From a virus, in the IMG/VR virus record IMGVR_UViG_3300042355_000507, positions 1 to 33,097 of that record: DNA of 33,097 nt; one strand, written 5' to 3'. A model generated the notes under the pieces. The model saw nothing but the letters and a program-made list of their open reading frames with translations. It did not search any database and had not been told where the DNA came from. The number at the start of each line of letters is the position of its first letter. The first letter of the stretch is position 1. Shown here piece by piece: positions 1-33,097 of the stretch. A program made the translations under genes and the position numbers.

Positions 1-91
1 CCTTGTATTTCGGCTCATCGCCGGCCTTGAAGGCGCGCGGCTCGAACAGGTCGGGGAAGGAAAGGCGGACGTTCTTTAGTGCGAGTTTCAT
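1..91 (-). CDS. DUF2815-type ssDNA-annealing protein, N-terminal part (cut by window edge)
   Basis: Only the first 30 codons lie in the window. The start ATG (91-89) overlaps the TGA of the gene upstream as ATGA, and an AAGGAG stands 7 bases before it. The visible N terminus reads MKLALKNVRLSFPDLFEP and then RAFKAGDEPKYK. The pattern 'L.NVRLSFP.LFEP' is typical of the DUF2815 family, phage single-strand annealing proteins that are usually encoded next to a DUF2800 nuclease, as here (465-1754). The likely role is annealing of ssDNA in phage recombination or replication. The assignment rests on a short stretch plus the gene neighbourhood. Confidence 0.7.
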   Translation of the reverse strand, partial: MKLALKNVRLSFPDLFEPRAFKAGDEPKYK

Positions 92-273
92 GGTGTTGCT
101 CCTTGTGTGGTGTTGAAGTGGTAGGGATACTTGCGTTGCGCGCGCTCGATTGCTGCTTGTACTGCGGCTTTACGCTCTCGCGGATCGCGCAGCTTTGATG
201 CAGCGATGAGCGCCTCGCGTGCATCCGGGGGTAAGGTGGTGGCTATCTTGGGCAGGGGTTTGCGTTGCGGCAT
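88..273 (-). CDS. Small basic protein of unknown function (61 aa)
   Basis: Starts MPQRKPLPKIATTLPPDARE. The middle is predicted helical and charged (KLRDPRERKAAVQAAIERAQRKYP). No known domain is recognised. The ATG (273-271) follows the TGA of the membrane-protein gene by 4 bases, and its own TGA overlaps the ATG of the annealing-protein gene, so the gene is embedded in a translationally coupled operon. That position between the Cas4-like nuclease and the annealing protein suggests a recombination accessory or an unrelated small early protein. It is believed real because of the tight packing and the coupled start and stop; function unknown. Confidence 0.6.
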   Translation of the reverse strand: MPQRKPLPKIATTLPPDAREALIAASKLRDPRERKAAVQAAIERAQRKYPYHFNTTQGATP

Positions 274-277
274 GGCG

Positions 278-460
278 TCACCCCATCACGCGGTTGACGA
301 CGGCGACGGCGGCATACACACCCACCACGCCGATCATCACTTGGAGCAGGGCGCCCAAGGCCGACTCGTGCAGGCCGGTGACGCCGAGAACCAACGCCCC
401 GAGCATGCCGATGGCGAACCACGAGAGGAAGGCGAGGGCGTATGCTTTCATGCGCTTCAT
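278..460 (-). CDS. Small membrane protein with two predicted transmembrane helices (60 aa)
   Basis: Starts MKRMKAYALAFLSWFAIGML. A first hydrophobic segment covers about residues 7-27 (AYALAFLSWFAIGMLGALVLG). A second covers about residues 36-55 (GALLQVMIGVVGVYAAVAVV). The end is short and basic (NRVMG). The start ATG (460-458) comes 4 bases after the TGA of the DUF2800 gene. A second in-frame ATG three codons later is possible. Size and topology would fit a small holin-like or superinfection-related membrane protein, but its place among early recombination genes argues against a lysis role. Function is unassigned. Confidence 0.6.
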   Translation of the reverse strand: MKRMKAYALAFLSWFAIGMLGALVLGVTGLHESALGALLQVMIGVVGVYAAVAVVNRVMG

Positions 461-464
461 CGCG

Positions 465-1754
465 TCACCCCGCGAGGTCGTCGCCGACCACAGCGAAGTC
501 ATCCTCGACCGGCGTGATGACGAGAGCCGGGCGCTTGTCGGACTCGGGCGCGACGCTCGGCTTGCCATCGGACTGCGTGATGAGAGGCGTCACGCGGTTC
601 CAACGCTTCGGCGAGTCCTTGAGGAGCTTCTCGGCCGTTGTGGGACTCACGAGCTTGTAGGAGTACATCTCGTCGTGCTTGAGCCGCATCGACTTGAACA
701 CCTCCTCGGCCGCAGCCTCATCCGACCACGCCCTGTTACCTCTCTTACCCTGCACGAGCTTGTAGCCGGGCACTGGCGTACCGGCCAGCAGGCGACGTTC
801 GACCTCGGCACGCACGGCCTTGCACCAATCCTCGATGAGATCGACCGCGGCCATCTTGGTCGAGAGGTCGGTGTCGTCGGCGTTGTGGATCGTCTCTTCG
901 ACGAAGGCTTCCTCGTCGAGTTGGGGCAGCGCTTCGAAGTCCGCACCGACGCCTTCCTCGACAAACGCGGCGAGCTTCGGGCAGGTCGCGCGGGCCTTGC
1001 AGAAGCCGTCAGAGCAGTGCGCGCCGGGCTGCAAGTACGGCAGCAACTTGTCGTCGGCGATGTTGTTGAGGACGTGGATTACGTGAGCCGCTTGCAGCTT
1101 GGCGTGCGCCTCGAACTTGCGCAGCACGTCGACCTCGATCTCCCAATCGCTCGGTTCGCGCGACTTGCGGGGTTGATGGATCGTGAGACACGCACGGCGG
1201 AAGTCGTAGAGCAGGTCTAGCTCGCGCAGCGCCCCGCAGCCATACATCTGCAATTGCTCGCTCTCGACGGCGTCGATCTCGACGCCACGGCCGAACTTGA
1301 GGTCGATCAGGTCGAGCATGGCGGTGCCATCAGCCCACACGCTCACGATCACCACGTCGCCGGTGCCAGTGGCGCCCGGCTCGCCGGTCATGTGGTCGAT
1401 GGGCAGGCGTTGCTCGACGAGCAGCGTGACCTCGACAGCGCCGGCCAGTTTGCGGGCCTCGACCCGAGCGCGGACCATGTCAACGTAGACCTGCACGTCG
1501 GCCGCCATCTCCTCGGTAACTTCCATCGAGAAGCAGCGCTCGACGAACTCACCCGCGGCTTCGAGTTCAAGGCGGTGGCTACCCGAGCAGCGCATCCACT
1601 TCTTCGCCCCCGAGGGCGAGAGCTTGGCGTGCTCATAGTCCTGCGACTCGATCAGGCGGCCGACGTAGGCCGCGGCGTCGGTGCCTTCGGTGAGGCACAT
1701 GGCCGCGAGGGCGTGGGCGATCGTGCCCTCGTCGGCGTACTTGGTGCTAGCCAT
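465..1754 (-). CDS. DUF2800 / Cas4-like PD-(D/E)XK exonuclease with probable Fe-S cluster
   Basis: 429 aa. Predicted nuclease for phage recombination. Features are in Cas4/AddB order: an N-terminal 'DEGTIAH' (8-14) and 'LSPSGAKKWMRCSGS' with Cys56; 'GTGD' with Asp133; 'DLKFG' with Asp151 and Lys153; 'EQLQMYG' as the QxxxY motif (167-171); then a Cys triad C247-x4-C252-x5-C258. Cys56 plus the triad match the usual four iron-sulfur ligands of the family. The start is ATG 1754, with AGAAAGGA 7 bases upstream; an in-frame extension further upstream has no better site. The ATG lies inside the last codons of the preceding gene (8-base overlap, ATGGCTAG). The partner annealing protein follows two small genes later. 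Confidence 0.85.
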   Translation of the reverse strand: MASTKYADEGTIAHALAAMCLTEGTDAAAYVGRLIESQDYEHAKLSPSGAKKWMRCSGSHRLELEAAGEFVERCFSMEVTEEMAADVQVYVDMVRARVEARKLAGAVEVTLLVEQRLPIDHMTGEPGATGTGDVVIVSVWADGTAMLDLIDLKFGRGVEIDAVESEQLQMYGCGALRELDLLYDFRRACLTIHQPRKSREPSDWEIEVDVLRKFEAHAKLQAAHVIHVLNNIADDKLLPYLQPGAHCSDGFCKARATCPKLAAFVEEGVGADFEALPQLDEEAFVEETIHNADDTDLSTKMAAVDLIEDWCKAVRAEVERRLLAGTPVPGYKLVQGKRGNRAWSDEAAAEEVFKSMRLKHDEMYSYKLVSPTTAEKLLKDSPKRWNRVTPLITQSDGKPSVAPESDKRPALVITPVEDDFAVVGDDLAG

Positions 1755-1995
1755 TGCTGAGTCCTTTCTTGATAGCCTTGGCGGCGTGATGAAAACCGCT
1801 GTAGTACCCCTGCTGCTTCCCAAGGGGTTCCCCCCTTTTGACGACCAGCGCAAGAATCCACACGAAATTTTCTAATTCGTCGCCTTTGATGTCGTGCTTG
1901 GCGATGAACTTTTTAAGGGCGCCCTCTAATCCGGTGGCTTTATCTGACGCGAGCACCTCACGGACGATGTTGCGAGCGTCTTTAGTGCTAGCCAT
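1747..1995 (-). CDS. Small protein of unknown function (82 aa)
   Basis: Begins MASTKDARNIVREVLASDKA and ends KGLSNG. It looks globular and helical (LEGALKKFIAKHDIKGDELENFVWILALVV), followed by a short region with Gly and aromatic residues. No family is recognised. The start ATG at 1995 has AGAAAGGA 7 bases upstream; a more upstream in-frame ATG (2019) lacks a comparable site. The first four codons and the leader are nearly identical to those of the next gene (465-1754), a small duplication described in the findings. Its TAG stop overlaps the start of the nuclease gene, so the two are probably coupled. Confidence 0.6.
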   Translation of the reverse strand: MASTKDARNIVREVLASDKATGLEGALKKFIAKHDIKGDELENFVWILALVVKRGEPLGKQQGYYSGFHHAAKAIKKGLSNG

Positions 1996-2083
1996 TGCGT
2001 TGTCCTTTCTGCCGGGCACGCCACTCCGCGCCGATCTGGCGGCAGGCAGCGAGCACGGCGATGTAGATGAGCTTGCGCTTCAC
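1988..2083 (-). CDS. Candidate 31-aa basic peptide, coupled at both ends
   Basis: A GTG at 2083 overlaps the TGA of the preceding gene as GTGA. The frame reads MKRKLIYIAVLAACRQIGAE, continues with a basic tail (WRARQKGQRNG), and stops at a TAG inside the next gene's ATGGCTAG. It fills an otherwise empty 84-base gap exactly, with overlap at both ends. This is the same junction type as at 1747-1754. It could be a real micro-protein or simply a path that keeps ribosomes moving to the next start. No homology is recognised. Confidence 0.45.
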   Translation of the reverse strand: MKRKLIYIAVLAACRQIGAEWRARQKGQRNG

Positions 2084-2505
2084 GACGCGAGCACCGCTTC
2101 GGCGTCGGTGCAGAAGGCCGCGACCTGATCGGCGGGCAGCTTGGCGGCCACCGGCACGCCGTACTTCTTGAGCAGTTCGACGGCGGTGTCGCGGCCCTTG
2201 TCGGCGACGATCTTCATCGTGAGCGCCTTGGCCTTGTCGATCGTGGCGTCACCGCCAGAGGGCGCAGCGGTCGGTGCCGGTGTAGCCGGGGTAGCGGCAG
2301 GCTGTGCAGCGGAAGCAGCCGCCGGGGCTTCGGGCTTGGGGTCGGCTTTCTTGACCTCCTGCTTGGGGGCGTGGTGCTCGGCGATGCGCTGCTTGACTTC
2401 CGTCGCAGTCATCTCCGGGCCTTGCCCTGCGGGTGTGGTGGCCGCGACGAGCTTGGCGAGTTCGGCGGGGGTGGATACGGTGAAGCTCATGGTGATCGGG
2501 AACAT
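2080..2505 (-). CDS. Early protein with Ala/Pro-rich linker and helical C-terminal domain (141 aa)
   Basis: The N-terminal part (about 1-50) contains 'STPAELAKLVAA' and 'MTATEVKQRIAEHH'. A Pro/Ala/Lys-rich linker follows (about 52-88). The helical C-terminal domain (about 89-141) reads 'DKAKALTMKIVADKGRDTA', then 'VELLKKYGVPVAAKLP' and 'DQVAAFCTDAEAVLAS'. Similar C-terminal domains occur in phage early proteins near recombination or replication genes, but no biochemical role is assigned here. The start is ATG 2505 with AAGGAG 8 bases upstream. It sits directly before the small genes leading into the Cas4-like nuclease, which fits a recombination accessory; that is inference from position only. 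Confidence 0.65.
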   Translation of the reverse strand: MFPITMSFTVSTPAELAKLVAATTPAGQGPEMTATEVKQRIAEHHAPKQEVKKADPKPEAPAAASAAQPAATPATPAPTAAPSGGDATIDKAKALTMKIVADKGRDTAVELLKKYGVPVAAKLPADQVAAFCTDAEAVLAS

Positions 2506-2530
2506 CGTTGTTACTCCTTGGTGTGGTGGG

Positions 2531-2701
2531 TCAAAGGTTCAACATCAAGCGCGTGAGGGCGCGCTGGTATTCGGCCTCGTCGCGTTGCAAGGCGGCGAGG
2601 TGCGTGTGGTTGCGCTCGGGCTGCGAGCGGGCGAGGGCGATCTCTAACTGAGTCGCCCACAGCAGGGCGCGGTAGAACAGGTCGAGGAGGGCAGCGCGCA
2701 T
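2531..2701 (-). CDS. Small helical protein of unknown function (56 aa)
   Basis: Starts MRAALLDLFYRALLWATQLE and ends RLMLNL. The whole chain is predicted helical and has many Arg, Glu and Gln residues. The ATG (2701-2699) follows the TAG of the preceding 39-aa gene by 3 bases, and the TGA stands 25 bases before the next start. No family is recognised. A longer reading in another frame covers this region (2511-2714) but is Pro/Arg-rich and looks like a shadow; this frame has normal amino-acid composition and fits the operon spacing. Confidence 0.55.
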   Translation of the reverse strand: MRAALLDLFYRALLWATQLEIALARSQPERNHTHLAALQRDEAEYQRALTRLMLNL

Positions 2702-2704
2702 GGC

Positions 2705-2824
2705 CTAGTACCAAAGCAGGAACACGGCGAGGAAGAAGCCCACGCCGAGGAGGATGAGGATGCCCTCGACCAGCGTAGTGCCAGCGCGTTCGAGGTCGGC
2801 GAGGTCGTCATCGTCGAAGATCAT
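2705..2824 (-). CDS. 39-aa single-pass membrane peptide
   Basis: Starts MIFDDDDLADLERAGTTLVE, an acidic N terminus, followed by one hydrophobic helix (about residues 19-38: VEGILILLGVGFFLAVFLLW) and a terminal Tyr. The ATG (2824) lies 2 bases after the TGA of the upstream gene. A purine-rich AAAGGA stands 9 bases before it, within the end of that gene. Small acidic-headed membrane peptides are common in phage early operons, but function cannot be assigned. Confidence 0.55.
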   Translation of the reverse strand: MIFDDDDLADLERAGTTLVEGILILLGVGFFLAVFLLWY

Positions 2825-2826
2825 GG

Positions 2827-3312
2827 TCAGAGTCCTTTCGCTTGGTTGATGGTGGCGTTGGCTTGCGCCACCACGCCGCGGCCGTAGTCGGACAGCACGG
2901 TCGAGTTGCCGAAGGTCTTGACCATCGCTTCGAGCGCCGCCAGCAGAACGGGGGCGGCTTCCTTGATGCGCGCGGCCTGCTTCAACTGCTCGGCGGCGAT
3001 CGCGCGTTGCTCGACCTCGTAAGCGATGTGCTTCTCGAAGGCGGGCGCGATCGTGGGGATCGCGGCCTGCATGAGGGGCACGATCTTGCGGCCGATCGCG
3101 CCGTTCATATCGAGCATGCGCGTGTTGAAGTAGCCCTCGCCGCGGTACTCCACGCGGAGCGGCGGGTTCTTGAAGAGGACCGAGTCGACCGGCCGGTACT
3201 CGTGGCGATCGACCCATACGTGATAGCGGGCGCCTTGGTACTCACAGCACAGCGCGACGTGGCCGTGCTCGTTGCCGCTGAGGTGGATGTTGGTGGGGGT
3301 CTTGGTCGTCAT
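2827..3312 (-). CDS. Hypothetical early protein (161 aa)
   Basis: The N-terminal half looks beta-rich (HVALCCEYQGARYHVWVDRH; then EYRPVDSVLFKNPPLRVEYR). The C-terminal half is helical (about residues 75-161, including KHIAYEVEQRAIAAEQLKQA and PVLLAALEAMVKTFGNSTV). No family is recognised. The start is ATG 3312, with a weak GGGGG 10 bases upstream. It begins 3 bases after the upstream stop and ends 2 bases before the next start. It is the second gene of the leftward early operon, so it is probably expressed soon after infection. Confidence 0.6.
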   Translation of the reverse strand: MTTKTPTNIHLSGNEHGHVALCCEYQGARYHVWVDRHEYRPVDSVLFKNPPLRVEYRGEGYFNTRMLDMNGAIGRKIVPLMQAAIPTIAPAFEKHIAYEVEQRAIAAEQLKQAARIKEAAPVLLAALEAMVKTFGNSTVLSDYGRGVVAQANATINQAKGL

Positions 3313-3315
3313 GGC

Positions 3316-3669
3316 TCAGACCCCCGGCATGAAGTGCAGCGAGGACTCGGGCTTGATCTCAACCATGCGGCCCGAGAGCTTGAGGACCGGCTGCTCGACC
3401 GGCAGAAAACCGATATGGCGGAACTGGCTGCGGCGGGCGTGGCCGTTGCCGCGCATGCCGTGGTAGGTGATGTCGCGGCAGTCGCGGAGGTTGTACTCGT
3501 CGGCCTCGTTACGCTTGAAGGTCAAGCTACCGACGTGCGTGCGGTTGCCGTGTGTCGTTGTGACAGAGGCCCAAGTGATGACATCTTCGTGGTCGTACCG
3601 CTTGGCGACGTAGGCTTCGACCTCGCGGGTCTCGTTGCCGATCGTCAGTTTGATGTTGATGGTCGTCAT
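3316..3669 (-). CDS. Hypothetical first gene of leftward early operon (117 aa)
   Basis: Starts MTTINIKLTIGNETREVEAY. Appears beta-rich, with several His and Arg residues (NRTHVGSLTFKRNEADEYN). No family is recognised. Two starts are possible: GTG 3678 overlaps the AAAGGTG ribosome site and is unlikely, whereas ATG 3669 lies 8 bases after AAAGG and is preferred. This is the first gene after the strong promoter at 3715-3745, about 40 bases from the predicted transcription start, so it should be among the most highly expressed early genes. Confidence 0.6.
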   Translation of the reverse strand: MTTINIKLTIGNETREVEAYVAKRYDHEDVITWASVTTTHGNRTHVGSLTFKRNEADEYNLRDCRDITYHGMRGNGHARRSQFRHIGFLPVEQPVLKLSGRMVEIKPESSLHFMPGV

Positions 3670-3714
3670 GGCATTCACCTTTGAATTGAGGGTTCAGTAA
3701 AGACTACGGCCCCG

Positions 3715-3745
3715 ATTCTACAGCAAACGCTAAACGGTCTGTCAA
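3715..3745 (-). promoter_or_regulatory. Sigma70-like promoter of the leftward early operon
   Basis: Reading leftward: TTGACA (3745-3740), 17 bases, then TGTAGA (3722-3717), or TAGAAT (3720-3715) at 19 bases. The spacer contains the decamer GTTTAGCGTT (+ strand AACGCTAAAC, 3726-3735), which is also present in the rightward promoter at 4519-4547 at the same distance from TTG. Transcription would start near 3708 and run into the gene starting at 3669. The region 3721-3780 is AT-rich compared with its surroundings. Confidence 0.75.
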
Positions 3746-3770
3746 CCCCTGTACGAAAAAATAAATCGAC

Positions 3771-3801
3771 GGGCAAAAAGAAAGCCGCCCGAGGGCGGCT
3801 T
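3771..3801 (-). terminator. Rho-independent terminator of the repressor unit
   Basis: Leftward RNA would form an 8-9 bp GC-rich stem (AAGCCGCC, loop CTCG, GGCGGCTT; 3801-3782), followed by TCTTTTTG. It stands just after the 53-aa membrane-protein gene and before the early-operon promoter, so it insulates the two leftward units. Confidence 0.85.
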
Positions 3802-3817
3802 GGCGGGGTGCGCTTGC

Positions 3818-3979
3818 CTAGCGCAGCATCACCATCACGTAGTCGATCGCCATGTGCAGGGCCACGGCGATGAGTGCCCATTTCACGACGAAGTTCTTGT
3901 TCGCCGGCTCGTCGTAGTGGTAAAGCCCGCCGTGCTCGACGAGGTAGCGAATGCGTTGCCTTGCCAGATGGTTGCTCAC
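3818..3979 (-). CDS. Small membrane protein after the repressor gene (53 aa)
   Basis: Starts MSNHLARQRIRYLVEHGGLY. One hydrophobic helix lies at the C terminus (about residues 31-52, VVKWALIAVALHMAIDYVMVML). The chosen start is GTG 3979: AAAGGA at the end of the upstream gene provides the ribosome site, and only 2 bases separate it from the upstream TAA. An ATG further upstream (4018) would overlap the repressor gene by 37 bases and is less likely. Co-transcribed with the repressor-like gene and followed by a terminator, it could be a lysogenic-conversion or exclusion factor; no homology supports that. Confidence 0.6.
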   Translation of the reverse strand: MSNHLARQRIRYLVEHGGLYHYDEPANKNFVVKWALIAVALHMAIDYVMVMLR

Positions 3980-3981
3980 TT

Positions 3982-4404
3982 TTATCCTTTCAGGAGTTTG
4001 ACCAACTTTCTGATGCACTCGTCATCTACCGCACCGTCTACGACCGCGTGCTCGTAGGCGAACGCGACGAGGTCGGCCATGCGGCCGGGCGATAGCTTCA
4101 GCCCGGCGTCCTCGACGGCCGCCCCGACGGTAAGCATGACGCGCGCCACGAGGCTCGAATTGACCCGCTCGGCCTTGCCCTGCCTGTCGGGGTGCTGATC
4201 CAGATCAAGCCAGCCGGGCGGCAGGTCGAGCGTGCTCTCGACGTACCGCGCTGTTTTCTCGGTGATCGGCTTCTGCGAGCCGACCAACTGCGAGAGGTAC
4301 GACGGCCCGGAGTATCCGAGCTTCTTCGCCAGATTGGTCGGGCCGTCCCACTGCTTGATGAGCGCCTTGAGGTTCTTTTTCCGCAAGGCTTGAAGGTCAG
4401 GCAT
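3982..4404 (-). CDS. HTH (Cro/CI-like) DNA-binding regulator, leftward (140 aa)
   Basis: An N-terminal lambda-repressor-like HTH covers about residues 8-65: KNLKALI, then 'NLAKKLGYSGPSYLSQLVG', then 'ITEKTARYVESTLDLPPGWLD'. The pattern 'LA..LG.....YLSQL.G' with a following 'PPGWLD' is typical of phage and plasmid XRE-type regulators. The C-terminal part (about 75-140) is helical, with no protease (LexA-like) signature, so oligomerisation or anti-repressor contact is guesswork. It is transcribed away from a paralogous HTH gene (4579-4845), the layout of an immunity or early-decision switch. A perfect inverted repeat lies 24 bases upstream of its ATG, a possible autoregulatory operator. No convincing -10 box was found. 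Confidence 0.75.
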   Translation of the reverse strand: MPDLQALRKKNLKALIKQWDGPTNLAKKLGYSGPSYLSQLVGSQKPITEKTARYVESTLDLPPGWLDLDQHPDRQGKAERVNSSLVARVMLTVGAAVEDAGLKLSPGRMADLVAFAYEHAVVDGAVDDECIRKLVKLLKG

Positions 4405-4425
4405 CGGCGCCCCGTTGGTTGAAGT

Positions 4426-4461
4426 GTCAAGCGTGCCCGATGCCGCACGCTTTCGTCAAGC
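4426..4461. promoter_or_regulatory. Candidate operator: inverted repeat plus direct repeat
   Basis: AAGCGTGC (4429-4436) and GCACGCTT (4445-4452) form a perfect 8-bp inverted repeat with an 8-base spacer. GTCAAGC occurs at 4426-4432 and again at 4455-4461, giving a third related half-site (CAAGCACG). The position just upstream of the leftward HTH gene suggests binding of one of the two regulators. Confidence 0.5.
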
Positions 4462-4518
4462 ACGGCGTAGCAGGAGGTAAATAGCCCATAGTCGGATCAA
4501 TGACTTAGCAAAAAGTTG

Positions 4519-4547
4519 TTGCCTTGTGGTTTAGCGTTCAGTAACTT
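4519..4547 (+). promoter_or_regulatory. Candidate rightward promoter with shared operator decamer
   Basis: TTGCCT (4519-4524), 17 bases, TAACTT (4542-4547). The spacer holds GTTTAGCGTT (4529-4538), beginning 10 bases after the first T of the -35, exactly as in the leftward promoter at 3715-3745. The -10 match is modest, and TTGTTG (4516) with CAGTAA (4539) is an alternative. It would drive the small HTH gene and the primase-helicase gene. Confidence 0.5.
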
Positions 4548-4578
4548 CCGGCCCCACTTCGTCAACGAAAGGACAACC

Positions 4579-4845
4579 GTGAAAGCCAAACACAACCGCC
4601 CCACCGCCGAGAGCGTCCTCAAGACGGTGGGCACCAACCGGCGCAACAACCTGCGCCGCCTGATCGGCGAAGGCCGGCGCTTCACCACGCAGGTCGATCT
4701 CGCCTCGACGCTCGGCGTCACCGACTCCTACCTGTCGCAACTGCTCGGCCCCAATCCGATCCGCCGGGTGACTGAGCCGACCGCGCGCAAGTTCGAGTAC
4801 AAGCTCGGCCTGCGCACCGGCTCGCTCGACCACGCCGCGGAGTAG
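4579..4845 (+). CDS. Small HTH (Cro-like) DNA-binding protein, rightward (88 aa)
   Basis: Starts at GTG 4579 (MKAKHNRPTAESVLKTVGTN), with AAGGA 6 bases upstream. It is basic at the N terminus, then has an HTH: 'NNLRRLI', 'DLASTLGVTDSYLSQLLG', 'VTEPTARKFEYKLGL..GSLD'. It aligns along its whole core with the divergent regulator at 3982-4404 (shared YLSQL.G, TAR, LD), so the two are paralogues. It lacks the C-terminal extension of its partner and so resembles a Cro beside a CI. The stop is 4 bases before the primase-helicase start, so it is the first gene of the rightward replication unit. Confidence 0.75.
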   Translation: MKAKHNRPTAESVLKTVGTNRRNNLRRLIGEGRRFTTQVDLASTLGVTDSYLSQLLGPNPIRRVTEPTARKFEYKLGLRTGSLDHAAE

Positions 4846-4849
4846 CACC

Positions 4850-6871
4850 GTGGGGACCACGCGGCAAAAAGTTGCCGCCCTCATGCCGCTCGTCGAGCGG
4901 TTGCACCGGGGCCATTGCTGGCTCAAGACACCCGAGGGGCCGAGGCGCATCGGCGAGAGCCTCGACGACTTCAAGATCGCTGAGCACGTTGCAGGCCGCA
5001 AGGCATACGGCGCTTGCCCGATCGCACCGGGCGCCAACACCACGCGCGTCGCCTTGCTTGACCTAGACAGCCACAAGGGCGAGACGCCTTGGGGCGAGAT
5101 GCTCGACACCGCGCAGACCGTCGCCTTCGCGCTTGAGCAGGAAGGCCACACGCCGATCCTGTTCAAGTCATCGGGCGGCAACGGCATCCACCTCTATCTG
5201 CTGTGGGACGAGCCGCAGGACGCCTACAGCGTGCGCACGATGCTCAACGACACCCTCACCGTGCTCGGCTACAAGAGCGGCACCGGCGGCGTGGCGGCCA
5301 AGCAGATCGAGGTGTTCCCCAAGCAGGACGAGGTGCCGGCCGATGGCTACGGCTCGATGTTCGTCCTGCCACACGCCGGCAAGTCCGAGCCGATCGGTGC
5401 TTTCCCCGGCTGGCTCAGTTCCCCCGCGGTGCCACATCGCGAGCGCCCGCCCAAGCCTGAGCGTGGCGCCACCGACTCGCCCGAGCTTGCCGTCCTGCGC
5501 AGTGCCCTCGACGCGATCCCCAACGACACCGACCCGCTTGACTATGACGCTTGGCGCAATGTCCTTTTCGCGATCCACCACGCCACCGGCGGCAGCGATG
5601 AGGGCTTGGCCTTGGCTCACGAGTTTTCGTCTAGGTCGGGCAAGTACGACGCCGACTTCATCGACAATCGCTTTTGGCCCTATGCCGGGGTCACGAGCGG
5701 CGAGGTCATCACCGAAAGGTCACTTTTTGCCCTAGCGAGCACTCACGGCTGGCAAGACCCGACGATCGCCGACGACTTCGACGTGGTGCCCGGCACCGAG
5801 ACGGCCGCGGACGACTTCGACGTGGTGCCCGAGACCGCCGACGAGAAGCCGCTGCGGTTCATGCCGGTCCCGGCCCATGAGTTCGCCGTCGCCACCCAAC
5901 TGCGCTGGATCATCAAGGGCGTGCTGCCCCATGCCGAGCTTGCGGTGCTCTACGGTGAGTCGGGCAGCGGCAAGTCGTTCATGGCCCTCGACATGGCCGC
6001 GGCGATCGCTCGGGGTATCGAGTGGCGCGGGCATCGCGTGCACAAGGGCAAGGTCGTCTACATCGCGGCCGAGGGCGCCAACGGTTTCCGCAATCGCTTG
6101 CGGGCCTACGCTCACCAACAGGCGATCGACCTCAAAGACCTCGACATCCACGTCGTCCACGCGGCGCCGAACATGCTCGACAAGGCCGATGCCCTCGATG
6201 TCGCGAAGGCGATCGTCAAAGTGGTCGGCAGGCCCGACCTCATCATCATCGACACCCTCGCGCAGACCATGCCCGGCGGCAACGAGAACGCCGGCGAGGA
6301 CATGGGCAAGGCACTGGCCCACTGCCGCGGCCTGCACCGCGCTACGGGCGCGCTGGTGATGCTGGTACATCACTCGGGCAAGGATGCCAGCAAGGGCGCC
6401 CGCGGATGGTCCGGCCTGCGCGCCGCTGCCGATGTCGAGATGGAAGTCATGCGGGCCGACGACGACCGGGTGCTCACCATCACCAAGCAGAAGGACGGCG
6501 ATGACGGCGGTGAGTTCGGGTTCAAGCTAGAGACGGTCTTGGTGGACTTCGACGCCGACGGCGATGAGGTCACGAGTTGCGTTGTCACCCACTGCGAGGC
6601 GGCCAGTGGGGTCAAGGACAGGCGCCGGGCGAAGCCCTTGGGGGACATCGAGAAGGCCGTATTGCAGGCGTTGGAGGACACCATCGGGCCGGGCAGTGAG
6701 GTAGTGCCCGAGGCGAGGTTGGCATTGGCCGCCAAGGAAATGCTCGATCCACCCGAGGCAGGCAAGCGTGACACTCGCCTGCAACGTGTCGGGCGGGCCA
6801 TCGAATCGCTCATTGCGGTGGGCAGGATGCACCGCGAAGAGGAGGGCTTGGCGATTGGGGGTGCGCGTTGA
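4850..6871 (+). CDS. Primase-helicase fusion (AEP primase + RepA-like helicase)
   Basis: 673 aa. An N-terminal archaeo-eukaryotic-type primase domain (about 1-190) carries 'LLDLDSH' (Asp71, Asp73, metal binding) and 'SSGGNGIHLY' (motif with His114), then 'IEVFPK' near 154. A PriCT-like helical domain (about 222-305) has 'DAWRNVLFAIHHATGG' and 'FWPYAG'. After an acidic linker with a tandem 13-residue repeat, a RecA-fold helicase (about 340-570) has Walker A GESGSGKS (369-376), Walker B 'DLIIIDTLAQ' near 463, and 'MLVHHSGK', as in RepA/AAA_25 helicases. It should prime and unwind DNA at the phage fork. The start is GTG 4850, with GGAG 7 bases upstream. No DNA polymerase is in the window; it may lie beyond the left edge. 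Confidence 0.88.
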   Translation: MGTTRQKVAALMPLVERLHRGHCWLKTPEGPRRIGESLDDFKIAEHVAGRKAYGACPIAPGANTTRVALLDLDSHKGETPWGEMLDTAQTVAFALEQEGHTPILFKSSGGNGIHLYLLWDEPQDAYSVRTMLNDTLTVLGYKSGTGGVAAKQIEVFPKQDEVPADGYGSMFVLPHAGKSEPIGAFPGWLSSPAVPHRERPPKPERGATDSPELAVLRSALDAIPNDTDPLDYDAWRNVLFAIHHATGGSDEGLALAHEFSSRSGKYDADFIDNRFWPYAGVTSGEVITERSLFALASTHGWQDPTIADDFDVVPGTETAADDFDVVPETADEKPLRFMPVPAHEFAVATQLRWIIKGVLPHAELAVLYGESGSGKSFMALDMAAAIARGIEWRGHRVHKGKVVYIAAEGANGFRNRLRAYAHQQAIDLKDLDIHVVHAAPNMLDKADALDVAKAIVKVVGRPDLIIIDTLAQTMPGGNENAGEDMGKALAHCRGLHRATGALVMLVHHSGKDASKGARGWSGLRAAADVEMEVMRADDDRVLTITKQKDGDDGGEFGFKLETVLVDFDADGDEVTSCVVTHCEAASGVKDRRRAKPLGDIEKAVLQALEDTIGPGSEVVPEARLALAAKEMLDPPEAGKRDTRLQRVGRAIESLIAVGRMHREEEGLAIGGAR

Positions 6872-6898
6872 AAACTGCGAACTCGCAAAGGAATGCGT

Positions 6899-7009
6899 GC
6901 AACACGCAACGCCAATGCAACACGTTGCCAACGCGAAACAAGGCAAATCGGCAACGCAACGCAACGCCGCCCTTTAGGGGCGTTGCAGTGTTGCAGGCGC
7001 GTTGCGTTG
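6899..7009. repeat. Cluster of GCAAC / GTTGC repeats with large inverted repeat
   Basis: GCAAC occurs at 6899, 6906, 6917, 6951, 6956 and 6961, and GTTGC at 6924, 6982, 6990 and 7001. The arm CAACGCAAC-GCAACGCC (6952-6968) is complementary to GGCGTTGC (6979-6986) plus GTTGCGTTG (7001-7009), so the DNA or RNA could form a long interrupted hairpin. The 170-base stretch between the primase-helicase stop (6871) and the next gene has no convincing coding sequence. Iteron-like origin, regulator binding site or attenuator are possible. Confidence 0.6.
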
Positions 7010-7041
7010 AAAGTGCAAAAAACAACGAGAAGGAGATGATC

Positions 7042-7335
7042 TTGCCGAGACACGTAAAAAAGAACGAGCACGGCCGGCGAATCGGGGAATCCCACCCGCG
7101 CGCCGTGTTGAGCGACCACGAGGCCGATCTGCTCTTCACCCTCTTGGCCGAGCGCGAGGCGTTGATCGCCGTGCTCAAGGCCAAGGGCGCCCGGCAGGTC
7201 GAGATCGACACAACCCTCGCGGCAAATTGCCTGAGCTTCCGCTGCTTGGCCGTGAAGTTCGAGGTCCACAAGCAGACGGTCGCCAAGATCGCCAGCGGGG
7301 CGCGGAGGTGCCAACACCCTCGGCCGTACCCTTAA
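7042..7335 (+). CDS. Small HTH-type protein before the terminase genes (97 aa)
   Basis: Starts MPRHVKKNEHGRRIGESHPR at TTG 7042. AAGGAG ends 6 bases before this TTG, whereas the ATG at 7036 touches the ribosome site and is unlikely. The middle has 'AVLSDHEADLLFTLLAERE', and the C-terminal part 'CLAVKFEVHKQTVAKIASG' has the shape of an HTH (a 'LA.KF.V....V..I..G' pattern seen in small phage proteins). It is possibly a DNA-binding protein involved in late-gene control or packaging; this is inference. The TAA stop overlaps the first copy of the CCGTACCCTT motif. Confidence 0.65.
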   Translation: MPRHVKKNEHGRRIGESHPRAVLSDHEADLLFTLLAEREALIAVLKAKGARQVEIDTTLAANCLSFRCLAVKFEVHKQTVAKIASGARRCQHPRPYP

Positions 7336-7357
7336 AGCCCGCCAGCGCCGCGACAAT
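7324..7357 (+). promoter_or_regulatory. Late-region motif, copy 1 (before TerS)
   Basis: CCGTACCCTT at 7324-7333, followed by AAAG instead of the GAC seen in most other copies. Counting 14 bases after the TTAAAG hexamer (7332-7337) gives GACAAT (7352-7357), which has the A and T positions shared by all copies. It lies over the stop of the HTH gene, just before the terminase small-subunit gene. Confidence 0.55.
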
Positions 7358-7736
7358 GGCCGGCATGGAGCAAGATGACGACATTCCCCTCAGCGAACGG
7401 CAAGAAGCCTTCCTCAGCCTGATCGAGGCCCACGGCATCGCCGACCGCGACGCCGCCGAGATCATCGGCGTGAGCCGGTGGGCGATCTGGCGATGGAAGA
7501 AAGACCCCGACTTCGCGCCCCGCTACAAAGCGGCCCGCGAGGTGCGCCTTGAGCATCTCGTCAAGGAAGCTGAGCGCCGGGCCATGAACGGCAGCGACAA
7601 GCTCCTCGAATTCCTGCTCTGCAACTACGCCCCCGACCGATTCAGCAACAAGCAGAAGGTCGAGGCCAGCGGGAACCTCTCGCTGCTCGTTGCCACTGGC
7701 GTGCCGCACGACGATGGCTCAGACCTCGCCGGCTAA
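7356..7736 (+). CDS. terS: Terminase small subunit
   Basis: 126 aa from ATG 7356 (ATG 7365 or GTG 7308 are alternatives; none has a strong ribosome site). An N-terminal HTH 'DRDAAEIIGVSRWAIWRWKK' (about residues 30-49) is of the type that binds the packaging site in phage small terminase subunits. A helical region ('VRLEHLVKEAERRAMNGSDK') and 'LLEFLLCNYAPDRFSNK', the common end of the TerS core, follow. It overlaps TerL by 23 bases. The assignment depends on the HTH type, the 'L...AP.RF' motif and its position directly before TerL. Confidence 0.8.
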   Translation: MAGMEQDDDIPLSERQEAFLSLIEAHGIADRDAAEIIGVSRWAIWRWKKDPDFAPRYKAAREVRLEHLVKEAERRAMNGSDKLLEFLLCNYAPDRFSNKQKVEASGNLSLLVATGVPHDDGSDLAG

Positions 7737-9108
7737 GGCCGTCTCGCTCGGGTACTACCCGCGCGATTGGCAGCGCAAGTGCCACGCCGATCGCAAGCGC
7801 TTCACCGTGCTCGCCCTGCACCGCCGGGCCGGCAAGACGAAGTGGGCGATCATGGAACTGATCGACAACGCGCTGCGCTGCACGCTTGAGCTTGGCCTGT
7901 TCTTCTACGTCACGCCCGAACTCAAGCAGGCCAAGACCGTCGCGTGGGACATGCTCAAGGCGAGCGTGGCGCCACTCCTGCCCTATGGCGCCGCCGAGGT
8001 GAGCGAGTCGAACCTCTCGGTACGCTTCAAGCACAACGGGGCCGTGGTGAGGCTGTACGGCGGCGACAACCCCGACGGCATGCGCGGGGTTCGCCTCGAC
8101 GGCGTGGTGATCGACGAGGTGGCGCAGATCAAGCCCGAGGTGTGGGACGAGATCATCCGCCCGGCACTGGCCGACCGCCAAGGGTGGGCTATCTTCATCG
8201 GCACGCCGAAGGGCATCAACCTGTTCTCCAACCTGTTCTACCGCGCGCAGGAGTTGCCTGATTGGCACGCCGCGCGCTACACCTACCACGACACGCTCGC
8301 GCTCAAGGAGAGCGAGGTCGAGAGCATGCGGGCGAACATGAGCGAGACGGCCTTCGCCCGTGAGATGCTTTGCGACTTCTCGGCAGCCGGCGACGATCAG
8401 CTTCTCAGCCTCGCCGATTGCGAGAACGCCGCCCGCCGACAGTACGCCGTCACCGACTACCAATTCGCCCCGCGCATCCTCGGCGTCGATCCGGCGCGCT
8501 ATGGCGATGACCGCTCGGTGATCGCACCGCGGCAAGGGCTTGTGGCCTTCAAGCCCCTCGTCTATCGCGGCATCAACAACATGGAACTCGCGGCGCGCGT
8601 GGCGAACCAGATCGTCGAGTGGCAGCCCGAGGCCGTGTTCATCGACGCCGGGGCAGGGGCGGGCGTCATCGACCGGCTGCGCCAACTCGAATTCGATCAG
8701 ATCATCGAGGTCGACTTCGGCGGGCGATCAAGCGATCCGCGCTTCGTCAATAAGCGCGCCGAGATGTGGTACGGCCTGCGCGATTGGGTGATGGCCGGCG
8801 GGGCGATCCCCGACATCGGCGACCTCAAGCTCGAACTCGCCACGCCGACCTACAGCTACGACTCCGCGAACCGCATCAAGCTCGAAAGCAAGGACGACAT
8901 CAAGAAGCGCATCGACGGCTCAAGCCCCGACATGGCCGACGCGCTGGCGCTCACCTTCGCCATGCCTGTCGCCCCACCGCGGCGCGAGCACCTCTTCCAC
9001 ATGCAAGCCAGCCCACAACGCGAGCACGACCCCTACGCCGTGCTCTCGCCCCGTACCCTTGACACTCGCACGCCTGAGTACGATCCCTACGCTGCGTTAA
9101 ACCGCTAG
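7714..9108 (+). CDS. terL: Terminase large subunit (ATPase-nuclease)
   Basis: 464 aa from ATG 7714 (MAQTSPAKAVSLGYYPRDWQ). The ATPase half has a Walker A 'HRRAGKTK' (about residues 35-42) and a Walker B 'GVVIDEVAQI' (about 130-139). A coupling region 'FIGTPKG' follows. The RNase H-fold nuclease half has 'ILGVDPARYGDD', 'VFIDAGAGAGVIDRL' and 'SSPDMADALALTFA', which supply the acidic metal ligands. It packages DNA into the prohead through the portal (9402-11126) and cuts genome ends. Near the 3' end its codons for SPRTLD are the second copy of the late motif, so coding and regulatory sequence overlap. Confidence 0.95.
   Translation: MAQTSPAKAVSLGYYPRDWQRKCHADRKRFTVLALHRRAGKTKWAIMELIDNALRCTLELGLFFYVTPELKQAKTVAWDMLKASVAPLLPYGAAEVSESNLSVRFKHNGAVVRLYGGDNPDGMRGVRLDGVVIDEVAQIKPEVWDEIIRPALADRQGWAIFIGTPKGINLFSNLFYRAQELPDWHAARYTYHDTLALKESEVESMRANMSETAFAREMLCDFSAAGDDQLLSLADCENAARRQYAVTDYQFAPRILGVDPARYGDDRSVIAPRQGLVAFKPLVYRGINNMELAARVANQIVEWQPEAVFIDAGAGAGVIDRLRQLEFDQIIEVDFGGRSSDPRFVNKRAEMWYGLRDWVMAGGAIPDIGDLKLELATPTYSYDSANRIKLESKDDIKKRIDGSSPDMADALALTFAMPVAPPRREHLFHMQASPQREHDPYAVLSPRTLDTRTPEYDPYAALNR
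9051..9084 (+). promoter_or_regulatory. Late-region motif, copy 2 (end of TerL)
   Basis: CCGTACCCTTGAC at 9051-9063. The hexamer TTGACA (9059-9064) is followed after 14 bases by TACGAT (9079-9084). Transcription would start about 30 bases before the gene at 9120. The motif sits inside the last codons of TerL. Confidence 0.55.
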
Positions 9109-9119
9109 GAGATTCCCCC

Positions 9120-9398
9120 ATGTGTGATCCCGTCTCAGCCGTCACCGCCATCGCGGGCATTGCGGCCTCGCAAATGCTGGCCCCCAAACCGCCGAAGATG
9201 CCAGAACCGCCGACACCCGCCACGCCCCCGCAAGCCGCGAAGATGCCCGAGCAGCAGGCCATGCGCGCGGGCAGGGCGGCAGGGGCAGAAGGCGGCGGCG
9301 CTGCCGTCGCCGGCCCGGCCAGCACCATGCTCACCGGCATGGGTGGCGTGGCGCCCGGCGCGTTGAATATCGGCAAGAACGCTTTGCTCGGCGGCTAA
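9120..9398 (+). CDS. Small virion-associated protein, Pro/Ala/Gly-rich (92 aa)
   Basis: Starts MCDPVSAVTAIAGIAASQML, then has a Pro-rich stretch (APKPPKMPEPPTPATPPQ) and a Gly/Ala-rich tail ending NIGKNALLGG. TAGGAG stands 8 bases before the ATG. Small genes with an 'MCDP..A' start lie near portal or internal-virion genes in many podoviruses; the internal virion protein at 19161-19754 also begins MC.P. A virion role next to the portal is likely but not shown. Confidence 0.6.
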   Translation: MCDPVSAVTAIAGIAASQMLAPKPPKMPEPPTPATPPQAAKMPEQQAMRAGRAAGAEGGGAAVAGPASTMLTGMGGVAPGALNIGKNALLGG

Positions 9399-9401
9399 CT
9401 C

Positions 9402-11126
9402 GTGGCCGACCTCACGCTCAAGCAGCGCTACATGCTGCGCAAGTCCGCGCTTTGGACTGAGCGCTCGACGTGGATCAATCGCTACCGCGAGATCACGCAA
9501 TTCCTGCTTCCCTACTCGGGGCGCTTCTTCGCCACCGACCGCAACAAGGGCGATCGCACGTTCAACTCGATCTACGACGAGACCGGCACCTTTGCCCTCG
9601 ACATCCTCACCGCCGGCATGATGGCCGGCATGACCTCGCCGGCGCGACCGTGGTTCCGCCTCGCCACCCCGGATCGCGACCTCATGGAGTACGACCCGGT
9701 GCGCTGGTGGCTGCACGATGTCACCGAGTTGATGCGCGACATCTACGCCAAGTCGAACACCTACAACGCGCTGCACTCGATGTACGAGGAGCTTGGCGCG
9801 TTCGCCACCGCGGCCTCGATCATCGAGGACGACTTCGACAACGTCATCCACCACACGGTCCTCACCGCGGGCGAGTACGCGATCGGCACCAACGACAAGG
9901 GCCGGGTCGACACGCTGGCGCGCGAGTTCGAGATGACGCTCATGCAGATCGTCGAGAAGTTCGTCTACCACGGCGATCCGAACAGCGCGCCCGATTGGTC
10001 GGTCGTCTCGCAGCAGGTCAAGAACGACTACGACACGCACAAGAACCTCGACTCGTGGCGGCCGGTCTATCACATGATCCAGCCGCGCACCGGCCGCGAC
10101 ACGCGCAAGCAGGACTCGAAGAACATGCGCTTTGCCTCGTGCTACTTCGAGCCGGGCCGGGACAACGGCGACGAGCGCTTCCTGCGCGAGTCGGGCTACA
10201 AGCGCTTCCCGGTGGTCGCCCCGCGCTGGCACGTTCGGGGCGGCGACATCTACGGCAACGGCCCGAGCTTCCGCGCGCTTGGCTCGATCAAGCAGTTGCA
10301 GCAAGAGCAGTTGCGCAAGGGCCAAGCGATCGACTACCAGACCAAGCCGCCGATCCAAGTGGGCGCCGAGCGCAAGAACTCGGTCGTGAGTACGCTCCCC
10401 GGCGGCATCAGCTACGTCCCGATGAACGGGCAGAACGGCGGCATCAAGACCGCGTTCGAGGTCAACCTCAACCTCGGCCACTTGCTTGAGGACATCCAAG
10501 ACGTGCGCGGCCGGATCAATAAGTCGTTCTACGCCGACCTGTTCTTGATGATCTCGCAGGACAACCGGCGCACGCCGGCCACGGCCACCGAGATCGCCGA
10601 GCGCCACGAGGAGAAGCTCCTCATGCTCGGCCCGGTGCTCGAACGTCTCCACAACGAGATGCTCTCCCCCAAGATCGACCTCACCTTCGCGCGCATCGTC
10701 GAGGCCGGCTTGCTGCCGCCCCCGCCGAAAGAACTGCAAGGCGTCGATCTCAAGGTCGAGTTCGTGAGCACGCTGGCCCAAGCGCAGAAGATGGTGGGCC
10801 TCGGCTCGATGGATCGCCTGCTCGGCACCGTCGCGCAAGTCGCGGCCGGCAGCGGCGACCCCGGCGTGTGGGACAAGATCGACAAGGATCAGGTCATCGA
10901 CCGCTACAGCGACATGCTCGGCGTCGACCCCTCGATCATCGTGGCCGACGACAAGGTCGCCATCATCCGCAGCGAGCGCGCACAGGCGCAGGCACAGGCC
11001 GCGCAAGCGCAAGCCGCGCCCGTCATGGCCGGGGCCGCGCGCGATCTGGCGTCGGCCGATACCTCGGGGCAGAACGCCCTCACCGACATCCTCAAGCAAG
11101 TGCAGGGCTACAACGCAACCGTCTAA
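9402..11126 (+). CDS. Portal (head-tail connector) protein
   Basis: 574 aa from GTG 9402 (MADLTLKQRYMLRKSALWTE). Characteristic podovirus head-tail connector motifs: 'RYREITQFLLPYSGRF', 'IYDETGTFALDILTAGMM', 'GMTSPARPWFRLATPD', 'KSNTYNALHSMYEELGAFAT', then 'RWHVRGGDIYGNGPSFRALG' and 'KINKS'-like 'RGRINKSFYADLF'. It forms the dodecameric ring through which DNA enters and leaves and on which the tail assembles. The C terminus is Ala/Gln-rich (AQAQAQAAQAQAA) and probably flexible. It is 3 bases from the preceding gene. Length is normal for the T7-gp8/Head-tail_con family. Confidence 0.93.
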   Translation: MADLTLKQRYMLRKSALWTERSTWINRYREITQFLLPYSGRFFATDRNKGDRTFNSIYDETGTFALDILTAGMMAGMTSPARPWFRLATPDRDLMEYDPVRWWLHDVTELMRDIYAKSNTYNALHSMYEELGAFATAASIIEDDFDNVIHHTVLTAGEYAIGTNDKGRVDTLAREFEMTLMQIVEKFVYHGDPNSAPDWSVVSQQVKNDYDTHKNLDSWRPVYHMIQPRTGRDTRKQDSKNMRFASCYFEPGRDNGDERFLRESGYKRFPVVAPRWHVRGGDIYGNGPSFRALGSIKQLQQEQLRKGQAIDYQTKPPIQVGAERKNSVVSTLPGGISYVPMNGQNGGIKTAFEVNLNLGHLLEDIQDVRGRINKSFYADLFLMISQDNRRTPATATEIAERHEEKLLMLGPVLERLHNEMLSPKIDLTFARIVEAGLLPPPPKELQGVDLKVEFVSTLAQAQKMVGLGSMDRLLGTVAQVAAGSGDPGVWDKIDKDQVIDRYSDMLGVDPSIIVADDKVAIIRSERAQAQAQAAQAQAAPVMAGAARDLASADTSGQNALTDILKQVQGYNATV

Positions 11127-11137
11127 GGAGACACACC

Positions 11138-11782
11138 ATGAAAAAACTCATCAGCATTTTCCTCGCTTGCATGGCCGCGCTGCCCGCGCTCGCCCTCGAC
11201 GGCGTACCCGCCGGGCCGTTGCAGTGGTACGTCAACCCGAGCACTGGCGCGATCGTCGGCTACCGCAATCAGGTCACCAACCACGACACCACAACCTTCG
11301 GCGCGATAGGCTTCGGGGCATTGACTGCAACGACGGGCGACTTTAGCTCGACGCTTGCCTCGACGGGCAACTTCGCGGTCAACACCAACAAGTTCAACGT
11401 CACCGCATCAAGCGGCGCCACGGCGGCGGCCAGCACCATGACAGCGACCGCGTTCATCCCGAGCGCGGCCACCGTGCCGACCAATGGCCTGTTCTTGTCC
11501 GCGGCCAACACGCTCGGCTTCGCCACCAACAGCACCGAGCGGTGGGTCATCAACGCCTCGGGTGCGCTCAACTGCGCCACCGATGGCGGCTGCGACATTG
11601 GGAGCGGCGCAGCCGACCCGAGAGACATATCAATCACGCGCAACCTGACGCTACGCACGGCGACCACGGTGGCATCCAATGCCGCCTGCACGGCCGGCAC
11701 GCTGTATTGGGATGCGAGCTACATCTACGTTTGCACGGCCACCGGCGTCGTCAAGCGGGCGGCGCTGACCGGCGGGTACTAA
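11138..11782 (+). CDS. Secreted-looking protein with fibre-like repeats (214 aa)
   Basis: ATG 11138 with AAGGAG 8 bases before. The N terminus is a classical Sec signal peptide: MKK, a hydrophobic core ISIFLACMAALP, and a likely cut after ALA (residue 19). The mature part is Ala/Thr/Ser/Gly-rich and beta-like ('DFSSTLASTGNFAV', 'TNGLFLSAANTLGFATNSTE', 'RWVINASGAL'), resembling phage tail-fibre or decoration repeats, and ends 'LYWDASYIYVCTATGVVKR'. Four Cys lie in the C-terminal part of the mature chain (NCATDGGC and the last 45 residues). A signal peptide in a capsid-gene cluster is unusual. Alternatives are a virion protein whose N-terminal helix is not exported, or a protein released to the periplasm. 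Confidence 0.65.
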   Translation: MKKLISIFLACMAALPALALDGVPAGPLQWYVNPSTGAIVGYRNQVTNHDTTTFGAIGFGALTATTGDFSSTLASTGNFAVNTNKFNVTASSGATAAASTMTATAFIPSAATVPTNGLFLSAANTLGFATNSTERWVINASGALNCATDGGCDIGSGAADPRDISITRNLTLRTATTVASNAACTAGTLYWDASYIYVCTATGVVKRAALTGGY

Positions 11783-11791
11783 GGGGCTAGC

Positions 11792-12346
11792 GTGGAAATC
11801 TCCGACTACATCGGCCGGCAAGGGCAAGTCGCGCAGTTCGGCGATCAGATCACCGCCGTTCGCACTGCCGACGTGATGGAGGCGTTCCACTACGGCCTCA
11901 ACACGTACAGCCTCGCGACGCCGACCAAGACCGGCACCGGCGACGCGACCGTCACCAGTTCGGTCCTCGCCCTCACGACCGGAGCCACCGCCGGCGTAGC
12001 GCGCGCGTCGAAACAAAGCGCAATCTGCGCTACCAACCGGGCTTTGACGGCTACGCCTACTTCACCGCAGCGTTCTCGGAGGGCGACGCCGGCACGTACC
12101 AGCGCATCGGCATCTTCGACGAGGTCAACGGTTATTGGATGGGGCAGGAGGACGGCACGCTCTACGTCGCGCGCCGCAGCGGCAGCACAGACGACAAGTT
12201 GCCTATCACCTTCTCGGCCGCGGCTGCGCACTTCGACCCGACCAAGCTCAACGCCTTCCGCCTCAACTACGGGTGGCTCGGCGTCCTGCCGGCGATCTTC
12301 GAGTATTACGACGCGGGGCCGCGTGCGTGGAAGGAGTTCGGGGTAA
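11792..12346 (+). CDS. Putative structural protein, 5' part before frame break
   Basis: The reading frame from GTG 11792 (MEISDYIGRQGQVAQFGDQI) is convincing to about residue 69 ('TPTKTGTGDATVTSSVLALT', 'TGATAGVAR'). After the GC run at 11999-12007 this frame turns into Ser/Arg/Thr-rich nonsense that ends at 12346, while the biologically sensible sequence continues in the frame of the next entry. With 2 bases fewer in the GC run, the protein would read '..GVARVETKRNLRYQPGF..' and be 378 aa (11792-12930). That sequence looks like a phage structural family with the core 'R.RYQPG....FTA.F.....G...G..D...GY..G'. AAGGGG stands shortly before the GTG. Confidence 0.6.
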   Translation: MEISDYIGRQGQVAQFGDQITAVRTADVMEAFHYGLNTYSLATPTKTGTGDATVTSSVLALTTGATAGVARASKQSAICATNRALTATPTSPQRSRRATPARTSASASSTRSTVIGWGRRTARSTSRAAAAAQTTSCLSPSRPRLRTSTRPSSTPSASTTGGSASCRRSSSITTRGRVRGRSSG

Positions 12347-12930
12347 TCAGCGTGGCTAACACCGGCACGGAGGTGAGCACCCTTCAACCCAATCAACCGA
12401 TGGCGGCCGAGGTCGGGCGCACCTCTGGCTCGGGCGCCGTCACGCTGCACACGGCGAGTTGGTCGGCGGGGCGCATCGAGCAGGATCAGGCACCGCTACC
12501 GTCCGACCGCGAGTTCGCCACGAGCAACAGCAAGACGAACATCACAACCGAGACGAACATCCTGACGATCAAGGCGGCGGCGACGTTCCAAGGTCTTGAG
12601 AACCACGTCATCGACGTGCTCGACTTCGTGAGCCTCGCCACTGAGGGCACGAAGCCCGTCACGTTCTACGTCAAGCGCAACGCGACGCTCGGCGGCTCGC
12701 CGAGCTACACCAACCGCGACGCGACGAACAGCACCATGTCGTTCGACGTTGCCGGCACGACCGTCACCGGCGGCACACTCGAATATGCGTTCGCCCTTGG
12801 CAAGGCCGAATCGCGACAACTGCAAAAACTCGCCTTAACGATTTACCCCGGCGACACCATCACCATCAGCGCCACCAGTGCGAACGCGACCGACGTGGTC
12901 GCTGCGGTGCGCTGGCGGGAACTGTTCTAG
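12139..12930 (+). CDS. Putative structural protein, 3' part after frame break
   Basis: The coding frame is open well upstream of ATG 12139 (RNLRYQPGFDGYAYFTAAF, 'RIGIFDEVNGYWM') and reads on as 'GQEDGTLYVARRSG', 'WLGVLPAIFEYYDAGPRAWK' and 'LPSDREFATSNSKTNITTET', to a beta-rich C-terminal half ending 'VAAVRWRELF'. In relatives this is one protein with the part encoded at 11792-12006; the ATG at 12139 is probably not a natural start because it lies inside the conserved domain. It is possibly a virion surface or decoration protein encoded between portal and scaffold. Whether the break is real, programmed or a sequence error cannot be told here. Confidence 0.7.
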   Translation: MGQEDGTLYVARRSGSTDDKLPITFSAAAAHFDPTKLNAFRLNYGWLGVLPAIFEYYDAGPRAWKEFGVISVANTGTEVSTLQPNQPMAAEVGRTSGSGAVTLHTASWSAGRIEQDQAPLPSDREFATSNSKTNITTETNILTIKAAATFQGLENHVIDVLDFVSLATEGTKPVTFYVKRNATLGGSPSYTNRDATNSTMSFDVAGTTVTGGTLEYAFALGKAESRQLQKLALTIYPGDTITISATSANATDVVAAVRWRELF

Positions 12931-12932
12931 CC

Positions 12933-12966
12933 CCGTACCCTTGACGCAAAAGACCACGTTTAAGGT
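12933..12966 (+). promoter_or_regulatory. Late-region motif, copy 3 (before Bbp19-like gene)
   Basis: CCGTACCCTTGAC at 12933-12945, right after the TAG of the structural gene (12930). TTGACG, 14 bases, TAAGGT (12961-12966). AAGGTG (12962-12967) is also the ribosome site of the gene starting at 12976, so in this copy the downstream element may serve translation rather than transcription. Confidence 0.55.
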
Positions 12967-12975
12967 GCGCACAGC

Positions 12976-13341
12976 ATGACGCAACAAGATCACGACCCTC
13001 TCGATCTCGCCGGACAGGAACGCACCGCAGCGCGCAGCGCCGAGGAGGAGCGACTACAGCAGGAACGGGAACAAAGCGATCTGCGTTGGGTGATGAGCAA
13101 CAAGCAGGGCCGCCGATTCATTTGGCGGCTGTTGAGCAGGGCAGGAGTCTATCAATCGAGCTTCAACACGAACAACGCGGTGATGGCCTTCAACGAGGGA
13201 AATCGCAATGCGGGTTTGCAGCAGTTGAACGAGATCATGGAAGTCTGCCCCGAACGCTACACCGAGATGCTCGCCGAGCAGAAGGAAGCAAAAGATGCCA
13301 CCCGAAACCGCAGCGCAGACACCCGCAACCGACGCAAATAA
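12976..13341 (+). CDS. Bbp19-like virion protein (121 aa)
   Basis: The core 'DLRWVMSNKQGRRFIWRLLS' with 'AGVYQSSFNTNNAVMAFNEG' and 'RNAGLQQLNEIMEVCPERYT' matches the small Bbp19-like family, found near scaffold and capsid genes of BPP-1-like phages. The N-terminal part is charged and predicted coiled ('AARSAEEERLQQEREQSD'), and the C terminus is basic. AAGGTG 8 bases before ATG 12976 provides the start. It overlaps the scaffold gene by 47 bases. The role in the virion is unknown. Confidence 0.7.
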   Translation: MTQQDHDPLDLAGQERTAARSAEEERLQQEREQSDLRWVMSNKQGRRFIWRLLSRAGVYQSSFNTNNAVMAFNEGNRNAGLQQLNEIMEVCPERYTEMLAEQKEAKDATRNRSADTRNRRK

Positions 13342-13984
13342 CCAACCAGCGTCCGCCGTTGCTCCTGCGCCAGCCGCAGCCCCGAGCACGCTGTTGACCG
13401 CGCAACCCGCGGCACCGGCCGCCCCGGCTGCACAACCCACGCAAGCCGCTGGCGATGCCAAGCCTGCCGAGGGCACCGCCCCGGCCGGGGCCAAGCCCGC
13501 CGAAGGCGAGGACAAGCCGATCAAGTACGCCGACTTCACGGCGCCCGAAGGCGTGACGCTCAACACCGAAGCCGTGACCGAACTCAAAGCGTTCGCGGCC
13601 GAGAAGAAGCTCACGCAAGAGGACGCGCAGAAGCTCGTCGATCTCGGCGCCAAGACCATGCAGCAGCAGCAGGCGGCCCTCGTCTCGCAGATCGAGCAGG
13701 CCCAAGCGCAGTGGTCCGAGGCGTCGCGCACCGACAAGGAGTTCGGCGGCGACAAGCTGACCGAGAACGTCAGTGTCGCCAAGGCGGCGCTCGACAAGTT
13801 CGGCTCGCCCGAACTCTCAAAGCTCTTGGGTGAGAGCGGCCTCGGGAACCATCCCGAGATCATCCGCGCCTTCTTCCGCGTGGGCAAAGCAATCAGCGAG
13901 GACAAACTTGAGCGGGGCACGACCAAGCCCGCCAACGCCACGGATGACCTCGCGAAAAAGATGTATCCCACCATGACGAATTAA
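13295..13984 (+). CDS. Capsid scaffolding protein
   Basis: 229 aa. A long Ala/Pro/Gln-rich N-terminal region (about 1-75) is followed by a helical part ('TEAVTELKAFAAEKKLTQED', 'AQKLVDLGAKTMQQQQAALV') and a C-terminal helix-turn region ('HPEIIRAFFRVGKAISEDKL'), ending in DDLAKKMYPTMTN. The pattern of acidic, Gln-rich helices with '..HPE.I..F..VG..I.ED' and a Pro-Ala linker is typical for podovirus scaffold proteins, and it lies directly before the major capsid gene. It guides prohead assembly and then leaves. GAAGGAAG shortly before the ATG serves as the ribosome site. Confidence 0.85.
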   Translation: MPPETAAQTPATDANNQPASAVAPAPAAAPSTLLTAQPAAPAAPAAQPTQAAGDAKPAEGTAPAGAKPAEGEDKPIKYADFTAPEGVTLNTEAVTELKAFAAEKKLTQEDAQKLVDLGAKTMQQQQAALVSQIEQAQAQWSEASRTDKEFGGDKLTENVSVAKAALDKFGSPELSKLLGESGLGNHPEIIRAFFRVGKAISEDKLERGTTKPANATDDLAKKMYPTMTN

Positions 13985-13999
13985 TCAGGAGACCAGAAA

Positions 14000-14992
14000 A
14001 TGACCACTCTCGCCGCTACTCACCCGACCCTTCTGGACGTTGCCAAGCGCACCGATCCCGATGGCAAGATCGCCTCGATCGTCGAAATCCTCGCGCAGAC
14101 CAACGAGGTGCTCGACGACATGGTTTGGCTTGAGGGCAACCTGCCCACCGGCCACCGCACGACCATCCGCACCGGCCTGCCGACCCCGACGTGGCGCAAG
14201 CTCTACGGCGGCGTGCAGCCGACCAAGAGCACCGTCGTGCAAGTCACCGACTCGACCGGCATGCTCGAAGCCTACGCCGAAGTCGACAAGGCGCTCGCCG
14301 ACCTCAACGGCAACGCCCCGGCCTTCCGCCTCTCCGAAGATCGCGCCCACATCGAGGGCATGAATCAGGAGTTCGCCTCGACGCTGTTCTACGGCAACGA
14401 GGGCACCGAGCCGGAAGCCTTCACCGGCTTCGCCCCGCGCTTCAACGATCAGGCGGCCGCCAATGGCGAGAACATCCTGACCGATGCGGCCACGCCGGAC
14501 AGCACCGACAACACCTCGATCTGGCTGATCGTGTGGGGTCCGAACACCGTGCACGGCATCTACCCGAAGGGTAGCGTCGCCGGCCTGCAATCGAAGGACC
14601 TGGGCGAAGTCACGATCGGCACCCCGACCGATGGCTACTACCAAGGCTACCGCACCCACTACCGTTGGGACTGCGGCCTGACCGTTCGTGATTGGCGCTA
14701 CATCGTGCGCATCAACATCGACCTCGAAGATGTGATCGCCGCCGCCACCAGCGGCCCGATCCTGACCGAGTTGATGGGCAAGGCCATGCGCCGCGTGCCG
14801 AGCCTGACGATGGGCCGCCCGGTGTTCTACGCCTCGCGCAGCGCGCTGGACGCTATCGACCTGCAAGCGAACAACAAGTCCAACATGGCATTCAGCACCA
14901 TCGAGGACGCGCAGGGCAAGATGATCACCCGCTTCCGCGGCATCCCGGTCCGTCGCTGCGACGCGCTGCTCAACACCGAAGCCGGCATCTAA
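14000..14992 (+). CDS. Major capsid protein (BPP-1 / GP7-type)
   Basis: 330 aa. 'TLLDVAKRTDPDGKIASIVE', 'LAQTNEVLDDMVWLEGNLPT', 'GHRTTIRTGLPTPTWRKLYG', 'GTEPEAFTGFAPRFN', 'WGPNTVHGIYPKG', 'YRTHYRWDCGLTVRDWRYIV' and 'VFYASRSALDAID' are the signature blocks of the BPP-1-like major capsid family, which has an HK97-like fold. AGGAG stands shortly before ATG 14000. A strong gene position between scaffold and cement protein, and a terminator two genes later, fit a highly expressed shell protein. Confidence 0.93.
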   Translation: MTTLAATHPTLLDVAKRTDPDGKIASIVEILAQTNEVLDDMVWLEGNLPTGHRTTIRTGLPTPTWRKLYGGVQPTKSTVVQVTDSTGMLEAYAEVDKALADLNGNAPAFRLSEDRAHIEGMNQEFASTLFYGNEGTEPEAFTGFAPRFNDQAAANGENILTDAATPDSTDNTSIWLIVWGPNTVHGIYPKGSVAGLQSKDLGEVTIGTPTDGYYQGYRTHYRWDCGLTVRDWRYIVRINIDLEDVIAAATSGPILTELMGKAMRRVPSLTMGRPVFYASRSALDAIDLQANNKSNMAFSTIEDAQGKMITRFRGIPVRRCDALLNTEAGI

Positions 14993-15019
14993 GCCGCAAC
15001 CATTTCAAGGAGAAAAACC

Positions 15020-15454
15020 ATGATTCTCGACAAACGCACCGAGTTCTGCGACGCCACGGCGGCCGCACTCAACGCCACCAACGCCATCATCGGCGACGTG
15101 ATCGACCTCGGCAGCGCGCCCACGCTGCGCGACATCGGCAACGGAGAGCCGGTCTATTTGGTCATCCAAGTCGACACCGCCTTCACCGGCGCCGGCAACG
15201 TGACCTTTGACCTCGTGTCCGACAGCGCCGCGGCACTGACGACCAGCAAGACGACCCACGTTTCGACGGGGGCCATCGACTATGCCACTTGGGCCGCAGG
15301 CTACACCAAGATTTACGCGCTGCCGGTCGAAGCAACCTACGAGCGCTACCTCGGCTTGTGGGAAACGACCAGCGGCAACCTGACGGGAGGCAAGATCAAC
15401 GCCTTCCTGACCCGCGAACCGGCGAAGTGGGCCTCCTACCCGAACGCCATCTAA
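15020..15454 (+). CDS. Capsid cement protein (Bbp16-like)
   Basis: 144 aa, starting MILDKRTEFCDATAAALNAT after AAGGAG. 'VIDLGSAPTLRDIGNGEPVY', 'LVIQVDTAFTGAGNVTFDLV', 'YALPVEATYERYLGLWETTS' and 'GGKINAFLTREPAKWASYP' are typical of the Bbp16 family. In BPP-1 that protein has a jelly-roll fold and cements the capsid as dimers. It follows the major capsid gene by 27 bases and is expected to be made in similar amounts. Strong identification from pattern and position. Confidence 0.88.
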   Translation: MILDKRTEFCDATAAALNATNAIIGDVIDLGSAPTLRDIGNGEPVYLVIQVDTAFTGAGNVTFDLVSDSAAALTTSKTTHVSTGAIDYATWAAGYTKIYALPVEATYERYLGLWETTSGNLTGGKINAFLTREPAKWASYPNAI

Positions 15455-15467
15455 AGGAGCATGAGCC

Positions 15468-15737
15468 ATGCAAGTCGTAGCGATGCAATCCGGCTTCTAT
15501 AACGGCAGCCGCCGCCGTACCGGCGACGTGTTCGAGATGGACGTGCCGACCAAGGACGGCAAGCCCGTCCTGCCCAAATGGGTCAAGGCCGCCCCCAACG
15601 CTCACGAGGCGAAGGTGGAAGCGGCCAAGGCCAAGAAGGCCGAGCAGGACAAGCTCACGGCCGGGGCCATCGCTGCCAGTGGCGGCAAAGCGGCGAAGGA
15701 GAAGTCCGACGCCGTGGCGAAGCAACTGGCCGGCTAA
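15468..15737 (+). CDS. Small protein after the cement gene (89 aa)
   Basis: 'QVVAMQSGFYNGSRRRTGDV' followed by FEMDV (residues 2-26) forms a small beta domain seen in phage head-region proteins ('GFY.G.RRR.GD.F'). The rest is Ala/Lys-rich and helical (NAHEAKVEAAKAKKAEQDK), probably a flexible or coiled tail. AAAGGAG is 8 bases before ATG 15468. The gene is followed directly by a terminator. A head-completion or minor head role is possible; not proven. Confidence 0.65.
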   Translation: MQVVAMQSGFYNGSRRRTGDVFEMDVPTKDGKPVLPKWVKAAPNAHEAKVEAAKAKKAEQDKLTAGAIAASGGKAAKEKSDAVAKQLAG

Positions 15738-15760
15738 GGCTCGCTGCAAGGTAGCAATCA

Positions 15761-15785
15761 ACGGGGGCCACGCGCCCCCGTTTTT
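15761..15785 (+). terminator. Rho-independent terminator after the capsid genes
   Basis: ACGGGGGC (15761-15768), loop CACGC, GCCCCCGT (15774-15781), then TTTTT to 15785. It would cut down transcription between the capsid and tail genes, as the T7 late terminator does after its capsid gene. Confidence 0.9.
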
Positions 15786-15801
15786 CTAGCGGAGGTGCCC
15801 C

Positions 15802-16398
15802 TTGGCGTCGAAAGTTGAGATTTGGAATCTGGCCCTGAGCCACATCGGGCACCGGGCCAACGTGACCGACCCGGACGAGGCGAGCGCCGAGGCGAACCAC
15901 TGCCGCCGCTTCTACCCGATCGCGCTCGGCGTCACGCTTGAGCGGCATGCGTGGAGCTTCGCCACGCGCCGCGTCGCACTGGCCGAGGTCACGAACCCGG
16001 TCAACCATTGGGGCTACGCCTACGCACTGCCGAACTTGTGCGTCAAGGCCCGCGCGATCCTGCTGCCCGAGTCGACCGACGACTCGAAGGAGCAGGCGTT
16101 CGCCATCGAGAGCGATGACAACGGCGACGCGATCCTCTACACCAACGTCGAGGACGCAGTGCTCCGCTACACCACGCTCGTCGAGGACACCAACAAGTTC
16201 ACCTACAACTTCGTCCTCGCGCTCTCCTACGATCTCGCCTCGATGCTCGTCGGGCCGATCCCCAAAGACATGAAGATGAAGAAGAGCTTGGTCGAGACCG
16301 CGGCGTACTACACCGGGATCGCAGAAGCCGCTGACGCCAACGCGAGCCGCGACACGAGCTACGCCGACTTCATCCCGTCGCACTTGGCCGCGCGATGA
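15802..16398 (+). CDS. Tail tubular protein A-like (head-tail adaptor)
   Basis: 198 aa. TTG start 15802 with GGAGG 6 bases before. 'KVEIWNLALSHIGHRANVTD' and 'ASAEANHCRRFYPIALGVTL', then 'RHAWSFATRRVALAEV', are the hallmark pattern of the T7 gp11-like family (NLAL..IG..., C..FY...R...L....W.FA..R..L). The middle has 'WGYAYALPNLCVKARAIL'. The protein joins the portal to the tail tube. Its stop overlaps the next start (ATGA). Confidence 0.9.
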   Translation: MASKVEIWNLALSHIGHRANVTDPDEASAEANHCRRFYPIALGVTLERHAWSFATRRVALAEVTNPVNHWGYAYALPNLCVKARAILLPESTDDSKEQAFAIESDDNGDAILYTNVEDAVLRYTTLVEDTNKFTYNFVLALSYDLASMLVGPIPKDMKMKKSLVETAAYYTGIAEAADANASRDTSYADFIPSHLAAR

Positions 16399-18695
16399 AC
16401 ATCCAGCACCTTCTACGCTCGTTCGCCGCCGGCATCATCGGGCCGGAACTCTATGGCCGGCTCGACCTCACCAAGTTCGCCACCGGCCTCGCCAAGTGCC
16501 GCAACTGGTGGGTGCTGCCGCACGGCCCGGTGCAGAACCGGCCGGGCTTCGGCTACGTGCTCGAAGTCAAGGACTCGACCAAAGAGGTGCGGGTGGTCCC
16601 CTTCTCTTACAACACCGAGCAGACCTTCATCATCGAGTTCGGCGATCAGTATGTACGCTGGCACACCAACGGCGGCACGCTGCTCGAAGGCTCGCAGAAC
16701 ATCACGGCGATCTCGAAGGCCAACCCCGGCGTGCTCACCTACGCCGGCGCCGATCCCACGAACGGCGATTGGATGTACCTCTCGGGCATCGGGGGCATGA
16801 CCGAACTCAACGGCCGCTACGTCAAGGTCGCCAACGTAAACGCCGGCGCCAACACCTTCGAGCTTACCGACATCCACGGCGGCGGCAACATCGACACCAC
16901 GAACTTCACCACATACACCGCAGGCGGGACGATGGCGCGGGTCTATACCCTCGTCACGCCCTACCTCGAAGCCGACCTCTTCGACCTGCACTTCGTGCAG
17001 TCCGCGGACGTGCTCACGATCGTCCACCCCACCTACGCGCCGCGCGAACTGCGCCGCCTGTCGGCGACAAGCTGGCAACTCTCGACCATCACCTTCGCCC
17101 CGACGCTCTCGGCGCCCGGCGCGCCGACCGTGACGGCCTCGGGCGGCGGTGCCGAGACCAACACCTACAAGGTCACGGCCATCGCCGCCGAGACGCTTGA
17201 GGAGTCCCTGCCGTCGGCCAGCACCGCCGTCACCGGCGTGGCGCTCGCCACGGCCGGCGCCTACAACGACATCGACCCGACGCCGGGCGGTGTCACCGTC
17301 ACCGGGGCCGTGCGCTACAACATCTACAAGTTGAGCAACGGCCTCTATGGCTACATCGGGCAGACCGATGGCGCGAGCTTCCGCGACAACAACATCACCG
17401 CGGACGTGGCGCAGACACCGCCCGAGGCCAACACGCCATTCAGCGGGGCCGACCTCTACCCCGGCGCGGTGGGCTACCACGAGCAGCGCCGGTGCTTCGG
17501 CGGCAGCAACACCAAGCCGCAGAACTTTTGGGCGACGCGCAGCGCCACCGAGAACAACCTGAGCTACTCGATCCCCACGCGCGACGACGACGCGATCGCC
17601 TTCCGCATCGCCGCCCGCGAGGTCAATCGCATCCGCCATATTGTGAGCCTCGACCAACTTCTGCTACTCACAAGCGGCGGCGAGTGGAAGGTAGCGCCGC
17701 AGAACTCCGACATCTTGACGCCCGACTCGGCGGCGCCGAAGCCGATCTCGACCGAAGGCGCGAACAACGTGCAGCCTGCGATCACGTCGAGCGCGATCAT
17801 CTACGTGCAGGAGTCGGGGAGCCGGCTGCGCGAGATGAAGTACCAATGGGAGTCGAACGGCTACCAAGTCAAGGACATCTCGATCATGGCGCCGCACCTC
17901 TTCGATGACTACACCATCGTCGACCTCGCCTACGCCAAGACGCCGAACAAGATGGTGTGGTGCGTGCGCTCCGACGGCGTGCTGATCGGCCTCACCTACC
18001 TGCCCGAGCACGATGTCCTCGGCTGGCACGAGCACGACACCGACGGCACATTCGAGTCGGTGGCTTGTGTCAAGGAGGGCAGCGAGCACGTCCTCTACGC
18101 CGTGGTCAAGCGCAGCATCAACAGCCGCGACGTGCGCTATATCGAGCGCCTGCACACGCGCAAGATCACCGCGGCCGAGGATGCGTTCTTCGTCGACTCG
18201 GGCCTCACCTACGACGGCGCACCGACCGACACGATCACCGGCCTGTGGCATCTCGAAGGTGAAGAGGTAGCCGTGCTCGCCGACGCCGCCGAGCACCCGC
18301 GCGTCACCGTCACCGCCGGGGCGATCACGCTCGAAGGCGAGGCGAGCGTGGTGCAGATCGGTCTGCCGATCACCGCCGACGTGCAGACCTTGCCGCTGTC
18401 CTTCGAGGCCCAAGCCTTCGGGCAGGGCGTCGAGAAGAACGTCAACGACGTGGCGCTGCGGATCAAGGACACCTCGGGCCTCAAGGTCGGCCCGACCTTC
18501 ACCGCGGCCGACATGGTCGATATGACCACGCGCAGCGGCGAGGCGTATGGCTCCGCGCCGGACCTCACGACTGGCGTGGTCGACATCACTGTCCTACCCG
18601 AGTGGGGCGACGACGCGCAACTGTGCATCCGGCAGGAGGCGCCGCTGCCGGCCACGATCCTGTCGATGACCTTGGGGGTTGCGGTCGGTGGCTAA
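16395..18695 (+). CDS. Tail tubular protein B-like (tail nozzle)
   Basis: 766 aa. 'IGPELYGRLDLTKFATGLAK' and 'CRNWWVLPHGPVQNRPGF' at the N terminus are diagnostic of the podovirus tail-tube/stabilisation family (T7 gp12-like). Further blocks: 'FSYNTEQTFIIEFGDQYVR', 'YHEQRRCFGGSNTKPQNFWA', 'LLLTSGGEWKVAPQ', 'YVQESGSRLREMKYQWES' and 'HDVLGWHEHDTDG'. These are beta-propeller-rich repeats. It forms the tail nozzle through which DNA leaves the virion. Translation couples with tail tube A by ATGA. Confidence 0.92.
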   Translation: MNIQHLLRSFAAGIIGPELYGRLDLTKFATGLAKCRNWWVLPHGPVQNRPGFGYVLEVKDSTKEVRVVPFSYNTEQTFIIEFGDQYVRWHTNGGTLLEGSQNITAISKANPGVLTYAGADPTNGDWMYLSGIGGMTELNGRYVKVANVNAGANTFELTDIHGGGNIDTTNFTTYTAGGTMARVYTLVTPYLEADLFDLHFVQSADVLTIVHPTYAPRELRRLSATSWQLSTITFAPTLSAPGAPTVTASGGGAETNTYKVTAIAAETLEESLPSASTAVTGVALATAGAYNDIDPTPGGVTVTGAVRYNIYKLSNGLYGYIGQTDGASFRDNNITADVAQTPPEANTPFSGADLYPGAVGYHEQRRCFGGSNTKPQNFWATRSATENNLSYSIPTRDDDAIAFRIAAREVNRIRHIVSLDQLLLLTSGGEWKVAPQNSDILTPDSAAPKPISTEGANNVQPAITSSAIIYVQESGSRLREMKYQWESNGYQVKDISIMAPHLFDDYTIVDLAYAKTPNKMVWCVRSDGVLIGLTYLPEHDVLGWHEHDTDGTFESVACVKEGSEHVLYAVVKRSINSRDVRYIERLHTRKITAAEDAFFVDSGLTYDGAPTDTITGLWHLEGEEVAVLADAAEHPRVTVTAGAITLEGEASVVQIGLPITADVQTLPLSFEAQAFGQGVEKNVNDVALRIKDTSGLKVGPTFTAADMVDMTTRSGEAYGSAPDLTTGVVDITVLPEWGDDAQLCIRQEAPLPATILSMTLGVAVGG

Positions 18696-19161
18696 GGTGC
18701 GGTTCCGCGAGCTACAGGCGGGCGACGTGGCCTTCCTTGCCGCGAACCTGCGCGACGCCGACCGGGTTGAACTCGTCGGCACGCGCGGGCCTGATGTGCG
18801 CTTCGAGGACGCGATCTCGCGCGCCGTGCTGTTGTCCTCGCATACGTGGGTCGCCGCCGGCGATGACCACGAGCCGATCGCCATCTTCGGCGTCGCCCCG
18901 GTCTCGATGCTCAACGGCATCGGCTCGCCGTGGTTCCTCTCGACGGATCGCGCTTACAAACATCCCCGTACCCTTGTCAGTGAGGGGCGGCGGTATCTTG
19001 CCCGGATGCGTGAAAGCTATTTCAGCCTCGTCAACTACGTCGATGTCCGCAACGACAAGAGTATCCGGTGGCTGCGGCGCATGGGCTTCACCATTCACCC
19101 GCCGATTCCTTACGGCGTCGAGGGTGAGCCTTTTCACCGCTTCACGATGGGAGCCGAATAA
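18688..19161 (+). CDS. GNAT-like internal virion protein A (T7 gp13-type)
   Basis: 157 aa from GTG 18688 (MAKVRFRELQAGDVAFLAAN), which overlaps the tail-tube B stop; GGGGG 9 bases upstream serves as the ribosome site. 'NLRDADRVEL' near the N terminus, 'AIFGVAPVSMLNGIGSPWFL' in the middle and 'YVDVRNDKSIRWLRRMGFTI' near the end are typical of the phage gp13/DUF2833 family, whose fold is GNAT-like. Enzyme activity is not known; in T7 the protein is needed for virion maturation or ejection. The fourth copy of the late motif is read through here as codons for HPRTLV. Confidence 0.8.
   Translation: MAKVRFRELQAGDVAFLAANLRDADRVELVGTRGPDVRFEDAISRAVLLSSHTWVAAGDDHEPIAIFGVAPVSMLNGIGSPWFLSTDRAYKHPRTLVSEGRRYLARMRESYFSLVNYVDVRNDKSIRWLRRMGFTIHPPIPYGVEGEPFHRFTMGAE
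18966..18999 (+). promoter_or_regulatory. Late-region motif, copy 4 (inside the GNAT-like gene)
   Basis: CCGTACCCTTGTC at 18966-18978. TTGTCA, 14 bases, TATCTT (18994-18999). It lies about 160 bases upstream of the internal virion protein genes (start 19161). This is the only copy far inside a coding sequence, which argues for selection for the DNA sequence itself. Confidence 0.5.
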
Positions 19162-19754
19162 TGTGCTTTCCCGCAGCAGCAGCAGGGGCAGCCGCCGGGG
19201 CGAGCGCGGGCACGACGCTTGGCATGAGCGCCGCGACGTGGGGGTCGCTCGGCACCGGCCTGCAAGTCGCCGGGCTTGTGTCCGGCGCCCTCGGGGCGTC
19301 CCGCCAATCCGAGGCCACACAGCAGGCTTACAACTACCAAGCCGCCGTCAACAAGAACAACGCGCAGGTCGCCGAGTGGCAGGCGCAGGACGCCCTACAG
19401 CGCGGGGCCAAGTCCGAGCAGGCGCAACGCCTCAAGGTCGCACAACTCAAGAGCAGCCAGCGCGCAGGCTTCGCCGCCCGCGGCGTGTCGCTCGACGAGG
19501 GCAGCCCGCTGGCGATCCTGCAAGACACCGACATGATGGGCGAGATGGACGCGCTCACCATCCGCGACAACGCGGAAAAAGAAGCGTGGGGCTTTCGCAC
19601 GCAGGGCGCTAACTACAGCAGCGACTCGGCGATGCTCTCGGCGCGAGCCGGGACGGAAAGCCCGACCGGCGCCGCGTTCGGCAGCCTGCTCACCGGGGCC
19701 GGGGCGGTGGCCTCGTCTTGGTACAACCGCCGCACCAAGACGGAGGTGAGTTAA
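19161..19754 (+). CDS. Internal virion protein B-like (T7 gp14-type)
   Basis: 197 aa, starting MCFPAAAAGAAAGASAGTTL. A hydrophobic Ala/Gly-rich N-terminal region (about 2-45) is followed by a long helical part 'QQAYNYQAAVNKNNAQVAEW', 'RLKVAQLKSSQRAGFAARGV', 'DEGSPLAILQDTD' and 'ALTIRDNAEKEAWGFRTQ'. This pattern ('N..A.......G......S.RA..A..GV....GS....' followed by 'A.RD....A.G...Q') is common to podovirus internal core proteins that enter the host envelope with DNA. The ATG overlaps the upstream TAA by one base. Confidence 0.8.
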   Translation: MCFPAAAAGAAAGASAGTTLGMSAATWGSLGTGLQVAGLVSGALGASRQSEATQQAYNYQAAVNKNNAQVAEWQAQDALQRGAKSEQAQRLKVAQLKSSQRAGFAARGVSLDEGSPLAILQDTDMMGEMDALTIRDNAEKEAWGFRTQGANYSSDSAMLSARAGTESPTGAAFGSLLTGAGAVASSWYNRRTKTEVS

Positions 19755-21671
19755 GTGCCGCGCATCCCGACGTATGACGCGCCGCAGGTAGAGAGCCGCG
19801 CACTGCCGGGCGTGCGGCAGTCCTCGGTCGCATCGCCCTCGCTCTTCGGCGCCGGCGCCGAGCAAGAGATCGCCACCGGCAGGGGGTTGATGCAAGCGGG
19901 CACCGGCATCGCCGCCGCGGCCAATCTCATGCAGGAGCGCGAGAACGCCGACCTGCTGTTCCGAGCCGAGACCGCGCTCAAGGACGAGTACCTCGCCTTC
20001 GAGGGTGACGTGCGCAACAACCGCCACGGCCAAAAGGCGTGGGGCTTGACGCGCGACACCGAAAAGTTCTTCGCCGATCAAGAGAAGAAGCACAGCGACA
20101 TCCTCACCAACGACGTGCAGCGGCAGCTTTTCAATCGCTCGGTGTCGAAGCTGCGGCAGTCCGCGGTCGGGTCGCTCTCGGCCTACGAGGCCGGCGAACG
20201 CCGCAAGTCGCTCGAAGAGTCGGCCAACGCCTCGATCGTCGGCTCGATCAACCTCGCCGCGGCCAACGCCGCTGAGTGGTACGCGAAACCGCCCGCGCAG
20301 GTAACACAACCGGCGGGCGAGGCGACCACGACGATCGGCCCCGACGGCGTGCCGGTGAGCGCTGTCAACGCCCCGGTTGAAGTCACCGCCACCCGCGACC
20401 CGATCACCGGCCTCAAGCGCGACATCCTCAACCGCGTGCAAGTGCTCGCCGACATCAACGGGTGGACGCCCGAGCGCAAGCAGTTCGAGGAGCAGAAGCA
20501 CCTCACGAACCTGCACAAGCAAGTCATCCAGAACCTCACGGACAAAGCACCGGCGAGGGCGCGCGAATACTTCGAGGCGAACAAGGAAGAGATCAACGGC
20601 GCCGAGTACGACGGCATCACGAAGGTGCTCAAGGTCGGCGAGACCAAGCAAGCCGCGTTTGACTTCGTCGAGAAGGAACTCTCGCCCGAGCTATCGCTTG
20701 AGGATCGGCTCACCGCCGCCCGCGACCGCTTCAAGGACGAACCCGAGAAGCGCGACGCCGCCATCTACGAGATCAAGACGCGCAACGCCGAGGGCGAGAC
20801 CGCCCGCCGGCAAGGCGAGCAACAGGCCGGCAATGTGGCGTGGAAGGTCATCGCCGCCGGCGGTGGCACCTCGCAAATCCCCGCCGCGACGTGGACCGCG
20901 ATGAGCGGCACCGATCAACGTCACGTCCTCGACTACCTCGACGCCAAGGTGCGGCGCGGGGAGGCCGAGACGAAGAAGGACGGCAAGGAGTTGCTCGACG
21001 ACATCGACAACCTCGACAAGGTCGAGCGGATGATCGAGCAGGGCGACATCACCGACAAGTCGCAGCTTTCCCGCTACGACGCCTTCTTCTCCAAGGGCAC
21101 GCTCAAGACGCTGCGCACCAAGATCGACAAGCGCGGCGTCGTGTCGCCCACCGACATCAAGCGCGAGTTCGAGGAGCGCAAGGGCGCCAAGGTCAACGTC
21201 GCCAAGATGAGCGACGCGGATCGCGCCGAGTGGATGGCCTTTCAAGACTACATCCTCGCCAACGTCAAGGAGACCAAGCGCCCCGAGGACATGGGCGCGT
21301 GGGCCGATCGGTGGTTCATGTCGGGCTATGGCAAGGACAACTCGATTTTCACCAACGACCCGGACACCTACGGCGAGGCGCGCGTCAAGGGTCGCAAGGA
21401 CTTCGTCATCGCCACGCCCGAGGCGGCGCAGGCCGGCGTCGACAACGCGCTCGGCATCCTCGCCAAGAACGGCGTGCCAATGCCCAAAGACAAGAAGCTC
21501 GCCCGCGATGAGTTCTACACCACGCACGTCCTTGAGGCCGAGCGGTGGGCCGGTGCGCATGGCGTGCAGAGCACCCCCGAACTCGCGGCAGCCTATGCGC
21601 TGCTCAAGCAGAACAAGAAGCCGGTCACGGCCGGCAACCTCGAATACGTGATGAAGCAACTCAAAAAATAA
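19755..21671 (+). CDS. Internal virion protein C-like (T7 gp15-type)
   Basis: 638 aa. GTG 19755 directly follows the previous TAA, with GGAGG 8 bases upstream. Starts MPRIPTYDAPQVESRALPGV. Almost wholly helical and charged, with 'ALKDEYLAFEGDVRNNRHGQ', 'RDTEKFFADQEKKHSDILTN', 'ARAREYFEANKEEINGAEYD' and 'RDEFYTTHVLEAERWAGAH', consistent with ejection-core proteins. Its position between a gp14-like gene and the giant protein matches the T7-like order 14-15-16. Likely enters the cell with DNA to form the conduit or to help translocation. The last base of its TAA is the A of the next ATG. Confidence 0.8.
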   Translation: MPRIPTYDAPQVESRALPGVRQSSVASPSLFGAGAEQEIATGRGLMQAGTGIAAAANLMQERENADLLFRAETALKDEYLAFEGDVRNNRHGQKAWGLTRDTEKFFADQEKKHSDILTNDVQRQLFNRSVSKLRQSAVGSLSAYEAGERRKSLEESANASIVGSINLAAANAAEWYAKPPAQVTQPAGEATTTIGPDGVPVSAVNAPVEVTATRDPITGLKRDILNRVQVLADINGWTPERKQFEEQKHLTNLHKQVIQNLTDKAPARAREYFEANKEEINGAEYDGITKVLKVGETKQAAFDFVEKELSPELSLEDRLTAARDRFKDEPEKRDAAIYEIKTRNAEGETARRQGEQQAGNVAWKVIAAGGGTSQIPAATWTAMSGTDQRHVLDYLDAKVRRGEAETKKDGKELLDDIDNLDKVERMIEQGDITDKSQLSRYDAFFSKGTLKTLRTKIDKRGVVSPTDIKREFEERKGAKVNVAKMSDADRAEWMAFQDYILANVKETKRPEDMGAWADRWFMSGYGKDNSIFTNDPDTYGEARVKGRKDFVIATPEAAQAGVDNALGILAKNGVPMPKDKKLARDEFYTTHVLEAERWAGAHGVQSTPELAAAYALLKQNKKPVTAGNLEYVMKQLKK

Positions 21672-24600
21672 TGGACCTGAGCGGACTGCCCGACGACACC
21701 CTCTCGCCCGGCCTCGACCTCGGCGGCCTGCCCGACACCAACGCCAAGGCGCTGCGCGAGCAGTACCGCACGACCACGAGCACGCCCGACGACACGGCCA
21801 AGGTCATCGACCTCACCAAGCGCACCGGGCTGCCGAAGCCAGTGGTCGAGCGCAACCGGCAAGCCGTCGAGCGCCAAGCGTTCGAGCCGGATTGGGGCGA
21901 CCTCGAAGTCTCGGCGCCGATCACGGTGCGCGAGTTGGCCGCCAACACCAAGCTCTTCGAGTTGGCGAACGACGACACCGAGAACATGCGCCAGATCGAG
22001 CGCACGATGAACCGCCGCAGCGCGGGCATCATCGGCGGGCCGGCGTTCGATCGCTCGCGGGGCACCGTGCAGGCGAGCATCGGCCCCGAGGCGTCGTTCT
22101 CGACGATCGTGGCCGGGCAGATGGGCGTGCTGCCCAACACCTTCGAGCGCATCCGCCAAGGCTTGCGCTTGGAGATCGCCGACCTGTTCGGCTTCGAGAC
22201 CGTACAGCAGGACGCGCAGCGCCGGCGCCAGCAGGTTGATTTTGGCGAGTCGCTGGAAACTCCCGAGTTCGACAGCACGCTCGGCCGGTGGGTCTATGGC
22301 GGCGCGGCCAACATGCAGCGCGTGGTGCCCTCGATCGCGGCCGGCATCGTCACCCGCAGCCCCGCGGTGGGCTTGGCGGCGATGGGGGCGCAGGTACAGC
22401 CCGAGACCTATGGGAAGTACCGCGCACGGGGCGGCACACCCGGCGAAGCGGCGCTCGGCTCGACGATCGAGACGGGCATCGAGGTCGGCACCGAGATGCT
22501 GCCGATGGGCTTCCTCGTCAACCGCTTCGGCAAGGCCGGGGCGACGCAGTTCATCGCCGGCTACTTGGGCCGCGAGCTTCCCACCGAACTCGTTGCAGAA
22601 GTCACGCAGGGCATCGTCGACACGGCGATCGCCAACCCTGACAAGACATGGGGCGAGTACGTCGCCGAGTTGCCAGACACCATCGGGCAGACCGTCGTAT
22701 CCACGCTGATGATGTCGGGCGGCCTCACGGTCGCCAACGAGGCCGCGCGCCGGATGGCAGGGCCGCAGGCACAGGCCGACGCCGCGACGCGCGACGCCGA
22801 TGCGCTCACCCAAATCTCTGCGCTGGCGGCAGCGTCCAAGCTGCGCACGCGCGACCCGCAGAGCTTCCAAGAGTTCGTCGCTGCCGCCAACGAGGACGGC
22901 GCGGTGCAGGACATCTACCTCGACGCCCGCACGCTGCAACAGGCCGGGATCGACCCGGTCCTGCTCGCGCAGGCATCGCCCTCGGCCGCGGCGCAACTCG
23001 AACAGGCGCTCGCCACTGGCGGCGACCTCGTGATCCCGATGTCGGAGTACGCCGCGCGGATCGCCGGCACCGACCTCGACCCGGTGCTCACCCCGCACTT
23101 GCGCACGGCCGAGGATGCGCTCTCGCTCGATGAGGCGCAGCGCTTCTATCAAGGCCAAGCCGAGGAGTTCCAGAAGGCCGCGACGAAGGTGATGGAAGAG
23201 AAGGCAGCCGACACGGCATGGGCGGCCTCGGCCAAGGCGGTCGAGACCAAGCTCTTCGACGAGTTGAAGAACGCCGGCCGCTTCACCGACGACGTGAATA
23301 CCGCCTACTCGACGCTGATGCGTGACTTCTACGTCGCCACGGCCTCGCGCCTCGGCATCACCCCCGAGGAGATGTTCGCGCGCTACCCGATCAAGGTAGC
23401 CGCCGAGCGCATGGCGGGCGACGCTAGGCGGATGGAGCAGGGGCGCAAGAGTACGCCGACAATCGACGCGGGCAACGGCGTGGTGCTGCACAAGCAAAAG
23501 GATTTCAAAACGGACGAGGGCACCTTCTCGGTGTATGACATCGAGAAGAAAGTCGAGAACGTGCGCGGCCGTGCGTCGATGTTCACGGTGTTAAAAGACC
23601 GCGAAGGCTACATCGTGCGCAATGCGATCTTGCCTGACAGCGAGAAGCGCAAAGGGGTAGCGACCGCGCTTTACACGGCCATGAACGCCGAGAGCCTCGC
23701 TACCACCGGCAAGCCGTTGCGCTCGACGCAACCGCGCACGCTGATGACGGGCGAAGTTGTCCATGAGCTTTCAGATGAGGGGGCAGCGTTATGGGATTCC
23801 TTTGTATCGAAGGGGCTTGCTGAAAAGCTCGGGGAAAAGAACTACCGATTTTTGCCGCAGCAGGCCGCCCCACAAAACCCCCTCACCAAGCTATTCCAAG
23901 CCGTCACCGACGCGCTCGGCATCACGCAGCCGCAAGAGGCCGCGCCGGTAGAGCAACCGGCACCGCAGCCCGAAGCACCGGCCGGGCCGGCGTTGGACAT
24001 GACGCAGTTCTTCCAAGGCGACAAGCCCGACCTGATCGTCCAACACAACCTCACCGCCGAGAACCTGCTGCACGCGGTAAGGATGGGCGGCATCCCGGTG
24101 CCGTCGCTGGCGATCACCAAAAAGGACACGCCGCTCACTGGCTTCGGCGAGATCACGCTGCTCGGCTCGAAGGACTTGGCCGACCCGAAGGGTTACGCCG
24201 GCACCAAGGTGTTCGGCGCCGACATCTACTCGCCGCGCTACCCGAGCATCGAGTATCAGTTCACGCCGAACATGAAGAAGCTCGCCGAGGCGAAGCTCAA
24301 GGACGGTCTCGAAGCGACTAAGTCCTATCTCGATTGGGAAGAGATCAGCCGCCGCGGCGCGGATACGCTGCGCACCGAGCCGGCCGTGCGTTGGCAGTTC
24401 CTCAAGGATCGAGGGATCGAGCCGACGATCACGCGCGTCGAACCGAAGCCGCTACCCCCGGCGTTGCAGCCGTTCGCCAACGACACGCGCGACGCCTTCG
24501 CCCTACGCGACGACCCTGCCTTCGTCGAGGCCGCCTACAAGGCATACGAGGACGTGCTCGCCGTCGCCTACGATGGCGACCGCGCAGCGGCGCAAGCCGA

Positions 24601-27600
24601 GATCGCCGACCTCAAGAAAAAGGCGGCAGACCGCGGTGTCTCGTACCTTATCCGAGACTACGCGCAGCAGGTCGAAACTTTCCAACGTGAGCAGCGCGAC
24701 GCCGGCCGCGTCGATACGGCTGCGACGAATCGCGCGATCGAGACGCAGATTTACGACCTCAATCTGCGCGATGAGCTTGAGCACTACGCCGCCGAGTTCC
24801 TGCGCGACATCAACCCGAACGAGCGCATCTTCCAAGGCTACACCTACAACGGCAACCGCCGCTATGTCGCGCACACGCTTGAGAACGTGGTGAAGATTCT
24901 CAAGAAGGAACTGCGCGGCGGCGAGGGCTTCAACTACGGCGTCGGCAGCATCCGCTCGCAGTTCACGCCGCAGTTCAAGAGCATCAAGCAAATCCGTGAG
25001 GCCAAGGACCGGCTCATGGACAAGGCCGAGTTCGAGAAAGTCAAGGAAGAGATCGACGCCGAGTTCTTCGCCCTGCGCGACCAACTCACGTCGTACCATC
25101 CGATCGGCAACGAGTTCCGCTTCGCCGACACTGTCTCGTCGATGATGTACGACGCCGCGACGATGGGCATCCCGCGCGCCCTCAAGGAGAACGGCTTTAA
25201 CGAGGTGCCGGACGAGGCGCAGCGCGAGATTGCCACCTTCCTCGGCAAGCTGCGCACGCTGCCGGCGGAATACTTCGAGGCGAAGATTCTGCGCGACGTG
25301 GACCTCACCGAGTTCTCGGGCGCTGTCGTGCCGGAAGGCGTCACGCCGAAGGTGATCGAAGCGCTCAATGCGCGGGGCGTCAAGGACATTCGCTACTACA
25401 AGAAGGGCGACGACGCCGACCGCCGGGCCAAGATCGGCGAGTTTGAAAATCTGTTCTTCCAAAACCCGAACGGATGGGGGACCGCCGAAACTGGCGACCC
25501 GTCCTCGCCCGATCCGCTCAAGCCGGGGCGGGGGTCGCGCGGCATCATCTCCTTCGGCCGGGACATCACGCAGACCCCGAGCGTCATCACGCTCTTCAAC
25601 AACGCCGACCTCTCGACCTTCCTGCACGAGATGGGGCACTTCCAACTCGAAGTGCTCGCCAACATCGCCAGCCGGCCCGACGCCCCGGCCGAGATCGCGG
25701 CCGACCTCGACGCCGTGCTCAAGTGGTTCGGCATCAAGGGCGACGAGAGCGTTGTCGGCGGCGAGACCGCCGGGCAGTTGGGGCAGCCGGCCTATCACGG
25801 CTCCCCCTACAAGTTCGACAAGTTCTCACTTGAGCATCTCGGGCGCGGCGAAGGGGCGCAGGCTTACGGGTGGGGTCTCTACTTTGCCGGCAAGAAGGGG
25901 ATTGCCGAGCACTACCGCCAAGCCCTGAGCAAGACGACGCCGGCGCACAACACGATCGACGGCAAGCGGATCACCAAGAAGCTGCTCGAAGAGTTGCAGC
26001 AATCCGACGACAACACGATGCGCGCGTTCTTCGGAGGCAAGGCAGGCGGCCGTGCAGCAGGTGTTACCAGCATCGCGAAAGCCGTCGATGACGCGATCGA
26101 GACGGCGCAGGAGAACCGGGACGACTATCAGCAGCGCCTCGACGCGCACCTCGCTAACCCGCCGCTCGCGTCGACCTACGACCCCGCCGACTACCAACGC
26201 TTCATCGCGTCCTACGATCGGCAGATCGAGGGCTTGCAGAAGCTCAAGGCCCGCATCGGCTTCAACAAGGAAACCAAGAGCGGCCAACTCTACGAGGTCG
26301 ACATCCCCGAAGAAGGCCAATACTTGCTTTGGGACAAGCCGCTGAGTGAGCAACCCGAGGCGGTCAAGGCGGCGCTTGGAAATCGCGCGATGAAAACTTC
26401 GCCGATGGTGGGCGACAAGACCTTACGCGCTTACCTGACCGACAACGGGGTCGGCAAAGGCTCGGTCCGTTCAATCGTCGAGCGGTACATCGCGGAGGCG
26501 GCGAGCGTTGAAGGTGCTCGCCCTGCGGTGGTTGCGCATTTTGAAGGTGCGACGCCCGAGGCAAAGCAAGCCGCGCTCGGCGTTCTTGACTCGCTCGCCG
26601 GTGTCGATGTCACCTTCGCCACTGTGCTCGACGACGCAAAGGGCGGGGCGACGTTTTACCGCGACCTTACCTCGGAATTTGCGTCCGACGAAGCCGCCAG
26701 CAAGTACCTCAACAGCATCGGCATCGCCGGCATCAAGTACCTCGACGGCACGAGCCGCAGCAATCAACCCTACGAGGTGGTGCTATCCACCAGCAAGGGC
26801 GTGTACGCCAAATCGCAGTTCGCCACCAAAGCGCAGGCTGAGGCTTACGCCGCGGAAAAGGCCGCGGAGGGCTTCACGACCGAAGTGCGGGACAACCCGG
26901 ACGCCACGCACAACTACGTGATCTTCGACGACAGCGCCGTCGAGATTCTCAACACGTTCTACCAAGGCGACGACACCCAAGCACCGAACCCCGACGCCCT
27001 GCCCAAGCGCCGCACCGCGCTCGAAGTGTGGCAGGCCATGAGCCTCGAAGAGAAGCGCCCCTACCACGAGCAATTTGCCCGCGGCTTCGAGGCGTACTTG
27101 TTCGAGGGCAAGGCACCGAGCCAAGAACTCACCGGCCTGTTCTCCCGCTTCCGCGCGTGGCTCATCAACGTCTACAAGTCGGTCAAGGCGCTCAACGTCG
27201 AGATCAGCGACGACATCCGCCAAGTGTTCGACCGGCTCGTCGCCACCGACGAGGCCATCAAGCAAGCCGAGGCGATGCGATCCTACGCGCCGATGTTCCC
27301 TGACGACCCCGAGGTGCAAGCCGCTGCGGCCGAGGCCACTCAGACCGCCGTGGATCAACTACAGCGCCGCTCCCTGCGCGACATGCAATGGCTCACCAAC
27401 GCGAGGGGCCGCCTGCTCAAGCAGATGCAGAAGGACGCGAAGGCCAAGCGCAAGGCGGTCGAGGACGAGGTGCGCGCCGAGGTCCGCGCGATGCCGATCT
27501 ATGCCGCGATGCACTTCCTCAAGCGCGGCGAGATGGTCGCCCCGGACGGCGAGCAGGTCAAAGTCGAGAAGGGCCACCGCCTCGACACGGCTGCGCTGGC

Positions 27601-30600
27601 CGAGATGTACCCCGAGTCGATGCTCGCCCGCCCGGCGCTCGAACGCCTGCAAGGCATGACGCGCAAGGACGGCCTGCACCCCGACCTCGTGGCCGAGATG
27701 TTCGGCTTCACGAGTGGCGATCAACTCGTGCGCGAGATCATCGCAGCCGAGAACGAGGCGCAACTCATCGAGGGCTTGACCGACCGGCGGGTGCTTGAGC
27801 GCTACGGCGATCTCGCCGACCCCGACACGCTGGCCCGCGCGGTCGACGAGGCGATCCACAACGAGATGCGGCTCAAGGTATTGGCGACCGAACTCAAGGC
27901 CGCCACGAAGGCGCAGACCCCTGTGCGCGCGATCATGCAGGCCGCCAAGGACTACGCCGCGAAAGTGTTGGCCGGCAAGAAGCTCAAGGACATCAAGCCG
28001 CGCCAGCACGCCGCGGCCGAGACCCGCGCAGGCAAGGCCGCGATGCAAGCCTTCGGCAAGGGCGACACCGCCACGCTCGCCACAGAGAAGCGCAACCAAG
28101 TCCTGCAAGGCTACCTCACCAAAATGTCTTACGAGGCGCTCGACGAGGTGGGCAAGACCCGCGACTTCTTCCGCCGGGTTGTCACTGGCAAGGACGACCA
28201 AGTGCTCAAGACGCGCGACCTCGACGTAGTCAATGCGGCCCGCGCGATCCTCGCCGCCTACGGCTTCGGGCAGAAGGCCAAGACCGCCGCCGAGTACCTC
28301 AAGGTGGTGCAGGCCAACGACCCCGAGATGTACGCCGTCCTCAAGGACCGCGTCGACTCGGCCGTCGCCGACGCCAAGCCGTTCAACGAACTCACGCTCG
28401 AAGAGATGCGCGGCCTGCGCGACGAGATCGACGCGATGTGGTATCTCGCCAAGCGCAACCGGCAGATGGAAGTCGACGGCGATCTGCTCGACCGGCAGGA
28501 GGTGCAGGCGGCGCTGCGCGAGCGCATGGAGGAGATCGGCATCCCCGACACCGTGCCGGGGGAGGGGAGTGCGATCACCCCCGCCGAGGAGCGCCTGCGC
28601 AAGCTGCAAACCCTGCGCGCCGCGGCCCGCCGTGTCGAGTCGTGGGCCGAGGCCAAGGACGGCGGGGCCGGTGCTGGACCTTTCTGGCGCTACATCTGGA
28701 ACACGATCAAAGACCCGGCGAACCGCTACCGGGCCGAGAAGGGTCAAGCGCTCAAGGCACTGCGCGAGGCGTTCGACGCGATCCCCGGCATGCAGCGCGG
28801 CCTCATCGACGCGCCCGAGCTTGGCTACACCTTCGGCAAGGACGAGGGCGGCGTGGGCATGTCCGAACTCATGCACGCCCTGCTGCACACCGGCAACGAA
28901 AGCAACAAGCGCAAGCTCCTGCTTGGCCGCAAGTGGGCCACCGAGAGCGCCGACGGTACGCTCAACACCGCACGGTGGGACGCCTTCATCGAGCGCATGC
29001 ACCAAGAAGGCCGCATCACCAAGGCGCACTACGACGCCCGCCAACAGATTTGGGACATCCTCGAATCGCTCAAGCCGCAGGCGCAGAAGGCCCACCGTGA
29101 CGTGTTCGGCAAGTATTTCGCCGAGGTCACGGCCGAGGCGCAGGTCACGCCGTTCGGCACCTACCGGGGCGGCTACGTGCCAGCCATCGCCGACACGCGG
29201 GTCGTCAACGACGCCGCCCTGCGCAAGCTCGCCGAACAGGAGAACGAGGGGATGGCCTACGCCTTCCCGACCACGTCCAAGGGCTTCACCAAGTCGCGCG
29301 TCGATTACAACCGGCCGCTGCTGCTCGACCTGCGCACGCTCTCGCAGCACATCGACAAGGTGCTGCTGTTCTCGCACATGGAGCAGCCGGTGCGCGACGT
29401 GCGCCGGGTGCTGATGTCGCCGGAAGTCTCGCAGGCATTGACCCGGATCGACCCGGCCGCCTACGACGGCCTGCTGATCCCTTGGCTCAACCGCTCGGCC
29501 AAGCAGCAGGTCGAGGCGCCGATCCCCGGCGATCGCGGACTGATGCGCTTCGTCTCCATCGCCCGCCAGCGCGCCGGCATGGCCGCGATGCTCGCCAACG
29601 TGTCGAACACCGCGCAGCAGATCACCGGCTTCTCGCTGGCCGCGATCAAGGTCAAGCCGCGCTACCTGCTCGGCGCGATGGCCGAGTACGCCAAGGCGCC
29701 GAAGGTGGTGACGCAGACAGTGGCCGAAGCCTCGCCCTACATGGCGACGCGCATGGAGAACGAGGTCGCGCAGATGATCGACGGCATCAACGACATCCTG
29801 CTCGACCCGAGCCTCTACGAGAAGGCGCAGGCGTGGACGGCCAAGCATGCCTACTTCATGCAATCGGCAGTCGACAACGTGATGTCGCCGATCGTGTGGC
29901 TGGCCGCCTACAACGAGGCGATCGAGGGCGGGGCCAGCGAGCTTGACGCCAAGCGGCTCGCCGACGGCACCGTGCGGCAGACGCAGGGCACCACGCAGCC
30001 CGAGGACGTGAGCCGGATCGAGACCGGCAACGCCTTCTGGCGCCTGTTCGCGCAGTTCGCCGGCTACTTCAACATGCAGGCCAACGTGCTCGGCACCCGC
30101 TACGCGCAGACCGCCGAGGAGCTTGGCGTGCGCAAGGGCGCGGGGCGGATGCTCTACATCACGACCTTCGGCTTCCTCATCCCGGCGTGGGTGGCCGAGG
30201 CCATCGCGCAGATGTTCCGCGGCGGGCCGGATGACGAGGACAAGGACGGCGAATACCTCGACGATTGGCTCATGGCCGTGTTCGGCTTCGGCACCCTGCG
30301 CACCGCCACGGCGATGATCCCGGTGGCGGGGCAGGGCATCAACGCCGTGGTCAACGCCGCCAACACCAAGCCCTACGACGACCGCATCGCCACAGCCCCG
30401 GCGGTGAGCATGATCGAGAGCGCCGCCCGCGCGCCGTCGTCGGTCTACAAGGCGATCGTCGACGACGCCAGCAAGCAGAAGGCGGTGCGCGACGTGGCGA
30501 CGCTCATCACGCTCACGACCGGCCTGCCGGCGAGCGCCTTGGCCCGGCCGGTGGGGTATGGCGTTGGCGTGGCCGCCGGCGAGATTCAGCCCGAGAACGA

Positions 30601-30652
30601 GGCCGACTTCGCGCGTGGCGTGATCTCGGGCGCGAAGGGCCAGCAGCGCTAA
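21671..30652 (+). CDS. Giant polyvalent internal virion protein (zincin, ADP-ribosyltransferase-like and GNAT-like domains)
   Basis: 2993 aa from ATG 21671 (MDLSGLPDDTLSPGLDLGGL). Order seen: N-terminal charged part; a Gly/Ala-rich hydrophobic region (about 210-370, 'IRQGLRLEIADLFGFETVQQ', 'AAGIVTRSPAVGLAAMGAQV'); a GNAT-like segment (about 594-730, 'SEKRKGVATALYTAMN'); a conserved block 'LIVQHNLTAENLLHAVRMGG' (about 785); a zincin with HEMGH (1319-1323); an ADP-ribosyltransferase-like domain (about 1372-1755, 'AYHGSPYKFDKFSLEHLG', 'GWGLYFA', 'VIFDDSAVEIL'); then 'RPYHEQFARGFEAYLFEGKA', the usual later part of such zincins; and long helical regions to the end. It is encoded where T7 gene 16 lies, so it is probably injected with DNA to act on host envelope or proteins. 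Enzyme activities are inferred from motifs only. Confidence 0.88.
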   Translation: MDLSGLPDDTLSPGLDLGGLPDTNAKALREQYRTTTSTPDDTAKVIDLTKRTGLPKPVVERNRQAVERQAFEPDWGDLEVSAPITVRELAANTKLFELANDDTENMRQIERTMNRRSAGIIGGPAFDRSRGTVQASIGPEASFSTIVAGQMGVLPNTFERIRQGLRLEIADLFGFETVQQDAQRRRQQVDFGESLETPEFDSTLGRWVYGGAANMQRVVPSIAAGIVTRSPAVGLAAMGAQVQPETYGKYRARGGTPGEAALGSTIETGIEVGTEMLPMGFLVNRFGKAGATQFIAGYLGRELPTELVAEVTQGIVDTAIANPDKTWGEYVAELPDTIGQTVVSTLMMSGGLTVANEAARRMAGPQAQADAATRDADALTQISALAAASKLRTRDPQSFQEFVAAANEDGAVQDIYLDARTLQQAGIDPVLLAQASPSAAAQLEQALATGGDLVIPMSEYAARIAGTDLDPVLTPHLRTAEDALSLDEAQRFYQGQAEEFQKAATKVMEEKAADTAWAASAKAVETKLFDELKNAGRFTDDVNTAYSTLMRDFYVATASRLGITPEEMFARYPIKVAAERMAGDARRMEQGRKSTPTIDAGNGVVLHKQKDFKTDEGTFSVYDIEKKVENVRGRASMFTVLKDREGYIVRNAILPDSEKRKGVATALYTAMNAESLATTGKPLRSTQPRTLMTGEVVHELSDEGAALWDSFVSKGLAEKLGEKNYRFLPQQAAPQNPLTKLFQAVTDALGITQPQEAAPVEQPAPQPEAPAGPALDMTQFFQGDKPDLIVQHNLTAENLLHAVRMGGIPVPSLAITKKDTPLTGFGEITLLGSKDLADPKGYAGTKVFGADIYSPRYPSIEYQFTPNMKKLAEAKLKDGLEATKSYLDWEEISRRGADTLRTEPAVRWQFLKDRGIEPTITRVEPKPLPPALQPFANDTRDAFALRDDPAFVEAAYKAYEDVLAVAYDGDRAAAQAEIADLKKKAADRGVSYLIRDYAQQVETFQREQRDAGRVDTAATNRAIETQIYDLNLRDELEHYAAEFLRDINPNERIFQGYTYNGNRRYVAHTLENVVKILKKELRGGEGFNYGVGSIRSQFTPQFKSIKQIREAKDRLMDKAEFEKVKEEIDAEFFALRDQLTSYHPIGNEFRFADTVSSMMYDAATMGIPRALKENGFNEVPDEAQREIATFLGKLRTLPAEYFEAKILRDVDLTEFSGAVVPEGVTPKVIEALNARGVKDIRYYKKGDDADRRAKIGEFENLFFQNPNGWGTAETGDPSSPDPLKPGRGSRGIISFGRDITQTPSVITLFNNADLSTFLHEMGHFQLEVLANIASRPDAPAEIAADLDAVLKWFGIKGDESVVGGETAGQLGQPAYHGSPYKFDKFSLEHLGRGEGAQAYGWGLYFAGKKGIAEHYRQALSKTTPAHNTIDGKRITKKLLEELQQSDDNTMRAFFGGKAGGRAAGVTSIAKAVDDAIETAQENRDDYQQRLDAHLANPPLASTYDPADYQRFIASYDRQIEGLQKLKARIGFNKETKSGQLYEVDIPEEGQYLLWDKPLSEQPEAVKAALGNRAMKTSPMVGDKTLRAYLTDNGVGKGSVRSIVERYIAEAASVEGARPAVVAHFEGATPEAKQAALGVLDSLAGVDVTFATVLDDAKGGATFYRDLTSEFASDEAASKYLNSIGIAGIKYLDGTSRSNQPYEVVLSTSKGVYAKSQFATKAQAEAYAAEKAAEGFTTEVRDNPDATHNYVIFDDSAVEILNTFYQGDDTQAPNPDALPKRRTALEVWQAMSLEEKRPYHEQFARGFEAYLFEGKAPSQELTGLFSRFRAWLINVYKSVKALNVEISDDIRQVFDRLVATDEAIKQAEAMRSYAPMFPDDPEVQAAAAEATQTAVDQLQRRSLRDMQWLTNARGRLLKQMQKDAKAKRKAVEDEVRAEVRAMPIYAAMHFLKRGEMVAPDGEQVKVEKGHRLDTAALAEMYPESMLARPALERLQGMTRKDGLHPDLVAEMFGFTSGDQLVREIIAAENEAQLIEGLTDRRVLERYGDLADPDTLARAVDEAIHNEMRLKVLATELKAATKAQTPVRAIMQAAKDYAAKVLAGKKLKDIKPRQHAAAETRAGKAAMQAFGKGDTATLATEKRNQVLQGYLTKMSYEALDEVGKTRDFFRRVVTGKDDQVLKTRDLDVVNAARAILAAYGFGQKAKTAAEYLKVVQANDPEMYAVLKDRVDSAVADAKPFNELTLEEMRGLRDEIDAMWYLAKRNRQMEVDGDLLDRQEVQAALRERMEEIGIPDTVPGEGSAITPAEERLRKLQTLRAAARRVESWAEAKDGGAGAGPFWRYIWNTIKDPANRYRAEKGQALKALREAFDAIPGMQRGLIDAPELGYTFGKDEGGVGMSELMHALLHTGNESNKRKLLLGRKWATESADGTLNTARWDAFIERMHQEGRITKAHYDARQQIWDILESLKPQAQKAHRDVFGKYFAEVTAEAQVTPFGTYRGGYVPAIADTRVVNDAALRKLAEQENEGMAYAFPTTSKGFTKSRVDYNRPLLLDLRTLSQHIDKVLLFSHMEQPVRDVRRVLMSPEVSQALTRIDPAAYDGLLIPWLNRSAKQQVEAPIPGDRGLMRFVSIARQRAGMAAMLANVSNTAQQITGFSLAAIKVKPRYLLGAMAEYAKAPKVVTQTVAEASPYMATRMENEVAQMIDGINDILLDPSLYEKAQAWTAKHAYFMQSAVDNVMSPIVWLAAYNEAIEGGASELDAKRLADGTVRQTQGTTQPEDVSRIETGNAFWRLFAQFAGYFNMQANVLGTRYAQTAEELGVRKGAGRMLYITTFGFLIPAWVAEAIAQMFRGGPDDEDKDGEYLDDWLMAVFGFGTLRTATAMIPVAGQGINAVVNAANTKPYDDRIATAPAVSMIESAARAPSSVYKAIVDDASKQKAVRDVATLITLTTGLPASALARPVGYGVGVAAGEIQPENEADFARGVISGAKGQQR

Positions 30653-30653
30653 C

Positions 30654-30687
30654 CCGTACCCTTGACCCCGCGCCGATCCCTCAAAAT
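30654..30687 (+). promoter_or_regulatory. Late-region motif, copy 5 (before the tail-fibre gene)
   Basis: CCGTACCCTTGAC at 30654-30666, starting 2 bases after the giant gene's stop. TTGACC, 14 bases, CAAAAT (30682-30687). Here a normal sigma70 spacing also exists (TTGACC, 17 bases, AATTAT 30685-30690). Transcription would serve the tail fibre starting at 30712. Confidence 0.6.
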
Positions 30688-30711
30688 TATGCCACCTAAA
30701 AGGACTTCAAC

Positions 30712-33097
30712 ATGACCGTCGCCGCAGCCGCCGCCAAAGCAGGGCCATACACCGGCAACGATTCCGCGTCGGCCTTCGCCTTCTCCTTCAAGGTATTCGC
30801 CGACGCCGACATCCGCGTCGTCGAGACGGTGATCGCCACCGAAGTCGAGACCGACTTGGTGCTCAACACCAACTACACCGTCTCGCGCAACGTCGATCAA
30901 GACAACAACCCCGGCGGCACGATCACCTACAAGGTGGGCGGCGTCACCACGGCGCTGCCCTCGACGAAGAAGATCACGATCGTCGGCGACTTCGACTACG
31001 AGCAACCCACCGACATCCCCAACGGCGGGGCGTTCTTCGCCAACGTGATCGAGAACGCCCTCGACCGCGTGACGATGCTTGTAAAGCAGCAGCAGGAAAA
31101 GCTCGACCGGGCGGCCGTGGTGCCGGTGAGCAGCAGTTACACCGTTGAGGACTTGAGCGACGACCTCATCACGCTGGCCGCGATCGAGGCGAGCATCACG
31201 ACCGTCGCCGGCATCTCGGCCAACGTCACGACGGTCGCCGGGGTTTCCGCCGATGTGACGACGGTCGCCGGCATTGCGGCCAACGTGACAACGGTGGCCG
31301 GTGTCGCAGCCGATGTCACCGCCGTGGCAGCGCTTGATCCGACCGATCTCGGTACGGTTGCCGATAACGTCACTGACATCACCAACTTCTCTGATGTGTA
31401 CCAAGGCGCCAAGGCGGCCGACCCCGCGCTGCGCAACAACGGCAACGCGCTGCAAGCAGGCGACCTCTACTTCAACACGGCCGACGACGCGCTGCGTGTC
31501 TACAGCGGTACGGTGTGGGTCGCAGGCACGGCCGGCACGGTGTCGGTGCAGCAGTTCTCAGGGGATGGCGTCGAGACCGTTTTCTCCCTCGCCGCGGCTC
31601 CCGCCAGCGAGAACAACACGCAGGTCTACCTCTCGGGCGTCTATCAGCAGAAGTCCGAGTACGGCGTCAGCGGCACGACGCTCACCTTCTCGGCTGCACC
31701 GCCCGCAGGCACCAACAACATCGAGGTCGTCACCATCGCCACGCTCGCGCTCGGCGAGACCGACGCCAGCTTGGTGAGCTACACCCCCGCCGGCACCGGC
31801 GCAGTAGCAACAACGGCGCAGGCGAAGTTGCGCGAGTCAGTGAGTGTTGAAGATTTCGGTGCGGTCGGAGATGGGGTTACTGACGATAGCGCAGCAATCA
31901 ATGCTGCCATTGTTGCCGTTAATGCAGCGGGAGGCGGGGTAGTAAATCTTGATGCCTTAAATTATGCAGTTGCGACACCGGTCTACATGCTTTCTGATGT
32001 AACACTTAGAGGTAAAGGTTCCGGCTCAACTACGATTACGCAGATTGGATCAGCAGCTTCTTGGGATGCCATTGCGGTATCTAGTGGAATCATAACGACC
32101 CTTGCCGCCGCAGAATACAACGACATTCATGTGATCGGGTTGAAGCTGCAAGGGTTGTATACAGTCCCAATCCCTGACGGCGCAGCCACTTATGCAGTTG
32201 ATGGAATCTCCATTGCGAATGCTTGGAATAGCAGCATCGAAGATTGCCTTGTGGAAGATACCTCTACCGCTATTTCATTCTACGGAACGGTAACTGGGGT
32301 AGTCCATTACAACAACTTTATTTCTGGTTGTACCGTCCGGGATATTCAATCTTGGGACGCCGCAGGAAACTCCGGTACGCCGCGCGGTATTCTGATGAAT
32401 ACCTCAAGTTCGACTGTGGAGAATTGCATTGCAGAATCTGCTTACACTGGATTCTATGTTTCTGATGATTATGGCAACTACGTAAATTGCCGTGCCTCAC
32501 GTTGGACTGACGATGGATTCTACGTAAACGCCAACTACTGCACCTTCACGAACTGTTATGCAATCGGCAACACTACAAGGGCAGGAGCGTCTGGCTCTGG
32601 ATTTGCCGTAAATCCAAGCACTGGACACACTTTCACGGGTTGCGTTGCTTTGCGGTGTCCTAACTCGGGAATGAGGTTTAGACACGCCGCTGCTACTGCG
32701 CCGTACATGAACCGCGTTATTGGTTGCTGGTTCAGCGATTGCGGTTATGGATTCTTTGATGACATGACAGATGCTGATCCGTATCCAGATGCAATGGCAT
32801 ACGGAAACGTTTTCATTGGAAACATCGCAGATAATAACCAGAATAACGGCTTCATCTTCATTCATCAACAATCTGGAGTTATTCAAGGCAATGAAGCAGT
32901 TGACAATAACCAAGCTGGCGCTACCGTAAATACCCGAGGAGGCATCGGTCTGGCTGAGTACTGCATTGATAATGTAATCCAAGGGAATATCTGCCGTGAC
33001 ACGCAAGGAGTACCTACTCAGGTGTTCGGGTTGTACAGTTACCCAGCATCCGTCACTGGCGCGAGTATAGAGAACACAGGAAATCGGTTTGACCACA
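30712..33097 (+). CDS. Tail fibre / tailspike with T7-type N terminus and pectate-lyase-like helix (right end cut)
   Basis: 795 residues are visible and the frame is still open at the edge. ATG 30712 has AAAAGGA 7 bases before. The N-terminal domain (about 1-140: 'YTGNDSASAFAFSFKVFAD', 'YTVSRNVDQDNNPGGTITYK') is the T7 gp17-type virion anchor. A stalk with four 10-residue TTVAG repeats (163-202) follows, then a domain about 230-370 ('GDLYFNTADDALRVYSGTVW', 'NTQVYLSGVYQQKSEYGVSG'). From Val379, 'EDFGAVGDGVTDDSAAINAA' begins a Pectate_lyase_3-like right-handed beta-helix with many 'N...G' and 'V.NC.A' turns. It binds and may degrade host surface glycans. GC content drops sharply at this point, which suggests module exchange. 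Confidence 0.9.
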   Translation, partial: MTVAAAAAKAGPYTGNDSASAFAFSFKVFADADIRVVETVIATEVETDLVLNTNYTVSRNVDQDNNPGGTITYKVGGVTTALPSTKKITIVGDFDYEQPTDIPNGGAFFANVIENALDRVTMLVKQQQEKLDRAAVVPVSSSYTVEDLSDDLITLAAIEASITTVAGISANVTTVAGVSADVTTVAGIAANVTTVAGVAADVTAVAALDPTDLGTVADNVTDITNFSDVYQGAKAADPALRNNGNALQAGDLYFNTADDALRVYSGTVWVAGTAGTVSVQQFSGDGVETVFSLAAAPASENNTQVYLSGVYQQKSEYGVSGTTLTFSAAPPAGTNNIEVVTIATLALGETDASLVSYTPAGTGAVATTAQAKLRESVSVEDFGAVGDGVTDDSAAINAAIVAVNAAGGGVVNLDALNYAVATPVYMLSDVTLRGKGSGSTTITQIGSAASWDAIAVSSGIITTLAAAEYNDIHVIGLKLQGLYTVPIPDGAATYAVDGISIANAWNSSIEDCLVEDTSTAISFYGTVTGVVHYNNFISGCTVRDIQSWDAAGNSGTPRGILMNTSSSTVENCIAESAYTGFYVSDDYGNYVNCRASRWTDDGFYVNANYCTFTNCYAIGNTTRAGASGSGFAVNPSTGHTFTGCVALRCPNSGMRFRHAAATAPYMNRVIGCWFSDCGYGFFDDMTDADPYPDAMAYGNVFIGNIADNNQNNGFIFIHQQSGVIQGNEAVDNNQAGATVNTRGGIGLAEYCIDNVIQGNICRDTQGVPTQVFGLYSYPASVTGASIENTGNRFDH
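31198..31329 (+). repeat. Four 30-base tandem repeats in the tail-fibre stalk
   Basis: Units at 31198-31227, 31228-31257, 31258-31287 and 31288-31317, with a partial fifth, encode TTVAG(I/V)(S/A)A(N/D)V. Asn and Asp, and Ile and Val, alternate between units. In-frame repeats allow the stalk to change length by slippage without loss of frame. Confidence 0.85.

What the first reader, a model, noticed from the sequence alone, without database searches (positions are those of the whole stretch)
25601..27290. ADP-ribosyltransferase-like domain appears to be nested inside a zinc-protease domain
HEMGH (1319-1323) lies in 'NNADLSTFLHEMGHFQLEVL', and about 400 residues later 'RPYHEQFARGFEAYLFEGKA' appears. 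In many phage polyvalent proteins these two blocks belong to the same metallopeptidase and are separated by only a short loop. Here the stretch between them begins 'AYHGSPYKFDKFSLEHLG', has 'AYGWGLYFA' and ends 'VIFDDSAVEIL', the frame of an ART-PolyVal domain. An injected protein carrying two effector activities in one nested unit would be a notable early weapon against host proteins.
Basis: partly seen in the sequence, partly recalled or inferred. Interest (0 to 1): 0.66.

Follow-up and report, generated by a model that had tools for sequence, protein, structure and literature searches.

The report
Effector domain inside a phage protease
A giant phage protein carries a predicted ADP-ribosylating toxin domain plugged into a loop of its own protease domain; related phages plug other domains into the same loop, usually beside a short 'hydrophobic-x-glutamine' motif that looks like the protease's cutting site, so the old idea that these giant proteins cut themselves up can now be tested site by site.

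Summary
Observation confirmed. One intact ORF (21671-30652) holds HEMGH, a complete ART domain, then the HEQFARGFE helix. In 153 of 162 non-redundant relatives the protease blocks are 11-64 residues apart; here about 466, so the ART is an insertion. Nine relatives (window included) carry inserts in this loop: other ARTs, a GNAT-like domain, unknowns. Window and L006 share both linkers but not the cargo, and cargo relatives elsewhere lie in series upstream of the protease: an exchangeable slot.

New lead: a [LIVMFYW]-x-Q motif precedes the protease in 138/150 relatives (24% in control stretches; no other residue above 20%) and in 45/49 held-out prophage loci. The same ART family has it directly at its start in 38/45 proteins with this protease and 4/57 intact ones without. 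In the window it brackets the ART (LGQ|P, FYQ|G).

Best reading: the CLCA_X-type zincin cuts the injected polyprotein after these glutamines, freeing the ART from within itself. The protease is therefore more likely a processing enzyme than a second weapon. Nesting is well supported; cleavage and excision are inferred. Closest known: polyvalent proteins (Iyer 2017), which propose autoprocessing but, in the text searched, describe neither insertion nor site.

The parts
21671..30652 (+). Giant polyvalent protein ORF, 2993 aa from ATG 21671 (TAATG overlap with the upstream endolysin-like gene)
   Evidence: phrog_9880 E 0
21758..22027 (+). LPD22 domain
   Evidence: Pfam E 1.7e-19
24008..24016 (+). 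Predicted processing site FFQ|G before PBECR5
   Evidence: sequence; motif class tested
24023..24289 (+). PBECR5 nuclease-like domain
   Evidence: Pfam E 1.1e-21
25454..25462 (+). Predicted processing site FFQ|N upstream of the metallopeptidase
   Evidence: sequence; motif before MPTase in 138/150 relatives and 45/49 held out. In the window it lies further upstream than the 14-residue test window
25532..25741 (+). Metallopeptidase, N-terminal half with HEMGH helix (HEMGH 25625-25639)
   Evidence: invariant H, E, H in A2; helices pLDDT above 90
25742..25786 (+). N linker ending in predicted site LGQ|P (25778-25786)
   Evidence: linker 19/28 identical to L006 although cargo is unrelated
25790..26950 (+). 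ART domain (H1418 25796-25798, Y1446 25880-25882, N1790 26912-26914), with a helical hairpin and a SPOR-like beta-beta-alpha-beta elaboration
   Evidence: Pfam; A3 conservation; model; fold matches
26957..26965 (+). Predicted processing site FYQ|G at the ART end
   Evidence: C-flank motif 29/33 with MPTase vs 8/44 without
26966..27016 (+). C linker (GDDTQAPNPDALPKRR)
   Evidence: C linker 22/37 identical to L006, 18/38 to L039, 16/37 to L021
27017..27319 (+). Metallopeptidase, C-terminal half; helix HEQFARGFE at 27065-27091 with invariant H1841, E1842, E1849 (candidate third zinc ligand)
   Evidence: invariant columns in A2 and A4

Best explanation
The protein is a phage polyvalent protein, predicted to be packaged and injected. 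Its CLCA_X-type zincin metallopeptidase carries a whole HYx-type ADP-ribosyltransferase in the loop between the HExxH helix and the Glu helix. The loop is an old, exchangeable slot. The protease most likely processes the polyprotein by cutting after hydrophobic-x-Gln motifs at domain borders. Two such motifs bracket the ART (LGQ1414|P and FYQ1807|G), so cutting would free a 393-residue ART and leave the protease as two pieces that may stay associated. The ART would then modify host proteins early in infection. Shown by sequence: nesting, slot reuse with different cargo, shared linkers, and motif enrichment tied to presence of the protease. Inferred: injection, that this protease is the enzyme that cuts at the motif, excision, and the ART's targets.
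For: Loop length 11-64 in 153/162 relatives versus 466 here. Nine relatives with inserts, the window included. Linkers conserved around unrelated cargo in window and L006; cargo relatives found serially upstream of the MPTase. Insert label changes 8 times on the C-block tree, at least 3 forced by supported branches; one supported 7-member clade has 3 with inserts and 4 without. Motif: 138/150 versus 24% and 15% in controls, no other residue above 20%; held-out 45/49 versus 21%; Q is the top enriched P1 residue in variable N-terminal regions and ranks 11-15 in the C-terminal region. Same ART family: motif at the start 38/45 with MPTase, 4/57 without in intact ORFs; both flanks 28/33 versus 2/44. 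A second module type: 24/25 versus 1/5. No relative with the C block lacks HExxH. CLCA relatives self-cleave (PMC3650047); Iyer 2017 proposed autoprocessing (PMC5512222).
Against: No proteolysis data exist for this family in what I could read. Two inserts (L057, L079) lack clear flanking motifs and L039, L050 and L244 lack the N-side one (L039 N flank read). Two intact ORFs without this MPTase (L020, L325) have motifs at both ART ends. On the ART tree only one well-supported independent pair could be formed, so shared descent is not formally excluded. The N4 virion RNA polymerase, with a related kind of zincin, is packaged uncut. The joint model is of low confidence.
Confidence: 0.6

Rival explanations
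1. The nested ART stays attached; the slot is merely a tolerant surface loop, and protease and ART act together as a bifunctional effector on host proteins.
For: Loop insertion at a tolerated site is common in protein evolution (general knowledge); several inserts lack the N-side motif and L057 and L079 lack clear motifs; the ART fold is complete.
Against: Motifs bracket the ART in 28/33 proteins with this MPTase and 2/44 without. Insert-free loops contain the motif in only 28/153, below background, while the C side of inserts has it in 8/10 (the tenth insert, L021's second, read).
Confidence: 0.22
2. The glutamine motifs are real cleavage sites but are cut by another phage or host protease, with the MPTase serving another purpose.
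For: Correlation does not identify the enzyme; P1 DarA is cut by the prohead protease Pro (PMC12810830); L020 and L325 have motifs without this MPTase in the held sequence.
Against: The motif is strongly tied to MPTase presence across two module types, and the family's characterised relatives self-cleave.
Confidence: 0.13
3. Hydrophobic-x-Gln is a structural part of the MPTase edge or of the ART strand, or a recombination scar, not a cleavage site.
For: It lies next to conserved folds; the ART tree cannot exclude inheritance.
Against: Distance from the motif to the MPTase anchor varies 0-11 or more; ARTs of the same family without the MPTase mostly lack it; it precedes two unlike module types.
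Confidence: 0.05

Closest known systems
Polyvalent proteins of phages and conjugative elements (Iyer et al. 2017, PMC5512222)
   Same: Giant multidomain protein with zincin MPTase, ART, PBECR and LPD domains; autoproteolytic processing was proposed there.
   Different: The main text has no occurrence of 'inserted', 'insertion' or 'linker', and no cleavage motif was seen in the passages read; here the ART lies inside the MPTase and a candidate site is defined.
CLCA_X metalloproteases (Lenart et al. 2013, PMC3650047; seed includes Bordetella phage BPP-1 Bbp10 residues 700-1000)
   Same: The window MPTase is a direct homologue of the Bbp10 one; CLCA relatives are self-cleaving.
   Different: Bbp10 has the short loop; the paper proposes an Asp after HExxH as zinc ligand, whereas the conserved residues here include E1369 and two Glu of the second helix.
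ART-PolyVal / Tox-ART-HYD2 family (Pfam PF18760)
   Same: YHG strand with H, GxGxYFA with Y, fold matching diphtheria-toxin catalytic domain and tankyrase-2.
   Different: Below Pfam gathering score; carries a helical hairpin and a SPOR-like elaboration; invariant N at the NYVIF strand.
L002 (IMG/VR 3300035373_000028), nearest ART relative
   Same: Same ART family, same end motif (KYYQ), MPTase C block 78% identical.
   Different: ART lies in series directly upstream of the MPTase, whose loop is empty.

Membership tests
Polyvalent protein | Large protein combining catalytic and LPD domains | tested here: met
   PBECR5 and LPD22 Pfam hits, MPTase and ART
Polyvalent protein | Packaged in the virion and injected | not testable with these tools
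   Only context: tail, endolysin and tail-spike genes around it
CLCA_X / polyvalent zincin MPTase | HExxH motif in a conserved helix | tested here: met
   HEMGH, invariant in A2 and A4
CLCA_X / polyvalent zincin MPTase | Second helix with a conserved glutamate | tested here: met
   E1842 and E1849 invariant; which one binds zinc is not settled
CLCA_X / polyvalent zincin MPTase | Zincin fold | tested here: inconclusive
   No zincin among listed fold matches of the joint model; profile search gives only weak Spartan hits, E about 0.55
CLCA_X / polyvalent zincin MPTase | Proteolytic activity | not testable with these tools
   needs experiment
ART-PolyVal (PF18760) | Pfam gathering score | tested here: not met
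   24.3 bits versus 31.2; so called ART-like by fold and residues rather than a formal PF18760 member
ADP-ribosyltransferase fold, H-Y clade | ART fold | tested here: met
   Matches spanning residues 1-396: diphtheria-toxin catalytic domain Z 8.8 over 134, tankyrase-2 Z 7.9 over 118; these Z values are moderate
ADP-ribosyltransferase fold, H-Y clade | Catalytic H and Y | tested here: met
   H at least 90% and Y invariant in A3
ADP-ribosyltransferase fold, H-Y clade | Third catalytic residue (D or E) | tested here: inconclusive
   Invariant N1790; nearby D residues vary

The most novel reading that the evidence does not exclude
The protease is a self-loading launcher: a conserved slot between its two zinc-ligand helices accepts interchangeable effector cassettes bracketed by its own hydrophobic-x-Gln cleavage sites, so it excises its cargo from inside itself and survives or dies as a split enzyme. 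The motif would be a general processing code for CLCA_X polyvalent proteins.
Probability: 0.4. Interest if true: 0.85.

Novelty: new variant of a known kind. Interest (0 to 1): 0.68.

Why it matters
Since 2017 polyvalent proteins have been suspected of cutting themselves with their metallopeptidase, but in what I could read no cleavage site was named. The motif found here predicts exact fragment ends in hundreds of phage proteins, testable by mass spectrometry. It would also let domain borders, and so hidden effector domains, be read from sequence. The slot shows effectors being swapped inside an enzyme's active-site loop, an unusual way to reload a weapon.

Tried and rejected
Two related-loci runs used wrong frames and one query was too short. 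First alignments with ART-only rows misplaced the protease blocks; solved by leaving ART rows out. A linker DNA pattern found only the two known relatives plus one unrelated ORF. A search for natural protease-dead relatives found none. An assembly artefact was rejected: independent contigs share both linkers, the frame is open, and G+C is even across the insert. The share 9/162 is not a population frequency, because the searches favour some loop lengths and the held-out set was chosen by a two-block match. Papers on self-cleavage of polyvalent proteins: none found.

Full report
Observation. The quoted blocks lie in one intact ORF. The true start is most likely ATG 21671 (TAATG overlap), giving 2993 residues. 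The order is LPD22, PBECR5, metallopeptidase N half with HEMGH, ART, metallopeptidase C half with HEQFARGFE, and a long conserved C-terminal region (phrog_9880). The gene lies between a tail protein and endolysin-like gene on one side and a tail-spike gene on the other, an order like that of Bordetella phage BPP-1, where bbp10 follows bbp11 and precedes bbp9 and mtd.

Is it nested? In 162 non-redundant relatives from viral contigs the gap between HExxH and the C block is 11-64 residues in 153 and 100-466 in nine; the window has 466. Insert-free relatives such as L005, a prophage of Propionivibrio dicarboxylicus DSM 5885, align to both blocks with essentially nothing between. In all 48 aligned rows H32, E33, H36 of the first helix and H512, E513, E520 of the second are invariant. 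Iyer 2017 defines the polyvalent MPTase by these two helices, and Lenart 2013 treats Bbp10 residues 700-1000 as one protease domain, CLCA_X. I therefore take the blocks as one domain; a confident joint structure was not obtained.

The ART. Pfam sees it below its cut-off, but the family alignment keeps H and Y and the model (pLDDT 82) matches the diphtheria-toxin catalytic domain, related toxins and tankyrase-2 end to end with moderate Z. The third catalytic position is unclear: an invariant N (N1790) stands in the NYVIF strand.

The slot. Other inserts in the same loop are an ART-PolyVal domain (L006, E 3e-25), an ART-like domain (L021, which has a second ART further on), a different ART-like region with a second small domain (L039; judged by eye, no Pfam hit), a GNAT-like domain (L079, weak Pfam), small YHGG ART-like domains at an earlier point of the loop (L085, L244; judged by eye) and two unknowns. 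Window and L006 share the N linker (19/28) and C linker (22/37) while the cargo shows no significant similarity; L021 and L039 share parts of these linkers. Relatives of the cargo are found in series upstream of the MPTase in other proteins: the window ART in L002, the L006 ART in L006 itself, L021's in L002, L085's in L062. On a C-block tree the insert label changes eight times, at least three forced by supported branches, and one supported clade of seven has three with different inserts and four without. Cargo therefore moves in and out.

The glutamine motif. Reading the stretch just before the MPTase showed hydrophobic-x-Gln in sequences whose upstream domains are unrelated. Quantified in the 14 residues before the RG anchor: 138/150, against 24% and 15% in control windows; for every other residue in the Gln position the figure is 20% or less. 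The window itself is one of the twelve that miss this narrow test: its LFFQ|N lies further upstream. The rule, fixed beforehand, gave 45/49 among 59 non-redundant prophage loci from genomes not used before. In the variable N-terminal regions Gln is the most enriched residue of twenty in that pattern (576 versus 320 expected), but it ranks 11-15 in the C-terminal region.

The control that matters: members of the same ART family have the motif directly before the YHG strand in 38/45 proteins with this MPTase and in 4/57 intact proteins without it; at the ART end 29/33 versus 8/44; both ends 28/33 versus 2/44. A second module type, starting FKxWFGxSKVVD, shows 24/25 versus 1/5. The motif thus goes with the protease, not with the cargo fold. 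Limits: the ART tree is weakly supported and yields only one supported independent pair; rows are related, so the Fisher values overstate independence.

Mechanism. The simplest reading is that the CLCA_X zincin cuts after these glutamines. Its CLCA relatives self-cleave at a conserved site, no relative with the C block lacks HExxH, and Iyer 2017 proposed autoprocessing. In the window cuts would fall after Q824, Q1306, Q1414 and Q1807, releasing PBECR5-containing and ART fragments. Cutting at 1414 and 1807 frees the ART and leaves the protease in two parts. Loops without inserts contain the motif in 28/153, fewer than the 32% expected; the C side of inserts has it in 8/10 (the tenth insert, L021's second, was read by eye). 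Against a strict cassette rule, L057 and L079 lack clear sites and L039, L050 and L244 lack the N-side one. Whether cutting happens in the capsid or in the host is unknown; the N4 virion RNA polymerase with its own zincin is packaged uncut.

Verdict. The stated meaning is only partly supported: the protease is more likely the processing machine than a second weapon. The finding is best filed as a new variant of polyvalent proteins, with a testable cleavage motif and an exchangeable slot.

Noticed in passing
L021:6001-8004: One MPTase carries two separate ART-like inserts, one in the zinc-helix loop and one further on between 'WMTDVYKSF' and 'DEIRAVMDRL', both bracketed by LGQ/LAQ/LKQ motifs.
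   Followed up: partly
window 23450-23860: Residues about 645-770 of the protein look like a GNAT acetyltransferase (KRKGVATALY), seen by eye only and not a Pfam hit; it ends near LPQ|Q and LFQ|A motifs.
   Followed up: no
window 26680-26905: The ART itself carries a small beta-beta-alpha-beta insertion with weak SPOR similarity (Pfam E 0.02) before its last strands; L004, L019 and L020 seem to have a similar one.
   Followed up: no
L079, L050, L057, L062: Near-identical proteases in closely related contigs (L079 and L062 C blocks 96% identical) carry different inserts or none: very fast turnover at the slot.
   Followed up: partly
L007, L008, L010, L018, L023: A divergent branch with only about 30% C-block identity still has LFQ/FFQ/FLQ before its ARTs, several of them in tandem.
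   Followed up: no
L020, L325: ARTs with the motif at both ends but no CLCA_X-type MPTase in the held sequence; another protease clade or a partner encoded elsewhere may be responsible.
   Followed up: partly
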